A stretch of DNA of 57,439 nt from a virus, in IMG/VR virus record IMGVR_UViG_3300023110_000040, positions 1 through 57,439 of that record; one strand, given 5' to 3'. The translations under genes and the position numbers were made by a program. Shown one piece after another: positions 1 through 57,439 of the stretch. Within the stretch, counting starts at the first letter, position 1; each line of letters opens with the position of its first letter. The notes below the pieces were generated by a model, which was not told where the DNA came from, made no database searches, and saw only the letters and a program-made list of their open reading frames with translations.

Positions 1-308
1 CACTGATAAACCTGTTGAATCGCATCTAAGTCTGCATCTTTATCGGCCTTTGGCCACTTTGAGAAACGTTTACGCTTGCGTAGTGCTCCACGATAATATT
101 GAAACTGAGCGGCATGGAACATATGAGCTCGTTGATTCATTTCATTCGCATGTAAGATAGTATCCTCGAAGTTTGCGAAACCACGATTTACCATATAAGG
201 AATGTACTGCTTTTCAATCAGTTCTGGATTTTCGTTATTGTTAATCAGATCTTCCTTCGAGAAAGAAGCTGCTGTCATAAAATCAAATGGGTTATAGTCC
301 TTCGCCAC
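1..308 (-). CDS. 62: Clamp-loader small subunit gp62, partial (C-terminus beyond left edge)
   Basis: Small subunit of the T4-type sliding-clamp loader, which partners gp44 to load gp45 on DNA. The visible protein has the aquatic T4-like gp62 pattern: a start region with PFDF, then YIPYMVNRGF, then a HANEMN stretch and a basic RKRKRFSKW segment. I prefer a GTG start at 308 over the ATG at 278, because the conserved NPFDF segment lies before the ATG and a GAGGA ribosome site sits five bases ahead of the GTG. That start overlaps the upstream 65-residue gene by 17 bases, suggesting translational coupling. The gene is cut by the window edge. Its position behind gp44 and gp45 matches the T4 replication order. 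Confidence 0.8.
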   Translation of the reverse strand, partial: MAKDYNPFDFMTAASFSKEDLINNNENPELIEKQYIPYMVNRGFANFEDTILHANEMNQRAHMFHAAQFQYYRGALRKRKRFSKWPKADKDADLDAIQQVYQ

Positions 309-489
309 GAGCTTCCTCAATCTTTTTCAAAATATCATTTAAATCATCTGCACAAGTGGGGCAGGCTTTTAATTCAAGAGGCCCTTCACTTGTATCTAAT
401 TTTATACTAAACAAGTCAGCTTTGTCAACTGTTTTTTCACAATAAAAGCAAGTATGCTTTTTAATAAGACGTTTCATCCATTCGCTCAT
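292..489 (-). CDS. Small zinc-ribbon-like protein
   Basis: 65-residue protein not recognised by name. It has two CxxC pairs (Cys14/Cys17 and Cys43/Cys46), which suggest a single bound zinc. The N-terminus is basic and the C-terminus acidic and helical. It lies between gp44 and gp62, its stop overlaps the gp62 GTG start, and it begins immediately after the preceding gene, so it is part of the replication operon. A role near the replisome is only a guess from position. Confidence 0.75.
   Translation of the reverse strand: MSEWMKRLIKKHTCFYCEKTVDKADLFSIKLDTSEGPLELKACPTCADDLNDILKKIEEARGEGL
401..428 (-). promoter_or_regulatory. Possible internal early promoter in front of gp62
   Basis: TTGACA, 16 bases, TATAAA on the minus strand inside the 65-residue gene. 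It could separately drive gp62 and genes beyond the left edge, but may be coincidental coding sequence. Confidence 0.4.
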
Positions 490-714
490 TTACCACTCCG
501 GCGCTGAATAATCTTTGTGCAATTTATATGAAGCTATTCCATCTAATCCATAAGATGGGCAAACGTGAATGTATTCAGGCAAACCTAAATCGTCTTTCTC
601 ACCCGCTTCACCACAAATGAAGTATGCACCAGTTTTTTCAGGTGAGCTATGCTTCCAAATTTTTAAGAGCTTTTGGTAAAGCTGATATTCATTATCACTA
701 ATTTCAACCATCAT
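490..714 (-). CDS. Conserved hypothetical phage protein
   Basis: About 75 residues, unrecognised, with a helical N-terminal part and a C-terminal part rich in Gly and Tyr. A longer reading to 759 exists, but the tandem ATG at 714/711 has a purine-rich GGGAAG site just upstream and leaves only a short overlap with the upstream gene, so I start it there. Cotranscribed with clamp-loader genes. Confidence 0.6.
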   Translation of the reverse strand: MMVEISDNEYQLYQKLLKIWKHSSPEKTGAYFICGEAGEKDDLGLPEYIHVCPSYGLDGIASYKLHKDYSAPEW

Positions 715-892
715 CTTCTTCCCAATATCTAACATAAAAGTATTTGCCGCAGTTGTCAATCTCTTTCTGCGGATAACCTTCGCTCAACAGCCAAGGAAGG
801 ATACTTTCATCTTCGCCTAAGTCTGCGGGTAAAGGTTTAGGAAAACCATACTTCCAACCGCTGGGCGGATCGCACATCATCACTTTAGCCAT
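704..892 (-). CDS. Conserved small phage protein with CDPPSGWKYGFP motif
   Basis: 62-residue protein with an N-terminal MCDPPSGWKYGFPKP stretch, a pattern I associate with a small protein family of unknown function in aquatic T4-like phages. It sits in the replication operon, overlapping its downstream neighbour. No catalytic motif is evident. Confidence 0.7.
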   Translation of the reverse strand: MAKVMMCDPPSGWKYGFPKPLPADLGEDESILPWLLSEGYPQKEIDNCGKYFYVRYWEEDDG

Positions 893-893
893 T

Positions 894-1115
894 TCATACT
901 ACAATATCAACGAATTGTCCCTGTGGTTTCTCATCAATCACTCGACCAGCATGGTCGTAACGGGTCCATTGAACGGTTTCAACCCATGTCACTCCAGTCG
1001 GTGTTTCAAGATGTTTCGTTTGTGTTACCTTAACACCATGAACAGTAGTATTAGTGGTGTAGTAATTACTTGTTGTAATCTGTGGCATGATGCCATATAC
1101 TTCTACGTTATTCAT
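894..1115 (-). CDS. Hypothetical protein
   Basis: 73 residues, predicted mostly beta, rich in Thr and Val, with no motif I recognise. The start overlaps the gp44 stop by four bases, so translation is coupled to gp44. Confidence 0.65.
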   Translation of the reverse strand: MNNVEVYGIMPQITTSNYYTTNTTVHGVKVTQTKHLETPTGVTWVETVQWTRYDHAGRVIDEKPQGQFVDIVV

Positions 1116-2065
1116 TTAAAGGATGTCTCCATCATGATTTCAGTGAGGCATGCAACCATATTTATCTCAAGATCAGCGACAAAGTTTGCTTTGTACATAT
1201 AGTCTGCAAGAGTTACGATAAAGCCTGGCTGAGATCTGAGTTCGACCTTATCATTGGCCATATCATAGATACGACGGAACATCTCGTTCATATCTTGATC
1301 TGAGTTCTTTGCAACCCACTTACGCATGTTTGTGAAGTCTTTACTCTTTAGAAGTTTAAAGAGTTCATCAAGGGATTCTTGTTTGAGATTAACAAAGATA
1401 CCTTCATCAATAGCGCCAGAAGCGGAGTAAGATTGCAACTCTGTAAGTACACGTCGAAAATCAGGGAAGTGTTTTTGGATTACTTTTGCAACAACTGCTT
1501 TATCATACGCAACGTTTTCTTGTTCAAGAATAGCTTCAACACGGCGTAGGAATTGCATCGCGAGCTTTGGCCGATCGGATTGCTCGATGGTAAAGTCAAC
1601 CTCTGACAAACGAGAACGAAGTGGAGAGATTATACGATTTTTAAAGTTACAAGTAAAGATGAACCCGCAATTGCTTGAATATTCTTCAATAAAGTTGCGT
1701 AGCGCGGGTTGAACATTTGCTGCGTTGAGATAGTCCGCCTCGTCAAAGATGACGTATTTTCTACCACCTGTGAAGGAAACCGCTGAGGCAAACGTGGAGA
1801 TGTCATATCGGAGGGTATCGATATTGACGTTAAGTGAGCCGTTTTTAATAATATAATCGCAGCCAAGTTCATCGAGCATAGCTTTTGCGATTGTAGTTTT
1901 GCCAACACCTGGACCGCCAGTGAGTAGTAAGTTAGGAATAGATTCATCTGCTACAAATTTTTTGAAAGCAGATTTAGTTTTGTCTGGTAGAATTGTGTCG
2001 CCAATTACCATTGGCCTGTACTTCTCTACCCAAAGTACTTCATTTGCTTTTGCATCAATAGACAT
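1112..2065 (-). CDS. 44: Clamp-loader ATPase gp44
   Basis: AAA+ ATPase subunit of the T4-type clamp loader; with gp62 it opens gp45 and loads it at primer-template junctions. The 317-residue length matches T4 gp44. A Walker A loop GGPGVGKTT lies at residues 50-58, Walker B is in VIFDEADYL, and a sensor-1 type segment FIFTCNF is followed by the arginine-finger region SPLRSR. The C-terminal part is the helical collar domain. A terminator-like hairpin separates it from the upstream genes, so its level may be set separately from gp45. Confidence 0.96.
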   Translation of the reverse strand: MSIDAKANEVLWVEKYRPMVIGDTILPDKTKSAFKKFVADESIPNLLLTGGPGVGKTTIAKAMLDELGCDYIIKNGSLNVNIDTLRYDISTFASAVSFTGGRKYVIFDEADYLNAANVQPALRNFIEEYSSNCGFIFTCNFKNRIISPLRSRLSEVDFTIEQSDRPKLAMQFLRRVEAILEQENVAYDKAVVAKVIQKHFPDFRRVLTELQSYSASGAIDEGIFVNLKQESLDELFKLLKSKDFTNMRKWVAKNSDQDMNEMFRRIYDMANDKVELRSQPGFIVTLADYMYKANFVADLEINMVACLTEIMMETSFK

Positions 2066-2084
2066 TCAATCACCATCATCATAT

Positions 2085-2118
2085 AAAAAGAAATGAGGGG
2101 GCCGAAGCCCCACTCATT
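2085..2118 (-). terminator. UUCG-loop intrinsic terminator or attenuator ahead of gp44
   Basis: On the minus strand GGGGC-TTCG-GCCCC forms a perfect five-pair stem capped by a stable UUCG loop. It is extended by AATGAG/CTCATT arms with one bulged base and followed by a U-rich run. It overlaps the stop codon of the 95-residue gene and lies about 20 bases before gp44, so it probably terminates or attenuates transcripts from the gp45 promoter. Confidence 0.75.
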
Positions 2119-2404
2119 ATTGTACCACTTTGTCAGCGAGTGGTGCGTCCTCAGGTACATCCGGAGCTGGAGCATCGGCTGCCGGCATGTTACCATCGGG
2201 AGCTCCTTGCGGAGCATTCTGTTGTAGGAACATTTCGATTTTGTTACGAAGCATTCCAATAATTGCCATCTCGTTACCGGCTACTGCGCCGCGGCGAGAC
2301 GCAACATCTACAAACTGTACAACAGTTGCTAGATCCTGAAGAGAAAGTTGGATCGGTTGAGGTGCTTGTCCCTCGGGTGCTTGAGCTGCTTGAGCTTCAT
2401 TCAT
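2117..2404 (-). CDS. Conserved small protein between gp45 and gp44
   Basis: 95 residues. Both ends are low-complexity (Ala, Pro, Gln, Asp). The centre, about residues 20-62, is a conserved-looking helical core (LSLQDLATVVQFVDVASRRG then a GNEMAIIGMLRNKI segment). Similar Ala/Pro-flanked small proteins occur in aquatic T4-like phages; the function is unknown. It follows gp45 by six bases and ends in the terminator hairpin. Confidence 0.75.
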   Translation of the reverse strand: MNEAQAAQAPEGQAPQPIQLSLQDLATVVQFVDVASRRGAVAGNEMAIIGMLRNKIEMFLQQNAPQGAPDGNMPAADAPAPDVPEDAPLADKVVQ

Positions 2405-2410
2405 AATTTG

Positions 2411-3073
2411 TTATCCTTTCTGATAAGTCGACTTAGTATCAATTGCCACGAAGTACGTGACGTCCGTACCCTTGAACTCAGAGATTCCCTTTGCGCAAAG
2501 AGAAACTTTGTAATCCTGAGGCAAGAGCTTAAGATTATCGGTTTTAATGATAATCTTAAATTCATCAGATGTAGTGCCGATTTCAACACCATAATCATCA
2601 GAATTTTGATTGTTGCTATCAATAGCTTTCAACCAGATTTTCCCTTCGGTCCCTACAAAGGCTACCTCAGAGAATTGTAACACACCTGCAGCCTTAAGAA
2701 CAGACTGTAGGTCTTCCCAAGAAACATCAACAACTACATCCAGAGATGGCAGTTGAATCTCTTTTTCGGGAGCTGCATGAATCATTGATATGTCAGCGTA
2801 AACATATTTCGTCTTACGACGACCATCGTTGATCATAAAGTATTTATCATGAAACTCTACGTCGGGATCCTTGTAAAGTGATAAAATTGACAAAAATCTT
2901 GACAAATCATAGATACATGCTTGAGATGGAATCTGATCTGGAATAGTTGCAGACGCAACCAATGTCTTTTCTGGTGTTACTGTTTTAAGTACACCGCCGG
3001 GTTTCATAAGAATCGACTTGTTGATAGTCGAAAAACTCTTAAGAATGGTAAGAGTACGTTCACTAAACTTCAT
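2411..3073 (-). CDS. 45: Sliding clamp gp45
   Basis: Trimeric processivity clamp for DNA polymerase. In T4 it is also the mobile activator of late transcription together with gp55 and gp33. The 220-residue length and the start MKFSERTLTILKSFSTIN fit the T4 family, followed by two clamp-fold repeats. A strong host-type promoter lies immediately upstream inside the end of the preceding gene. A gp55 gene elsewhere in the window makes clamp-coupled late transcription likely here. Confidence 0.95.
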   Translation of the reverse strand: MKFSERTLTILKSFSTINKSILMKPGGVLKTVTPEKTLVASATIPDQIPSQACIYDLSRFLSILSLYKDPDVEFHDKYFMINDGRRKTKYVYADISMIHAAPEKEIQLPSLDVVVDVSWEDLQSVLKAAGVLQFSEVAFVGTEGKIWLKAIDSNNQNSDDYGVEIGTTSDEFKIIIKTDNLKLLPQDYKVSLCAKGISEFKGTDVTYFVAIDTKSTYQKG

Positions 3074-3099
3074 TATATAAGCTCCTTACAAATTTCACA

Positions 3100-3999
3100 T
3101 TATGTATTAATTTTACTACGTTTTTTGGATTTTGTCAACTGTTTTTTATTGGCATAAGTCTTACGATTGCTTTTACTGTCTGCGGTGGCTGACACACCGA
3201 GAGAACCAATAGCAGCCATATTACCTTTAAAGATATAAGTGCCAATGTGATTGAGGTGCATCCAAGGGCACATAATCACTTTCATACCGATGTCACGGGC
3301 TTTCCTACAGAAGAAGTAATCCTCTGATAGATAACGACGCGATTCCGGATCAATTACACAGTCAAAGAACGCTGTGATATCTCGCGAACCATCAAACTTG
3401 TCCGTACGAACATGATCTGGTTTGTACTGAAGTTCAGGATAGGCATCGCGATATTTCTCAAGTGTTTCTCGTGGAATACACATAAAGCCTGTACCACCCT
3501 CACCAATCTCAAGTGGTTCACCAACATTAAATGTATCTAATTTCTTAACAGGATTAAATACATAGTCTGCTGTATAGTTATCAAGCTCGAATGGATTTTC
3601 GTCACCTTTACCAAGCTCTGCAGCCTTAGCAACCTTTTCCCACGCGATTGTTTTCTTAGGATAAGGTCCTACAACAATATTATGATTCTCGGTGTCTGCT
3701 AGATTTACAGCAATTAATCCTAGAACATCTTTAGCATTAAATGCGATGTCTGAATCGATGAATACAAGGTGAGTACAATCAGATCTGAGGAACTCATCTA
3801 CAACATAATTACGTGCCCTCTGGATAAGGCTCTCGTTAAAGAGATAATAAAAACGGATAGGAATACCATTTGCTGCACACATCATAGCCAGGTCGTTACA
3901 GGACTTAGCATATGAGCCTGAGCAGTTACCACCGTACATCGGAGTACCGATAAAGAGCTTCTGCTCTTTGAGTTTGTCTAAAGAGATTTCAATTTTCAT
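3100..3999 (-). CDS. GT-A fold glycosyltransferase-like protein
   Basis: 299 residues. The N-terminal half has the layout of a family-2-like GT-A glycosyltransferase: LFIGTPMYGG, a hydrophobic strand, then the metal-binding DSD at Asp82/Asp84 within VFIDSDIAF. A later region with conserved Tyr, Asp and Cys (SEDYFFCRKARDIG) resembles the acceptor-side motif of such enzymes. It overlaps dexA by four bases, so it is in the same operon as the cytosine-modification genes. It could glycosylate DNA, a phage protein or a host glycan; the sequence does not decide. The C-terminus is a short basic tail. Confidence 0.7.
   Translation of the reverse strand: MKIEISLDKLKEQKLFIGTPMYGGNCSGSYAKSCNDLAMMCAANGIPIRFYYLFNESLIQRARNYVVDEFLRSDCTHLVFIDSDIAFNAKDVLGLIAVNLADTENHNIVVGPYPKKTIAWEKVAKAAELGKGDENPFELDNYTADYVFNPVKKLDTFNVGEPLEIGEGGTGFMCIPRETLEKYRDAYPELQYKPDHVRTDKFDGSRDITAFFDCVIDPESRRYLSEDYFFCRKARDIGMKVIMCPWMHLNHIGTYIFKGNMAAIGSLGVSATADSKSNRKTYANKKQLTKSKKRSKINT
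3110..3138 (-). promoter_or_regulatory. Early (host sigma-70 type) promoter of gp45
   Basis: TTGACA, 17-base spacer, TAAAAT on the minus strand. It overlaps the 3' end of the glycosyltransferase gene and points into gp45. Confidence 0.8.
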
Positions 4000-4631
4000 A
4001 TTTCTACTTGCTCCATATCATTTTCTGCTCTATGAATAGCCTGAATCCGAAGGATGTCTGCTGCGACATCATGTCTGCTATCATGAGCACTAAATACTTT
4101 TTCCCATTGCTCAGTATCTGCAACGGGCACGAATCCATTCTTTGTTGTAAAGTTAAACTTCGCATCAATAAATGTACGAGTATCACGTATACGCCAGTAA
4201 GGAATGTACTCGTTTAGAAACTTGTCCTTGCCTACGGCCATTGCCATATGATCTAGAATAACTGGGTCAAAACCGTTTGAACGGCTCCACCAGTAATCAA
4301 CTTTATCTTGAGTACGAAGATATCCGATCATCTGCTCAATAAACTGCGGTAGCTTAAGATCATCTGGCTTTGGTTTTAAAAGCTTACGAACTTCTGGTGC
4401 TTGCTGTAGCCACCAATCAAGATCTGACTTTTGATATTCAAAGTCATAGTTCTTCATTTGATCTTGCAAATCAAGTTTTGCTTTTTGAATGATACCTAAA
4501 AGTTCTTGAAAAGAATAAGGCTCATCAAGAAAGCGATCCCATACAAATGTTGCATAAGAACACTCAATGCCAGGCGCCTTACGAGCACACTGGCCAATTG
4601 TTTCAAAGTCTAGGATAAAGTCAGTTCTCAT
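3996..4631 (-). CDS. dexA: Exonuclease A (DexA), DEDD family
   Basis: 3'-5' exonuclease of the DnaQ/DEDD superfamily, related to T4 DexA. Exo I is DFE (Asp8, Glu10), a WWSRSNGFDPVIL segment matches the middle Asp motif, and Exo III is HDVAAD (His187, Asp188, Asp192). The 211-residue length is close to T4 DexA (about 227). It overlaps both neighbours by four bases. T4 DexA is nonessential and degrades DNA; here it sits next to the modification genes. Confidence 0.88.
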   Translation of the reverse strand: MRTDFILDFETIGQCARKAPGIECSYATFVWDRFLDEPYSFQELLGIIQKAKLDLQDQMKNYDFEYQKSDLDWWLQQAPEVRKLLKPKPDDLKLPQFIEQMIGYLRTQDKVDYWWSRSNGFDPVILDHMAMAVGKDKFLNEYIPYWRIRDTRTFIDAKFNFTTKNGFVPVADTEQWEKVFSAHDSRHDVAADILRIQAIHRAENDMEQVEI

Positions 4632-5836
4632 AGAAAAGCCTCAAGTGTAGTAATGTTTTCTTGGTATTCAAGCTTCTGAGTACCATTATACTGCAAAATG
4701 TAATCGGTGTCAACCATTTTTCTTAGACCTTTAAGTGTTGCTAGAACCTCTGTGGCCATGTCTGTGGCTGTTTGCACAGGGACATTTTGGCAAATATGAT
4801 TTGCTACCTTAGGGCCCGCATCGACCAATTCAAAGTCTTCGGGCAAGCCCATGATTGACATAGCTTCTCGGTAATTAATAAATCGATCTTCATCAGGATG
4901 AGTAAGCATAGTAGGATAGTGGCCAACGAAAGCGCCGATACGATCTTTTGGAACAATGACACCTCTTCTCATAATCGACCCACCCTTAGCAAGTTTCTCA
5001 TGTTTATAGTGGCACTTATCAACTTCTTTCTCAAAACCGTTTGCAGCCATCCAGTCAGCAACTTCATTATAAGTTTTACCTGCTCTTTCGATATAAGAGA
5101 AAGAATCCACACCACGAGCTGACGTTGGATCTACATCGCGAGAATGCTCTGTATGAGTTTTGCCTCCTTCAATCTCTTCAAGAATGTACTTATAGTACGG
5201 GTTGTCGGAAGGCTTTTTAGTATTGATAGGTTCAGTTTGAAAGTTTGATTTTACATTACGAATTAATTCTTCGATTGGTGTGTACTCACGATTGTAGTAT
5301 TCAAAGATTGGTACGCCGTTATCTCGTTTCCAGAAGAAATAAAATGAGCGTTCTCGTACCTGTGGAACACCATGAAGTAGAGATCTAGTCCGGTATACAC
5401 TCATCGTATATCCATTGTCCTTACCAATCTGTTTCAATTGATTACGAACATTAGTTCCAATCTTACCAGCAAATCCTGGAGCGTTCTCGCCCCAGAAACA
5501 GTCTGGTCTATATTCACCAAGAATATACTTTGCAGTCTCAATCATCCATTTGTTGTTTTCGTTGTCGTCACCGTATCCATGTGACATCATTGATAAACCA
5601 GCGCATGGACACACTGATGATACAACATTTGCTCTTTCGCCTGGCGGTGGCCTATGTCCTTTATCTAGAACATAATATGGAATCTTGTTGTCGTAATAAT
5701 TTAGAATATGTTTGTCATTACCAGCAAAAGGTTCATATGACATAAAATGAATTGGAGGTGCACCAAAGGCTCGATGGGAACCAATAGTTTCACCTCCAAT
5801 TAGTGGTACGATACTTGCGTGGGTAATATCACTCAT
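4628..5836 (-). CDS. C5-cytosine DNA methyltransferase homologue
   Basis: 402 residues with the ordered motifs of C5-cytosine methyltransferases: a divergent motif I (PLIGGETIGSHRAFG), motif IV CPCAGLS with the catalytic Cys78, motif VI ENAPGF (117-122), motif VIII QVRERSFYF (159-167), a target-recognition-like central region, then motif IX NYREAMSIMGLPEDF and motif X QNVPVQ. The usual ENV is ENA and the FxGxGG loop is altered. It is coupled by four-base overlaps to dexA and to the UDP-galactopyranose mutase. Because the same operon encodes dCMP hydroxymethylase, cytosine C5 should already be substituted in phage DNA, so its real substrate is an open question. Confidence 0.85.
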   Translation of the reverse strand: MSDITHASIVPLIGGETIGSHRAFGAPPIHFMSYEPFAGNDKHILNYYDNKIPYYVLDKGHRPPPGERANVVSSVCPCAGLSMMSHGYGDDNENNKWMIETAKYILGEYRPDCFWGENAPGFAGKIGTNVRNQLKQIGKDNGYTMSVYRTRSLLHGVPQVRERSFYFFWKRDNGVPIFEYYNREYTPIEELIRNVKSNFQTEPINTKKPSDNPYYKYILEEIEGGKTHTEHSRDVDPTSARGVDSFSYIERAGKTYNEVADWMAANGFEKEVDKCHYKHEKLAKGGSIMRRGVIVPKDRIGAFVGHYPTMLTHPDEDRFINYREAMSIMGLPEDFELVDAGPKVANHICQNVPVQTATDMATEVLATLKGLRKMVDTDYILQYNGTQKLEYQENITTLEAFL

Positions 5837-6834
5837 GCTAAAAACTTTCTCACTGTTGAGAGCGCTGTGCTCACAGCCTGATGCATATCAAGATAGGCAT
5901 ACAAACCGCAGCGACCGATAAAGGTCATATGCTCTGGTATTTCGGCTTTATATTTTTTGTATAGCTCTCGGTTCTTACCATCGCGATCTTTTACTGGATA
6001 ATAACGTTCATAGTTATTCTCAGAGTAATCGCATGGTTCCTCGAACGTTAGCGTTGTGATATATTTATTATCGCCGTGACAGGGAATATTCTTCCATTCA
6101 GTAACACGAGTCTTTGGGCCGTGATGAGTAAAGTTTACAGTAGCGGTTGGTAATGCCCGTGGAATCGGCAGGCTTACAGTCTCAAACTTGATTGAACGAT
6201 ATGGAAGCTTATCATATTTCCATTCAAACCATTCATCAATTGGCATAGAATTAAACACATGATCGTATTCTTTATCCATATGATAATTATATTCAGTATT
6301 TAAAGATACAGTTATATTGTGGTGAGTGAGAATGTTCTCAACCATTTTAGTATAGCCATGCCGTGGCATGAATTGTATCTTATCATTTGGAAAGTATTCT
6401 TCGTTGTAATCATCACGAATAGGAACTCGATTGATAATATCAGGATTCAACTGATCAAGTTCGACACCCCACATCTTCTTGGTATAAGGTCTGAAGAATA
6501 CGTCGAGAACATTCTCCTCACCGACAATATCTTTTGTTTCACGATTTACTGGTAATGTGACGTATTGTCCATCCGAGAGTTGAGCTTTAACTTTGTGCCG
6601 ATACTCAACCCACTCAGTAAACTGTGAAAGCCATTCAAATACTTCTTCATTATTAGTATGAAATAGATGAGGACCATACTTATGAACTCGAATGCCATGT
6701 TCATTCTCATAATCATATGCATTACCGGCTACGTGATCTCGTTTATCAATTACATCTACATTATGTCCTGCTCTTGCAAGCTCACGAGCAACCACACAAC
6801 CTGATAGACCCGCACCTACTACTAAATACTTCAT
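5833..6834 (-). CDS. glf: UDP-galactopyranose mutase
   Basis: Flavoenzyme interconverting UDP-galactopyranose and UDP-galactofuranose (some homologues act on UDP-arabinose). N-terminal FAD loop GAGLSG (7-12), the family hallmark GPHLFHT (54-60), YTKKMWGVELDQL in the middle, and GRCGLYAYLDMHQAV (307-321) near the C-terminus. At 333 residues it is shorter than typical bacterial enzymes (about 370-390) but keeps all motifs. It is translationally coupled to the glycosyltransferase-like gene upstream and the C5-methyltransferase homologue downstream, which suggests that it supplies a furanose sugar donor for DNA modification. A cell-envelope glycan role is the alternative. Confidence 0.92.
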   Translation of the reverse strand: MKYLVVGAGLSGCVVARELARAGHNVDVIDKRDHVAGNAYDYENEHGIRVHKYGPHLFHTNNEEVFEWLSQFTEWVEYRHKVKAQLSDGQYVTLPVNRETKDIVGEENVLDVFFRPYTKKMWGVELDQLNPDIINRVPIRDDYNEEYFPNDKIQFMPRHGYTKMVENILTHHNITVSLNTEYNYHMDKEYDHVFNSMPIDEWFEWKYDKLPYRSIKFETVSLPIPRALPTATVNFTHHGPKTRVTEWKNIPCHGDNKYITTLTFEEPCDYSENNYERYYPVKDRDGKNRELYKKYKAEIPEHMTFIGRCGLYAYLDMHQAVSTALSTVRKFLA

Positions 6835-7928
6835 GCTGCTAATACTCTCTCAAGCTCGTTTCTTTGAATGCTCTGATCCAAAGGATGGTTATCATATAGA
6901 GCATCTCGCTGAGCTTTGGCAGTAGCTTGCAATTGAGTAAGATCCATTGCTTCTACGTCTTGTACTCGAAGTCCAGCAAGACCCTCATCTTTATAATACA
7001 CCATCATTTCTGGTTTGTCACCAATAATAATAGAACCGGCGTCAGCAACCTGCAGTGGGCGTGCTCGCCACCACCCAGATCCGGCATGGAAGTATCCGGG
7101 CATTAGACAGCCCCATTGTTGTTCGAATACTTTTACCATTTCCGGTTCGGTTTTACGCTCTGACTTATATTTACCACGCTTTGCGCCATAGTAAACAATC
7201 TCCCACTTCCAATCGTCAGGTTGCTGCGCCTTGAGCCATTTTCGCGTTTTCTCTTGAACAAGAGACGCAAAATTCCATTTCATTTCTTTTTCTGGTGTAT
7301 CACCAAAGAAACTATCCAAACCAACACTACCTGTTCCATAACCGTTGTCTGCACGACGATTTAGATGATAAGGATTTGGATTATATGTGTAAACGTTTTC
7401 TTCTTTCCAGCCAAGTTCTAGTGTTGACATATCACCACCTGCAAAGGCACTTACAAGCAAACGATTCTCTTTACTGGTGATAATGTTACAAGCATCGATA
7501 TATTGTTCTTTGTACGAAGCTACAGTTTCTTTATCTTCTACACCTTGCCACAGATCAAAGAGATACTGGCGGAATACACCTTCATCGTTTGCTTCGAGCT
7601 TCTCTTTATATGTTTCAATAGTGCTGTAGATCTGTTTAAACTGCCAATCGTCAAAAGCTAAGATGCAGTTTGGGCGAGCATGTACGGCATACAGTCCGGA
7701 CCATAGGAATTGACAGAAGGCCTGGATGCTGTGAATGTATACCACTACCTCATCATAGTGATCTAGGTTCTCGCCTAGTCTGACAGGCCGCTGTTCAACC
7801 TCATATCCCATATCTTCAAGGCAACGAATGAGTGAATAGTGAGATGGCACAACCTGAAGTTGTTGCTGCAGAAAGAAGTCTTTCGTACACTGCAGCTTAT
7901 TCATACCTGTTACAAGGATTTTTTTCAT
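6831..7928 (-). CDS. Probable DNA glycosyltransferase (GT-B, T4 beta-GT-like)
   Basis: 365 residues. I read the layout as like T4 beta-glucosyltransferase: an N-terminal Rossmann half with PSHYSLIRCLEDMGYEV then YDEVVVYIHS, a linker, then a second Rossmann half with WEIVYYGAKRGKYKSER (compare VIYGGSFRSGQRESK in T4 beta-GT) and a donor-site-like AGSIIIGDKPEMM. A C-terminal helix closes the fold. The similarity is by eye and weak, so the assignment also rests on context: coupled to UDP-galactopyranose mutase and a few genes from dCMP hydroxymethylase. The inferred job is transfer of a sugar, perhaps galactofuranose, to hydroxymethylcytosine in DNA. Confidence 0.65.
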   Translation of the reverse strand: MKKILVTGMNKLQCTKDFFLQQQLQVVPSHYSLIRCLEDMGYEVEQRPVRLGENLDHYDEVVVYIHSIQAFCQFLWSGLYAVHARPNCILAFDDWQFKQIYSTIETYKEKLEANDEGVFRQYLFDLWQGVEDKETVASYKEQYIDACNIITSKENRLLVSAFAGGDMSTLELGWKEENVYTYNPNPYHLNRRADNGYGTGSVGLDSFFGDTPEKEMKWNFASLVQEKTRKWLKAQQPDDWKWEIVYYGAKRGKYKSERKTEPEMVKVFEQQWGCLMPGYFHAGSGWWRARPLQVADAGSIIIGDKPEMMVYYKDEGLAGLRVQDVEAMDLTQLQATAKAQRDALYDNHPLDQSIQRNELERVLAA

Positions 7929-8290
7929 TTCGACTCCATATATCTTTTACATTCTTTAAGTTTCATCTCTTCATATTCAATATCATTCAATAGTCTATTT
8001 AGTGGTGAAGGATGAGGCATAACAAAGTGTTCAATACCTAGTCTATTTAGCGTTTCTGACACGAAGTTGCCGAGAGCAATAACTCTTTTATAACCATTAA
8101 TATAACATAGTAGAGTTTCTTTGTCAACCATAGATTGATTGTAAGGTCCGGTTTCGTGAATAACATTAGTAAATGCATAGTACCTTATGCCGAGGTGATC
8201 CATCCACTGATTCAATCTTTTAATAGTAGGACTCTGCTGATGTGCAGGGCCGTTTGAAGGATTTATACCAACTACAATCATATCAATCAT
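7925..8290 (-). CDS. Uracil-DNA-glycosylase-superfamily-like protein
   Basis: 121 residues with the two signature ends of the UDG fold: GINPSN (8-13) after a hydrophobic strand and HPSPLNR (93-99), plus an IALGNFV strand (71-77) between them. It is much shorter than active UDGs (about 200 or more), so it is a minimal or degenerate member. The usual catalytic Asp of family-1 enzymes is not obvious. It is embedded in the modification operon with four- and eight-base overlaps. It may read or process an odd base, or be a non-catalytic binder; I cannot tell. Confidence 0.65.
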   Translation of the reverse strand: MIDMIVVGINPSNGPAHQQSPTIKRLNQWMDHLGIRYYAFTNVIHETGPYNQSMVDKETLLCYINGYKRVIALGNFVSETLNRLGIEHFVMPHPSPLNRLLNDIEYEEMKLKECKRYMESK

Positions 8291-8807
8291 CTAATGTTGT
8301 TACTACCACGCCTGCTTCTTTATACATGGGAAGTGATTCTTTATACCATACCTCTTCCCAATTACCCTTGTCTGTCTTTGCAGTAGGCATTACAACTCGT
8401 TTAATACCAGCTTGGATAACGCACTTTGTGCATGCTGGGCAAACTGGCAGGCCATAAACATATAGTGTGGCATCCTTTACAGTAACGCCATTATACAAAG
8501 CATTCATAAGAGCATTCATTTCAGCATGAATTATACGAGGATACTTTTCATCTCGATTGTTGAGTCGTTCATCGCTATCTTCAATACCTCGAGGAAAACC
8601 ATTGTAACCGGTGGCAAGGATCCGCCTTTCAGCATTAACAACAACAGCACCTATCTTACTCGACGGATCCTTACTCCAGCCAGAGATGATCTCAGCCATC
8701 TCCATGAAACGACGATCCCATTTTATATCCTTGGCATCTTCCTCACGCATACGCCGTCTCATGTAATCGTGGTAACTTTCTCGATAATATTCCATTCTAC
8801 TCATCAT
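8283..8807 (-). CDS. cd: dCMP deaminase
   Basis: Zinc-dependent deoxycytidylate deaminase making dUMP for thymidylate synthesis, like T4 Cd. Zinc and proton-shuttle residues are HAE (His94, Glu96) and CPAC (Cys123, Cys126), with the family segment SSKIGAVVVN before them and ATGYNGFPRG following. The 174-residue length is typical. In T4-like phages it balances dCTP and dTTP pools while hydroxymethyl-dCTP replaces dCTP, consistent with the hydroxymethylase gene about 230 bases upstream. Confidence 0.94.
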   Translation of the reverse strand: MMSRMEYYRESYHDYMRRRMREEDAKDIKWDRRFMEMAEIISGWSKDPSSKIGAVVVNAERRILATGYNGFPRGIEDSDERLNNRDEKYPRIIHAEMNALMNALYNGVTVKDATLYVYGLPVCPACTKCVIQAGIKRVVMPTAKTDKGNWEEVWYKESLPMYKEAGVVVTTLDD

Positions 8808-9036
8808 CTTTTTTGTTTAGAAGCTTTTGCTCCATTTGTTCCTTAATATCATGAACTCGTTCTTTTTCAATTAAGTCGATAATCAGATTTGTAAGATCTA
8901 GATCTTTCTTGAGAAAAAACATTCTTTGCTGTATCTTCTCAAGTTGCTTTTGATAGTACTCTAATTCCTTTTCTTTACGCAATCTAGTCTCAATGATATC
9001 AGAAATCATTATAAGTTTGCCGGGCTCATGATCCAT
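8797..9036 (-). CDS. Small coiled-coil protein
   Basis: 79 residues, almost entirely charged helix with heptad-like Leu/Ile spacing from about residue 15 to 70; unrecognised. The start ATG overlaps the stop of the hydroxymethylase gene by one base (TAATG), and its end overlaps the dCMP deaminase start, so it is translationally linked to both. Confidence 0.65.
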   Translation of the reverse strand: MDHEPGKLIMISDIIETRLRKEKELEYYQKQLEKIQQRMFFLKKDLDLTNLIIDLIEKERVHDIKEQMEQKLLNKKDDE

Positions 9037-9731
9037 TATTTCACCAAATTAAAATGTCTTTCATACACGTGTAAATTCATGACTTGCCAGATGAGCATAC
9101 CTTTTTCAATCTCACCGTGTTCACCTGTAACTGCAGCCATTTCATTCCAATTAGAAACAAACTTGTCCATAAGGTATTGTGCCCAAGCATAATCATTCTT
9201 ATAGCCAAAAACAACATCATTAGAACGCATTTGAGATACCATCATCAAGACACCATCACGAATATAGAATGTTTGTGCATTTGTACAGATGAAGTCAGAC
9301 TTGCCGCCTTCATTGAATTCAACCCAGATTGATGGACGGTTGTAAACCATTTGAGCACGGCGGCTGTCTGGATTACACCATAATTCATCAAAGGCCATAT
9401 AAAATTGTTTGAAGTACTTATCCGAGAAAACAAGATGGCCATAGTTAGAGTTGATATTGCCATGCTTGTCTGCTGAATATTTCCAAGCTGCGGGTGGATC
9501 TTGGTTCTTGCCATGAATATCATAGATATTTGTACTTTGGCTTTCATACCAATCCAACTCAGCTTCAATATAAGCTTGATTTGGTATGCCAAAGATAGAT
9601 GGTTCAGATGCAACGAAGTTTGCACCAATCATCTCGATGGTTTTCTGGCCAGTTTTATCGATTGTAAATGCTTCATCCGCGAGCTCACCAATAAAGAACT
9701 CACGGATGTCTTTTACACTATTCATCAACAT
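9036..9731 (-). CDS. 42: dCMP hydroxymethylase gp42
   Basis: Converts dCMP to 5-hydroxymethyl-dCMP using methylene-tetrahydrofolate; it is the committed step for hydroxymethylcytosine DNA in T4. The 231-residue protein (T4: 246) aligns by eye along its length: DKTGQKTIEMIGANFV, PDSRRAQMVY, DFICTN with nucleophile Cys149 (T4 Cys148), MRSNDVVFGYKNDYAW with Asp180 (T4 Asp179), and LHVYERHF. Asp at 180 is the residue that distinguishes dCMP hydroxymethylase from dUMP-using thymidylate synthase. It ends shortly after LHVYERHFNLVK, lacking the T4 C-terminal tail. This is the strongest evidence that this phage makes modified cytosine. Confidence 0.95.
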   Translation of the reverse strand: MLMNSVKDIREFFIGELADEAFTIDKTGQKTIEMIGANFVASEPSIFGIPNQAYIEAELDWYESQSTNIYDIHGKNQDPPAAWKYSADKHGNINSNYGHLVFSDKYFKQFYMAFDELWCNPDSRRAQMVYNRPSIWVEFNEGGKSDFICTNAQTFYIRDGVLMMVSQMRSNDVVFGYKNDYAWAQYLMDKFVSNWNEMAAVTGEHGEIEKGMLIWQVMNLHVYERHFNLVK

Positions 9732-10077
9732 TCGTCACCTGTCGGTTAATTGGACGATTGAAAATATCACGGGAACCGTCTTGGCCCTCGATCTTTTGTC
9801 GACAATATGCAACAAAGAATGATGCATAGTTGATTAGATCTTTAGCACTATCTTCGAGCGATTCGAAGTTTGGTTCATAGTCTTCGCCACGCATAGCTTC
9901 CATAACAGATTTCATACGAAGCATTTTGCCATGCATGACATCATGGATCGATTGCACGCCGTTTGGATAGTAATCGGCTTGTTGTACAGTCGAGTTCGGA
10001 TTTTGATAATCACGAGACTTTTTGACTTGGATCTCAGCACACTCGGCTAAGACTTTTGCGGATTCAGGTGTTGACAT
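9718..10077 (-). CDS. Nucleotide-modification-associated (DUF1599-like) protein, tentative
   Basis: 119 residues, helical. The pattern KKSRDYQNP, then QADYYPNGVQSI, then HGKMLRMKSVMEAM resembles the DUF1599 or nucleotide-modification-associated domain that often accompanies modified-base genes in phages; the match is from memory and not certain. It is the first gene of the block leading into the hydroxymethylase, overlapping it by 14 bases. Confidence 0.5.
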   Translation of the reverse strand: MSTPESAKVLAECAEIQVKKSRDYQNPNSTVQQADYYPNGVQSIHDVMHGKMLRMKSVMEAMRGEDYEPNFESLEDSAKDLINYASFFVAYCRQKIEGQDGSRDIFNRPINRQVTNVDE

Positions 10078-10086
10078 ATTACCTCC

Positions 10087-10815
10087 TTAGATTTTTTCAC
10101 AACGGGGAAACAGTTTATGGCCACGCTCTGGCACGTGGAAGTAACCCATAATTGGAATTATACCACGGGAATCATTTTTTGTAAAGGAAAGACTTGAGCG
10201 TGCGCCTTTACCAGATTTTGGCTTTTTCCAATACTGAGTAGTATCATCAAGATTAACCAAAGAAACATGAGCGCCCACGATTTGATATTTATCGTCAAGT
10301 TGAAAACGCTTAAGAAGATGCATAGATACTTTTTCACCAGCGTTAGCGTTACCGGTCCACATGTTAAATTTTTCAAAAGCTTGAGACATGCAGTTTTTGT
10401 CTTCGATTTCCGTACGGCGCGTATTAGTGTATACCCAATCATAGCCATCTGAAAGATCAACTCGTAAGTCAATACCAGTATTTTTAAGAAGACGGCCGAA
10501 CAAATTATTGATTGGCGAGCTGTAAAGTTTAGAAATCTCAGCTGAACGCTGGGACATTGGCAGTGCGTCAAGCTCATCTTTGATAGGATTGTCGTACCAA
10601 TTAGAAGCAGAATCCAATTTTTCGGTATTGAAAATGCGTTGGAATTCTGGAATTATAGAACGAATACCTTCGATAAGAGGAGTGTATTCGCCGTCGGCAT
10701 TGAATGTTTCTTGACCAGATGTTTCTGCGATGTTGTCATCAGCATAATGTAATTGTGATTTTTGTGAAGCCAAGAAGTCGCCAGCAGTAGTAAATTTCAT
10801 ATCGCCCATAAACAT
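10087..10815 (-). CDS. Hypothetical early protein
   Basis: 242 residues, no recognised domain, soluble, with an acidic N-terminal half and a basic C-terminal half ending in a segment with Cys. It is the first gene after a consensus-like early promoter at 10849-10876 and precedes the modification operon by nine bases, so it is probably its leading gene. An AAGGAA ribosome site precedes the ATG. Confidence 0.7.
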   Translation of the reverse strand: MFMGDMKFTTAGDFLASQKSQLHYADDNIAETSGQETFNADGEYTPLIEGIRSIIPEFQRIFNTEKLDSASNWYDNPIKDELDALPMSQRSAEISKLYSSPINNLFGRLLKNTGIDLRVDLSDGYDWVYTNTRRTEIEDKNCMSQAFEKFNMWTGNANAGEKVSMHLLKRFQLDDKYQIVGAHVSLVNLDDTTQYWKKPKSGKGARSSLSFTKNDSRGIIPIMGYFHVPERGHKLFPRCEKI

Positions 10816-10848
10816 TGTGTGTGTTCCTTTCTGTGTAACGATAATTCT

Positions 10849-10876
10849 ATTATATCAGGATTAGAGAGAATGTCAA
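10849..10876 (-). promoter_or_regulatory. Early promoter of the modification operon
   Basis: TTGACA, 16-base spacer, perfect TATAAT on the minus strand. It ends inside the last codons of the upstream gene and drives 10815 leftwards, probably through dexA. Confidence 0.88.
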
Positions 10877-11154
10877 CTATAATTGCGCACATAAACGTCA
10901 AAATGTGTCGCATTTTCTGCAGGAGTGTCGTGGGCCCAAGAATTCTCACGAGGACCACGAGGACGAATACGAAGACCTTGCGTATTCTGTTTACCATAGT
11001 AACTCAAAGTGCCATATAGTTTACGAGCACGAGTGATGTATCCATTACGCTCAACAAGCAAAGCTTTCAATTCAGCGATCGCAGGATCGTCAAGAGACTT
11101 TACCGTGAAACGATAATCAAGAGAAGAACGGTTTTTGTAAGTTACGTATGCCAT
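10873..11154 (-). CDS. Hypothetical protein
   Basis: 93 residues, basic, unrecognised. Its ATG overlaps the stop of the upstream 44-residue gene (TAATG), and its end overlaps the next early promoter. Confidence 0.65.
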   Translation of the reverse strand: MAYVTYKNRSSLDYRFTVKSLDDPAIAELKALLVERNGYITRARKLYGTLSYYGKQNTQGLRIRPRGPRENSWAHDTPAENATHFDVYVRNYS

Positions 11155-11288
11155 TATTTTGTTTCCTTATTCACGATGATGTAAACTGTTGGCTCGTCGA
11201 GCTTAGAGCCGATAAAAGCTTTTGCATCTTCTAAGCGAGAGCACATAGCGATGATCTGGTTGTTTGCTGCATTTTGAATATAGTACAT
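11154..11288 (-). CDS. Small hypothetical protein (44 aa)
   Basis: Reads MYYIQNAANNQIIAMCSR and ends VNKETK. A GGAGG site sits eight bases before the ATG, and both ends overlap neighbouring genes by one base (TAATG twice), a strong sign of a real coupled gene. Confidence 0.7.
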   Translation of the reverse strand: MYYIQNAANNQIIAMCSRLEDAKAFIGSKLDEPTVYIIVNKETK

Positions 11289-11602
11289 TAGAGTACCTCC
11301 TGTGGAGATACTCGCTTAGCACTAGAGACGAGGAAGTCACGATAATCATCGTCCAACTCTGCGAGTTCATCTTCCCAATCGTCGTGAGTGCGAAATGTGA
11401 CGGGAAACTCTTTGTAGTACAGATTGTTCTGCATGCATAGAGCACCAACGAAAGCAACGGCATCTTGAATACGCTCAAGACCGCTGACGATGTAGTCAGC
11501 TCCGCCCTTCATCTTCCAGTAGGCGTTACCATCGGAAAACTTACCAGACTCGCAGTGAGCACCATAGTTTTCAAGACACTGAGTAGAGATTACATATTTC
11601 AT
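11288..11602 (-). CDS. Conserved hypothetical early protein
   Basis: 104 residues beginning MKYVISTQCLENYGAH, a start I have seen in small proteins of several T4-like phages, function unknown. The C-terminal half is acidic (ELAELDDDYRDF). It is the first gene behind the promoter at 11631-11659. Confidence 0.72.
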   Translation of the reverse strand: MKYVISTQCLENYGAHCESGKFSDGNAYWKMKGGADYIVSGLERIQDAVAFVGALCMQNNLYYKEFPVTFRTHDDWEDELAELDDDYRDFLVSSAKRVSPQEVL

Positions 11603-11630
11603 AGGTGGTTCCTCCTGTTCCTATAATAGT

Positions 11631-11659
11631 AATATAGTACATTTGCTAGTGAATGTCAA
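11631..11659 (-). promoter_or_regulatory. Early promoter
   Basis: TTGACA, 17-base spacer, TATATT, with the GTACTATATTA extension shared by several early promoters in this window. Drives the 104-residue gene leftwards. Confidence 0.85.
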
Positions 11660-11673
11660 CCCTTTTTTTCATT

Positions 11674-11874
11674 TTATTTGAAAAAAGTTTCAACTACTTG
11701 ATTTTCTTTCATCAAGGTAACGACCCTAGAATTGCTATGCCTACCTCTAACATGAACTTGAAACCATTCCCTAGCTTCTTTTTCAGTTTCGCATATGACA
11801 GCACAGCACTCAGGCAATTCACTCTCGACTGCTTGGCACATAGTGCTAAATTGTGTTGTTACTGTCCAAGTCAT
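11674..11874 (-). CDS. Hypothetical early protein
   Basis: 66 residues, unrecognised, with a Cys-rich middle (ECCAVIC). It is third in a minus-strand early unit behind the promoter at 12543-12571. Confidence 0.6.
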   Translation of the reverse strand: MTWTVTTQFSTMCQAVESELPECCAVICETEKEAREWFQVHVRGRHSNSRVVTLMKENQVVETFFK

Positions 11875-11878
11875 AATA

Positions 11879-12184
11879 TTACTCCACGGTTACGTGTACA
11901 TCATGACGGCTATGGCCATCAACGACAAATCCTGGAGAACAAGGGCAAGAGCAGCCTGCATATTGGCTCCAACGAACCTTGGTATCAGCAGGTAAACCCA
12001 TTGCTTCCAAGACGCCAGGAATAACTTCTTTTTTGTAAACAGTATGTTCACGTTGCTTACGGTTCATCAAGTTTTCCATGATGGTCTCACCCTGTGGCCA
12101 AACATAGATGCGAGTTTGCTTAGAGTACTCTCTCCAAGATACCATTGGACCACGTTCACGGATATCGATATCAGTCGTTTTCAT
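11879..12184 (-). CDS. Hypothetical early protein with CSCPC motif
   Basis: 101 residues, basic N-terminal half; the C-terminal end carries GCSCPCSPGF followed by a His-rich GHSRHDVHV stretch, which could bind a metal. Unrecognised. The start overlaps the stop of the upstream gene. Confidence 0.62.
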   Translation of the reverse strand: MKTTDIDIRERGPMVSWREYSKQTRIYVWPQGETIMENLMNRKQREHTVYKKEVIPGVLEAMGLPADTKVRWSQYAGCSCPCSPGFVVDGHSRHDVHVTVE

Positions 12185-12513
12185 TACACCGCTTCCTTTT
12201 CAATAAAGCCAAAACCTAAAACTTCATATTCAACACCGTCAACTTCCATACGATCAAACATTGAAGTTGAACGAAGACCGTAACCACCCTCATGAAGAGG
12301 AGCTAGACGAGTAACGTTTGGATTGTAGTCACCGTTATCTTCGATGTCTGTACGGCTCCAAGAACCCATTACGTTGTTAGTCCAACGGTAAGCATACTCA
12401 AGAGCATCCATTACATTGTCGAAACCTTCAGCAAGAACTTCTGCTACTGGAGTGAAACCTTCAACGTCACCAGAGATTTCGTTGCGGTCCATGTGCTTAA
12501 CGATGATTTTCAT
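12184..12513 (-). CDS. Hypothetical early protein
   Basis: 109 residues, acidic, beta-alpha by appearance, no recognised motif. It is the first gene downstream of a strong early promoter and has an AAGGAA-type site ahead of its ATG. Confidence 0.68.
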   Translation of the reverse strand: MKIIVKHMDRNEISGDVEGFTPVAEVLAEGFDNVMDALEYAYRWTNNVMGSWSRTDIEDNGDYNPNVTRLAPLHEGGYGLRSTSMFDRMEVDGVEYEVLGFGFIEKEAV

Positions 12514-12542
12514 GTTGTTTCCTTTTCATTCCTTATAATAGT

Positions 12543-12571
12543 AATATAGTACTTTGGAAGGTAAATGTCAA
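12543..12571 (-). promoter_or_regulatory. Early promoter
   Basis: TTGACA, 17-base spacer, TATATT in the shared GTACTATATTA context; drives 12513 leftwards. Confidence 0.85.
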
Positions 12572-12671
12572 CCCTTTTTCGCACTTTTTTTCAAATAAAA
12601 TGAAAAAAGATTTGCAAGGAAATCAATGGCTTATAAAATAAATAGTAAATAATTTGCAATAGGGGTTAAAA

Positions 12672-13166
12672 TTGCGCAGTCCTTTGATACATTTAGACTA
12701 TGAAATCGATAAAAAAAGATGGAGAGATATCTTTTATGATAACATACAAGAGTATGGTCAGTGGCACAGATCTGTTCCGAAAGCTCAAAACTTGTATTGG
12801 TATCAATTGTTCATATCAGATGACCATCCACTCAAGAAATTAACTATAGACGTGGAAAGAGATCTAAACATCTATGGGATGAACAATTTTCCTAGGTTTT
12901 CTTATCAATTCAAATATTCAAAATTAGAACACCACCAAGACGAAGACAAGATGGTGTCTATAAACATCAATCTGTTTGACACACAACCAGTCATACACAT
13001 AGAACATAAGCCTTATCCTTATGAATGTGCATTTGTGGATGTCGGCCATGTTATGCATGGTGTTGAGCCAGACCCAAACGATAGACTTATATTAAAGTTT
13101 GCTCTGCGACATCCTTGGGATGAAGTTTATGAAAGACTTGATAAATTTGGTTTACTCAATGAATAA
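12672..13166 (+). CDS. Aspartyl/asparaginyl-hydroxylase-like Fe(II)/2-oxoglutarate oxygenase
   Basis: 164 residues. The C-terminal half has the iron-binding layout of the cupin-like aspartyl/asparaginyl hydroxylases: His88-x-Asp90, a strand of alternating hydrophobics, His129 and, nine residues on, Arg138 for 2-oxoglutarate. The N-terminal half is variable. Translation starts at TTG, with AGGGG six bases upstream. A TATAAAATA near-match to a late promoter lies at about 12632. It is the first of three related genes. Substrate unknown; a phage or host protein side chain is the likeliest type. Confidence 0.68.
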   Translation: MRSPLIHLDYEIDKKRWRDIFYDNIQEYGQWHRSVPKAQNLYWYQLFISDDHPLKKLTIDVERDLNIYGMNNFPRFSYQFKYSKLEHHQDEDKMVSININLFDTQPVIHIEHKPYPYECAFVDVGHVMHGVEPDPNDRLILKFALRHPWDEVYERLDKFGLLNE

Positions 13167-13614
13167 CACTATTTTAAAGTTTAAATCTCCTTGGGATACA
13201 TCAATTCTTCTATCAGAATGGAATAGAGATACTGCCAATACGTTTAGTAAGTTAAACGAAAAGTGGGAAAAAACGTGGTCTATAGGTAGTTACGGCAAAT
13301 CTATAGCGGATCAATTTAAAGGTGAAATAAAGATTGGTTATTATTTCCAACCAAAAGGCACAGATATAAAGCCGCATAGAGATACTGGATGCAAAACCAG
13401 AATAAATGTAGTGCTATTAGGTGGCGAACAAACACTATACATTAACAATCAAGAACACGTATATGATTGTGCATTAATTAATGTTAATAAGTATGAGCAT
13501 TACTTGAAAGAAGCCGAAGAAGATAGATTGTTATTTTCTATTATATTTTTAGATAGTTCTTTTGAAACTGTTTACGACATCATTAAAAGTAATATCGAAT
13601 ATAGAAAACTTTAG
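13159..13614 (+). CDS. Aspartyl/asparaginyl-hydroxylase-like oxygenase, second paralogue
   Basis: 151 residues from the ATG that overlaps the stop of the previous gene; a longer reading starting at 13099 would overlap it by 68 bases and is less likely. Iron and cosubstrate residues are His73-x-Asp75, His114 and Arg123 with the same His-to-Arg spacing as its neighbours. Its 3' end overlaps the convergent third paralogue by 66 bases. Confidence 0.65.
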   Translation: MNNTILKFKSPWDTSILLSEWNRDTANTFSKLNEKWEKTWSIGSYGKSIADQFKGEIKIGYYFQPKGTDIKPHRDTGCKTRINVVLLGGEQTLYINNQEHVYDCALINVNKYEHYLKEAEEDRLLFSIIFLDSSFETVYDIIKSNIEYRKL

Positions 13615-14049
13615 TAGCAATCTTTCTTCATCGTATGGCGGTACCCAATGTTCTTTAGAAGTGTCTAGAACAGCGCACTTATAAAAAGCTGGTTCTTGCC
13701 CTGTAAATTGAATAGGACCGTAATTATCAGAAAGAACTATATTAATAGAACACTTTGTGTTATGATCTATGTGTGGTGGTACCTCAGTATTTTCTTGTTG
13801 TTTGTAAAATCTTGGCCTTACATCTTTGGAAGAAGTTACTTCCTGTATTAAGTCAGTAAGTCTTTTTACTTCCTTAAACATAAAGTTTGATAGATCCGTG
13901 ACTTTTGCTTGTTCCCACGTTGGAGCATAATCAAACCAACTGCCTTTATTCCCTCCCGTTGAGAAAGGGTTGTAGTCTAAAGATTCTGCTTCTAGTAATA
14001 AGAGATCTTCGTTGTATTGTAAATTTAAGTGATATAGCATTGTACTCAT
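13549..14049 (-). CDS. Aspartyl/asparaginyl-hydroxylase-like oxygenase, third paralogue
   Basis: 166 residues with His93-x-Asp95, His134 and Arg143, the same triad and spacing as the two plus-strand paralogues. It is convergent with and overlaps the second paralogue. The start is uncertain: ATG at 14049 or 14040, neither with a clear ribosome site. Confidence 0.65.
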   Translation of the reverse strand: MSTMLYHLNLQYNEDLLLLEAESLDYNPFSTGGNKGSWFDYAPTWEQAKVTDLSNFMFKEVKRLTDLIQEVTSSKDVRPRFYKQQENTEVPPHIDHNTKCSINIVLSDNYGPIQFTGQEPAFYKCAVLDTSKEHWVPPYDEERLLLKFSIFDITFNDVVNSFKRTI

Positions 14050-14056
14050 ATAAATA
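14049..14056 (+). promoter_or_regulatory. T4-type late promoter
   Basis: Exact TATAAATA, about 26 bases before the ATG of the 106-residue gene, which also has an AGAGGCGG ribosome site. Confidence 0.75.
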
Positions 14057-14081
14057 AATAGAAATAAAAAAGAGGCGGTCT

Positions 14082-14402
14082 ATGAAAAGAGTATATTATA
14101 AGGTTAGTTTTGTTTCAGCACTAGATAGTCCTGAAGCTGGAAGAACAATAATGAATGATGCAGTGTCAAATTCTGACGCGGCAATGTGGACTAGACTATC
14201 TAATTCAGGCCTCTACTCGCACCGTACTGCAGTTAGTTTTTTCGAAGGATCAGATAGCATCATCGAAAATCAATATGACATAGAAGACTCAGTGTATGAT
14301 AATCTAACAAATGGATTAGATGATGTAATCACTGATCTAAGAAATATTTTAGAAGCAAGCCCACAGATTTCTGCAGCAGAGATCACCATTACTAATCTTT
14401 AG
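14082..14402 (+). CDS. Hypothetical late protein
   Basis: 106 residues, acidic C-terminal half, no recognised motif. It has its own TATAAATA late promoter and a good ribosome site. It ends by overlapping the convergent TauD-like gene by four bases. Confidence 0.7.
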   Translation: MKRVYYKVSFVSALDSPEAGRTIMNDAVSNSDAAMWTRLSNSGLYSHRTAVSFFEGSDSIIENQYDIEDSVYDNLTNGLDDVITDLRNILEASPQISAAEITITNL

Positions 14403-15025
14403 CGTATATACGCCCTTCTTAATATCCTATGGCCGTCAGCATTAAAGTATGGCTTACGTCTATGGATAGTAGAATGGTTTGCATACACTGCCAACTTCTT
14501 AGGTTTCCAATATACTTCTTTTGGTTCTCGTGTTAAGAAGATCTGACTTAGTTCCTCATTAATTTCTTCTGGCAAAATTGTAAAAGGGCACCACCTCGCA
14601 TAATATCCTTTTTCATCTTTTTGAATAAGAGGAGTTTTTCCTCTATAAGCTTTCATTCTATATAAACGTTCTTGAGCCTTTGTTTCAAAAATAAAGAATT
14701 TGCCAGCGTTCATAGGTTTGGAAAAATCTAATCCAGTTTCGATGTCAATGTATTTTTTAGCAACATCTTCATCCAATCGAGTAGAAATATATTGTGTTGC
14801 AGGGCATGCCTCTTCAGCTTCCTCGCACCACAGAGCTGCATATTTTGGAAAATCAACTACGTGAGATCCGTCTTGATGCCACTCTTGATCTGGAACAGTA
14901 GCAGTCTCGTGAGATGTTACAGTTCCTAGATTGAGATCCGTTTGAACATTTCCAAATTGCTTGCAAATTTCTATAGCTTCGTCAAACGAGTTTACGTTTT
15001 CGTATTCATATAATTCAATTGTCAT
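14399..15025 (-). CDS. TauD/TfdA-like Fe(II)/2-oxoglutarate dioxygenase
   Basis: 208 residues. EWHQDGSH provides the His50-x-Asp52 pair; the distal His188 lies in NHSTIHRRKPY and the 2-oxoglutarate Arg (203/204) in HRILRRAYI, the normal order for TauD-type enzymes. It is the last gene of the long late minus operon and overlaps the next TauD-like gene by 11 bases. All ligands look intact, so it is predicted active; substrate unknown. Confidence 0.78.
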   Translation of the reverse strand: MTIELYEYENVNSFDEAIEICKQFGNVQTDLNLGTVTSHETATVPDQEWHQDGSHVVDFPKYAALWCEEAEEACPATQYISTRLDEDVAKKYIDIETGLDFSKPMNAGKFFIFETKAQERLYRMKAYRGKTPLIQKDEKGYYARWCPFTILPEEINEELSQIFLTREPKEVYWKPKKLAVYANHSTIHRRKPYFNADGHRILRRAYIR

Positions 15026-15839
15026 AGTAAAACGCCGTCCTATATAGTTCTCTTTCTTCGGGTCCTAAAAGCGCATTTTCTCTTTTATGGATAGTCGTAA
15101 TTTGATCCATAAACATGATATCGCCTTCTTCCCATTCATGACGATAGATATACTTTGGTTGCATTAATCTATCGATCAATTCTTGTTTATGTTTAAAATC
15201 ATCCATCAACGGATATGGAAAGTACAAAACTTTTTGTTTAGTGATGGGATGAATTTGTACAATTTTCTTTTTAACACTAATTAGCCATCTGCCGTTCTTT
15301 AATTGTTTAGCTCTCATTTTAGGATGTTTTTGCATTGTCATAAGACCATCACGAGATCTAAAGTTGTATTCATCTAATCTTCTATGATCTTCTACATCGT
15401 GACCATCTTTACCCGTATAGATGCCACCATTACCAGAAACATTCTTGTAGTTTGTAATAGTAACTTCTACGTCGTCCAATTCATCTTTTAAAGTCTGCGG
15501 TAAATCGTTATACATTTTTGTAGAATACGCTACGATTGTAGGAGCATCTTTAATAACCTTTTTACCATAAAGAGCAACGACCTCTTCTGGATCTAGGCAG
15601 CAAGCGCTATTACAGTGCCACTCTAGTTCTCCTTGGCTAAACAATCCTCTCTTACCATTTTCTAATGTTTTATTTGTAATTCTAAACAACGCTGGAAATT
15701 TTGGATGACGTACAAACCAGTTGTCGGTTAGATGTTTTCCTAGACCAAGAACATAATCGTTGAATTCTTGATCTGACATAGTCTGATTTTTAAGTACTGC
15801 AGTACCATTTTCAGCTAATTCTTTTATTACGTCATGCAT
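15015..15839 (-). CDS. TauD/TfdA-like oxygenase with HxN in place of HxD
   Basis: 274 residues with a TauD-like layout: LEWHCNSA in the position of the first ligand pair (His75-Cys-Asn77), MDQITTIHKR (His251) and RELYRTAFYY (Arg267). The acidic iron ligand is replaced by Asn77. That could mean loss of activity, altered chemistry as in halogenase-type variants, or a structural partner for the intact TauD-like protein next door. Confidence 0.7.
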   Translation of the reverse strand: MHDVIKELAENGTAVLKNQTMSDQEFNDYVLGLGKHLTDNWFVRHPKFPALFRITNKTLENGKRGLFSQGELEWHCNSACCLDPEEVVALYGKKVIKDAPTIVAYSTKMYNDLPQTLKDELDDVEVTITNYKNVSGNGGIYTGKDGHDVEDHRRLDEYNFRSRDGLMTMQKHPKMRAKQLKNGRWLISVKKKIVQIHPITKQKVLYFPYPLMDDFKHKQELIDRLMQPKYIYRHEWEEGDIMFMDQITTIHKRENALLGPEERELYRTAFYYDN

Positions 15840-16650
15840 TTACAATCTCCTCAATTGCCGGTATATAAAGCCTCTTAGCAACTATTTCATGAGCTTCTTC
15901 TGTAAAGTGTGCCCATTCATCTTCGAACATTGTGCTGTAGTCTTCAAAGTTATTCAAGACCCAGTGAAACGGGTTTTCTGTTAAAAAATTATCTTCATTC
16001 ACATAAAAAGGAAAAGGTCCTATAGTATGAATATACTTATACGGACACTTTACCGCTGATTCGAACAGTAATAAATCTTTAGCAGCTTTCTTTCTATAAT
16101 AACTAGACAATCTGACATCATTAGAAAAATTTACAACAGTATCAAAATCTTTTCTATTTTCAGCTCTTCTCTTGAAGGCATCATATAAGGTAAGATTTGA
16201 ATTTGGTATTTGCTGAGCCTGCAACCATTTAGCATAATCTATTTTTTGTTTCTTATCTATCAACATTACAGCTTCTGCTGGCATGGTAGACGGCAATTCG
16301 AAAATTTCAGGAGGAATATAGCCTCCGATTGGAACAACACCCTTGAAAGATTTATAAATCACTTCTGAGTAATTATCTCGCTCTATGATAGAATCAATTT
16401 CTATCTCTCGCGTCTCTGTAGCCACTGGTATAGAAAATCTATACCAAGGAGGCAGGTCTGCTATAACAAGGTCCGGATTCCAATCTTCATTGACTTTGTA
16501 TTCGTCATAGATATGATCAGGCGTAATTCCTCTTAGCGCAGCATTTCTTACTTGAATGTTTGGAAAATGTTCTGCAACCCACTCTGGCCAGCATTTTAGT
16601 GGGGGTCTACAGCTATTGGACGTACCCAATATCAGTATTTTCTTCATCAT
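15832..16650 (-). CDS. SGNH-hydrolase-like protein
   Basis: 272 residues. The N-terminal ILILGTSNSCRPP has the nucleophile-type GxSxS of SGNH/GDSL enzymes and is followed by a Rossmann-like VRNAALRGITPDHI and DLVIADLPPWYR. The C-terminal FTEEAHEIVAKRL could hold the His of a catalytic pair. Such proteins deacylate or acetylate glycans and lipids. It overlaps both neighbours in the tailoring operon. Confidence 0.55.
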   Translation of the reverse strand: MMKKILILGTSNSCRPPLKCWPEWVAEHFPNIQVRNAALRGITPDHIYDEYKVNEDWNPDLVIADLPPWYRFSIPVATETREIEIDSIIERDNYSEVIYKSFKGVVPIGGYIPPEIFELPSTMPAEAVMLIDKKQKIDYAKWLQAQQIPNSNLTLYDAFKRRAENRKDFDTVVNFSNDVRLSSYYRKKAAKDLLLFESAVKCPYKYIHTIGPFPFYVNEDNFLTENPFHWVLNNFEDYSTMFEDEWAHFTEEAHEIVAKRLYIPAIEEIVNA

Positions 16651-17659
16651 TTAAAACTCCATAAGGTATCAATACATCAAATGTAGTACCCTCTACACTA
16701 TGAGTATATCGTTCATTGTCAAACTGCATAATGTTATATTTATTATTGCAGCTCGTGGTAGTAGAAAAAACGTTTTCTTTTATCTTAAATCCAGACCAAT
16801 CACCTTTTAACTTTATTTTCATATGTACTGGAAAGGCCTTTGCTTCTACACTTGCATCCCGATGCTCAGGAACATCGGCATAGACTCTAGCAAGCATCAC
16901 CTTGTACAATTTTTTATAATACTTTCTTTCTATATATTTGATAACCGTGTGGTCAGGTATCATCTCAGTTAAATTTATAACGTTAATGATGGACTCATCT
17001 GACAACCACGTGTGATCGTTGACATCTAATCCCTTATTATCTAGCAACTTAGACAAACCGAGTTCATACTTTTTAAACTCTGGATCATAACCTTGCTTAA
17101 TCATTGGAGGCAGATTCAACGCGTAATCACTTTTCTCATTTAGTATCACTTGACAAACTCTTTGCTTAGTGTCATTGATGTTGTAATATCCATCCAAAGT
17201 TTTACTAGAACAGTTGTGTGGTTTTAGATATGGTAAGGAATATTCCGAAATCTGCTGAAAGAATATATCGCGTGATATATTCTCCATAGACCAGAACAAA
17301 CCAGACAATCCGTGTTCCCTTGCTACTCTAATTTGATTTGGTATCAAATAATCCCAGTTCGGTCTAAATCTTTTTTTCCTATGCCATCTGTCTGAATACT
17401 TAGGTGGAACATAATATCTAGAGCTTACTCGTCCAATGTCGTCTGTTATACGTTGAAGTCCAGACATACATACAATCTCTAGATTTTCCATGTTTATTAA
17501 GACATCGTATGTTAACATTTGATCTAGTCTTAATCTTTCCATAGTATAATTATATTTCAACGCCATTTTAGATTTAGCTATGGCTTCTAGCTCTTCTTCT
17601 AGAATATCCCAAACAAAACTAGGGCAGCTGTCTTTTAAATCGTATAGTTTAAACTCCAT
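16613..17659 (-). CDS. Two-domain protein: GNAT-like N-terminus, 2-oxoglutarate-oxygenase-like C-terminus
   Basis: 348 residues from the ATG at 17659 (TTG starts further upstream are possible). The first roughly 140 residues resemble a GNAT-type acyltransferase by strand and helix pattern (AIAKSKMALKYNY, DVLINMENLEIVCMSGLQRI, PNQIRVAREHGLSGLFWS). Near the C-terminus PEHRDASVEAKAF gives His-x-Asp and ERYTHSVEG a distal His, as in aspartyl-hydroxylase-like oxygenases. Both assignments are by eye. It overlaps the desaturase gene by 11 bases. Confidence 0.5.
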   Translation of the reverse strand: MEFKLYDLKDSCPSFVWDILEEELEAIAKSKMALKYNYTMERLRLDQMLTYDVLINMENLEIVCMSGLQRITDDIGRVSSRYYVPPKYSDRWHRKKRFRPNWDYLIPNQIRVAREHGLSGLFWSMENISRDIFFQQISEYSLPYLKPHNCSSKTLDGYYNINDTKQRVCQVILNEKSDYALNLPPMIKQGYDPEFKKYELGLSKLLDNKGLDVNDHTWLSDESIINVINLTEMIPDHTVIKYIERKYYKKLYKVMLARVYADVPEHRDASVEAKAFPVHMKIKLKGDWSGFKIKENVFSTTTSCNNKYNIMQFDNERYTHSVEGTTFDVLIPYGVLNDEENTDIGYVQ

Positions 17660-18164
17660 GATGATCTGCGTGCGCTCCTTCAAACGGTGCAAATAAATTA
17701 ATCCACCATCTGTTTACGGCAGATCCATCACTATGACCGAAGTAATTTAAAACACCCATTCCAATATAGCCCATAATCACAGTAGGCAAAGATATGATTA
17801 CTATAGGAACAAACATGTAAATTCCATATTTTTGAAAAAACATTATACGCGGATTTTTTAAAAGATCTTTTACTATTCTTGGAGGAATCTTGGTATCAGA
17901 CCAATCAGAGATCAAGACCTTATATCCTTTGTGCTTAGGAGAATGCGGGTCTTTTTCTGTGTCATGATACTTATGATGCAACCTATGAATACCTATCCAT
18001 CCCAATGGTTTATATACACCAATGAAAAGAGCGCAGGTGAGACTTAGCCATTCCCACCAGACTCTTCTTTTCCCTCTTCTATGAGCCCAGTATTCATGTA
18101 ATCCAAACGAAGCGCCTATAGAAGCAACAACAATGTAAAACGCATACCAATATAATAGTATCAT
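17649..18164 (-). CDS. Compact membrane fatty-acid desaturase
   Basis: 171 residues with all three histidine boxes of the membrane di-iron desaturase family: HEYWAH (23-28), HRLHH (60-64) and HADHH (165-169), separated by hydrophobic spans at about 1-20, 40-58 and 115-142. DTEKDPHSPKHKG after box 2 is typical of acyl-lipid and acyl-CoA delta-9 types. It is little more than half the usual length (about 300) and stops two residues after box 3. The inferred role is introducing a double bond or hydroxyl into a host membrane lipid or acyl group during infection. Confidence 0.82.
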   Translation of the reverse strand: MILLYWYAFYIVVASIGASFGLHEYWAHRRGKRRVWWEWLSLTCALFIGVYKPLGWIGIHRLHHKYHDTEKDPHSPKHKGYKVLISDWSDTKIPPRIVKDLLKNPRIMFFQKYGIYMFVPIVIISLPTVIMGYIGMGVLNYFGHSDGSAVNRWWINLFAPFEGAHADHHGV

Positions 18165-18190
18165 TTCTGTTTCCTCGCTTATGTCAATTA

Positions 18191-19900
18191 TTATTTATCA
18201 AAGACTAACCCAAAATTCTTACTGATAAAATGAGTCATTACTGTGTTTTCTCTTTTCACGATGTCCCACAGTCTTGTACTAGAAACGTCCCATTGTGCGG
18301 TACCCTTCTTAAACGATCTAGGATCATTGACATCATGCTTGTTATGCCACATCTCACATAAACTCTCGACGGGCACCTGATTCTTTTCTACCTTATAGGA
18401 CATAATTGTTTCATTATCATATCCAAATGCAGCTTGAATCTGCGGTGGATAGATTGAAAACTCTTTAAGCTCTTTCATCTTTGCAATCACTTCTTCTATA
18501 TCACTAAAATAATCAAGCTGCGCCATGATAGGCCTAGAAGCCATCATAATTCCCGTATTAAAAATATCGTTACCTGGTTCTAGATCTTCATCTTGTAATA
18601 AAGCGTGCGCGTTCCAATATTTGCTTTGAGGGGATCTAAAATCATAGTGGTAATTTTTAAAATAGTTTGGTTTGTTTGGAAATACTTCAGCCTCTTCTTT
18701 TGTTGTTTTGTTACAACAAAGAGCCACCTCTGCTTTCAAATAATTAAACGCGTCTACATGACTATGGAAGTATACGTCGTAATCAATATATAGAACTAGA
18801 TCGTAATCGTGTGTAAGCTTGTCAAGCAACCAAACTTTGTATAGATTAATTATATCATATACTGAAAGATCTGTAAACCTTTTTGCGAACTCAATATACT
18901 GATCATCATGCCCAAACTCGATGTAATCCGCGCCAATGGCCTTTGCATACTCTGCGTGATTTTGATGCAACTGTTCTTTGTATTGGGCTAAACGCTCTTT
19001 TGTTCTTTTACTTTTATTTACAGGATCATCTTCATGTCCTCTTGGATTATCAAGCTTGTCGTCTGGTATTTCAATATAGATTGAATATACGCATTTTGTT
19101 TTATCGTTAAAATAAGCATTAAACTTTTTGTTTACAAAATGAGCTATCTTGATCTTATTCCAATCTGGTATGACAGGATCTCGGCTTAAAATCCAATTCC
19201 ATTCTTTATCCATTATAACATAAGGTACCTTATATTTTTCCATAATATAAGAAAAGATGCTCTCATTGTTTGGATAATAGTAAGCTCTTAGAAAATGAGC
19301 GTCGTCTCTATATACGTTGCCATCCTTAATATTTTTAATAAGCTCTGCGGCTTCAATCATACGCTCTGAATATTTTATTTCTTTAATATGCTCTGATTTA
19401 GCAATCATGATTCCAGTATTCATCACGTGATTATCTTGACCATCTAACATGTCTTTTGTAATATGGTACTTAATCGTAGGACTGCGTTGACCAACCATCT
19501 CAAATAAAATACTCTCGAGCTCTTTATTCTTAATATCCTCATCTTGATCTATTATATGAATGCCTTTGCTTAGATCTAATTCTTCAAACACATTTTCATT
19601 CGTATTGAAGATTACATCCATATCTACATACATCACCTCGTCATATTTTTCTGCAAGCTGAGCAAACAATACATGCTTATATAGATTCGCCTTCGTGAAT
19701 TCATTATCGCCGATATCCATATCATCCATCTGATTGTGATAGAATATCCAATCCACTCCAATCTTTTCGGCATAATCCTTTTTATTTTGGATCAACCTGT
19801 CAAAGTATTCAGAAATCATATGCTGAGCATGATCCGCCACTTGCCATCTATCTTTTGGTATGTCAATATTGTCGTATGTTGTAAAGATTACTCTCTTCAT
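18191..19900 (-). CDS. Tandem-domain glycosyltransferase (two GT-A units)
   Basis: 569 residues made of two homologous halves. Each begins with a segment in which Tyr-Ala residues precede the domain (KDYAEKIGVDWI; AEYAKAIGADYI) and carries an aspartate motif, VDMDVIF near residue 95 and IDYDVYF near residue 380. Later NTGIMIA and NTGIMMA repeats and a HFVNKKF / HFISKNF C-cap confirm the duplication. This resembles GT8-like or galactosyltransferase-like folds. It could build a disaccharide on phage fibre protein or host surface sugar. Confidence 0.78.
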   Translation of the reverse strand: MKRVIFTTYDNIDIPKDRWQVADHAQHMISEYFDRLIQNKKDYAEKIGVDWIFYHNQMDDMDIGDNEFTKANLYKHVLFAQLAEKYDEVMYVDMDVIFNTNENVFEELDLSKGIHIIDQDEDIKNKELESILFEMVGQRSPTIKYHITKDMLDGQDNHVMNTGIMIAKSEHIKEIKYSERMIEAAELIKNIKDGNVYRDDAHFLRAYYYPNNESIFSYIMEKYKVPYVIMDKEWNWILSRDPVIPDWNKIKIAHFVNKKFNAYFNDKTKCVYSIYIEIPDDKLDNPRGHEDDPVNKSKRTKERLAQYKEQLHQNHAEYAKAIGADYIEFGHDDQYIEFAKRFTDLSVYDIINLYKVWLLDKLTHDYDLVLYIDYDVYFHSHVDAFNYLKAEVALCCNKTTKEEAEVFPNKPNYFKNYHYDFRSPQSKYWNAHALLQDEDLEPGNDIFNTGIMMASRPIMAQLDYFSDIEEVIAKMKELKEFSIYPPQIQAAFGYDNETIMSYKVEKNQVPVESLCEMWHNKHDVNDPRSFKKGTAQWDVSSTRLWDIVKRENTVMTHFISKNFGLVFDK

Positions 19901-20562
19901 ATTCCAATCACCATATATCTTGTATATTCTTCGGAGGGGCTCATTTCACCCTTATAAAATACTCTTACTAAATCTAAAGACTCTACAAAAGAATCTAGAC
20001 TATCGTGAGTATTAATGTGTTCTGGTTCTGCGTGATAGTTGTTTGATTGAAAGCAAACCATCGTATTATGATCTTTAGAATTTGTGATGAGCTTAATATC
20101 GTCGGGCTCCATGTGTTCACAGCTTGTATTAATAATCAGCTGAAAAGCATCTTTTCTTTCTAAGAAATAATTAATAGCATCATCAGTTATGCCAAGATTG
20201 TTTCTACACTCGGGAATATTTTGTTTTAATTCCCAGTGAATGCGTTCACACATAGGATCTGAATCAACATTCCAGATCTTTACTTCTTCATTAATGTGTT
20301 CTCTTAGTAAAATTCCAGTAAGACCGTACCAACTTCCCATTACCAGAATATCTTTCAAAGGTGCATATGGATAATAGTCATCAGTAAGATATTTTGAGAG
20401 CTCAGATACTAGCCATTCTTTACTGGCCATTTGTGCATCGTTAATGCTGTTTATAATATCGAACGATCTATATAAATCTTCGTCTTGGTTATATTGTGAA
20501 TCTTTATAAATTCTTTCGATTTCTTGAATAGCATTCTTATAGATCAGTTCTTTGTAGTTCAT
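19897..20562 (-). CDS. SAM-dependent methyltransferase-like protein
   Basis: 221 residues. DILVMGSWYGLTGILLRE (about 89-106) resembles the glycine-rich SAM-binding motif I, then IWNVDSDPM the acidic end of strand 2, and QLIINTSCEHM the motif-IV strand. The glycine-rich loop is degenerate, so function is not certain. Coupled by a four-base overlap to the tandem glycosyltransferase. Confidence 0.62.
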   Translation of the reverse strand: MNYKELIYKNAIQEIERIYKDSQYNQDEDLYRSFDIINSINDAQMASKEWLVSELSKYLTDDYYPYAPLKDILVMGSWYGLTGILLREHINEEVKIWNVDSDPMCERIHWELKQNIPECRNNLGITDDAINYFLERKDAFQLIINTSCEHMEPDDIKLITNSKDHNTMVCFQSNNYHAEPEHINTHDSLDSFVESLDLVRVFYKGEMSPSEEYTRYMVIGI

Positions 20563-21151
20563 ATTTTAATCCATTATACATATCAATTGGCGCATCCCAT
20601 TCAGCAGGGTTTGCTATACTGTTTACTATTCCATTTTTAAATGTGTTGTGTGGAATCTTTTCGTGTACAAGAAACCTATCAATGCCTGGATACTTTCTCA
20701 TGAAGTAATCCTTATTAGATAGAAAGTGTTCCCATACATCATGTTGCTGTCCTGCCGTCCATGTAATTACAGAACTATTTATGTGCACGTCATAGGCATG
20801 CGGAGCCATGTACAGATCATCTTTCCAATAATCTTTAAGTATTGTTAGACCATCCCATGTAATAAACTCAGACGGATCTCTTTTAATATCCATATCTAAA
20901 TCAAAGTAAAGACACTTACCTTCTACAGGAAAGTCTTTACTGAACATAGCAAGCTTATTCCACCAGTATTTTAGTTTTGGTTTTTCAAATACTGGAATAC
21001 ATGGAATAGCTACACCGTAAGTATCGTCTGTATAACAATAGAATTTTGCTAATGGAAAATACTTTACTAATTGTTCTGTTAATCTGTTTACGTGTTCATA
21101 GTTATACTTATCACCGTGTTTTACGAATATAATGTTTAACAATCCTGCCAT
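20537..21151 (-). CDS. GT-A glycosyltransferase-like protein
   Basis: 204 residues: a hydrophobic N-terminal strand (LNIIFVKHGDKY), the KYWWNKLAMFSKDFP segment, then YFDLDMDI with a DxD-type metal motif near residue 82, and an acceptor-side NSSVITW. Small size and layout match short phage or bacterial GT-A transferases that recognise a nucleotide sugar. Overlaps the neighbouring methyltransferase-like and radical-SAM genes. Confidence 0.68.
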   Translation of the reverse strand: MAGLLNIIFVKHGDKYNYEHVNRLTEQLVKYFPLAKFYCYTDDTYGVAIPCIPVFEKPKLKYWWNKLAMFSKDFPVEGKCLYFDLDMDIKRDPSEFITWDGLTILKDYWKDDLYMAPHAYDVHINSSVITWTAGQQHDVWEHFLSNKDYFMRKYPGIDRFLVHEKIPHNTFKNGIVNSIANPAEWDAPIDMYNGLKYELQRTDL

Positions 21152-22212
21152 CTGAATCCTCGTATGCCATTCATAATTTCAATTTTACGATATAACTCAT
21201 CGTACATAGACTGATCAAATTCAGACACTAATCCTTGATTGACTGTATCTAATTCTTCTTGTGTTCGAGTAGTTAAATAGTTCATTTCAGGCGGATTAAA
21301 TAATAGATTATAACTTCTAAGTTCATTGTCTCCTATAAACACGTGCGGATTATCAGCATAAAAATCATTGATTTCTTGCATATCAAGTATATTAAAATAA
21401 GATACAGTAGGAACTACTTTCGGGACAATACCAGCTTCTTCGTTGAGCTTTTTAATTGTTTCTAGTGTATTGTTAAAATTAGTTCCACGTATCCATTCAT
21501 ATTTTCTGCCAATATGATCTAGACTCGCTACCATTTCTACTTTTTTAAATTTTTTTAAAGTGTTCATAAATCGTTTTGAAATTAAAGAACAATTTGATGT
21601 AAGCCACACAGTACAATCAGGATTTACTTCTGCTAACTCTTCAAGTATTTTAGCATTTCGTAGATCAGAAAAAGGTTCACCACCTTTAATATGCAATACA
21701 TGCAGATCAGGCAATAAGCTTATAATCTTTTCAATATCAGACTCAGTCAAATTAACATGAGGCTGTTGATGATTACCAAATAAATGATCGATTGTGGCCC
21801 ATTTAGTACTGAAATAACTACTACACATTATACAAGTTTGGTTGCAAATATTGCTTGTAGTAAATTCTAAATAACTAATCTTTCCCGGCTCATATTTTCT
21901 CCATTCTGGATTCAGCCAATAGAATGCTCCAGCGTGGGTGCCATCTTTTTGTTTTATTCTTGAAGCACAATTATCGCATGCAACAGTTCCCATAATACCT
22001 TTTTCTTCAAGCTCTCGTCTTATATGCATATTCAAATCAGAGTAGGGAAAGTCTTCATATTCAGTTGCCGTAGCAATTTTGTATTCTTCTATACTATCAG
22101 TTGCAATAATTTCATTTATGTGTCTAGTGAATACCATGCAACAAGGCTTGAGCCAACCTTGTGGATCAATTACTAACGCATGATCTGGCCATCTACATGC
22201 GGGTATATTCAT
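21136..22212 (-). CDS. Radical SAM protein with N-terminal twitch/SPASM-like cysteines (1)
   Basis: 358 residues. The radical-SAM cluster motif CNQTCIMC (Cys123, Cys127, Cys130) follows TTSNI, and IKGGEPFSD is the SAM-binding GGE motif. Before it lie Cys6, the pair Cys24/Cys25 and Cys79/Cys82, arranged like the auxiliary cluster of twitch/SPASM proteins but placed N-terminally. In the same late operon as two paralogues and the fibre genes. Known relatives modify peptides or proteins; the target here is unknown. Confidence 0.85.
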   Translation of the reverse strand: MNIPACRWPDHALVIDPQGWLKPCCMVFTRHINEIIATDSIEEYKIATATEYEDFPYSDLNMHIRRELEEKGIMGTVACDNCASRIKQKDGTHAGAFYWLNPEWRKYEPGKISYLEFTTSNICNQTCIMCSSYFSTKWATIDHLFGNHQQPHVNLTESDIEKIISLLPDLHVLHIKGGEPFSDLRNAKILEELAEVNPDCTVWLTSNCSLISKRFMNTLKKFKKVEMVASLDHIGRKYEWIRGTNFNNTLETIKKLNEEAGIVPKVVPTVSYFNILDMQEINDFYADNPHVFIGDNELRSYNLLFNPPEMNYLTTRTQEELDTVNQGLVSEFDQSMYDELYRKIEIMNGIRGFRWQDC

Positions 22213-23375
22213 TTCAGTCGCTCAATATATTGACGATACATTTCAATATTTTTAATGCAAATTTGTTCATCAGTACCAAACTCAATCAGAGCATTGTTTA
22301 AATAGTTTCTAAGCTTATCTAAATACTCTGGAGTCTCTTCTTCTACTGCCCAAGGTGCGATATCTTGCGGGGATGTTGTTCCACCCATAGGAGCCAAGAC
22401 ATGATAGGCAAAAGAAAGATTTTTTCTATTACAAAATGATACTATTTTAGGCAAAGTCCACACGTTATCTTTACTAATCACAAATGAACAACCGACATCA
22501 GCAACACCATATGATTGAAGTTCATCTATATGTTTTAAAACCGTTTCTAAATTACCATTTCTTCTTAAATCTTGATATATCTCAGGATCAATTGAATCTA
22601 ATGAAATCGTAAATTCAGTGTTTGGCCTTTGAGCAAATTTTCTTGCGTATCCATTTAAGATACTACCGTTTGTTGTAAATTGAATGCGAAGATTTTCTGG
22701 GTTTTCCTCCTCTACCATCTTAAGAATTTTATGTACTATTCTTTGAGCAAATGGCTCCCCGCCTGTAAAGTTTAATTTATAAACTTCATGTATAATTTCA
22801 CGTAAAGATTCTACGAAAGCATCACCAACTTCTGGATCATCATATATACTTGTAAATCTATGCGCAGTTTCTGGATTCTTCTTTACAAAATCTTCCATAT
22901 GTTGAGAAGAATGATATGGACTGCAGAATTTGCATTTATAATTACAAGTATTTGAAAGTTCTAATTCTATATCCCTTGGAACAGGATGATTTAAGTCTCT
23001 CTCACCACCTACCCAGTCTGCATCTAAACTGCTTGGAGGTTTATCTGCATCGCATTGCTCTTTGCAATACCTGCACCATTCATGCAAATCACCCATCATA
23101 GAAGCTTGACGAATTTCTTCAAAGCCTTCATCATTTTGCCATAGATCTCTTAAGCTGTCTCCTGGTTTCCATCGTGCCTGATTGGTAAAAGGATCTTTTT
23201 CGTAAGGTGTAGTATCTTTATGCTCTCTTACATGGCGCATAACAAAAGGGCAGACCTTTAAATTGCCTTTCTTATTAATATGAATAGCTTGAAAAGGCGC
23301 CCAACAACTTACTGTTTTATATAAAGCTGGTAGTTCGGGTCTTCTATACTTGTTAATTTTATCGACGTATTTCAT
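22209..23375 (-). CDS. Radical SAM protein (2), divergent paralogue
   Basis: 388 residues. The cluster motif is CNYKCKFC (Cys144, Cys148, Cys151) after LELSNT; FTGGEPFAQ is the GGE motif. N-terminal Cys24 and Cys42 and the trio Cys101, Cys104 and Cys108 look like ligands of an auxiliary cluster. It is less similar to the other three than they are to one another, so it may act on a different substrate. Both ends overlap neighbours by four bases. Confidence 0.85.
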   Translation of the reverse strand: MKYVDKINKYRRPELPALYKTVSCWAPFQAIHINKKGNLKVCPFVMRHVREHKDTTPYEKDPFTNQARWKPGDSLRDLWQNDEGFEEIRQASMMGDLHEWCRYCKEQCDADKPPSSLDADWVGGERDLNHPVPRDIELELSNTCNYKCKFCSPYHSSQHMEDFVKKNPETAHRFTSIYDDPEVGDAFVESLREIIHEVYKLNFTGGEPFAQRIVHKILKMVEEENPENLRIQFTTNGSILNGYARKFAQRPNTEFTISLDSIDPEIYQDLRRNGNLETVLKHIDELQSYGVADVGCSFVISKDNVWTLPKIVSFCNRKNLSFAYHVLAPMGGTTSPQDIAPWAVEEETPEYLDKLRNYLNNALIEFGTDEQICIKNIEMYRQYIERLK

Positions 23376-24571
23376 TTATATTCCTTTAAATATGGAGCCA
23401 ACTCATATATGTCTTCGTTATTTTCTCGTGCTACTAAACAAAAATCAATCCATTCAATCATTCTTTTTCTTATTTCCGCAGGAGTTTTAAACGGATCTAT
23501 TGTTGTTTCAACACTCATTACATTGTTTAAATTACTTACATGCAGTTTATCACTTACCCAATATGTGTCTGATCTTTTAGTAAACTTAGATTCTAAATAA
23601 TCAAATAGATTTTTCTTTCCTTCTTCCTGATGTTGTATTGTTAAGAAGTTAGGTGAACAATACTTTGGAAACGTTACAAGGTTCGCCATACTGATACGAG
23701 GAACACCTGGCACATCAATAAAATAATCAATGAGTTCTGGAAGATGCATCCAGTTATAAACCGAAACAGTGGATACTACGATAACATGCCTGCCTGCATA
23801 TTTATGATATCGTTTAATGTTGTTTATTGTTTTTTGAAAATTGCCTCCTCGGATCCAATCATACATTTCATGCACACCGTCAATGCTTGCTTGGACATGA
23901 ACTTCATCGATGCGATGTAGCAACTCAATTACATAATCAGTAACTAACTGAAAATTAGTGCAAATCTCAACACGGCACTTCGGATTCGTTTCAGCAAGCT
24001 TTTTAAGGATAAGAATATTATTTGGATCGGCAAACGGCTCGCCACCTTTAATCGTAAGATGCTGTAGATGTGGTACTAGATCTAATACCTTATCCACATC
24101 TTCTTTCGTCATCTTATACATTTCAGTATGAAACTTGTGGTTCTCATCTCGCCAAGTAAGGCCAGATTCTACAGCCATTTTCTCATATGGCGCCCATTTA
24201 GAACTATACTTACCAGAGCAAGTAACACACATCTGGTTACAAATATTGCTCGTAGTAATTTCCAAAAATCGAATCGGAGTAATTGGCGCGTCTTTATCTT
24301 CTTCATATGTTGGAAAAATAAAGCGATTATAAGAATCGAAACGGGCTATACGACCAGCTTCCCAGTGTACCTTACACACGTTACATTGTTTTGGAAAGTT
24401 ACCTTCTTTAAAATCTTTACGAAGCTTATCATAAACTTCACCATTAAAGAACTCAGTAAGATCAGGAACGTCTTTAATATGAGATATAGCTGTGTTGTCC
24501 CCAGCACAACATAGAACTATTTCGCCAATAGGATTAATTGTTATTCCTGTTTCAGGCACCATGCATTTCAT
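23372..24571 (-). CDS. Radical SAM protein (3)
   Basis: 399 residues with the motif CNQMCVTC (Cys111, Cys115, Cys118), a GGEPFAD motif, and N-terminal Cys3, Cys21/Cys22 and Cys63/Cys66 as an auxiliary-cluster set. Very like proteins 1 and 4 (TTSN, SSKWAPYEKM and the VHVQASIDGVHEMYDWIRGG region). First enzyme gene after the structural genes of the late operon, 17 bases from the preceding gene. Confidence 0.86.
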   Translation of the reverse strand: MKCMVPETGITINPIGEIVLCCAGDNTAISHIKDVPDLTEFFNGEVYDKLRKDFKEGNFPKQCNVCKVHWEAGRIARFDSYNRFIFPTYEEDKDAPITPIRFLEITTSNICNQMCVTCSGKYSSKWAPYEKMAVESGLTWRDENHKFHTEMYKMTKEDVDKVLDLVPHLQHLTIKGGEPFADPNNILILKKLAETNPKCRVEICTNFQLVTDYVIELLHRIDEVHVQASIDGVHEMYDWIRGGNFQKTINNIKRYHKYAGRHVIVVSTVSVYNWMHLPELIDYFIDVPGVPRISMANLVTFPKYCSPNFLTIQHQEEGKKNLFDYLESKFTKRSDTYWVSDKLHVSNLNNVMSVETTIDPFKTPAEIRKRMIEWIDFCLVARENNEDIYELAPYLKEYK

Positions 24572-24588
24572 AATATAACTCTATAAGA

Positions 24589-25149
24589 TTATTTAATTAA
24601 ACTGTCGATTATCGCCAAGCCTTCGGTAATTCTAGTTGATTTTCTAATTTTTGATTTAATGTCTTTATCAGCTTCTTTTACTACATCAAGTTCTAAAGCC
24701 CATAACTTAAACTTAAACAGCTCTTCTTTACTTTCATTATCTTGCCAAAGAATTTGAAAGAACCCAGTGTCAATCTCATTCTTTTTGATCTTAACTTGTT
24801 TGTCTAAATTGAGTAGAGTTGACTCTTTATCAGAAACTTTCTTTTCAAGTTCTTCTTTTTGATCTTGAAGAACCTTCAGACCTAGCATTTCACGAGCAAG
24901 TTCTTTCGCTGCGAGATTGATTTGTATGTTATGTGCTTTTGATTCTGCTTTTAATCTATCAACAGTATCATTCAAAATTTTATCGTGATCCCAACCTTCT
25001 TCCATCAATGCTTGATAGTCTGGATTGTTTTCATCATTTGGAAACGAATAAGGAAAAAGCTTTTCATCTTCCTCATATAGTACTTTAATAATAGTGCGCT
25101 CTGTGTTAGCATACTGAGCACTCACTATTCTTCCGCTAAAATCTGCCAT
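24589..25149 (-). CDS. Virion-associated-type protein with coiled coil, unrecognised
   Basis: 186 residues. The N-terminus is beta-like (FSGRIVSAQYANTERTIIKV), then a long charged coiled coil at about residues 85-140, then a helical end. It lies 11 bases after the large fibre-type gene and before the radical-SAM genes; this position is typical of fibre-associated or assembly proteins. Function not recognised. Confidence 0.6.
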   Translation of the reverse strand: MADFSGRIVSAQYANTERTIIKVLYEEDEKLFPYSFPNDENNPDYQALMEEGWDHDKILNDTVDRLKAESKAHNIQINLAAKELAREMLGLKVLQDQKEELEKKVSDKESTLLNLDKQVKIKKNEIDTGFFQILWQDNESKEELFKFKLWALELDVVKEADKDIKSKIRKSTRITEGLAIIDSLIK

Positions 25150-25160
25150 TTATTTACTCC

Positions 25161-27134
25161 TTATGCTGTGCCGGCGTATTGGAATTTATAATAACCGGTA
25201 TCAATAATATTTGATCCTGCAGCATCACTTGCAATTTCAATTTTATATGTTAGATACTGCCCAGTACCATATGATGTAAGGGTTCGAGAATCAGCAAACA
25301 AAAACTCAACAGAATTGGCTGCTGTAGCACCTGGCTGTAATATATGCCACGTATTCATTGCATCGCCTTGTTGTGTTATGGTGCCAGTGCTTGTTCCACT
25401 ATCAACTGTTCCACGAACATAATAAGTACCAGCAAAATAGTTTGAGAAATTGATATCACTATTGGTTGCCGAATTCCTATAGTCTGACCAGTTTTGCATT
25501 GTTGTAGCAGACCAACTCGTGCCGCCGCCATAGTCATTTCCGTGTTCAACTTTACCGGATATGTTAACCCCTGTAGCTAGTCTAAATCCATGTTTAGTTC
25601 CATGCGTTTGTTCGGCTGGGTTTGTTTTTGGAGTTCCTTGTGTACCTTCTAATCTTATATTATCGCCTTCTAATTGATTATGGTAGTAACCTGTTGAAAC
25701 AATATTACTACCTCCGCTATCAGTTGCAATTTCAATTTTCCATCTATGGAATTTTGTATTATAAACGGGTGGGTTTGCAGTATCTGTAATATTCCAAGAA
25801 CGTGATGTTGTATTATCTAAAGTTAACCAAGTATTTAAGCTATCTCCTGAAGTTGTCAGACCGCTATTAGAGTCAATGGTTGCTCTAATATACCATGTTT
25901 GTGTTGGTCCAGAATTAACCCAATCGGCGTGGTTATTAGCGCTATATTCAGGAGTTCTAGTAGAATCCCGATCTTCAACAGTAGCATCGCTGTTAAATCT
26001 CCATCCAAGTGTAATGTTGTTAGTATCTTTTTGTGCATAACCATTAACGTGTTCAGTTGTTTCAGGCACTGATTGAGTCCCTTCAAGAGATGTGGTTTCA
26101 GCAGCTGAAGGTATACCTTGATAAATCTTAAATGATTGGCTTTGTACAACCGTTGTGGTACCAGTTGGAAATTCTTGTGTACGATAATCGTTAGTGTTAA
26201 CATAAAGCTGTTGATAGTTACCACCGCCTCCAGCACTTCCGTCTGGAGTACGACGTTCGTCTATATACAGTGCACCATTTAGAACACCATCAGATCCGTC
26301 TACATTATATGAGAGTTGATACTGACCAGCAGAGTTTGAAGACAGATAGTATCTCAAAAATTTATTCATAAGAGTTGACCAAGACCCTGGAGTATGGGCA
26401 TTGATTCTATTGTTTGCAAAATCCCAATATATTGGAAGTTGGTCATAAATTTCTGGATAGGAAGCTGCAGGATAATCTACTTTTGCTAGATAATAATTCG
26501 TATCGATAGTTTGTTCTACTGCTTCCGGAATACCTGAGGCTGTATAAGCTGCCGTATCTGATACTTTGTTTATTGCTATGGGTGTAGTACTGACAAGTGA
26601 AGCATTAGCTGGCGATGCTGACGTGGTAATGAAATACGTTCCGCCTTTTGCAGCAGTCTGTCCACCGCCACCAAACTGAGTTAAAACCGGAGCCACAAAA
26701 GTATCATAGAAGTCTGAAATTGTCATAGCTCGCAAGTGAGTATTGATATCTTCACCTTCTTCACCGTCTGGATTATACAAGTATAAAGGATACTCGTGAT
26801 TATTTGCATCTCCAGAAGGCGCTGATACGGCATCTGTTACTTGACGAATACGTGAATAGTTCTCAGTAGTGAGTACAATATCTGCTGTTTCTGCTTCAGT
26901 TGCAAATCTATCAACACGAGTACTATAAGCACCGGCTACATAAAATGTATCTACGAAAGGCTGTCCTGAAATGACTGAGCCGTTTGAGCCTTGTACTTCT
27001 AGTGATGGATTAGGATCTTGAGCAAAGGCATATCCTGCAAACTCATGAAGAGCTGTCATATATGTTGAATCGCCTTCTGCAATTTGGTTCGTACCTGATG
27101 CGTCTGATAAGAAAAGTGGTGATCTTACTGCCAT
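25161..27134 (-). CDS. Fibre-type or other virion structural protein with two C-terminal repeats
   Basis: 657 residues, Ser/Thr/Gly/Asn-rich and low in Cys, as in tail-fibre or surface proteins of aquatic myoviruses. The N-terminal third (ALHEFAGYAFAQDPNPS onward) looks like the conserved part seen in cyanophage structural proteins. The C-terminal half holds two repeats of about 145 residues, each opening with LEGTQ and closing with KIEIA-x5-SNI-x2-TGYY, which look like beta-sandwich modules. Probably late, from the 27.8 kb promoter. It is the best candidate substrate for the tailoring enzymes downstream. Confidence 0.75.
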   Translation of the reverse strand: MAVRSPLFLSDASGTNQIAEGDSTYMTALHEFAGYAFAQDPNPSLEVQGSNGSVISGQPFVDTFYVAGAYSTRVDRFATEAETADIVLTTENYSRIRQVTDAVSAPSGDANNHEYPLYLYNPDGEEGEDINTHLRAMTISDFYDTFVAPVLTQFGGGGQTAAKGGTYFITTSASPANASLVSTTPIAINKVSDTAAYTASGIPEAVEQTIDTNYYLAKVDYPAASYPEIYDQLPIYWDFANNRINAHTPGSWSTLMNKFLRYYLSSNSAGQYQLSYNVDGSDGVLNGALYIDERRTPDGSAGGGGNYQQLYVNTNDYRTQEFPTGTTTVVQSQSFKIYQGIPSAAETTSLEGTQSVPETTEHVNGYAQKDTNNITLGWRFNSDATVEDRDSTRTPEYSANNHADWVNSGPTQTWYIRATIDSNSGLTTSGDSLNTWLTLDNTTSRSWNITDTANPPVYNTKFHRWKIEIATDSGGSNIVSTGYYHNQLEGDNIRLEGTQGTPKTNPAEQTHGTKHGFRLATGVNISGKVEHGNDYGGGTSWSATTMQNWSDYRNSATNSDINFSNYFAGTYYVRGTVDSGTSTGTITQQGDAMNTWHILQPGATAANSVEFLFADSRTLTSYGTGQYLTYKIEIASDAAGSNIIDTGYYKFQYAGTA

Positions 27135-27144
27135 AACAAAACTC

Positions 27145-27363
27145 CTATACTATTGCCTGGATACCAGGCGTAACAGCAAAGTACCAAGTTTTAGTTACAC
27201 TACCAGAAGAATCATAAATTTTAAGGGTATGATTCTGCATACGAATTCCCATTGCTATGGAAGATGCAGATGTTGCATCAGTGTTTGCAATATTTAATAA
27301 ATGTCGGCTATCATTAATAACCTCACCACTGAATGTGGTGTTCGCAGAAACTCTAAGTACCAT
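27145..27363 (-). CDS. Small fibre-N-terminus-like protein A
   Basis: 72 residues: MVLRVSANTTF, then HLLNIANTDATSASS, then TLKIYDSSGSVTKTWYF. The beginning resembles the N-terminus of cyanophage fibre-like proteins (AIKVS, TVI, LxNI). Paralogue of the next gene. A small trimerising or capping virion part is plausible; not proven. Confidence 0.65.
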   Translation of the reverse strand: MVLRVSANTTFSGEVINDSRHLLNIANTDATSASSIAMGIRMQNHTLKIYDSSGSVTKTWYFAVTPGIQAIV

Positions 27364-27372
27364 GATCTACTC

Positions 27373-27558
27373 CTATGTTACAGCAGCAGCGTATAGCGTA
27401 CGTACTTCTGTCCCGGTAGAATCATATATTCTTAGAACGTTATCTTGAATTGCCACCGCATAATTGATAGATCCGCGTGTTGTGAGATCTGTATTGGCGA
27501 TGTTTTGTAGGACAAGTGAATTTGTTATCACTGTCGTTGTGCTTACTTTAATTGCCAT
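27373..27558 (-). CDS. Small fibre-N-terminus-like protein B
   Basis: 61 residues from the ATG at 27558, which has AAAGGAG seven bases ahead; the reading from TTG at 27564 is less likely. MAIKVSTTTVI, LQNIANTD and VLRIYDSTGTEVRTLY parallel protein A, so the two are tandem duplicates. Second gene of the late operon. Confidence 0.66.
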   Translation of the reverse strand: MAIKVSTTTVITNSLVLQNIANTDLTTRGSINYAVAIQDNVLRIYDSTGTEVRTLYAAAVT

Positions 27559-27584
27559 CTTCAACTCCTTTGGGTTTCAGGCTA

Positions 27585-27782
27585 CTATCCACGGTCGTAT
27601 CGGCGTAATCTCTCCTCTCGACCTATTCTCTTACCATAACCAAGATCTTTCATAATTCTCATACGCTCTTCTTCAGCGTAATTAGACCATTCAGAGATCT
27701 GTTCTTTCGTTCTACCACAGCCTATGCAATAACCCTTAGAAGGATCAATATAACAGATAGACATGCATGGTGTTACGTACAT
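27585..27782 (-). CDS. DUF1289 family protein (Cys-rich, possible Fe-S or zinc)
   Basis: 65 residues. TPCMSICYIDPSKGYCIGCGRT, with four Cys in the C-x3-C-x8-C-x2-C order, followed by EQISEWSNYAEEERMRIM, is the DUF1289 pattern common in proteobacteria. First gene after the divergent late promoter. Its function in phages is unknown. Confidence 0.85.
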   Translation of the reverse strand: MYVTPCMSICYIDPSKGYCIGCGRTKEQISEWSNYAEEERMRIMKDLGYGKRIGREERLRRYDRG

Positions 27783-27801
27783 TATCGACCTCTTTATTTT
27801 C

Positions 27802-27813
27802 TATTTATAAATA
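27802..27813. promoter_or_regulatory. Palindromic divergent late promoter
   Basis: CTATTTATAAATAG contains TATAAATA on both strands in overlapping register. Leftward it serves DUF1289 and the long tailoring operon, with a 14-base leader containing GAGG. Rightward it serves the EF-hand membrane gene. Confidence 0.8.
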
Positions 27814-27865
27814 GTATTGTGAACTCTTCGGCATGAATTTGAACTTAATTATATAGGAGATTAAG

Positions 27866-28177
27866 ATGGCTGAAGACAACGGTTACCATCCAGCGGATAC
27901 AAACGGCGACGGTGTTGTAGATGATATCGAACGCGAAATGTATCTTGAATTTAAAAGAAAAGAATTAGAAGACAAGGACGCACAGCGTGATGCAATGCGT
28001 GGGATGACTTGGTTTGCTTTATTCGGCATGCTACTTTATCCATTTGCAATTGTCTTAACATCATATTTTGGACTAGATACTGCAGCAGGAATCGTTGGTG
28101 ATATTGCACCGACATATTTTGTTGCTATTTCTGCTTTGGTTGCAGCATTCTTTGGTGCTGACGCTATCCGTAAGTAG
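27866..28177 (+). CDS. EF-hand-like motif plus two transmembrane segments
   Basis: 103 residues. DTNGDGVVDDIE (about 9-20) is a calcium-loop-like DxNxDG sequence, then a charged helix (YLEFKRKELEDKDAQRDAM), then two hydrophobic spans at about 47-67 and 79-97. Similar proteins occur in aquatic T4-like phages; the role is unknown, and a holin-like or membrane-anchoring role is possible. Ribosome site TAGGAG. Late. Confidence 0.75.
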   Translation: MAEDNGYHPADTNGDGVVDDIEREMYLEFKRKELEDKDAQRDAMRGMTWFALFGMLLYPFAIVLTSYFGLDTAAGIVGDIAPTYFVAISALVAAFFGADAIRK

Positions 28178-28188
28178 ATAAATCAAAA

Positions 28189-28216
28189 GGGAGGCCTTCC
28201 TAGGTGCCTCCCTTTC
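28189..28216. terminator. Bidirectional intrinsic terminator
   Basis: GGGAGGC, ten-base loop, GCCTCCC then TTTCT on the plus strand; on the minus strand the same stem is followed by TTTTGATTT. It ends the EF-hand gene transcript and the minus-strand RNA described next. Confidence 0.85.
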
Positions 28217-28580
28217 TATCTGTTTGTTTCGATGTACAGCACCCGGCTAGCTTTCCATTCGGTACTAGCGACTCACCGACCATCCAAAAGCTGCAGACTT
28301 ATGGATGGATTTTTTTGGGTACGTTCGCGTAATTGCAGGCTTTCCCCGTGCGCCATAAGTAACGAGGACTGAGTTCTTACTGCCTGGTCGAGTTTTCCTC
28401 AGTCCTCGCTAATTCTGGTTTTCACGTCACCGGTATTTCACGGGCGGTATATTCACCAGAATGTTCTTGCCCGACCTTGTTTACTCACGACGCGCAGGCT
28501 ACGTCAGGCAATATATCTCTTTAATCCATTTTTGCCACTTTAGCGGCTGAGGGTTTGGAACCTCTCAATATTGCCTTGAT
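28189..28580 (-). ncRNA. Structured non-coding RNA of about 390 nt, family unknown
   Basis: Between the strong minus promoter at 28586-28614 and the bidirectional terminator lie about 390 bases without a gene, richer in GC than the surroundings and full of inverted repeats. Predicted stems: 28568-28575 with 28507-28514 (8 pairs); 28503-28511 with 28467-28475 (9 pairs including one G-U); 28455-28462 with 28412-28419 (8); 28398-28408 with 28363-28373 (11, perfect); 28303-28308 with 28280-28285 (6); 28265-28269 with 28246-28250 (5). The first two share bases and exclude each other. I compared it by eye with tmRNA and RNase P RNA and saw no match. Confidence 0.75.
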
Positions 28581-28585
28581 ACTAT

Positions 28586-28614
28586 TAATATATACTTTTT
28601 CTAGTAAATGTCAA
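28586..28614 (-). promoter_or_regulatory. Early promoter of the structured RNA
   Basis: TTGACA on the minus strand (28609-28614) with TATATT or ATATTA 16-17 bases on. The predicted start near 28579 puts the first stem within a few bases of the 5' end. Confidence 0.8.
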
Positions 28615-28634
28615 CCCTTTTATTGAATTTTTTT

Positions 28635-28835
28635 TCAAATTTCTTCTACCGTTACCTTATACAACTTACCGTTGAAGTCTTCCATAGTAATGGTTTTCTT
28701 CGTTGACAGCATGTAACCATCGATAGGATGCAAATCCATTTTTACTCTACCAACCTGAGTAATCTTATTTTCTGGTTTATCATTGTTGAAAGCGGTACTG
28801 ATCACGTGTGCGATATAGTCGCAATAAGCCAACAT
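28635..28835 (-). CDS. Small hypothetical early protein
   Basis: 66 residues, mixed alpha and beta, unrecognised. Last gene of the minus early unit that begins at the 29304 promoter. Confidence 0.62.
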   Translation of the reverse strand: MLAYCDYIAHVISTAFNNDKPENKITQVGRVKMDLHPIDGYMLSTKKTITMEDFNGKLYKVTVEEI

Positions 28836-28849
28836 AACAAAAATTCCTC

Positions 28850-29062
28850 TTAACGCATTGTAGCGTTATCTACATAGACTCCATCGTCGTTTTCGCCGAC
28901 ATAAACGCGGTTGATATTTGAACCATATGCTATCTTATAAACCCACTCGCCACTGGCATTGCGGATATCGTCGGTAACACATACAGTAACGGGATCTCCA
29001 TCCCAGCCTTGATCTGCTAGGAGGGTGTTCATTTGTTCAACTGTAATATTTGCAGGATCCAT
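28850..29062 (-). CDS. Small hypothetical early protein
   Basis: 70 residues, acidic, with a C-terminal beta pattern (RVYVGENDDGVYVDNATMR). Its ATG abuts the stop of the upstream gene. Unrecognised. Confidence 0.65.
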   Translation of the reverse strand: MDPANITVEQMNTLLADQGWDGDPVTVCVTDDIRNASGEWVYKIAYGSNINRVYVGENDDGVYVDNATMR

Positions 29063-29275
29063 TTAAGCCTCTTTCATATATTCTACGATAAGTTGCAGAT
29101 CTTCTTTGGAAAAATCTGATTTACGAGTACCCCAAGTAGCGCCGAAGCGAGTAAGCTTGTCACCGACAACTGCAAGATGATTAGATTTTGCATCATCTTT
29201 TTCTGTGGCTGCACAGTTCATCATGTAACGACCGATAACACCAAGCTTTTTCTGGTTAGGAGTAGTTTCCATCAT
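29063..29275 (-). CDS. Small hypothetical early protein
   Basis: 70 residues from ATG 29275 (or 29272). A longer reading to 29332 runs through the promoter core and upstream of its transcription start, so it cannot be the early product; GAGG precedes the chosen ATG. Function unrecognised. Confidence 0.7.
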   Translation of the reverse strand: MMETTPNQKKLGVIGRYMMNCAATEKDDAKSNHLAVVGDKLTRFGATWGTRKSDFSKEDLQLIVEYMKEA

Positions 29276-29303
29276 ATTTATATTCCTCATTGATTGTAGA
29301 ACT

Positions 29304-29332
29304 ATTATATCAAAGTTTGAAAGAGCTGTCAA
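29304..29332 (-). promoter_or_regulatory. Perfect-consensus early promoter
   Basis: TTGACA, exactly 17 bases, TATAAT on the minus strand. Drives the three small genes to the left. It overlaps the last codons of the upstream gene. Confidence 0.92.
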
Positions 29333-29556
29333 CCCTTTTTTTGAAAAAACTTTACGAAATCTAAAAATAATTCGTAAGCTACTTCCTCAACATAGTCGAT
29401 TGGAGTATGGCACAACAAAGGCTCAGCTGCATATGCATCCAAAACGATTTGTTTGTAAGCAGGGAATGATGTAACGTTCTCATTCTCAGCTTGTTCATCG
29501 ATCACACCTACGATGCGTTCTTCCATTTCCATTACTAATTCTTTCATTTGACCCAT
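29329..29556 (-). CDS. Small acidic early protein
   Basis: 75 residues, mostly helical and acidic at the start (MKELVMEMEERIVGVIDE); unrecognised. Own promoter at 29584-29612 and a GGAG site ahead of the ATG. Confidence 0.68.
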   Translation of the reverse strand: MGQMKELVMEMEERIVGVIDEQAENENVTSFPAYKQIVLDAYAAEPLLCHTPIDYVEEVAYELFLDFVKFFQKKG

Positions 29557-29583
29557 ATTGGTCTCCTTTCATCTTATATTAAT

Positions 29584-29612
29584 AATATAGTACTTTCAGA
29601 ATGCAATGTCAA
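29584..29612 (-). promoter_or_regulatory. Early promoter
   Basis: TTGACA, 17 bases, TATATT with the shared GTACTATATTA context. Confidence 0.85.
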
Positions 29613-29615
29613 CCC

Positions 29616-30041
29616 CTAAAGTGAAAAATTTAGTGTTTTTATGCATTTTAATGCAAGTTTTTCTTCCATTCTGAATGCTTGTAACTCCCAAGGTGCCTTA
29701 GAGTAAGGCGTTTTGCTGTGATCTTTGGTTTTCCACTTAGTTTTACCGTTAACGTCACGTAATTCTTTCTTAGCATACTGTTTTACGTGAATCATCTCAT
29801 GAACGATAGTGGATACTAGATCGTAAAATGGCAAACCTTTTTTGATTGTAAGCGTAAACTCACGACCTTTGAAGTCTTCATTCATACAATACCCATAAGC
29901 CTCGATTTTTCCATCGAATTCTAAGGATATGTCAAGTGTACGAATACGAGGCATCATTTCTTTGATGCACCAGTCAACAACAAGGGCGGCAAGCTCGCGT
30001 TCCTTAGCTTTACCGCCCCTAAAGTATACTTCGTTTGCCAT
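29616..30041 (-). CDS. SprT-like zinc metallopeptidase-type protein
   Basis: 141 residues from the ATG at 30041, which has AAGGA seven bases upstream. HEMIHVKQY gives the zinc-binding HExxH (His81, Glu82, His85), and a later Trp-Glu (APWELQAFRMEE) may give the third ligand. Small putative metallopeptidases of this type are common in T4-like phages; the substrate is unknown. A second copy with the same motif lies at 42651. Confidence 0.75.
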   Translation of the reverse strand: MANEVYFRGGKAKERELAALVVDWCIKEMMPRIRTLDISLEFDGKIEAYGYCMNEDFKGREFTLTIKKGLPFYDLVSTIVHEMIHVKQYAKKELRDVNGKTKWKTKDHSKTPYSKAPWELQAFRMEEKLALKCIKTLNFSL

Positions 30042-30068
30042 ATGCATTTCCTTTCATTTGATATATCT

Positions 30069-30096
30069 ATTATATCACAGTGGAAAGTAATGTCAA
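30069..30096 (-). promoter_or_regulatory. Early promoter of the metallopeptidase gene
   Basis: TTGACA, 16 bases, TATAAT on the minus strand. Confidence 0.88.
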
Positions 30097-30131
30097 CAAG
30101 AACGTTTCTTTTGAAATCAATGGCTTAGAAA

Positions 30132-30614
30132 TTATTTTTTCTCGTTTGCCTCTTCAATGACCATTTTTTCGTACTCGGCACGATCTACAACACCTTCAGC
30201 AAGTAAACGTTCGCGGTTTGCCATATGCTGTGCTTGAACGTCTTCTTTAGATCCGCCAAAGTAAGCCACACAATGACCTTCTTCGATCATAATGTCAGTC
30301 ACCAAACGACCATCCGCTGCACGGAAATCACCAAGGATACGACCAAACTTACCCTTCATATCTTCGCCTGATTTATCTTCTGTGGTAATGAGTTTTGCGT
30401 CTTTTTCTAGCAGAGAATAGAGTCTATCCTTTGCTGCAAGACCAAAGAGTTTTTCTACTCTGTCTGAAGTTCTACTTTCAGGAGTGTCAATACCCATGAT
30501 TCGAACTCTTTCGTCTTTAAGGCAGATACCGAAACCTAGATCAATGTCTACATCTACAGTATCACCATCAACTACTTTAATGACGTGAACGTCGTATTCA
30601 TTTTGCGTTGCCAT
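30132..30614 (-). CDS. Staphylococcal-nuclease-like (thermonuclease) protein
   Basis: 160 residues from ATG 30614, with GGAGG five bases ahead. VVDGDTVDVDIDLGF and RVRIMGIDTPESR are the calcium- and phosphate-binding signatures of the SNase domain, and GKFGRILGDF supplies the second catalytic Arg region. No signal peptide, so it acts inside the cell, probably on host nucleic acid. A TATAAATA box upstream suggests late expression. Confidence 0.88.
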   Translation of the reverse strand: MATQNEYDVHVIKVVDGDTVDVDIDLGFGICLKDERVRIMGIDTPESRTSDRVEKLFGLAAKDRLYSLLEKDAKLITTEDKSGEDMKGKFGRILGDFRAADGRLVTDIMIEEGHCVAYFGGSKEDVQAQHMANRERLLAEGVVDRAEYEKMVIEEANEKK

Positions 30615-30665
30615 GTGTTCCTCCACCTGAGCGTTATTGTTATCATGGTAAAGAAATCACAATAA

Positions 30666-30673
30666 TATTTATA
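30666..30673 (-). promoter_or_regulatory. Late promoter of the SNase gene
   Basis: Exact TATAAATA on the minus strand, about 50 bases before the ATG, overlapping the end of the radical-SAM gene. Confidence 0.6.
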
Positions 30674-31859
30674 GTTCTTTTAGTTGTGGATGCAGTTCAT
30701 ATATGTTTATGTTTCTTTTTAAATTCATAAACGAAGCAAACATGTGCATTCGACTGCGCCAATTGTTATAATCTTCTATGGTCGGTATGATCGGATCGTT
30801 ACTCATAAATTCTTCATTTTTAATAAACATGTGCCTATGCAAATTATCTGGCCATTTCTTATAGTTATTTCGCCAATCTTCTAGTTCTTTAAAAGTTAGA
30901 ATTCTTTGAGGTGCAGCGTATTTTGGTTCGTGAACCCATCCCATCTGTGTAAAGCTTACTTGAGTGTCGTTTACTCTTTGATTCCAGTAATCAAGCACTT
31001 CATTGTAGTTCCACATATTAAAAATATTTAAGCGATGATTGATATTAATCCATCCAGTAATTCCAGATGATTTCCATCTTTCAATATTTTCTATTGTTTG
31101 CTCAAAAGGAGTAGATCTTACCCATTCGTATGTTTTACCAATACCATCCATTGAAACGGATATCTTTACTGGATTTGAAGCTTTAGATAGTAAGTCGATA
31201 TATCGCTGTGGAACCTTTGACATGTTTGTTGTCATATCAATCAAGCACTTATCATTTACTTTTACGAGTTCTTCTAAGATGTAATAGTTGTTATTGTCAG
31301 CGAAAGGCTCACCGCCTTTTACAACGATCTGTTCTAAGTTAGGAAGTATAGGTAAGATCTTTTCAATGTCTGAATCCGACATTCTGTATAACGAAGCACC
31401 AAAGTCATTGAAGCCTGGTTCACCGGGATTCTTCCAGGATTCTAAGTCAAGTGACATTTCAGTTGCTTCCTGCTCTAACCCAATCCATTTAGAACTATAA
31501 TAACTTGAACATGTCACGCAGGTTTGATTGCATAGATTTGAAGTTGTAAATTCTAGAAAGCGTATCGTCTTATCTGTTGGAATACTCGCTCTACGAGATT
31601 CACCTTTTACATTTGCGTGAAACCATGAATTCTTCATGCCAAGTTTAGCGTTGTTTAAACAGTATCCACAAACTTTACTCACCAAAGGCTCTTTATCTTG
31701 ACGCAGAGATTCAAGATCTGAATGGTTGCCCCATAATTCAGCAATATTATCTACATTACTAATATGGTTGAAAGACCAAGTTCTTTCTGCTGCACAGCAT
31801 ATAGAAAGATTACCGTCTGGTTGAATTGTTAGTGAATTGTGAGGAGCAGTACAATACAT
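30669..31859 (-). CDS. Radical SAM protein (4), separate from the operon
   Basis: 396 residues; motif CNQTCVTC (Cys110, Cys114, Cys117), GGEPFAD, and N-terminal Cys3, Cys21/Cys22 and Cys64/Cys67. Close paralogue of proteins 1 and 3 but 6 kb from the others and the only one with its own upstream region. It lies divergently from the secreted-protein cluster, across a region with two palindromes. Its substrate could be in either neighbouring cluster. Confidence 0.85.
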   Translation of the reverse strand: MYCTAPHNSLTIQPDGNLSICCAAERTWSFNHISNVDNIAELWGNHSDLESLRQDKEPLVSKVCGYCLNNAKLGMKNSWFHANVKGESRRASIPTDKTIRFLEFTTSNLCNQTCVTCSSYYSSKWIGLEQEATEMSLDLESWKNPGEPGFNDFGASLYRMSDSDIEKILPILPNLEQIVVKGGEPFADNNNYYILEELVKVNDKCLIDMTTNMSKVPQRYIDLLSKASNPVKISVSMDGIGKTYEWVRSTPFEQTIENIERWKSSGITGWININHRLNIFNMWNYNEVLDYWNQRVNDTQVSFTQMGWVHEPKYAAPQRILTFKELEDWRNNYKKWPDNLHRHMFIKNEEFMSNDPIIPTIEDYNNWRSRMHMFASFMNLKRNINIYELHPQLKEL

Positions 31860-31887
31860 AGTAACCTTTTATTATCCTTTGTTACAT

Positions 31888-31929
31888 TGTCAAAACTTTG
31901 ACACTTTTTAACATATGTCAAAATATGTT
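31888..31929. promoter_or_regulatory. Two nested palindromes in a divergent intergenic region
   Basis: 31888-31903 is TGTCAAA-AC-TTTGACA, a perfect 7-base arm palindrome; 31910-31929 is AACATAT-GTCAAA-ATATGTT. Together with a further TGTCAA at 31933 they look like operator sites or overlapping promoter elements between divergent genes. Confidence 0.5.
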
Positions 31930-31963
31930 ACATGTCAATTCTATATTTATGGAGTTTAGTTTG

Positions 31964-31971
31964 TATAAATA
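31964..31971 (+). promoter_or_regulatory. Late promoter of the secreted-protein cluster
   Basis: Exact TATAAATA about 47 bases before the ATG at 32018. Confidence 0.8.
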
Positions 31972-32017
31972 AGAATGAATAGAAGTGACTTCACATAATG
32001 AATTCTTGGAGGATACA

Positions 32018-32581
32018 ATGAGAATTTTAATATTACTTTGCGTGTTATTTCTTGGGTCTGCTGCAGCGGCTCAGGAAGCGCCTGAATGTCCGGAAGGCTA
32101 CGTTTGTACTCAATCGGGCACAGACAGTACTATTAGGTCTGAAGGCAATATGACGACTACGATCGTTCAACCGCCGCCGTCTGCAGTTTCACCACAATTT
32201 AGCGCCGGCAGTAACAGCGATCTGTGTACAATTGGTGTTGCCGCTGCGGTGCAAACTCAGATATTAGGTATTTCTGGTGGCGCAACATTTACTGAAGAAA
32301 ATTGTAAGCGATTGAAGAACGCTAAAGTATTGTATGATATGGGAATGAAAGTTGCGGCTGTATCTGTAATGTGTCAAGATGAGAATGTTTTTGACGCGAT
32401 GATGCAAGCTGGAACGCCTTGCCCTTATGACGGACAAATCGGCGATGCTGCAAAGCTTGGCTGGGAAACGCACAAAGAAAAAATAAGAGAGGAAACAGGT
32501 GGCGGAAATCTTAAAGAAAATGCTAAGAACGCAGCTCCTTTTGCTGGCCTTGGTATTTTGGCCTTCTTACTCTTCCTCTGA
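32018..32581 (+). CDS. Secreted/membrane protein with signal peptide
   Basis: 187 residues from the ATG at 32018, which has TTGGAGG before it; the reading from 31985 is less likely. The N-terminal MRILILLCVLFLGSAAAAQ is a clear signal peptide. The mature part has six Cys; the C-terminus is a short hydrophobic span (FAGLGILAFLLFL). Unrecognised; first gene of the late plus cluster, overlapping the next by 83 bases. Confidence 0.72.
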   Translation: MRILILLCVLFLGSAAAAQEAPECPEGYVCTQSGTDSTIRSEGNMTTTIVQPPPSAVSPQFSAGSNSDLCTIGVAAAVQTQILGISGGATFTEENCKRLKNAKVLYDMGMKVAAVSVMCQDENVFDAMMQAGTPCPYDGQIGDAAKLGWETHKEKIREETGGGNLKENAKNAAPFAGLGILAFLLFL

Positions 32582-33428
32582 GAGTATTAAGCCTTACTAC
32601 GGAGCTACTCCGAACGCTGCTGCAAACGGACTTTCTTGGTCTATGGGCAATGTATTGCCGACTCCTCCAGGATTAGATATTCAGAACGTGTTGTATAGTT
32701 ATACCATTATTAAAGAAAACGGTGAAGCTGTTACAGTATACGTTCAAAACAAATTAGCTGGCTCAGATAATGAGTACATTTTTAGAGATCGCGAAGACTG
32801 GTCTCCTACATCGCCATCAGGACAAGAAGTGCGTAAAGTAATTCCTGTTGGTAACTTACATAGAGATCTATGGGGTGATGGGGAGATAGATGTACAAGGA
32901 AACGGATCTGTGGAAAATCCTAGTGTGATTTATACATATCGTGTAGATCCATGTTATAATCCGCAGTTCGATCCTAACTGCCCCGGCTATGAGGTTCCAT
33001 ACGTAGAGCCTCCAGAAATTGATTACGAAATTTACGACGCTTATGCAGAAGGCGACGCTCAACGTGATCAATACCGTTATGAAGATGATGATGAACTGCA
33101 AGAAGAGGAAGATGAAGAGAAAAGACTGGCAGAACTTGAAGACGAAGAACGTGAGAGGGAAGACCGTTTAGAAAAGGCAATGTTTGAAGCAAGCAGAGCA
33201 GAGCTTTTTGCATTGGCTTTTGCGAGAGGTCAAATGAAAGACTCAATTAATCTTAATATGAACTCTTATTATGATGCAAACATTCCAGGTGGTACTTATA
33301 ATGACTCGCTTGTTTTATTAGATACCAAACTTCCTGAAAACCAAAGTGGTTTACGCAATGGACTTGCACAACAATTACTACACCAACAAATGGTTGATAT
33401 GCAATATAATTTAAGTACAGGACAATAA
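32499..33428 (+). CDS. Secreted protein with acidic coiled-coil segment
   Basis: 309 residues from a GTG with AGAGAGG six bases ahead. It has a signal peptide (LLLLALVFWPSYSSSES), a beta-rich part (about 30-160), then a strongly acidic charged helix (about 185-230) and a C-terminal helical tail. The long overlap with the upstream gene in another frame is unusual but both frames look coding. Unrecognised. Confidence 0.68.
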   Translation: MAEILKKMLRTQLLLLALVFWPSYSSSESIKPYYGATPNAAANGLSWSMGNVLPTPPGLDIQNVLYSYTIIKENGEAVTVYVQNKLAGSDNEYIFRDREDWSPTSPSGQEVRKVIPVGNLHRDLWGDGEIDVQGNGSVENPSVIYTYRVDPCYNPQFDPNCPGYEVPYVEPPEIDYEIYDAYAEGDAQRDQYRYEDDDELQEEEDEEKRLAELEDEEREREDRLEKAMFEASRAELFALAFARGQMKDSINLNMNSYYDANIPGGTYNDSLVLLDTKLPENQSGLRNGLAQQLLHQQMVDMQYNLSTGQ

Positions 33429-33439
33429 GGAGGACTTCA

Positions 33440-33949
33440 ATGTTCAAATCAACTATCATAGGTGCCACTATCGCTCTTATCGCTTCATGCGGAGTTGCGG
33501 TTGCTGCTGACACTCCTATAAACGGCTCAGTACAGTCGCGTTGTATTATTCAAACAGATACATCAGGTACTTATGCTAACCCCAATGCTTACACACTTAC
33601 AACATCGTCAACTGATGGCGGCGAGAAAGCACGCATTCGTGTAGATATTTCTCTGGCAAATGCTTATTACGTTGAGATTACAGCGCCTACGGAATTCTCA
33701 TCTTCACCTAACCTCCCTGATGTGGTAAGCTGGACTGGAGATACTACAGTAGATGCTGTTTCAGATGCTACCAATATGGGTGATTATGAAACAAATAAAG
33801 TAGAACTTGGAATGATGGACCGTTACGACATGACAGCGACTGGATCAACGTGGTTTGTAACCTCGTCGGTTGCTACTATGGGAGGCAATAAAGCATTTCC
33901 AGGCGGTAACTATACTGCTGTAGTGCAAGCGGAATGCATCGCTCAATAA
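33440..33949 (+). CDS. Secreted pilin- or adhesin-like protein
   Basis: 169 residues; signal peptide ending in VAVAA, mature protein with two Cys (NGSVQSRCIIQ early; VQAECIAQ at the very end) and Thr/Ser-rich beta strands, the layout of small donor-strand or coat-U type subunits. GGAGG ribosome site. Similarity is only in pattern. Coexpressed with other exported proteins. Confidence 0.62.
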   Translation: MFKSTIIGATIALIASCGVAVAADTPINGSVQSRCIIQTDTSGTYANPNAYTLTTSSTDGGEKARIRVDISLANAYYVEITAPTEFSSSPNLPDVVSWTGDTTVDAVSDATNMGDYETNKVELGMMDRYDMTATGSTWFVTSSVATMGGNKAFPGGNYTAVVQAECIAQ

Positions 33950-33965
33950 AAAAGGTTTATACATC

Positions 33966-34355
33966 ATGAAGTATTTGTTTATGCTGGTTTTTCTCGTATT
34001 TACGAGTAAAGCTTATGCACATGAGATGGTACCTACCTATCCTGTGTTAAAGCAATCTTATATGGATGGGCTCCTCGTTACTACAATGACGATGTTTAAT
34101 AAACGGCCGGAAGTAGATTATTATGAGATCGGCGTTTATGACGACAACTGGGAGCCCATTCGTTTTGTTTCCAATTATAAGATATGGAAAATTCCGTATT
34201 TAAGTACGGTATCTTTTGATATCTATATACGCTCTGATGATAAATATAAGGTTAGATATATATGCTCAAAATCTAAACTTCGTAAGAGCAACATGACAAG
34301 GACCGCAGTTTCATCTAGAATTTGTTCTAAAGTGAAAAAGCCGGGTGAAGAGTGA
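33966..34355 (+). CDS. Secreted protein, possible partner of the pilin-like protein
   Basis: 129 residues, signal peptide to KAYA. The mature region is a short beta pattern with a basic, two-Cys C-terminus (RYICSKSKLRKSNM). The spacing of hydrophobic strands recalls the first domain of fimbrial chaperones, but I cannot confirm it. Its TGA overlaps the next ATG. Confidence 0.6.
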   Translation: MKYLFMLVFLVFTSKAYAHEMVPTYPVLKQSYMDGLLVTTMTMFNKRPEVDYYEIGVYDDNWEPIRFVSNYKIWKIPYLSTVSFDIYIRSDDKYKVRYICSKSKLRKSNMTRTAVSSRICSKVKKPGEE

Positions 34356-34777
34356 TGAAAAGATATATAATATTAGCAGCTTTGCTTTTTAGCTCGCCAG
34401 GACTGGCAGATAATATTGGCCTACAGCTACCCAATATGGGGCAGGCTTATGGCCAAGATAGCATTCGCTCAGGTGAGATTGATTGTAAGAATTCAATCGG
34501 TGGTTCAACAAATCTTGAGTTTGGAGTAACCGGTATAATTGATAATTATAATAGCCCGTTTAGTGGTGGCAATAATATGGATACGAGTCGAGATATAGGT
34601 GTTTATGCTCGTATTATTATTCCACTAGATGGACCTAAAGAAAGAATTAATTGTAACGATTTGTATGAACTTGAATTGAGAAAGAAGAGACTTGAGGTCT
34701 TAAAGCTACAACAAGAACTTGAGCAACTTCGTCGTTTGAATGAGAATAGTGAGGGAGAAATCTCATTTGAAAACTAA
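34355..34777 (+). CDS. Secreted protein with C-terminal coiled coil
   Basis: 140 residues from the ATG that overlaps the previous stop. Signal peptide (IILAALLFSSPGLA), a Gly/Asn-rich mature part, and a helical end ELELRKKRLEVLKLQQELEQ that should dimerise. Two Cys could form a periplasmic disulfide. Unrecognised. Confidence 0.65.
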   Translation: MKRYIILAALLFSSPGLADNIGLQLPNMGQAYGQDSIRSGEIDCKNSIGGSTNLEFGVTGIIDNYNSPFSGGNNMDTSRDIGVYARIIIPLDGPKERINCNDLYELELRKKRLEVLKLQQELEQLRRLNENSEGEISFEN

Positions 34778-34789
34778 ATAGGAGTTTCT

Positions 34790-35431
34790 ATGGCCGATAA
34801 AGACCTAGGGGATGGCCTTGAACAACTTGACGAAGAAGTAGAAAAGTTAAAGAATACCAAGTTTAAGTTATTTGGTATTTCTATGACACCAACTACTATT
34901 GGTGCAGCTTTTGCCTTGCTTGGGGCAATCGGCGGATCCTTATATGGATCCTTTGAAGTCTATAAAGACTATATGGACATGAAAGAAATTGTTCAAAATA
35001 TTGATGTTGACTCAATAACAACACGCAATAATGAAATTGAAGTATCGGTCGAGAATGCAAAGGCTGAACTGATAATTCAAATAGCTTCCATCCAAAAACA
35101 AATAGACGACTTAGAAAAACGCACACGAGAAAATAAAGTTGATACGAGAGATCAAATAAACACTATGGACTCGCAAGTTCGCCGTGTCGAAAAGCTCGTG
35201 CGTGATACTGAATCAGACGTAAGACAAATAATTCAAAATGCTGAGGAGCGTTTTGATAATAAAAGGGATGCGCTACAGAATCAGTATGATACAAAAGCTT
35301 CTCAATTAAGAGAATCTAGTGACACTCGGATGACTGATTTAGAAAACAAAGTTGAACGAGACATGCGTAATCTAGAAACAGAACTCATGAATAAACTACA
35401 AAAGGCCTTAGACAACCCACTAGCAAACTAG
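34790..35431 (+). CDS. Membrane protein with long coiled coil
   Basis: 213 residues: a charged N-terminus, one transmembrane span (about 30-53, TIGAAFALLGAIGGSLYGSF) and then about 150 residues of continuous charged helix with many Gln, Glu and Arg. The shape suggests a membrane-anchored rod spanning the periplasm or cytoplasm. A spanin-like or inhibitor role is possible but not shown. Confidence 0.7.
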   Translation: MADKDLGDGLEQLDEEVEKLKNTKFKLFGISMTPTTIGAAFALLGAIGGSLYGSFEVYKDYMDMKEIVQNIDVDSITTRNNEIEVSVENAKAELIIQIASIQKQIDDLEKRTRENKVDTRDQINTMDSQVRRVEKLVRDTESDVRQIIQNAEERFDNKRDALQNQYDTKASQLRESSDTRMTDLENKVERDMRNLETELMNKLQKALDNPLAN

Positions 35432-35440
35432 GAGTGATAC

Positions 35441-35608
35441 ATGATCGGACCAAAACGTACTTGTAAAAATTGCGGACATAAGTGTCACTGTTATCAACCG
35501 GATTGCGATGATTGTCATAACGACGTTTGCATTAAATGCGATTGCAAAACACCAGACGAAAAACAAACAAATACGGATGCACGATCATGGGATGGCTATT
35601 TAAAGTAG
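35441..35608 (+). CDS. Cys-rich metallothionein-like small protein (55 aa)
   Basis: Nine Cys and two interspersed His in the first 36 residues (CKNCGHKCHCYQPDCDDC then CIKCDC), followed by a charged tail. The CxC and CxxC spacing is that of metallothioneins or clustered zinc knuckles. GGAG precedes the ATG. It overlaps the next gene by 22 bases. Confidence 0.72.
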   Translation: MIGPKRTCKNCGHKCHCYQPDCDDCHNDVCIKCDCKTPDEKQTNTDARSWDGYLK

Positions 35609-35838
35609 AGAAAGAAGACGACGATGCAGAACTTGCCAAACGGTTGGAATTTGATATTAAAATTCGAGACATCCGCAGAAGAATTGAAAAGCTCAGGGAG
35701 AATTTTCATACCCCACGACGAGTACGAGTGGAAGAGCCACATGAAGTGGATGAACAGGCACAAAAAAATAGACAACAACGCGACAAAGATAATGAAATTA
35801 ATGAGATCAAGGCAAAACTCTTAGGGAGGAAAAAATGA
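35587..35838 (+). CDS. Small charged helical protein
   Basis: 83 residues from ATG 35587; almost all Lys, Arg, Glu and Asp helix after MGWLFKVEKEDDDAEL. Longer upstream readings lack a ribosome site. The stop overlaps the lipase start. Unrecognised. Confidence 0.58.
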   Translation: MGWLFKVEKEDDDAELAKRLEFDIKIRDIRRRIEKLRENFHTPRRVRVEEPHEVDEQAQKNRQQRDKDNEINEIKAKLLGRKK

Positions 35839-36545
35839 TTTGTAACAAAATGGCTAGGCTAGCTGAATTGGCTTACTTAGATGGTAAAGAAGCTAAGAAC
35901 AAAATGAAAGCTCTCGGTTACACCGGACACAAGTTCTTTGAGAACGATGGAGCTCAGTGTCACGCGGTATGGAATAAAGAAGAATATGTTCTTGCATTTC
36001 GTGGTACAGAACCAACCGAGATCTCAGATGTTCTTGCAGATCTAAATGCTATTCCACGTGGAGCAATGACACATGGTTTAGTTCATTCAGGTTTTAGAGG
36101 TGAATGTGATAAAATATGGGATGAGATTGTAGCACATCACGGTAAAGGACACCAAGATAAAAAGCTTTGGATCACAGGGCACTCTCTTGGCGCTGCTATG
36201 GCTACTATTGCAACTTCAAGATTCGAAGAAACTCAGAAGGTTGAGCAACTTACAACGTTTGGCTCACCTAGAGTTGGTACTCGTAGTTTTGTGAAACATA
36301 TTGAAACAAAACATATGCGGTTTGTTAACAATAACGATATCGTCACAAAGGTTCCACTTATGCTGATGGGTTACAAACACCACGGCGAATTAAAGTATAT
36401 TAACTTTTATGGTAATGTCCGCAAAATGACTCCTTGGCAGATGCTCAAGGATCGTTGGCGCGGTTGGAAATCAGGTTTACTAGATGGTGCAAAAGATCAT
36501 GGTATGGATAACTATGTTCGTTGCACTGATAAATTGGAGTACTAA
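35835..36545 (+). CDS. Class-3 lipase (alpha/beta hydrolase)
   Basis: 236 residues. The nucleophile elbow is GHSLGAA (Ser117), the oxyanion segment LAFRGTEP, then FGSPRVG, the Asp in NNNDIVTKVP (Asp168) and a candidate His at 182/183 in YKHHGELKY; all in the order of class-3 lipases. No signal peptide. Substrate is likely host membrane lipid or triglyceride. Located inside a late cluster of membrane and exported proteins, which would fit lysis or envelope remodelling. Confidence 0.88.
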   Translation: MICNKMARLAELAYLDGKEAKNKMKALGYTGHKFFENDGAQCHAVWNKEEYVLAFRGTEPTEISDVLADLNAIPRGAMTHGLVHSGFRGECDKIWDEIVAHHGKGHQDKKLWITGHSLGAAMATIATSRFEETQKVEQLTTFGSPRVGTRSFVKHIETKHMRFVNNNDIVTKVPLMLMGYKHHGELKYINFYGNVRKMTPWQMLKDRWRGWKSGLLDGAKDHGMDNYVRCTDKLEY

Positions 36546-36548
36546 ACT

Positions 36549-36860
36549 ATGTGGGAAATGATAACAAGAATGTTCGGCGATACGCTATGGATTTATACGG
36601 CTATCGCTGGCTCTTTGGTTGGTGCAGCATTTTTAGCATGGTTTCGTAATACACACGCAGCACTTTATTTGATGGGAAAATTTGATGGTTTCTTAGATTA
36701 TTTGGTCGATAGATTCGGTTGGGATTGGCTGCAAGATGATCCCGAAGCATGGCGTAAACGTTATCCAAAGGTCACGAAAAAAATCGACGATCTGGAGCTT
36801 CGTATAAAAAATCTAGAAGCTCAAGCTAAAACTAAAGTCATTAGACAAAAGGAGAAATAG
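36549..36860 (+). CDS. Membrane protein with C-terminal coiled coil
   Basis: 103 residues; one hydrophobic span (about 11-31, TLWIYTAIAGSLVGAAFLAW), an aromatic middle (FGWDWL) and a basic coiled coil (residues 75-103). Follows the lipase by three bases. Unrecognised; holin-associated or spanin-like is speculative. Confidence 0.68.
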   Translation: MWEMITRMFGDTLWIYTAIAGSLVGAAFLAWFRNTHAALYLMGKFDGFLDYLVDRFGWDWLQDDPEAWRKRYPKVTKKIDDLELRIKNLEAQAKTKVIRQKEK

Positions 36861-36861
36861 G

Positions 36862-36927
36862 ATGTCTTGTAACAATCCTAATTGCAAATGTGGTCCTACG
36901 TGTGACTGTCAGGATTGCAATTGCTAA
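36862..36927 (+). CDS. 21-residue metallothionein-like microprotein
   Basis: ATG with GGAG eight bases ahead; the product is 21 residues with seven Cys (3, 8, 10, 14, 16, 19, 21), including CKCGPTCDCQDCNC. That density and CxC spacing match metallothionein fragments. It immediately follows the membrane gene and overlaps the next start. Confidence 0.65.
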   Translation: MSCNNPNCKCGPTCDCQDCNC

Positions 36928-37127
36928 ACGTCTACTTAGAATTTATCATAGATCAAACTTTACACAACATTTCAACATACGACAAAGCTTTAGGGACTAA
37001 TCTTGCTAGAGATTATAAAAGATTTGTATGGTGGAATATGAGAGAACTTCAGAAACCTATGCTGAATTCTCTATTCAAAAACGGTAGAGTGTGGCGTCTA
37101 TTAATGGACAAACACTTATCCCTATAG
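36921..37127 (+). CDS. Small hypothetical protein
   Basis: 68 residues, aromatic and basic, from a TTG at 36921 (AGGA six bases ahead; TTG at 36915 is an alternative). Overlaps the 3' end of the microprotein gene. Unrecognised. Confidence 0.55.
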   Translation: MLNVYLEFIIDQTLHNISTYDKALGTNLARDYKRFVWWNMRELQKPMLNSLFKNGRVWRLLMDKHLSL

Positions 37128-37142
37128 TAAAAGGAGACTAAT

Positions 37143-37295
37143 ATGAACTGGTTAATGTCAAGACTAAAAGAGCGTACTTCATGGGATGGAGCAGCTCTTA
37201 TCGGTGTTGGCCTAGTAGGCTTGCTTATGCCACTAGACCTCGTATCTTACGCGGCGATCGCGTGGGGTGTTATTACGCTACTAAAGTCTGAGTAG
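37143..37295 (+). CDS. Small membrane protein (50 aa)
   Basis: MNWLMSRLKERTSWDG, then one or two hydrophobic spans (AALIGVGLVGLLMPL; LVSYAAIAWGVITLL). AAGGAG precedes the ATG. Small proteins starting in this way are common in aquatic T4-like phages; holin is one possibility. Ends overlapping the convergent gene by 23 bases. Confidence 0.7.
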   Translation: MNWLMSRLKERTSWDGAALIGVGLVGLLMPLDLVSYAAIAWGVITLLKSE

Positions 37296-37560
37296 CATAG
37301 TACTTTTTATATAGCTCGGCGATCTTATCAAGCTCAGGATGGTTGTGAATCCACTGACCGGTGGATGGATCAAATTCTTTCTTGAAAAAATCGTCGAGCT
37401 TTTTATTGCCGGTATCAAGTTGAGGATCTATAGCAAGACAAAGCTTATCGAACTCTCCATCAGAAATAACTGATTCGTTCTCTTTCTCATATGCATACGC
37501 GTATATACAGAGTTTAATACGATTACGTATTTCTTTCTCCGCTACAGATCCCCAGCTCAT
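37273..37560 (-). CDS. Conserved hypothetical phage protein
   Basis: 95 residues. YAYEKENESVISDGEFDKL recalls the short N-terminal part of NAD-dependent ligases, but the rest does not, and no catalytic Lys is present. Start ATG overlaps the previous stop by one base (TGATG); a GTG at 37563 is less likely. Confidence 0.65.
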   Translation of the reverse strand: MSWGSVAEKEIRNRIKLCIYAYAYEKENESVISDGEFDKLCLAIDPQLDTGNKKLDDFFKKEFDPSTGQWIHNHPELDKIAELYKKYYATQTLVA

Positions 37561-37700
37561 CACCCTCGCCCTTGTCCTCTATATTTCTTCATACTTGCTT
37601 TTTTACTTTTATTCATAGAAGATAACTTAAGGTTTCGTTTACCAATCGAAGTCTTCTTATAACTTTTTTGCTTTACAGCAACACCTACTGTTTTTGCCAT
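37560..37700 (-). CDS. Small basic conserved protein (46 aa)
   Basis: Starts MAKTVGVAVKQK, ends KASMKKYRGQGRG. The KKYRGQGR end is one I associate with short basic proteins in aquatic T4-like phages. GGAG precedes the ATG. Likely nucleic-acid or protein-binding from charge alone. Confidence 0.72.
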   Translation of the reverse strand: MAKTVGVAVKQKSYKKTSIGKRNLKLSSMNKSKKASMKKYRGQGRG

Positions 37701-37703
37701 ACT

Positions 37704-38528
37704 TTACTCCTCAATTTTAAATAAATTACCAAATGTTTGGCCAGTATTTTTAGGACAACACCAATCGTAATCAAATAGCTGATCTAACGTTGCGTGTTCT
37801 CCCTTTAAGTTCCACCAGTTACGAACATACTCAAAAGAAACTTGAGCAACTCTTGCTAGCTTAGCATCTGAGTGATCGTGAACTGTAGTTGGAAATCTTT
37901 CTACATTGTGATTAAACAATGGATGAATATGAGTAATACCCAAGCCATATATGATATTCTCGATGGTTGGTTTCATTCTCACGGTTTTCTCTTTATCAAG
38001 TCTTAGAAGCAAAGGCATCCTAAAACGAATATGATTATCATCTAGAAAATAATAATCTACAATTTTCTTAGCATAGCCACGCTTAATAATATAACATTGT
38101 AAGCCATGATCCCATCCAACTCTATGCCGTGGAGCCATCACTGCCCACCCTTCGTGCATTACACAAAGCTGCAAAGCATCCCATAGAACACCATGTTTTT
38201 TTACATAGTCTTCCCATACGAATGGCCATTGGTCTATTTGATTGAAAAGGCAGTCATCCTCAAAGATAGCAACCATATCTTCATCTGTTTCTTCATACCA
38301 TTTTTTGATTGTAAGTAGATGAGATGATGTCGCACCAAAAGGTAAGATTTGGCACTCAGGTGTGCCAGTGATCTTGAGATTAGAATCTTCTAATCGAGGA
38401 TAAGAACATATTCTATAGTTGGTTATTCCTAGCTTCTCAAATTCACCAATCATATATTCTCGGCGGTCTTTACTCTCTTCAAGATTGACCACCCAACAGC
38501 TGGGAAACCCCTTCAATTTTGGATGCAT
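37704..38528 (-). CDS. Glycosyltransferase family 25 (LPS-type)
   Basis: 274 residues. WVVNLEESKDRREYM at the start, GATSSHLLTIKKWYEE (residues 65-80) and AIFEDDC (88-94) are the conserved GT25 segments. GT25 enzymes add sugars, often galactose, to lipooligosaccharide or hydroxylysine. It lies one gene and a few kb from galE; the acceptor is unknown. The stop lies three bases from the start of the small basic gene downstream. Confidence 0.85.
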   Translation of the reverse strand: MHPKLKGFPSCWVVNLEESKDRREYMIGEFEKLGITNYRICSYPRLEDSNLKITGTPECQILPFGATSSHLLTIKKWYEETDEDMVAIFEDDCLFNQIDQWPFVWEDYVKKHGVLWDALQLCVMHEGWAVMAPRHRVGWDHGLQCYIIKRGYAKKIVDYYFLDDNHIRFRMPLLLRLDKEKTVRMKPTIENIIYGLGITHIHPLFNHNVERFPTTVHDHSDAKLARVAQVSFEYVRNWWNLKGEHATLDQLFDYDWCCPKNTGQTFGNLFKIEE

Positions 38529-38752
38529 TATTTAATTCCGTTGTTATACTCACTAACTAGTTCTTGTACACTATCAATTGCCATATCTAATTGAATATCG
38601 GTAATTGGCGGCAATTCTTTCTTGTACATTGCAATGATGACTTCGTCTTCAATCTTATCGCGATTTACTTTACCATTTTTAATAGGCAAATGAAAACCAT
38701 TTTGCATAATGTCAATCGCGAGTTCGCATGATATCATTACATCTTTGTCCAT
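38528..38752 (-). CDS. Small hypothetical early protein
   Basis: 74 residues from ATG 38752 (GGAG eight bases ahead); a longer reading to 38806 would begin inside the promoter. Helical, unrecognised. Confidence 0.7.
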   Translation of the reverse strand: MDKDVMISCELAIDIMQNGFHLPIKNGKVNRDKIEDEVIIAMYKKELPPITDIQLDMAIDSVQELVSEYNNGIK

Positions 38753-38778
38753 ACTTTTTCTCCGTGTATATATCTGTA

Positions 38779-38806
38779 AATATATTACATAATGAAGAAA
38801 TGTCAA
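38779..38806 (-). promoter_or_regulatory. Early promoter
   Basis: TTGACA, 16 bases, TATATT on the minus strand; drives 38752 and the GT25 gene. Confidence 0.83.
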
Positions 38807-38809
38807 CCC

Positions 38810-39274
38810 TTAATCCCACAAATTTTCATAATATTTTCCAAATAATCTGAAGCCGTTGCTCATTCGTTCCTGATGCGCCTTCAAGCCGTCACGATCAATC
38901 CATTCAAAATCGCCAATGCCACTATCACTTGGAATATGTGGTCCATAATACTCATCTTCCCAATTGTCTTTTACCTTTTGTTCAAAGGCCCAGATCATTT
39001 CATCCATAATCCAATCCCAACGATCAAAAAACTTAGGATCAGCTGTACCGTCACCTTCGTATGCACGTTTCCATTTAGCAGTAGGACGCAACTCTTTTGG
39101 TACATCACTTGGATCTGTATTAGGAGCGCCGTGCTTTGTTTCTTTCAACTGTTTTAGCATAGGCAAGATAATCGGTGCAAGAGTATAATCCATGCTCCAA
39201 GTATCATAATCGTGTATTGCGACTTCTATCTTTTGCGGCCTATCATCTTTATACGGCCCTATATAAACTTTCAT
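38810..39274 (-). CDS. Conserved phage protein, function unknown
   Basis: 154 residues from the ATG that overlaps the HNH stop. MKVYIGPYKDDRPQKIEVAI and TLAPIILPMLKQLKETKHG are segments I recognise from widespread T4-like phage hypothetical proteins; Trp-rich middle. Function unknown. Confidence 0.78.
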   Translation of the reverse strand: MKVYIGPYKDDRPQKIEVAIHDYDTWSMDYTLAPIILPMLKQLKETKHGAPNTDPSDVPKELRPTAKWKRAYEGDGTADPKFFDRWDWIMDEMIWAFEQKVKDNWEDEYYGPHIPSDSGIGDFEWIDRDGLKAHQERMSNGFRLFGKYYENLWD

Positions 39275-39783
39275 TATATAAACAACTCCCAACTTGGATG
39301 TTTGATTGTAAATTCCATTTGTTTACGTTTACGAACTAATTCCCAGTAACCAGGTCTATATGGTTTATATTTAGGCTTCCAGTCCATCCTGTTTCCTTTA
39401 ATAGAATTACAAGGATTGCAGGCTGCTACTATATTGGTCCACTCTGTTTTACCACCACGGCTGAGTGGAACAACGTGATCCATAGTCAAATGCGATCTAC
39501 TGAACTTATATCCGCAATACAAACATTTGTACTGATCACGTAAATAAAGGTTAGATTTTGAAAACCTAACCTCTGACTTGGATTTGATATATTGTTTCAT
39601 CATAATCACAGCGGGAACTTTGGTTTCCCAAGAGGGGCTCCGGACTAGCCAATCGTCATACCATTCTAACACATCACATTTATCGTGATAAATGTACCGT
39701 ATGGCTTCTTTCCAATTAATAACGCTGAGAGGGAGATAGTTGACGGGTTGAGCATTTGCATTAAGAATCAAAACGTCGGACAT
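39274..39783 (-). CDS. HNH endonuclease
   Basis: 169 residues. CLYCGYKF and CNPCNSIKGN flank TMDHVVPLSRGG, giving the zinc-stabilised beta-beta-alpha HNH fold. The N-terminal half (LILNANAQPVNYLPLSVI) is the usual fusion seen in phage and cyanobacterial HNH proteins. No intron or intein is seen next to it; it may be a free-standing homing nuclease or a packaging/recombination accessory. Confidence 0.88.
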   Translation of the reverse strand: MSDVLILNANAQPVNYLPLSVINWKEAIRYIYHDKCDVLEWYDDWLVRSPSWETKVPAVIMMKQYIKSKSEVRFSKSNLYLRDQYKCLYCGYKFSRSHLTMDHVVPLSRGGKTEWTNIVAACNPCNSIKGNRMDWKPKYKPYRPGYWELVRKRKQMEFTIKHPSWELFI

Positions 39784-39803
39784 CTATCTCTCCTTTGCTG
39801 CTT

Positions 39804-40670
39804 TTAACTATTTATCTCCAATCTGTACTGATCTTCACACATTTGGTAGATATCTTTCGTGAGTACACAATATTCTGATAATTCATCAACTACTGAAGCA
39901 GTAGCATCACCTTCTCTACGATCTTCGAAAACTCGTTTCATTTCTTTGCCGGTAACTTTATCCATAGCATCTAAGACTTCAAGAACACTGAATCCTGTAT
40001 TACTACCAAGGCATTCATACGGAGTATTACGAGGACCTTCTTCTACAGCCTTTACTATAGCAGCACTAAGATCACAGACGTGTATATAATCGCGAATGCA
40101 AGTACCGTCCCTAGTATCATAATCGTTACCAAAGATGCTAATGTGGGGATATTTTTCAGCAGCCACCATAGCAGCAACACGAATAAGATGGGTTGGAGCA
40201 CCCAATTGCCGATTAACGCCATCAGTACCAGAGACATTAAAAAAGCGAAAAATAGTATAACCATTGGCTTTCTCCTTAATAATATCTTCAGCAGCCACCT
40301 TACTGCGAGCATAAGGTGAAGCCATCTCCCATGCTGATGATGTACTTGCAAAGATAAAGTTTGGAGTTTTTACTTTGTCAAGCATATTTGATGTGCCCAT
40401 AGCATTTACACGGTAATACTCCGTGGGCTCTTTAAGTGACTGAGGTACTACACTGCGACCAGCCAAATGAACTACAGCATCATATGTACCATGTACAGCA
40501 AAGGGATCTGTGACATCTACAGGCTCAAACATGTTTACATATTTAGATATATCATTATGCTCGCCGTGGATGTTTGTATCCCAGCCATCAACATAGTGGC
40601 CATACTCTTTAAGTAGTTTACATACATGGCTGCCAATATAACCCGTGGCACCAGTTACTAATACTTTCAT
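39804..40670 (-). CDS. galE: UDP-glucose 4-epimerase-like (GalE)
   Basis: 288 residues from ATG 40670. NAD loop GATGYIGS (7-14), catalytic Ser110-112 region and Tyr120-x3-Lys124 (YARSK), then RFFNVSGTDG and DGTCIRDYIHVCDL, a GalE hallmark. About 50 residues shorter than E. coli GalE but all motifs present. It would interconvert UDP-glucose and UDP-galactose and so could feed UDP-galactopyranose mutase and the GT25 enzyme. Early promoter immediately upstream. Confidence 0.9.
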   Translation of the reverse strand: MKVLVTGATGYIGSHVCKLLKEYGHYVDGWDTNIHGEHNDISKYVNMFEPVDVTDPFAVHGTYDAVVHLAGRSVVPQSLKEPTEYYRVNAMGTSNMLDKVKTPNFIFASTSSAWEMASPYARSKVAAEDIIKEKANGYTIFRFFNVSGTDGVNRQLGAPTHLIRVAAMVAAEKYPHISIFGNDYDTRDGTCIRDYIHVCDLSAAIVKAVEEGPRNTPYECLGSNTGFSVLEVLDAMDKVTGKEMKRVFEDRREGDATASVVDELSEYCVLTKDIYQMCEDQYRLEINS

Positions 40671-40701
40671 GCATACCTCCAATTATTACAAAATTATTAA
40701 T

Positions 40702-40730
40702 ATTCTATACTGTATTTAGCCAAATGTCAA
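40702..40730 (-). promoter_or_regulatory. Early promoter of galE
   Basis: TTGACA, 17 bases, TAGAAT on the minus strand. Confidence 0.83.
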
Positions 40731-40731
40731 C

Positions 40732-40739
40732 TATAAATA
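40732..40739 (+). promoter_or_regulatory. Late promoter of the lipoprotein peptidase gene
   Basis: Exact TATAAATA only four bases before the ATG at 40744; late transcripts would start about at the first codon. It overlaps the divergent early promoter region. Confidence 0.65.
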
Positions 40740-40743
40740 AAAC

Positions 40744-41262
40744 ATGAAACATTTACTATTACTTCCACTGATTATATATCTAACAGCATGCTCGAGTGAT
40801 ACCGACTATGCTCTTTCTCGCAAATTGCCAGAATCAAAACAAACTCTAGCTCACAAGGCGTATTTCTGGTATGGCTTGTCAGAAGAAAAAGATCGCCAAA
40901 CAATCAAAGATATTACGGGAGTGGATCCAGTAACTACTGAGTGGTGTGCTGCTTTCGTGAATATGGTGTTGCTTGAGAATGAACTTCCAACATCAAGATC
41001 TGTAAGTGCTTTCCCACTTATGGCCAGATCATTTGTAACTTACGGTCAAGAAGTTACAACTCCCGAAAAGGGAGATATTTTAGTCTTTGAAAGAGGCGAA
41101 GCCGGATGGCAAGGCCACGTTGGTTTTTATGTCAGTCAAACCAAAGATATGTCGACCGGTCAAATTTGGTATAACGTAATTGGCGGAAATCAAAATGATA
41201 GTGTTTCCATACAAAAATACCCAGCCGATAAATTAATCACAATACGTAGAGTTTCACTTTAA
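40744..41262 (+). CDS. Lipoprotein NlpC/P60- or CHAP-like peptidase
   Basis: 172 residues. Signal peptide with lipobox LTAC (lipid-modified Cys16), then TEWCAAFVN (Cys68), EKGDILVFERG and GHVGFYV (His125), the Cys/His pair and intermediate motif of papain-like peptidoglycan peptidases or amidases. Predicted to be membrane-tethered facing the periplasm, so it could cleave peptidoglycan during lysis or block superinfection. No ribosome site precedes the ATG; see findings. Confidence 0.82.
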   Translation: MKHLLLLPLIIYLTACSSDTDYALSRKLPESKQTLAHKAYFWYGLSEEKDRQTIKDITGVDPVTTEWCAAFVNMVLLENELPTSRSVSAFPLMARSFVTYGQEVTTPEKGDILVFERGEAGWQGHVGFYVSQTKDMSTGQIWYNVIGGNQNDSVSIQKYPADKLITIRRVSL

Positions 41263-41475
41263 AGTTCTAGGATCAAATTCTAGTGGTATACATACCGCTT
41301 GAGTGTTTGGCGGGTAATAACCAGATGGCATTTCAAAAAGAGCTGAAGCTAAACTTTCTCTTGCTTTAAAACAATCTACGTTCGTTGTAAAAAAGCCCAT
41401 ATTTTGTGCGTTAACGTGTAAGGCTTCTTTAGTTGGTAATAACATGACAAGTACTAGTACAAAGACTTGAGTCAT
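41254..41475 (-). CDS. Small exported protein
   Basis: 73 residues; short basic-free N-terminus followed by a hydrophobic stretch (VFVLVLVMLL) that may be a signal anchor, mature part with two Cys. Unrecognised. Convergent overlap with the lipoprotein gene. Confidence 0.55.
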   Translation of the reverse strand: MTQVFVLVLVMLLPTKEALHVNAQNMGFFTTNVDCFKARESLASALFEMPSGYYPPNTQAVCIPLEFDPRTLK

Positions 41476-41498
41476 AGTACTGCCTTTCAGTTGTTAAA

Positions 41499-41574
41499 TG
41501 GTGCCCCCACACGGACTCGAACCGCGGACCCACAGATTACAAATCTGTTGCTCTACCAGCTGAGCTATAAGGGC
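41499..41574 (-). tRNA. tRNA-Thr (anticodon TGT)
   Basis: 76 nt including an encoded CCA. Acceptor stem GCCCTTA with TGGGGGC (two G-U pairs), D arm AGCTCAGCTGG, anticodon stem ACAGA-TTTGTAA-TCTGT giving TGT, T arm GGTTCGAGTCC. Confidence 0.95.
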
Positions 41575-41579
41575 ATTAT

Positions 41580-41714
41580 CTATTTATTAGACTGGCGATA
41601 TTTATACAACTTTACATAGTATGCAAACGACCTAGGGTAGTTTCGAGGATTCGGTAAAGTGATTCCTCGACTACCCCAGTACTGTAAAAATAAAACTATT
41701 TGTTTGTCTGTCAT
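41580..41714 (-). CDS. Small hypothetical protein (44 aa) between tRNAs
   Basis: MTDKQIVLFLQYWGSRG and LPNPRNYPRSFAYYVKLYKY; aromatic, basic. No strong ribosome site, but the composition looks coding. A long hairpin (about 41634-41676) overlaps it. Confidence 0.5.
   Translation of the reverse strand: MTDKQIVLFLQYWGSRGITLPNPRNYPRSFAYYVKLYKYRQSNK
41599..41606 (-). promoter_or_regulatory. Possible late promoter ahead of tRNA-Thr
   Basis: Exact TATAAATA on the minus strand about 25 bases before the tRNA; it lies inside the 44-residue reading frame so could be coincidence. Confidence 0.4.
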
Positions 41715-41721
41715 AATAAAC

Positions 41722-41798
41722 TGGCCTGCGCTGAGGGATTCGAACCCCCGACCTAGTGCTTAGAAGGCACTTGCTCTATCCAGCTGAGCTAAGCGCAG
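41722..41798 (-). tRNA. tRNA-Arg (anticodon TCT)
   Basis: 77 nt including an encoded CCA. Acceptor CTGCGCT with AGCGCAG (seven Watson-Crick pairs), D arm AGCTCAGCTGG, anticodon stem AGTGC-CTTCTAA-GCACT giving TCT (reads AGA/AGG), T arm GGGTTCGAATCCC. AGA codons are frequent in the phage genes. Confidence 0.96.
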
Positions 41799-41803
41799 AT
41801 TCT

Positions 41804-41911
41804 TTAAGCGTTATCAATAAAACGCTGGAAAATTTTCTCTGGTATCATACAAAGCTGTATATAAACAGCCCAGAAACCAATATTCCAAATGATGATTTCA
41901 GGCCAGTTCAT
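41804..41911 (-). CDS. Tiny membrane protein (35 aa)
   Basis: MNWPEIIIWNIGFWAVYIQL then a short basic tail; one hydrophobic span. GGAG lies eight bases before the ATG. Overlaps the preceding gene end by four bases. Confidence 0.55.
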   Translation of the reverse strand: MNWPEIIIWNIGFWAVYIQLCMIPEKIFQRFIDNA

Positions 41912-42366
41912 TTACGAAACTCCAATTGATACCACTTGCCATCATGCTTGAATTTGATGATGCTGTGAGAATAAACTGATGTATTTTGATTTTCATACAG
42001 TGTTTTAGTCTCACATTTCTCTTGAAGGCGGTAGCCAACAATTTTGTCACTACCTTTTTGTGCTTTGTCAGCTCCAATAATACCACCAATTACTGCACCT
42101 GCTGCAGCACCTTGGTCATTACCAGAAGCGCCTTTACCAAGTAAGCCACCAATAATCATACCCATCAAGGCACCGCCTGCAGCATCACCTTGTTCATTAG
42201 CGTATACGGGTACTTCTACCTCATAACACTCAGTATGTTGAAAAGGAACTCGTTTACTTACGTAACGATATTCGTCAGTGATAGTAGCTTGCACTTTGTC
42301 AGCATAGGCTGGTGCTGCCACTAATAGAGCTAGAGCACTAACTCCAATCTTTGATATCATAGACAT
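41908..42366 (-). CDS. Exported glycine-zipper (17-kDa-antigen-like) protein
   Basis: 152 residues from ATG 42366; signal peptide ending PAYA, then a glycine-zipper domain GALMGMIIGGLLGKG and AAAGAVIGGIIGADKAQKG typical of outer-membrane 2TM-type lipoprotein-like proteins, then a beta domain with Cys. Likely in the periplasm or outer membrane. A longer reading to 42423 lacks support. Confidence 0.72.
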   Translation of the reverse strand: MSMISKIGVSALALLVAAPAYADKVQATITDEYRYVSKRVPFQHTECYEVEVPVYANEQGDAAGGALMGMIIGGLLGKGASGNDQGAAAGAVIGGIIGADKAQKGSDKIVGYRLQEKCETKTLYENQNTSVYSHSIIKFKHDGKWYQLEFRK

Positions 42367-42475
42367 CTTTATAAACCTTTTCTGTGTCATTGTGGCCGTG
42401 GCGATATCCCACAACATATCCAATTACTCCACCAAGGATTGTACAAATTAAAGCCATTTCTGTTACAATACTCAT
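42338..42475 (-). CDS. Small membrane protein (45 aa)
   Basis: MSIVTEMALICTILGGVIGY, then YRHGHNDTEKVYKD; one hydrophobic span and a charged tail. GGTGAG precedes the ATG. Overlaps the start of the glycine-zipper gene. Confidence 0.6.
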   Translation of the reverse strand: MSIVTEMALICTILGGVIGYVVGYRHGHNDTEKVYKDVYDIKDWS

Positions 42476-42480
42476 GATGC

Positions 42481-42600
42481 TCACCATTCCAGGGATTGTT
42501 GAATAAAGTTTGGTTGAATGCTACTACAACCATTGCAGTATTCAAATGGATCTGAGTATCCAAAAACAGCTAGCATGCCGTCGTATTCTTGTTCTATCAT
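42481..42600 (-). CDS. Small early protein (39 aa)
   Basis: MIEQEYDGMLAVFGYSD, then CNGC; AAGGAA precedes the ATG and it is the first gene behind the promoter at 42627-42654. Unrecognised. Confidence 0.6.
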   Translation of the reverse strand: MIEQEYDGMLAVFGYSDPFEYCNGCSSIQPNFIQQSLEW

Positions 42601-42626
42601 GTTTGATTCCTTCTTATTATTATATT

Positions 42627-42654
42627 AATATAGTACTTTCTTGGAGAATGTCAA
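42627..42654 (-). promoter_or_regulatory. Early promoter
   Basis: TTGACA, 16 bases, TATATT in the shared GTACTATATTA context; drives the small membrane and exported genes leftwards. Confidence 0.82.
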
Positions 42655-43031
42655 CCCTTTCTTTGAAATTTTTTCACAAATTCTAAAAGAATTTTCTCCG
42701 ATCGTTCTCTGGCTTCTTGTTCCCACCAACAAGTGTCATAGTTGTAACCCTTGTCAAGAAGCTCTCCAAGATTATCATACATGAACTGCTTCACATGAAC
42801 CATTTCGTGGGCTATACTAGTATATATCTGGCTTATGTTCTTGTTCTTCTTAGAAATCAAAATTAAATAGTTATCTTCATCAATATCAATACACAGACCA
42901 GACTTGTCGTTTACGATCTTATCTTCTGCAACAATCTCAATACTCTTTGGCCAAGCTGGCAAATTCTCGCAGCAAAAACGAGTAAAGTGAGTTGTGAGTT
43001 TTGGATCTAATCCTTTTACCTTAACTTTCAT
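42651..43031 (-). CDS. Zinc metallopeptidase-type protein, second copy
   Basis: 126 residues. AHEMVHVKQF supplies HExxH (His75, Glu76, His79), and a later WEQEARERSE helix may complete the site. Same HEM-x-HVKQ core as the 29616 protein, so the two are paralogues. Unknown substrate. Confidence 0.74.
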   Translation of the reverse strand: MKVKVKGLDPKLTTHFTRFCCENLPAWPKSIEIVAEDKIVNDKSGLCIDIDEDNYLILISKKNKNISQIYTSIAHEMVHVKQFMYDNLGELLDKGYNYDTCWWEQEARERSEKILLEFVKKFQRKG

Positions 43032-43272
43032 CTCTGTACAACGTAGTTCTGCTATTGATTGCTTGATGAATGATTTGCCACTTTACCCATGCTTCCATGC
43101 AGTGTTCTATTTCTTTATAGAAGATAGCATTGAGCAACCAAACTATATGCCATTTACCATTTCTTTTCCTTTCCCACTGAGCTGCAGAAAAAGATTGATT
43201 TAACCTGCCACCAATTATAACATTAAAAAGAATAGAAGTGGCAATAATTATTCTTTTAAAGTACATTTTCAT
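43021..43272 (-). CDS. Small membrane protein
   Basis: 83 residues; an N-terminal hydrophobic span after Lys-Arg (IIIATSILFNVIIGG) and a Trp-rich basic remainder. Begins just after the topoisomerase stop (TAAATG) and overlaps the metallopeptidase start. Unrecognised. Confidence 0.62.
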   Translation of the reverse strand: MKMYFKRIIIATSILFNVIIGGRLNQSFSAAQWERKRNGKWHIVWLLNAIFYKEIEHCMEAWVKWQIIHQAINSRTTLYRDES

Positions 43273-44613
43273 TTAATCTAATCCCTGTAGATCACTCTCA
43301 TATTGTTTTGCGGGTGTTGTTTTATTCCAGAAATTTAATTCTGCTTGAGTTGATTTAATTTCCTTGGCTAGTTCCTTTACCATTTCATCTGTCAAGCTCA
43401 TGATATTGATACGTAGCAATCTATCAACGTCAGATTCAATAGCATGTGTATTTTGTAGTATCTGATCGCCAACATCTTTCTTCTTACGGTTTTTAAACAC
43501 GATGCGATCGTCAAGTACTGCTTGAATAAATTGCATCTTCACATTAAGCCAACGAAGATCTTCTTGAGCTTCTTCTCTACGCTTCTCAATTCGTTGTTGT
43601 AGTATACCAAGACGATAGTCGACAAAGTCTTTGATTAAAAGACGCTCGTCATCATACTCACGAAGCTTTCCATCTGGTCCAATCACCGTTAAGTTTTCAG
43701 ACAACGGCTTACTCAACTTAAACTTAGAAATGATCTTAGCATCATTCCAGTTTGCTGAAGTGTTTTGCTTTAATTTGATTTCAAAAGAGAAACCAGTCTT
43801 ATCACAAAGATCTTCATATGATACGATGTCACCATCATCTTCAAGCTTATCAAGTACCTTAACATATGATTCACGATCAAAACCATATGGAACTTCAGTA
43901 ATCATCATTACTGTTTTGGTTTTCTTATGGTATTTACCATAAACAATGTGGCGATCTTCAACCGGATCATAGTCGACTCGTCCTTTGAACTCAGGAAATG
44001 ACACTGGAGCCTTGTTGGTTATATTACCATCCGACAAGTATTCACGAACGAGGCGAGAGAGGTCTTCTACTGATCGTGGAAGAATGTTTGTGGCAAAACC
44101 AGTGGCAATACCCTTAGTTCCATTAGCCAATACCAAAGGAAGTACTGGTAGATAGAATGCAGGTGGCTCGTGTTCAGGGTCATCGTGTGCGGGGGCCAGG
44201 TCAACATCGCGAATATACTTCTCAAAGTTTTCGCTTAGGCGCGTATAGACATAACGTGGTGCGCCTGCTTCTTGAACTAGTCGAGTACCAAAGGAACCAC
44301 GACCCTCGACTAGGCAGACATTGTTATTCCACGTTGCAGCCATCAGTTGCCCGGCCCCCGCGGCAGAAGCCTCTCCATGATTGTACCCATAGTCTGATAT
44401 AATACCTGCAACGGCGGATACTTTCTTGAAGTCACGCTTTGAGTTGAGGATACTGCTATAAAGGTAGAACCTTTGGACAGGCTTTAACCCGTCAATCATA
44501 TTAGGAATCGCTCGTGATTCCACGGTGTACATTGCAAAGGATTTCCACTCATTGGCTGCAACCTTTGAGATCGGATATTCATTTGCTTCAACTGTAAATT
44601 CCATCAATGACAT
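43273..44613 (-). CDS. 52: DNA topoisomerase II medium subunit gp52
   Basis: DNA-cleaving, GyrA-like subunit of the T4-type topoisomerase. MIDGLKPVQRFYLYSS and VEGRGSFGTRLVQEAGAPRYVY carry the winged-helix part; Tyr121, directly after Arg120, is the predicted active-site tyrosine. 446 residues, matching T4 gp52 (442). Acts with the large subunit to relax supercoils during replication. Own early promoter upstream. Confidence 0.95.
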   Translation of the reverse strand: MSLMEFTVEANEYPISKVAANEWKSFAMYTVESRAIPNMIDGLKPVQRFYLYSSILNSKRDFKKVSAVAGIISDYGYNHGEASAAGAGQLMAATWNNNVCLVEGRGSFGTRLVQEAGAPRYVYTRLSENFEKYIRDVDLAPAHDDPEHEPPAFYLPVLPLVLANGTKGIATGFATNILPRSVEDLSRLVREYLSDGNITNKAPVSFPEFKGRVDYDPVEDRHIVYGKYHKKTKTVMMITEVPYGFDRESYVKVLDKLEDDGDIVSYEDLCDKTGFSFEIKLKQNTSANWNDAKIISKFKLSKPLSENLTVIGPDGKLREYDDERLLIKDFVDYRLGILQQRIEKRREEAQEDLRWLNVKMQFIQAVLDDRIVFKNRKKKDVGDQILQNTHAIESDVDRLLRINIMSLTDEMVKELAKEIKSTQAELNFWNKTTPAKQYESDLQGLD

Positions 44614-44641
44614 GACGAACCCTTTTTCAATTTATAAGACT

Positions 44642-44670
44642 ATTCTATCACAGTTTTTGGTATATGTCAA
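44642..44670 (-). promoter_or_regulatory. Early promoter of gp52
   Basis: TTGACA, 17 bases, TAGAAT on the minus strand; overlaps the end of the 69-residue gene. Confidence 0.85.
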
Positions 44671-44876
44671 CCAAAATATTTTTCAAGCATGTCTAAAACG
44701 TCTTGATATTTAGCCATTTCAAGGATTTCTGTTTCCATTGCTTCAAAAACATCTGGATGCTCGCCAATTCCTGCTGGATTATTAAGATATACCTCAACAT
44801 TCATTCTATGTTTTTGAATATGTCCGTGGGCATGAGCCTTCATTGCTTTAATCATTACTTCTTGTTCTAGTGCCAT
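44667..44876 (-). CDS. Small conserved helical protein
   Basis: 69 residues, His-rich near the middle (KAHAHGHIQKHR), helical. Located between the two topoisomerase genes, 11 bases after the large subunit. Unrecognised. Confidence 0.68.
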   Translation of the reverse strand: MALEQEVMIKAMKAHAHGHIQKHRMNVEVYLNNPAGIGEHPDVFEAMETEILEMAKYQDVLDMLEKYFG

Positions 44877-44887
44877 TATTTTTCTCC

Positions 44888-46708
44888 TTATTGGAACATG
44901 TAGTCTTTACGTAATTGCGAATCTTTTCCAAACATCATTTGGAACATACCAGCATCATCAACCGTAACTGTGTCGTACACTGGTTTATTGATAATAGTAT
45001 CATATTCTTCTTCCGTCAAACTTCCTAAACCTTTGATGTAGCGATGTTTCCACCCATCTTTGCTTGACTTAAATTCATTCGCCTCTTCATATGTATAAAA
45101 CCACTTGATTTGAGATCCTTTTGTAGAAATCATAATTGGTGTACGAGTGATTTTAACTTTCTTTTCAAGAAGAAGACGAGGCCAAAACTTATAAAAGAAT
45201 GCAATAAGCAATGGACTAATGTGGCCGATACCATCGTGGTCAGCATCAGTCAGTGTTGCAATATGTTCATATGTCATATCATCAACTGAGTTTGGATTTG
45301 TAATATCCAATCCAAGAACTGAGATCAATTCTGAGAGCTCTTTGTTCTTAAGAACATCAGCAGGTTTCATATCCCATGTGTTCATAATAACACCACGAAG
45401 AGGATAAGCACCCACCTTATTTGGATCACGTACTTTGAGAAGGAAGCCCATCGCTGAGTCACCCTCCACGATTTTCAAAGTGGCATCATCCTTATTTGCT
45501 GCAATATGCTTAGCCACCTTAACCTTACGCAATTTCTTTTGAGCAAGAGTAGCAGCTCGTTTGTCTGCAGCGATTTTCTTTGCAAGCTGAGCCTCAATAA
45601 TCGGATCAATAATAGATGGAGTATTCAGGATCTTACGAGCAAAGAAATCAGCCTCACGAATGCCAGACGCAATCGCATGTTCTTTCACATTACCCATTGG
45701 ATTCGTCAGTCTTTCTTTTGTCTGCGAGTCAAATTTTGGGTTAGTAAAGTTCTTAGCGAACATGACAAACGTAAGACCGTTCTTGATCGTTGATTTTACA
45801 ACTTCTATCTTATGCTTGCGCTTAATCATAGTTGTAAGTTCTTCAACAATACCATTCACGATAAAGTCTACATATGTACCACCTTGTCGTGTATTCACAC
45901 CATTTACAAATGAGTTGGTACGGAAACCATCTTCAGATGTAGTGATGAAGAATGAAAGATCTTCAGTTTTCTCTATGATTGCTTCTTCACCAAAAAGCTC
46001 AGCATACTTTTTCAGGTTGTTGACCTTGATGCGTCGCTTATTAAAAGAGAATGCAATTTCAGGGAATGCCATTTGAAGCGAAGACAAACGATCTTCAACT
46101 AAAGCAACTGTATCTAGTTCTTGTAAACTGTCGACTTCGAACAAATCGAAATCAGGAGTAAACCAGACTTCAGTTCCGTTTCCGTCTTTTGGAGTTTGCT
46201 TTTCACGAATATCCTCTGCACCATTCTTACATTCAACTGTAAGCATATTGCCGTTAGACCAAGTCTTACCGACAAACTTAGATGATAAGAAGTTAGTAGC
46301 AGCTGAGCCAACACCGTTGGTACCAATAGTTACTCGTTCATCGTCAAAACTTGTACCCGCATTAACACGTGTCCAAGCTGCAGTCGCACGAGCAATCTTG
46401 CTGTCTGTTGTCTCATCATAAACAAGCTCTTGCGGAATACCACGGCCATTGTCCGTGATCGTCACCTTATTATTATCTATAGACACGTTGATTTTGTTCG
46501 CATACTCAAAGTTTGTGCGAATGGCTTCGTCTATAGAGTTGTCAAGAATCTCGTCAATCATTTTCGATAGCGCTGGAACATACCGTGAGGTTTTCCATTC
46601 ACCCATCACAAAACGCTCGACCTGTTCTTGAGCACTAGAGCCCATATACATACCAATACGTTCTCTGACGTGTTGGCGAGCTGTTAAGATTTTGAACTGT
46701 TCAGTCAA
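44888..46708 (-). CDS. 39: DNA topoisomerase II large subunit (gp39/gp60 fused type)
   Basis: 606 residues combining what T4 splits into gp39 and gp60. GHKL ATPase motifs EILDNSIDEAI, DNGRGIP and GTNGVGSAATN lie in the N-terminal third. A transducer region with conserved Lys follows, then the TOPRIM domain with EGDSA and TDADHDG for magnesium. An intact gene is the common state outside T4 itself. Promoter upstream at 46741. Confidence 0.95.
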   Translation of the reverse strand: MTEQFKILTARQHVRERIGMYMGSSAQEQVERFVMGEWKTSRYVPALSKMIDEILDNSIDEAIRTNFEYANKINVSIDNNKVTITDNGRGIPQELVYDETTDSKIARATAAWTRVNAGTSFDDERVTIGTNGVGSAATNFLSSKFVGKTWSNGNMLTVECKNGAEDIREKQTPKDGNGTEVWFTPDFDLFEVDSLQELDTVALVEDRLSSLQMAFPEIAFSFNKRRIKVNNLKKYAELFGEEAIIEKTEDLSFFITTSEDGFRTNSFVNGVNTRQGGTYVDFIVNGIVEELTTMIKRKHKIEVVKSTIKNGLTFVMFAKNFTNPKFDSQTKERLTNPMGNVKEHAIASGIREADFFARKILNTPSIIDPIIEAQLAKKIAADKRAATLAQKKLRKVKVAKHIAANKDDATLKIVEGDSAMGFLLKVRDPNKVGAYPLRGVIMNTWDMKPADVLKNKELSELISVLGLDITNPNSVDDMTYEHIATLTDADHDGIGHISPLLIAFFYKFWPRLLLEKKVKITRTPIMISTKGSQIKWFYTYEEANEFKSSKDGWKHRYIKGLGSLTEEEYDTIINKPVYDTVTVDDAGMFQMMFGKDSQLRKDYMFQ

Positions 46709-46740
46709 GATTTTATCCCTTTTGGAAACATTATTAAGCT

Positions 46741-46769
46741 ATTCTATACTATTTCTTTTGTTATGTCAA
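46741..46769 (-). promoter_or_regulatory. Early promoter of the topoisomerase large subunit
   Basis: TTGACA, 17 bases, TAGAAT on the minus strand. Confidence 0.85.
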
Positions 46770-46772
46770 CCC

Positions 46773-46847
46773 TTAAATTTCTCCAATCCAGTGGGTACAG
46801 TCATCGCAAGGATCATCGAATTGATAACACCGATAGTCTTCGGCCAT
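46773..46847 (-). CDS. 24-residue microprotein
   Basis: MAEDYRCYQFDDPCDDCTHW and so on; three Cys in C-x6-C-x2-C. AAAGGAA five bases before the ATG and its own early promoter at 46883-46911 support expression. Acidic; possibly metal-binding. Confidence 0.6.
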   Translation of the reverse strand: MAEDYRCYQFDDPCDDCTHWIGEI

Positions 46848-46877
46848 GCAGTTCCTTTCGGTTGTTGGCTCATTATT

Positions 46878-46885
46878 TATAAATA
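46878..46885 (+). promoter_or_regulatory. Late promoter of the tail-type gene
   Basis: Exact TATAAATA 39 bases before ATG 46925; AGGAAATTT serves as ribosome site. TATTTATA in the other direction overlaps. Confidence 0.82.
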
Positions 46886-46911
46886 CTATCATAGAGTTTC
46901 AGAAATGTCAA
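46883..46911 (-). promoter_or_regulatory. Early promoter, minus strand
   Basis: TTGACA, 17 bases, TAGTAT. Overlaps the plus-strand late promoter of the tail gene, so early leftward and late rightward transcription compete here. Confidence 0.75.
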
Positions 46912-46924
46912 CAGGAAATTTCAT

Positions 46925-47407
46925 ATGATTACAAATTATCTGTCTCCAGTTGGCTTTGTGGTGTCAATTCAACGACTACCAAATGTAGAATTTTTCACAC
47001 AAAGAGCCACGATTCCAGGAGTCAACATTACACCTGCACCTCAGGCTGCTCCCATCCATCAGTTGTATGCTGTTGGTGATCGCCTTGAGTACCAAGAACT
47101 CGACATGAATTTTATCGTGGACGAGTCTATGAATAATTATAATGAGATCCTTGCATGGATGGAAGGTATTGGTACTCCAGAAAAGTCGACACAGTTCAGA
47201 GATCTTGAGAAAGGTGACGGCACTACATCAGACATCCGCATCGTGATTTCAAACTCTAACAAGAATCCAAACATTGAGTTTACTTTCTTCGATTGCTTTC
47301 CAACTAGCCTCAGCCCAGTCTCTTTAGATGTGACAGGAACTGACGTCATCTACCCTGAATGCTCAGTAACTTTCAGGTATACTCGTTTCGAATACAGAAA
47401 AATGTAG
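46925..47407 (+). CDS. Tail-tube-fold structural protein (gp19-like), tentative
   Basis: 160 residues. GFVVSIQRLPNVEFFTQRAT, then YAVGDRLEYQELDMNFIVDE, then a C-terminal TFRYTRFEYR strand follow the pattern of T4-type tail-tube or tube-initiator proteins (beta strands pairing across a hexamer), but I cannot tell which. Late promoter immediately upstream fits a virion component. It stands alone among replication genes. Confidence 0.6.
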   Translation: MITNYLSPVGFVVSIQRLPNVEFFTQRATIPGVNITPAPQAAPIHQLYAVGDRLEYQELDMNFIVDESMNNYNEILAWMEGIGTPEKSTQFRDLEKGDGTTSDIRIVISNSNKNPNIEFTFFDCFPTSLSPVSLDVTGTDVIYPECSVTFRYTRFEYRKM

Positions 47408-47436
47408 TTGACATTTCTATCAAAGTGTGATAGAAT
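47408..47436 (+). promoter_or_regulatory. Early/middle promoter of uvsY
   Basis: TTGACA directly after the preceding stop codon, 17 bases, TAGAAT on the plus strand. Confidence 0.85.
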
Positions 47437-47466
47437 GTATTATAAAATGGTTTTGAAAGGTATGAA

Positions 47467-47904
47467 ATGAGTACTGATGATATAAGTGAGATTTGGGCAA
47501 AAGATGCAAACATCGACGAAACGAATCTCGTCGGTGAGTCTAAGAAAATCCCTTCATTACATAGCAAGTACTATAACATGTACTTCCGAGAAGCGCTTAA
47601 AGTGAAGAAGCTTCGTTATGATTACAAGCAACTTGAGCTTGCAAAGAGAGAGTGGTATGATGGATCTATGGCTGAAGAAGATCTTCGTGAACGCGGATGG
47701 AAACCATACCAGAAAAAAATCATTCGTCAGGATATAGATAAATATATCCAAGCAGACAAGGATATTGTAAATCTAAGTTTAAAGATCGACTATCATACAG
47801 CTCGAGCAGATTACTTAGAAGACATTGTGAAAACTATTCATAGTAGAAACTTCATTATTAAATCAATGATTGATGTGTTGAAGTTTCAAGCAGGAGAGTA
47901 CTAG
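47467..47904 (+). CDS. uvsY: Recombination mediator UvsY
   Basis: 145 residues. Loads the UvsX recombinase on single-stranded DNA. Family features: acidic N-terminus with the SEIWAKDANIDETNL start, KYYNMYFREALKVKKL in the centre, and the C-terminal SRNFIIKSMIDVLKFQAGEY, which matches the T4 UvsY end (SRGFAIKHIQDMRAFEAG). Coupled to uvsW, as in T4. Confidence 0.93.
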   Translation: MSTDDISEIWAKDANIDETNLVGESKKIPSLHSKYYNMYFREALKVKKLRYDYKQLELAKREWYDGSMAEEDLRERGWKPYQKKIIRQDIDKYIQADKDIVNLSLKIDYHTARADYLEDIVKTIHSRNFIIKSMIDVLKFQAGEY

Positions 47905-47907
47905 ATT

Positions 47908-49398
47908 ATGAGTGATGTGGTGAATGTTGAGGAAGGAAATGCGGTACACCTGAAGGTGACGGCCGATCCCGGCACTCGCCAAGAAATCGCTGAATACTTT
48001 TCTTTCAAGCCATCCGGCTACCAGTTCTCTCCAGCATATAAAAATAGAGTGTGGGATGGTACCATTCGTTTGTATCAACCTATGCGCCCAGTACTTTATG
48101 TTGGTTTGTTTCCAAGACTGAAAAAGTTTTGCGAAGATCGTGGTTATGAGTTAAATGCACCAGCACATCTAATGCATGGAGAGGAGATTCCTGATGACTA
48201 CGGTTATGAATTGGCTAAAGAGATTGGTTGTAAGTTTGAACCACGCGATTACCAAAACCAATACGTTGTTGATGCAATCCGGGATTCAAGATCACTCTCC
48301 TTGTCTCCTACTAGTTCTGGCAAATCGTTAATCATCTATCTGATACAACAACACTATTGGAGAGTTTATGAGCACAGAACACTTATCATCGTCCCAACAA
48401 TCTCACTGGTTCATCAGATGGCTGGAGACTTTAGGGACTATGGATGCGAAGACGACATATACACGATTCAGGGCGGTGTAGATAAGAATACAGATGCTTC
48501 AATCGTTATCTCAACTTGGCAGTCACTCATCAAACAACCAAAGGATTGGTTCTCTCAGTTTGGTGTCGTACTCGGCGATGAAGCTCATTTGTTTCAAGCC
48601 AAAAGCCTTCAAAAAATTATGGAAGGTTTAGATCAGTGTTACTATCGACATGGCTTTACTGGTACTTTAAAATCAGAAGAAAGCAAGACACATCGGCTGG
48701 TACTAGAAGGTTGCTTTGGCGGCGTAAGAAGGCACGTGACGACTAAAGACTTGATGGATTCAGGTACTGTTGCAGACTTTAACGTTAAAGCAATCGTATT
48801 GTCACATCAACAGGATGTAAGAAAAAGCTTTAAGAAAGCGATTGGTCAGATACAGGTAGCAAGTAAAAAGTATCCTGCTGAAAGAGAATTCATTGTCAAC
48901 AATCACAAGCGAAACATTTTTATTAGAAATTTGCTTTGGTCTCTCAAAGATCAGAACAATTTGGTTTTGTTTGATTTGGTTGAAAAGCATGGCAAGATCC
49001 TAGAGCCGATGCTAAAGAAAGATGATCGCCAACTCCATTTTATATATGGTGCTACAAAAGGCGACGAGAGAGAACGTATCAGACATCTCGTTGAGAATGA
49101 TCCCATCAAACAACATGATATCCTTGCATCATATGGTGTTTTCTCAACGGGTGTAAATTTAAAAAAACTTGATAACGTAATCTTCGCTTCTGGTTCTAAA
49201 TCTGAAATCAAAGTATTGCAATCAATTGGTCGTGCCCTTCGAAAGGGCAACGACGCCGATAAGGCGACTCTGTATGATATTGCTGACGATCTTTCGGTGG
49301 GTACTTACCAGAACTATACTCTCCAGCATTTCCGGAAACGGATTGAGATCTACGGTCAGGAACAGTTTGCTGTCAAGATATACACAGTAGAAATCTAA
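47908..49398 (+). CDS. uvsW: Helicase UvsW
   Basis: 496 residues, superfamily-2 helicase acting on branched recombination and R-loop intermediates. Walker A LSPTSSGKS (132-140), DEAH 224-227, and VLQSIGRALRKG as motif VI. The N-terminal 110 residues form the small accessory domain of UvsW. A consensus antisense promoter lies just past its stop codon (49424-49452). Confidence 0.95.
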   Translation: MSDVVNVEEGNAVHLKVTADPGTRQEIAEYFSFKPSGYQFSPAYKNRVWDGTIRLYQPMRPVLYVGLFPRLKKFCEDRGYELNAPAHLMHGEEIPDDYGYELAKEIGCKFEPRDYQNQYVVDAIRDSRSLSLSPTSSGKSLIIYLIQQHYWRVYEHRTLIIVPTISLVHQMAGDFRDYGCEDDIYTIQGGVDKNTDASIVISTWQSLIKQPKDWFSQFGVVLGDEAHLFQAKSLQKIMEGLDQCYYRHGFTGTLKSEESKTHRLVLEGCFGGVRRHVTTKDLMDSGTVADFNVKAIVLSHQQDVRKSFKKAIGQIQVASKKYPAEREFIVNNHKRNIFIRNLLWSLKDQNNLVLFDLVEKHGKILEPMLKKDDRQLHFIYGATKGDERERIRHLVENDPIKQHDILASYGVFSTGVNLKKLDNVIFASGSKSEIKVLQSIGRALRKGNDADKATLYDIADDLSVGTYQNYTLQHFRKRIEIYGQEQFAVKIYTVEI

Positions 49399-49423
49399 TA
49401 TTGGTTTGTAACTGATAAATCAG

Positions 49424-49452
49424 ATTATACCAGGCTTTGATAGTGATGTCAA
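49424..49452 (-). promoter_or_regulatory. Consensus antisense promoter facing uvsW
   Basis: TTGACA, 17 bases, TATAAT on the minus strand, in the gap between uvsW and gp55. The predicted start, about 49417, is 19 bases beyond the uvsW stop on the opposite strand. Confidence 0.85.
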
Positions 49453-49485
49453 CAGTTTTTTTCACAATATAGTAACTTTTTACAG

Positions 49486-49514
49486 TTGACATTTCAGTCA
49501 ATATGTACTATATT
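49486..49514 (+). promoter_or_regulatory. Promoter of gp55 and the recombination genes
   Basis: TTGACA, 17 bases, TATATT with the shared GTACTATATTA context, plus strand, 37 bases from gp55. Confidence 0.87.
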
Positions 49515-49550
49515 ATATCTAAGCAACATTAGGAGGCGCAAAGAAATGCT

Positions 49551-50057
49551 ATGGCTAAAAGAGCAACCCGCAATTACGTAAACAACAAAGATCTTCTTGA
49601 AGCACTCATCAAGTACAAAGAAGAGTGTAGAGAAGCAGAGGATGCAGGAGATCCGTTGCCACGAGTGCCAGACTACATTGGAAAGTGTATCTATCAGATC
49701 GCTACTCGGCTTGCAACAAAACCAAACTTCTCTGGATATTCTTATAAAGAAGATATGATTTCAGATGGAATTGAGAACTGCCTACTTTATATCGGTAACT
49801 TCAATCCTGAGAAATCTCAGAATCCATTCGCTTACTTCACTCAAATTATTTGGTACGCGTTCCTGCGTCGTATTCAAAAAGAAAAGAAGCAGATGTACAT
49901 TCGATTTAAGTCATCTCAGAACATGTTAGCAACAGGTGATACTTATTCTGGAGGTGAAGAGGTTAATTTGAATCTTACAACAAGTGCAGATTATATGAAT
50001 ACATTTATTGAAGATTTTGAAGATAAGCTGAAGAAAGATAAGGAAAAGAAAAAGTGA
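49551..50057 (+). CDS. 55: Late-transcription sigma factor gp55
   Basis: 168 residues. Directs host RNA polymerase to TATAAATA promoters together with gp45 and gp33. NYVNNKDLLEALIKYK at the start and SDGIENCLLYIGNFN, YFTQIIWYAFLRRIQKEKK in the middle match T4 gp55 by eye. GGAGG ribosome site. Its presence supports the late-promoter boxes assigned here. Confidence 0.94.
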   Translation: MAKRATRNYVNNKDLLEALIKYKEECREAEDAGDPLPRVPDYIGKCIYQIATRLATKPNFSGYSYKEDMISDGIENCLLYIGNFNPEKSQNPFAYFTQIIWYAFLRRIQKEKKQMYIRFKSSQNMLATGDTYSGGEEVNLNLTTSADYMNTFIEDFEDKLKKDKEKKK

Positions 50058-51118
50058 AGATAGCAATCGTAACAGATATGCATATCGGAGTCCGTGGTGA
50101 TTCCAAAGTTTTTGCAGATCATCAAGAGAAGTTCTTCTTAGAATGTTTCTTTCCATATCTTGACGAGCATGGGATTGATACTGTATTTGATTTAGGCGAT
50201 ACATTCGATCGTCGTAAGTTCATCAACTATGTATCACTTAAGCGTGGTAAAGAGTTCTTCTTTGATCAGCTTGCAAAACGAAACATTGAGTATCATGCTC
50301 TGGTTGGAAATCATACGACATACTACACTAATACGAATGAAGTGAATAGTATGGATCTTCTTCTAAAAGAGTATGACAACTTTCACATCTATCAGCACGA
50401 AACAAAAGAGTTGACATTTGGATCAACTAAGTTTATAATGGTACCGTGGATTACAAAAGACAATAATCAGCATTGCTTTGATAGCATCAAGAACTCAGAT
50501 GCTCATGTCCTTGCTGGTCACCTCGAGCTTAAAGGCTTTGAGATGATGAAAGGTCAAGTTTGTACTCACGGTATGGATAAAGATCTGTTCAGTCATTACG
50601 AGCAGGTTTGGTCTGGTCACTTCCATCATCCTTCTAAGTATGGTAACATCGAGTACCTTGGTGCACCCTACGAGATGACTTGGTCAGACTATCAGGGAAA
50701 GCGTGGCTTCCATGTTTTTGATACAGAAACAAGAGAGCTTACTCGAATTGATAATCCATTCCAGATATTCCACAAAATTGAATACGATGATAGTGATATG
50801 ACAATTGAAGATATTGCTCATCTTGATACCACAAACATCAAAGATGCGTATATCAAAGTGATTGTAAAGAACAGAACAAATCCTTACATTCACGATTTGT
50901 TTATCAACAAACTTGCAGACGCTGGTGCCACTGATGTTAAATCAATCGAAGACACCTTGAATATTGAAAGTGAGGGAATGGATGAAATCCTTGATGAAAC
51001 CCAAGATACGAAGGACATACTTCATGCCTTTATCGATTCTATGGAAACAAAGGTAGATAAAGTGAGTGTAAAGAGAGTTATTGATGATTTATATATTGAG
51101 GCACAAAGTATTGCATGA
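50054..51118 (+). CDS. 47: Recombination endonuclease subunit gp47 (Mre11/SbcD-like)
   Basis: 354 residues starting at GTG, overlapping the gp55 stop by four bases. Metallophosphoesterase motifs DMHIGVRGD, DLGDTFDRR, VGNHTTYY and SGHFHHPS are in order. With gp46 it processes DNA ends for recombination-dependent replication. Confidence 0.95.
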   Translation: MKIAIVTDMHIGVRGDSKVFADHQEKFFLECFFPYLDEHGIDTVFDLGDTFDRRKFINYVSLKRGKEFFFDQLAKRNIEYHALVGNHTTYYTNTNEVNSMDLLLKEYDNFHIYQHETKELTFGSTKFIMVPWITKDNNQHCFDSIKNSDAHVLAGHLELKGFEMMKGQVCTHGMDKDLFSHYEQVWSGHFHHPSKYGNIEYLGAPYEMTWSDYQGKRGFHVFDTETRELTRIDNPFQIFHKIEYDDSDMTIEDIAHLDTTNIKDAYIKVIVKNRTNPYIHDLFINKLADAGATDVKSIEDTLNIESEGMDEILDETQDTKDILHAFIDSMETKVDKVSVKRVIDDLYIEAQSIA

Positions 51119-52827
51119 AGATATTATTTAAGGAATTGCGTTATAAGAATATTCTATCTACGGGAAATTCTTTTACAACAATTCATTTAAACAAACAGAC
51201 AAACACTCTAGTGAGTGGTACGAATGGCGCAGGCAAGTCTACAATGCTTGACGCCATTGTATTTTCTTTATATGGTAAACCTTTCCGTAAGATTAATAAG
51301 CCACAGCTTATCAACTCTATCAATCAAAAAGAATTACTTGTTGAGATTGATTTTGTAATTGGCCAAGCTCAGTATATGGTACGCCGCGGTATCAGACCAA
51401 ACTTGTTTGAAATCTTTAAGAATGGTGAGCTTATCAATCAAGATGCGGCAGCTCGTGACTATCAAACATATCTTGAGAAAAACATTTTAAGATTAAATTA
51501 TAAGTCATTTACTCAGATCGTTGTACTTGGTAGCGCTACATATGTACCATTTATGGAATTGCCAGCACATGGCAGACGAGAAGTTATTGAAGATCTTCTT
51601 GATATTCAAGTCTTTAGTACAATGAATACTCTTCTCAAAGAACGTTTGATCGAGAACAAAGAACAGATCTCTGAAAACAACTATCAAAAAGATTTGACAA
51701 AATCTAAGATTGAATCTGCTGAAGCTCATAATGCTTCTATTCGCCAGATTCGCCAAGATGAAGTTGACAAAATCAAGGAAAAAATGAATGAGCACATATC
51801 TAAGATTGAGGCAGAGAAAGCAGAAATTGAAAGCACTCAAGAAGCTATTGAAGAACTCATCAAAACAATCTCAGATAAATCAGACGTCAAGTCAAAAATC
51901 GACAAAGCTCGAAACCTAAATCAAGAACTTAATTCTAATCTTCGTAATTATATGAAAGAGCTTGCTTTCTATCATGATAACGATAGTTGTCCTACATGTA
52001 AACAAGGTATTGCTCATGAATTCAAACAAGAACAAATTATTACCAAAGATCAAAAAGTAGCAGAGCTTGAGAAAGGTATCGAAGAGTTAGCAGCAAAGGT
52101 TACTACATATGAAAACCGCATCAATGAAATATCTTCGATTGAGGATAAAACTGCATCTCTTAACGTGCAAATTAGTGAGCATCGAGCAACGATTAAAATC
52201 TCAAAAAATGCACTTGTATCTTATAAAAAAGAGCTTGACAAAGCTGAAGAAGAAGTCGAAGCGGTAGATCAAACTCAACTCAATCTTTTACGAGAAACAA
52301 TGCAGTCTATCGAGACTCAACAAACCGATCTCTTTAATCATAAAGAAGTCTTGTCTGTGGTGTCAACTATGCTTAAAGATGGAGGCATCAAATCAAAAAT
52401 CATTCGTCAGTATATCCCAGTGATGAACAAACTCATCAATAAATACTTGAGTGCTTTTGATTTGTTCGTTGACTTTCAACTTGACGAGAACTTCAATGAG
52501 GTGATTAAGTCTCGTTTCAGAGATGCTTTCTCATACTCTTCATTCTCAGAAGGCGAGAAGCTTCGCATCACTCTATCAATTATGCTATCATGGAGAACCG
52601 TAGCAAAGCTTCGTAACTCAGTATCAACAAACTTATTGGTACTTGACGAAACTCTTGATGGCGCAATGGATGGTGTAGGTGTTGAAAACTTGATTGAAAC
52701 TCTACAAAATCTAAATGCAGAAGATAACATCTTCGTTATTAGCCACCGTGGCGACCAGTTTGGTGACAAGTTTGAAGGCCATATTAAATTTCAAAAGGTT
52801 AAAAACTTCAGTGAAATAGCGGCCTAG
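51115..52827 (+). CDS. 46: Recombination endonuclease subunit gp46 (Rad50/SbcC-like)
   Basis: 570 residues. Walker A SGTNGAGKST (34-43), long coiled-coil arms, zinc hook SCPTCKQG near residue 295, signature FSEGEKLRI and Walker B NLLVLDETLDG at the C-terminal half. Overlaps gp47 by four bases. Confidence 0.95.
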   Translation: MKILFKELRYKNILSTGNSFTTIHLNKQTNTLVSGTNGAGKSTMLDAIVFSLYGKPFRKINKPQLINSINQKELLVEIDFVIGQAQYMVRRGIRPNLFEIFKNGELINQDAAARDYQTYLEKNILRLNYKSFTQIVVLGSATYVPFMELPAHGRREVIEDLLDIQVFSTMNTLLKERLIENKEQISENNYQKDLTKSKIESAEAHNASIRQIRQDEVDKIKEKMNEHISKIEAEKAEIESTQEAIEELIKTISDKSDVKSKIDKARNLNQELNSNLRNYMKELAFYHDNDSCPTCKQGIAHEFKQEQIITKDQKVAELEKGIEELAAKVTTYENRINEISSIEDKTASLNVQISEHRATIKISKNALVSYKKELDKAEEEVEAVDQTQLNLLRETMQSIETQQTDLFNHKEVLSVVSTMLKDGGIKSKIIRQYIPVMNKLINKYLSAFDLFVDFQLDENFNEVIKSRFRDAFSYSSFSEGEKLRITLSIMLSWRTVAKLRNSVSTNLLVLDETLDGAMDGVGVENLIETLQNLNAEDNIFVISHRGDQFGDKFEGHIKFQKVKNFSEIAA

Positions 52828-52838
52828 AAAGGATTACA

Positions 52839-53066
52839 ATGCAACACTCTATAGAAGATCTTATTAAAAGAATAAACGCTATGAAAGATAAAGCGATTCA
52901 AGTTCATCGACTTCGAAACGAATTTGCTGAAATTTCTGGTAAAGAATATGATAAGGAATCCTGTAAGAGGTTGATTGAAGATATTCAAACACTGGCCTTG
53001 GGTATTGCTATGGACCGAGAAGGTGATGACATAATTACAGAGATGGATTCTTGGAAAGAAAAATGA
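52839..53066 (+). CDS. Small hypothetical helical protein
   Basis: 75 residues, helical and charged, unrecognised. Eleven bases after gp46; its TGA overlaps the start of the FkbM-type gene. Confidence 0.7.
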   Translation: MQHSIEDLIKRINAMKDKAIQVHRLRNEFAEISGKEYDKESCKRLIEDIQTLALGIAMDREGDDIITEMDSWKEK

Positions 53067-53758
53067 AGCTTCTTGATCCTAAAAGATACATTACAACTCA
53101 CTTACATGACAGAGATACTTATGCTACTATGGTGCACGAGTTTTTCAATCTCGACACGTACGGTTGGTGGTATCAAGTAAAGCCAGGTGATATTGTAATG
53201 GATATTGGTTCTTGCATTGGAATGTTTACTTGTAAAGCACTCGAACAGGGTGCTAAACATGTTTATTCAGTAGAACCAAACATTAAACTTCTTCACACTA
53301 CTATGGTCAATGCTATGCCTGCTATCTCAAGATCGGCAGAGCAAAGAGTAACTCCTATTAATGCCTTCATCGGCCACTCAGATCACGGGTTTGGTGTTAA
53401 AGGAGATGAAGCACCACATAAATCATTTAAAGAGATTATAGAAGAATACGAAATAGATCATCTTGATTTCTTAAAAGTTGATTGTGAAGGTGGTGAGTAT
53501 GATATCTTTATGAAAGAAAACTATGACTTCTTATTCAATAAGGTACATCATATTGCTATGGAAGTACATCTTGACGTATATCCCGAAGCGCCCGAACGAT
53601 TTATCAAGATGAGAGATAAATTTATACGAAGATGGCCAGGCCATATTCGGTTTTTAAAGTTAGAACATAGAAAGAAAACATGGGACGACAACTACATAAG
53701 AGGAGACTGGCCAATAGGCTGGGGAAGCTCTTGGATGATCTATCTAACACGCATTTAA
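53063..53758 (+). CDS. FkbM-type SAM-dependent methyltransferase
   Basis: 231 residues from the ATG overlapping the previous stop. VMDIGSCIGMFTCKAL is motif I, YSVEPNIKLL motif II, and HLDFLKVDCEGGEYDIFM the FkbM hallmark. FkbM enzymes O-methylate sugars or small molecules. It sits in the recombination operon just before gp43, an unusual place. Confidence 0.86.
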   Translation: MKLLDPKRYITTHLHDRDTYATMVHEFFNLDTYGWWYQVKPGDIVMDIGSCIGMFTCKALEQGAKHVYSVEPNIKLLHTTMVNAMPAISRSAEQRVTPINAFIGHSDHGFGVKGDEAPHKSFKEIIEEYEIDHLDFLKVDCEGGEYDIFMKENYDFLFNKVHHIAMEVHLDVYPEAPERFIKMRDKFIRRWPGHIRFLKLEHRKKTWDDNYIRGDWPIGWGSSWMIYLTRI

Positions 53759-53761
53759 TGG

Positions 53762-53790
53762 TTTACAAAATGAACATTATGTGTTATAAT
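53762..53790 (+). promoter_or_regulatory. Promoter of gp43
   Basis: TTTACA, 17 bases, TATAAT on the plus strand, about 30 bases before the gp43 ATG. Confidence 0.78.
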
Positions 53791-53818
53791 GTAAAATATA
53801 TGATACAAACAGGTGAAC

Positions 53819-56350
53819 ATGTCTAAATTCTATACATCAGTCGAACGCTTTATCAACGACATTCTAGTTCGTGGTTATGAAAACGGCAGACCATTCCAAC
53901 GCAAAGTCAAATTCAAGCCAACATTATATGTTCGTGCTCGTGATAACGCCACTCACAAATCATTGATTGGTGATGTGCCTCTCGGTGCTACTCGTTTCAA
54001 TAGCATGATCGAAGCTCGTGATTTCATTACTCAATACAAAGATGTACATGGTTTCGATATCTGTGGCACTATGAATTACGTCACTCAATTTATTCAAGAA
54101 GAATATCCTGGCGAGATCAATTTTGACATGTCTAAGATCAACATCTGTTCTTTTGACATCGAGGTTGATATCTCGAATGGATATGCAGACATCAATACCG
54201 CTGACAAAGAAATCACTTCGATTGCATACAAATCTTCTAAGTCTAGTACATATCATCTTCTCGGTCGTAAAGATTTCGATAAGACAAAAACAATTACAGG
54301 TATCGATCCAGACGATATATCGTTTATGAAGTTTGATACCGAGGTGGCACTGCTTGAAAGATTTATTCAGATCTGGCAGATGGAATATCCCGAAGTTGTT
54401 ACAGGTTGGAACGTCGAGTACTTCGACATCCAATATATTGTCACTCGAATCATTCGACTTATGGGTGAAGAAAAGGCTAAGAAGCTTTCGCCTTGGGGTC
54501 GTATCTCACCACACTCAATCACCAAATTTGGTAAAGAACAGAAATCATATATCATATCTGGCCTGACCATCATTGACTATATGGATGCTTTCAAGAAGTT
54601 TGGTTACAAGTACGGTCCACAGGAATCTTATAAACTCGATCATATCGCCCATGTAGTACTCGGCGAGAAGAAATTGGACTACTCTGAATATGGAAATCTT
54701 AACGCACTTTATGAACAAAATCCTCAGTTATATCTTGATTATAACCTTAAGGATACTCAGCTCATTCAAAGAATGGAAGACGAATCTGGACTTCTTTCGC
54801 TTGTACTTACTGTTGCTTATGGCGGTGGGGTTAACTTCAGCGATGCATTTGGTACAGTAGGAATTTGGGAAACAACAATATATCGCCGTTTGATGAAAGA
54901 CAAAATTGTTCCACATCTTAAAGGTGGACCCGGCGAGCGAGCTGGTGAACTTGTCGGTGGTTATGTTAAAGATCCAAAAGTCGGCATGCATCCTTGGGTT
55001 GTATCGTTTGATTTGAACTCTCTGTATCCACACCTGATGCTACAATATAATCTATCTCCTGAAACTTATGTCGAAGGCGAACGTGAATATGTATCTCAAG
55101 AAATGGTACTCGACGGCTCATATCAAAACAAAACTGATTATGCAGTATGCGCAAACGGTGCATGTTTCCGTAAAGACAAACTCGGCATCATTCCTGAGAT
55201 CATTGATGAATATTATAATCGTCGTTCTGGTATCAAGAAAGAAATGCTTGCAGTAGAACAAGCTATTGAGAATGAAACCGATCCTGCTAAGAAACGGCAA
55301 CTTCAATCTCAACAAACACAGCTTCATAACAACCAGATGGCTATAAAAATTGCTATGAACTCTCTTTATGGCGCAACTGCTAATATCTACTTCCTCTACT
55401 ATATTAACGATATGGCTGAAGCTATTACGACATCCGGTCAGCTTTCAATTCGTTATGCTCAAAAGTCCGTGAACGAGTATCTTAACAAGATTCTCAAGAC
55501 TGACGGTAAAGACTATATCATCTATATCGATACAGACAGTATCTATGTTGATTTTGGTCCTCTTGTTAAAGCTTCATTTGGTACTGTTGACATCGATCGT
55601 AAGAAAGGTGAAGAATTCCTCGATAAGATCTGTAAGATGAAGATCGAGGAAGTAATCGAAAATGGTTATAAAGATCTTGCTTCGAAAATGGGTGCATATC
55701 GTCAAGCTATGGTAATGAAACGTGAAAAGATTACTGATAAGTCAGTATTCATTGCTAAGAAGCGTTACATCATGAATACTCTCAACTCAGAAGGTGTTCA
55801 TTATGAAGTTCCAAAGATCTCTGTAACCGGCCTTGAATCTGTAAGATCATCGACACCGGAAGTCTGCCGTGATAAACTCAAAGAATCGTTCAAGGTTATC
55901 ATGAATGAAGGCGAAGAAGCAATCCAGCAATTCATTGCTCAATTCAAATCTGAGTTCTTTAATCTTCCACCAGAAGATGTTGGTCGTAACTCAGGTACTG
56001 ATAACATCGAGAAGTATACAGTTCGTGGTACTTACAAGAAAGGTTGCCCAATGCATGTTCGTGGTTGCATCCTCTACAATAAGTATCTCAAAGAAAATGG
56101 CCTGTCGAATCGTTATGAATCGATTACGTCAGGTGATAAGATTAAATTTGTATATCTCAAAGTACCGAATCCAATCAAAGAAAATATCATATCGTTCCCA
56201 GCGGTTCTACCTAATGAATTCAATCTCAAACCGTATGTGGATTATGAAACTCAATTCAATAAAGTCTTCCTCAGTCCTCTTGAGTCTATTCTTGAAGCTC
56301 TCGGATGGTCTGCTGAGAAGACAAACACAATAGAGGATTTTTTCGCATGA
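53819..56350 (+). CDS. 43: DNA polymerase gp43 (family B)
   Basis: 843 residues from ATG 53819 (AGGTG just ahead; the in-frame GTG six bases earlier is an alternative). [11 protein letters not shown] matches the T4 gp43 N-terminus. Exonuclease motifs [21 protein letters not shown] and DYNLKDTQ; polymerase motifs [11 protein letters not shown] (A), IAMNSLYGA (B) and IDTDSIYVD (C). C-terminal clamp-binding end IEDFFA. In T4 it is adjacent to regA and the clamp loader; here it is on the opposite strand and far from them in the window. Confidence 0.97.
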
Positions 56351-56529
56351 CTCAAAAAAGACTTGCCCAACTTGAAGCCGCATGGCGTTATCAAAACACA
56401 GTTGTAGAAGCCTTGGAAGCTGAACGAGCACCTGACAAATACGTTACTAAAGCTAAAAAAGAACGTCTGCGTATTAAAGATATGATCGCACACTTAAAGG
56501 GAAATATAGAAAATGATGATAGCAAATAG
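56347..56529 (+). CDS. Small helical basic protein
   Basis: 60 residues ([19 protein letters not shown] and a Lys-rich helix). Overlaps the gp43 stop by four bases. Unrecognised. Confidence 0.66.
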
Positions 56530-56770
56530 GGAAAAACTTGAAGTACTTACCATTACAATGGAAGAGTGTGCAGAAGTAATTAAAGAATGCGCTAAAATAC
56601 AGCGATATGGCATACAAGGGAATAAAGAAAAACTTGAAACAGAAATTGGAGATCTAGGATGTATGTTTGACATTCTAGCAGAATATGATATAATCGACTT
56701 GGGTAAAGTTAAAGAAGCCGCTAAGAATAAACGTGAAAAACTTAAAAAATGGAGTGATTTAGATGTCTGA
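56513..56770 (+). CDS. MazG-like NTP pyrophosphohydrolase (1)
   Basis: 85 residues. TMEECAEVIKECAKI and ETEIGDLGCMFDIL give the Glu-x-x-Glu and Glu/Asp pairs of all-alpha NTP pyrophosphatases. Overlaps both neighbours. Could clean or balance nucleotide pools during DNA modification. Confidence 0.76.
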   Translation: MMIANREKLEVLTITMEECAEVIKECAKIQRYGIQGNKEKLETEIGDLGCMFDILAEYDIIDLGKVKEAAKNKREKLKKWSDLDV

Positions 56771-57209
56771 TTGGGCAAATGATATTTACATGATGCATAA
56801 CAAATTTGGTGTGCGTGATTGGTTTGAAGCAAATAAAGATAACAAGGAACTAATGCGTAAGTATCTTATGTTCCGTGCTCTAATGTGTCAGGAGGAATTG
56901 AGTGAAACATTGGCTGCAATCAATAATGGAGATGCTGAAGAAATCGTTGACGGTCTTATTGATCTTTGTGTTTTTGCTATTGGCACTCTCGACGTATTTG
57001 GTGTTGATGCTAATGACGCTTGGGATCGTGTTTATAGTGCTAACATGGCAAAAAGTCCTGGAATTAAGCCGGGCCGCCCTAACCCGTTTGGGCTTCCAGA
57101 TCTTTTAAAGCCAAGTGGATGGACACCACCAACTCATGATGGTAATCACGGCGAGTTTGAAAAAGCTCTAGATGTTTTACCTCAGCCAAAACCCGAAGGT
57201 GGCTGGTAA
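56763..57209 (+). CDS. MazG-like NTP pyrophosphohydrolase (2)
   Basis: 148 residues. MCQEELSETLAAINNGDAEE and VDGLIDLCVFAIGTLDVFG supply the EExxE and Asp pair of the MazG/PRA-PH superfamily, followed by a Pro/Gly-rich tail NPFGLPDLLKPSGWTPPTHD seen in phage members. Second in a tandem pair. Confidence 0.78.
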   Translation: MSDWANDIYMMHNKFGVRDWFEANKDNKELMRKYLMFRALMCQEELSETLAAINNGDAEEIVDGLIDLCVFAIGTLDVFGVDANDAWDRVYSANMAKSPGIKPGRPNPFGLPDLLKPSGWTPPTHDGNHGEFEKALDVLPQPKPEGGW

Positions 57210-57220
57210 CAAAATGTTTC

Positions 57221-57255
57221 ATGTTACCGTTATCATTTTTTGTTAGCGGTAACAT
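57221..57255 (+). terminator. Hairpin after the MazG-like genes
   Basis: ATGTTACCG, 17-base loop containing TTTTTT, CGGTAACAT: nine perfect pairs. It lacks a clear U-run after the stem, so it may be a processing or stability hairpin rather than a terminator. Confidence 0.5.
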
Positions 57256-57269
57256 TTATCAACCTTCTG

Positions 57270-57277
57270 TATAAATA
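57270..57277 (+). promoter_or_regulatory. Late promoter at the right edge
   Basis: Exact TATAAATA about 43 bases before the ATG at 57321. Confidence 0.75.
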
Positions 57278-57320
57278 CGGTTATATTGTTATGCTGTACT
57301 TGCAAAAAGGAGGTCCCACC

Positions 57321-57439
57321 ATGTGCAGTTCATTTGTACGTAAAGAAGCCAACCGAATGAATTGGATCGTTAAAGGTAAACTTATAGATCCATCCTGGTC
57401 CGACAGAGACGTCGAAGCTACCTATAATTCATACATAAA
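57321..57439 (+). CDS. Partial late gene, unrecognised
   Basis: Begins MCSSFVRKEANRMNWIVKGK and runs off the window at residue 39. AAGGAGG precedes the ATG and a late promoter lies upstream. No motif. Confidence 0.55.
   Translation, partial: MCSSFVRKEANRMNWIVKGKLIDPSWSDRDVEATYNSYI

Follow-up and report, generated by a model that had tools for sequence, protein, structure and literature searches.

A promoter-to-terminator RNA gene in a T4-like phage, predicted to be a string of structured modules that are shuffled between phages

According to our analysis, the minus strand of a 57.4-kb virus record is predicted to encode a GC-rich, non-coding, structured RNA of about 395 nt that runs from a promoter to a terminator and comprises five successive structured modules, A, D, E, F-M (with two pseudoknots), and K. 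An earlier sequence-only reading overlooked what comparison with uncultured phages points to, namely, that the RNA is built from separately mobile modules in a row rather than as one fold. We propose, with a probability of about 0.5, that it represents a trans-acting, self-associating mosaic RNA gene whose modules are shuffled between phages.

The RNA gene and its surroundings

The window, by which we mean the whole stretch of 57,439 nucleotides that was analyzed, belongs to a T4-like phage according to strong PHROG matches for DNA polymerase, clamp loader, helicase, an SbcC-like subunit, and topoisomerase II. The RNA gene lies between a plus-strand open reading frame (ORF) ending at 28177 and a minus-strand ORF with its stop at 28635, and it holds no ORF longer than 46 amino acids. 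Its minus strand folds with a minimum free energy of −141.9 kcal/mol (z = −5.7; none of 100 shuffles as good), while the plus strand reaches z = −3.6. Together with the promoter and the terminator listed in Table 1, these features bear out the discrete minus-strand gene for a structured RNA that the sequence-only reading had described, as does its GC content of 48.6% versus 38.2% for the window (99.5th percentile among 395-nt stretches).

TABLE 1 Predicted features of the RNA gene and its modules
Feature	Coordinates	Strand	Description
Sigma-70-type promoter, TTGACA-16-TATATT	28587..28614	−	11/12 consensus bases
Module A	28468..28578 (111 nt)	−	12 distinct sequences, 14 covarying pairs; covariance model match of 125 bits
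Module A, P1	28568-28576/28506-28514	−	Strong covariation
Module A, pseudoknot 1	28556-28559/28525-28528	−	UCCA/UGGA, GUCA/UGAC, or GUCG/CGAC, depending on the phage
Module A, hairpin P3	28543-28547/28534-28538	−	From module A alignment
Module A, hairpin P4	28502-28505/28489-28492	−	From module A alignment
Module A, pseudoknot 2	28495-28499/28469-28473	−	From module A alignment
Module D	28412..28462	−	Hairpin bearing three GUGAA motifs; sequence almost constant; detected elsewhere by a scan of the collection
Module E	28362..28409	−	Long stem, conserved purine-rich internal loop, 9-nt loop CGAYCAGGN
Module F	28317..28356	−	H-type pseudoknot (GNG/CNC) with inserted hairpin; 12 sequences
Module M	28220..28309	−	P1 hairpin with palindromic loop CUGCAG, CGGU/ACCG-CUAG/CUAG pseudoknot, 3′ hairpin
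Module K	28185..28216	−	Terminator hairpin; 10-nt loop ACCUAGGAAG with palindrome CCUAGG (28199-28204)
Intrinsic terminator hairpin, GAAAGGGAGGC-ACCTAGGAAG-GCCTCCCTTTT	28216-28185	−	From sequence

The start site is predicted at about 28580. An extended form of the promoter, GTTGACATT-N14-TATATTA, occurs seven times in the window at up to three mismatches, against 1.75 expected (0/100 shuffles), and the copy belonging to the RNA gene has zero mismatches. Other minus-strand copies are found at 10848-10877, 30068-30097, 38778-38807, and 42626-42655. These copies are possibly phage early promoters; of the strong early promoter claimed before, the near-consensus strength is seen directly, while the early timing is probable. 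Similarly, the terminator hairpin is evident on the minus strand, and it may well be bidirectional, as had been asserted, since it also faces the convergent gene ending at 28177.

Searches with Rfam in 28100-28700 gave no match at gathering score and, at relaxed thresholds, merely weak matches far under those scores; none of the modules reaches a gathering score either. The covariance models of GOLLD and ROOL had no match in this interval up to E = 10. No tmRNA, including permuted forms with a tRNA-like domain and tag ORF, was detected in the window by ARAGORN and Rfam, and no match to known self-cleaving ribozyme or intron models was found in the RNA, so that, like the earlier reading, which could not assign it to any of these, we find that it is not a tmRNA, an RNase P RNA, or an intron.

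Elsewhere in the window, three consecutive genes (21136-24571) and a separate one (30669-31859) are of the radical SAM type, as deduced from PHROG matches for 22209-23375, 23372-24571, and 30669-31859 and from similar cysteine motifs for 21136-22212. They lie near sugar-nucleotide and glycosyltransferase-like genes and are unusual cargo in a T4-like phage. The genes for tRNA-Thr and tRNA-Arg at 41499-41798 flank a strong hairpin (GGGGTAGTCGAGGAATC...GAATCCTCGAAACTACCC) that has no similarity to the RNA modules.

Covariation within the modules

Compensatory base changes were found in modules A, E, F, and M, the result that the sequence-only reading had proposed to look for in related phages. 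In module A, whose alignment of 12 distinct sequences requires one single-base gap in total, 91.7% of the paired positions form standard pairs, double changes occur at 14 of the 27 pairs, and the covariation score is 0.444. When the 3′ partners were slid by 1 to 3 columns as a control, only 27 to 41% were paired and the scores fell to 0.040 to 0.080. Pseudoknot 2 is consistent in every sequence but nearly invariant, and covariation by itself therefore lends it little support. G-U cells are more frequent than A-C cells (27 versus 5), which places the functional RNA on the minus strand.

The previous suggestion of a 5′ switch based on two competing helices does not survive this comparison. One of them, P1, is conserved and covaries, whereas the competitor (28503-28511/28467-28475), although present in the window sequence, has no double-change pair among the 12 sequences, scores under shuffles, and has two of its pairs broken in 7 of the 12. 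We therefore rejected a riboswitch or 5′ RNA switch, the second alternative helix being neither conserved nor covarying. A possible likeness of P4 and pseudoknot 2 to the pistol ribozyme was considered and dropped as well, there being no Rfam match.

In module E, 6 of 15 pairs show double changes, a count that comes from just five sequences. Module F is 98.3% paired with 5 double-change pairs in its 12 sequences. Module M is 94.6% paired with 6 double-change pairs in 28 distinct sequences, in an alignment fitted to the structure; MAFFT, applied independently to eight sequences, gave 4. Module D has a variant in L199 in which an inner stem C-G pair is replaced by U-A. A pairing between F and M (GUACCC/GGGUGC) was considered and dropped, because the pseudoknot of F itself accounts for these bases and covaries with them.

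Occurrence and order of the modules in other phages

Through the proteins flanking the RNA, 160 related loci were fetched (loci are designated by L numbers here). By blastn, the RNA has one 99.8% copy (L082) and one 88% copy (L083), in which the differences are clustered; L004 and L005 are 70% similar over the first 180 nt only, and L107 is 90% similar over one hairpin only. Since the similarity in the last four is patchy, separate modules were suspected, and pattern searches among viral contigs then retrieved modules A, D, E, and M separately. Dozens of contigs from uncultured phages contain the modules, whose structures are clearly conserved, and covariance models retrieve their members at very low E-values across many contigs. 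L173, L201, L210 to L212, and most later scan matches were set aside as chance, judged by eye or by covariance models.

Neither the whole RNA nor modules A, F-M-K, and G had a structural match in 50,697 named phage records, a collection from which the closest records to the window may be missing. Searched against the named phages, the region (by megablast) and the RNA (by distant blastn) returned promoter-like or short chance matches only, A, F-M-K, and G returned nothing when each was searched in the distant mode, and T4-group isolates gave no structural match to any module tested. When 84,980 bacterial and archaeal genomes were scanned for module A, 34 matches in unrelated taxa were obtained; as some tens are estimated by chance for this pattern, we treat A as absent from the genomes scanned. 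We found no description of this RNA in the open-access full-text literature, a statement that holds for that literature alone.

The order of the modules varies. The window, L082, and L083 share promoter-A-D-E-F-M-K, and L164 has A-D-F-M-K. In other loci, the promoter is followed by E-A and then other RNAs or tRNAs (L165, L168, L200), by a hairpin and D-A-tRNA (L166, L171, L180, with M-K in addition in L171), by A-tRNA (L175, L177), by A with tRNA-Gly downstream (L004, L005, the latter also with module G), by A alone and a terminator (L170), or by G carrying D and a terminator (L187), while L199 combines promoter, G containing a divergent D, tRNA-Pro, and E-M-K. Association with phage tRNA islands is seen in relatives (L165, L171, L175, L177, L209); the tRNA genes of the window itself lie away from the RNA, at 41.5 kb. 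In L163, L169, and L178, the order is promoter-A-ribosome site-ORF, and A constitutes the 5′ untranslated region (UTR) of a small gene, the ribosome binding site lying a few nucleotides 3′ of the module; this is the sole likely cis-regulatory placement of A that we saw.

The 3′ unit F-M-K is found in 3′ UTRs, often that of a gp32-like single-stranded DNA-binding protein gene, as well as behind other genes and tRNAs, and in many phages it sits directly between stop codon and terminator. F-M-K or M-K lies 3′ of the gp32-like gene in L207, L312, L313, L327, L345, L347, and L364, where the assignment relies on PHROG 224 (E down to 1e-114) in L312, L313, and L347 and on similar sequence or an acidic tail in the other four. 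In L196, D is placed between a stop codon and a terminator, i.e., in a 3′ UTR. Many copies of F-M-K and D have no adjacent promoter.

D can also be nested, since it occupies the apical loop of module G in L107, while L110, which lacks D, has AUCUC-UUAU-GAGAU in place of the whole hairpin; this comparison indicates that D within G is an insertion. Phages thus appear to treat RNA domains much as genomes treat protein domains, shuffling them. No record yielded more than one copy of A (23 records), D (23 records), or M (43 records), a lower bound given that most records are fragments; with the same proviso, 14 of the 23 phage records have a single match to the covariance model of A and none has two.

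Module G itself, which lies outside the window, measures about 190 nt and looks like a structured RNA closed by a long-range stem (L187:5680-5900, L107:5200-5420, L182, L183); it has its own promoter and terminator in L187 and a second G-like copy in L183. D is within its apical loop in many phages; it is not in L110 and L005. Another recurrent module, CUCUGUUUUCACAUGCAC...GUGCAG...AGAG, occurs among tRNAs (L165:6150-6245, L175:11849-11940, L168:7300-7450), and its apical part is swapped for inserts that differ by phage, once a tRNA-like sequence. A segment of about 68 nt, UAGGUAAGGGAUAACAACGGCAG...GGUUGCCCUUA, is shared by phages that otherwise differ, in which it lies between tRNA genes (L165:6444-6510, L177:4499-4566). 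Relatives also carry a separate permuted tmRNA gene of alphaproteobacterial type (L003:4193-4502, L004:4489-4911), which hints at the hosts of these phages.

Palindromic loops and self-association

Hairpin K comes after M, and while its stem varies, its loop always bears CCUAGG or CUGCAG: one or the other of these 6-nt palindromes, the only two seen in K, was present in all 25 K loops examined (6 distinct loops). The M loop carries CUGCAG, GGGCCC, GGUACC, CCUUAAGG, or the shorter GGCC and GCGC; a 6-nt palindrome is found in 12 of 23 sequences versus 24% by chance, a modest excess among related sequences that are not independent. No single RNA has CUGCAG in its M loop and its K loop at once (8:0 versus 4:11; Fisher p = 0.0013, with no correction made for relatedness). 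The palindromes in the two loops suggest self-association, and those of K in particular suggest homodimeric kissing as in GOLLD and ROOL. In OLE and GOLLD, palindrome switching has been taken as evidence of intermolecular pairing (PMC12286853).

Proposed mode of action and alternative explanations

In the mechanism that we propose, a host-type and probably early promoter would give rise to a stable trans-acting non-coding RNA, the transcript being made of separately folding modules in series, A-D-E-F-M-K. Recombination between phages would lead to the gain, loss, and reordering of modules, which relatives attach to tRNA operons, to the 3′ UTR of the gp32-like gene, and to 5′ UTRs, the carrier transcript presumably supplying promoter and abundance. 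F-M-K would probably join two RNA copies via palindromic kissing loops into a dimer or oligomer, so that the RNA would work like the phage RNAs GOLLD and ROOL, conceivably in host takeover or counter-defence. The presence of at most one copy per searched record, within very different carrier transcripts, is gene-like rather than what one gene's cis element would show and favors action in trans.

A cis stabilizer would likewise be compatible with modules that lie at the ends of mRNAs and operons. Pseudoknots are typical exonuclease blocks, and knots at transcript ends could protect tRNA operons and abundant mRNAs, with 5′ module A, which in several phages starts about 10 nt or less from the −10 box, blocking RNase E entry and F-M-K, between stop codon and terminator, blocking 3′-5′ exonucleases; the window RNA would then be a leftover or minimal carrier. 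We consider this explanation unlikely, if worth serious attention, since many transcripts would gain from more than the single copy seen per record, D also sits in the loop of another RNA, the window RNA has no coding cargo, and the conservation of module cores, for example GUAGCCUGCG and GAGGAAAACYCGAYCAGG, greatly exceeds what blocking requires. Slightly less likely still is a set of decoys or sponges, in which each module binds one host factor (an RNase, a tRNA-targeting nuclease, an RNA-binding protein, or a signal molecule of a defense system) and each phage gathers the set that its hosts require. The occurrence of one module of each kind, in sets that differ between phages and are colocated with tRNAs, and conserved loops that look like binding sites agree with it; however, Rfam shows no likeness to a known aptamer or decoy, and the idea is more a possible purpose of a trans-acting mosaic RNA than a separate anatomy.

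That the elements are DNA-level recombination cassettes, like the promoter-stem-loop cassettes of T4-type phages, with incidental RNA folding, would account for a promoter plus hairpin shuffled among genome contexts and for palindromes that are also DNA palindromes. Instead, the pseudoknot covariation and the G-U asymmetry in module A indicate selection on the RNA of one strand, and many copies move without a promoter, which makes this reading very improbable. Chance structure or decayed tRNA genes, suggested by the frequent tRNA neighbors in relatives, we regard as scarcely credible, given covariation far above the controls and the very low E-values at which the covariance models recover members in many contigs.

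Returning to the trans-acting mosaic RNA, a tentative extension, which we would sooner bet against than for, is that phages of this group draw on a shared pool of RNA domains that fold on their own (among them A, D, E, F-M-K, and G). These would be recombined, joined in series, and even nested in one another's loops, the products forming RNA-only homo-oligomers via orthogonal palindromic kissing loops and acting in trans during infection. If true, this would constitute a combinatorial system of RNA domains, much like the shuffling of domains in proteins.

Comparison with known systems

Phage T4 makes two stable non-tRNA species, RNAs C and D, from its tRNA cluster together with the phage tRNAs. 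They are among the closest known counterparts of the RNA studied here; T4-group isolates gave no structural match to the modules tested. Promoter-stem-loop (PeSL) cassettes have reportedly been proposed in T4-type phages as a mobile promoter plus stem-loop in variable regions. In contrast, the mobile unit here is a covarying RNA domain that is often promoterless, as in the F-M-K and D copies, and we therefore did not assign it to the PeSL cassettes, in which promoter and stem-loop move together.

GOLLD is an ornate, pseudoknotted, phage-encoded RNA, often near tRNA islands and sometimes with tRNAs inside it, that forms a homo-oligomer through palindromic kissing loops (PMC12286853). The window RNA shares with it phage encoding, pseudoknots, tRNA association in relatives, and palindromic loops, the oligomer being a prediction here, but it measures about 395 nt versus more than 800, has no Rfam match, and consists of separately mobile modules that are also found in UTRs. 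ROOL, encoded by phages and prophages close to tRNA islands, has several pseudoknots as well as kissing loops in one fold of about 660 nt (PMC12286853). The window RNA differs from it in having no match to its covariance model and in being a shuffled string rather than a single fold.

The modules show RNA domains moving among non-coding RNAs, tRNA operons, and the ends of mRNAs, and because they can be aligned, they offer a way into the purpose of large phage RNAs such as GOLLD and ROOL. Owing to the palindrome switch, a hairpin of about 32 nt would suffice for a direct test of self-association. Judging from the features compared here, the nearest kind is that of the large phage RNAs near tRNA islands, from which the present RNA appears to differ in anatomy and mobility.
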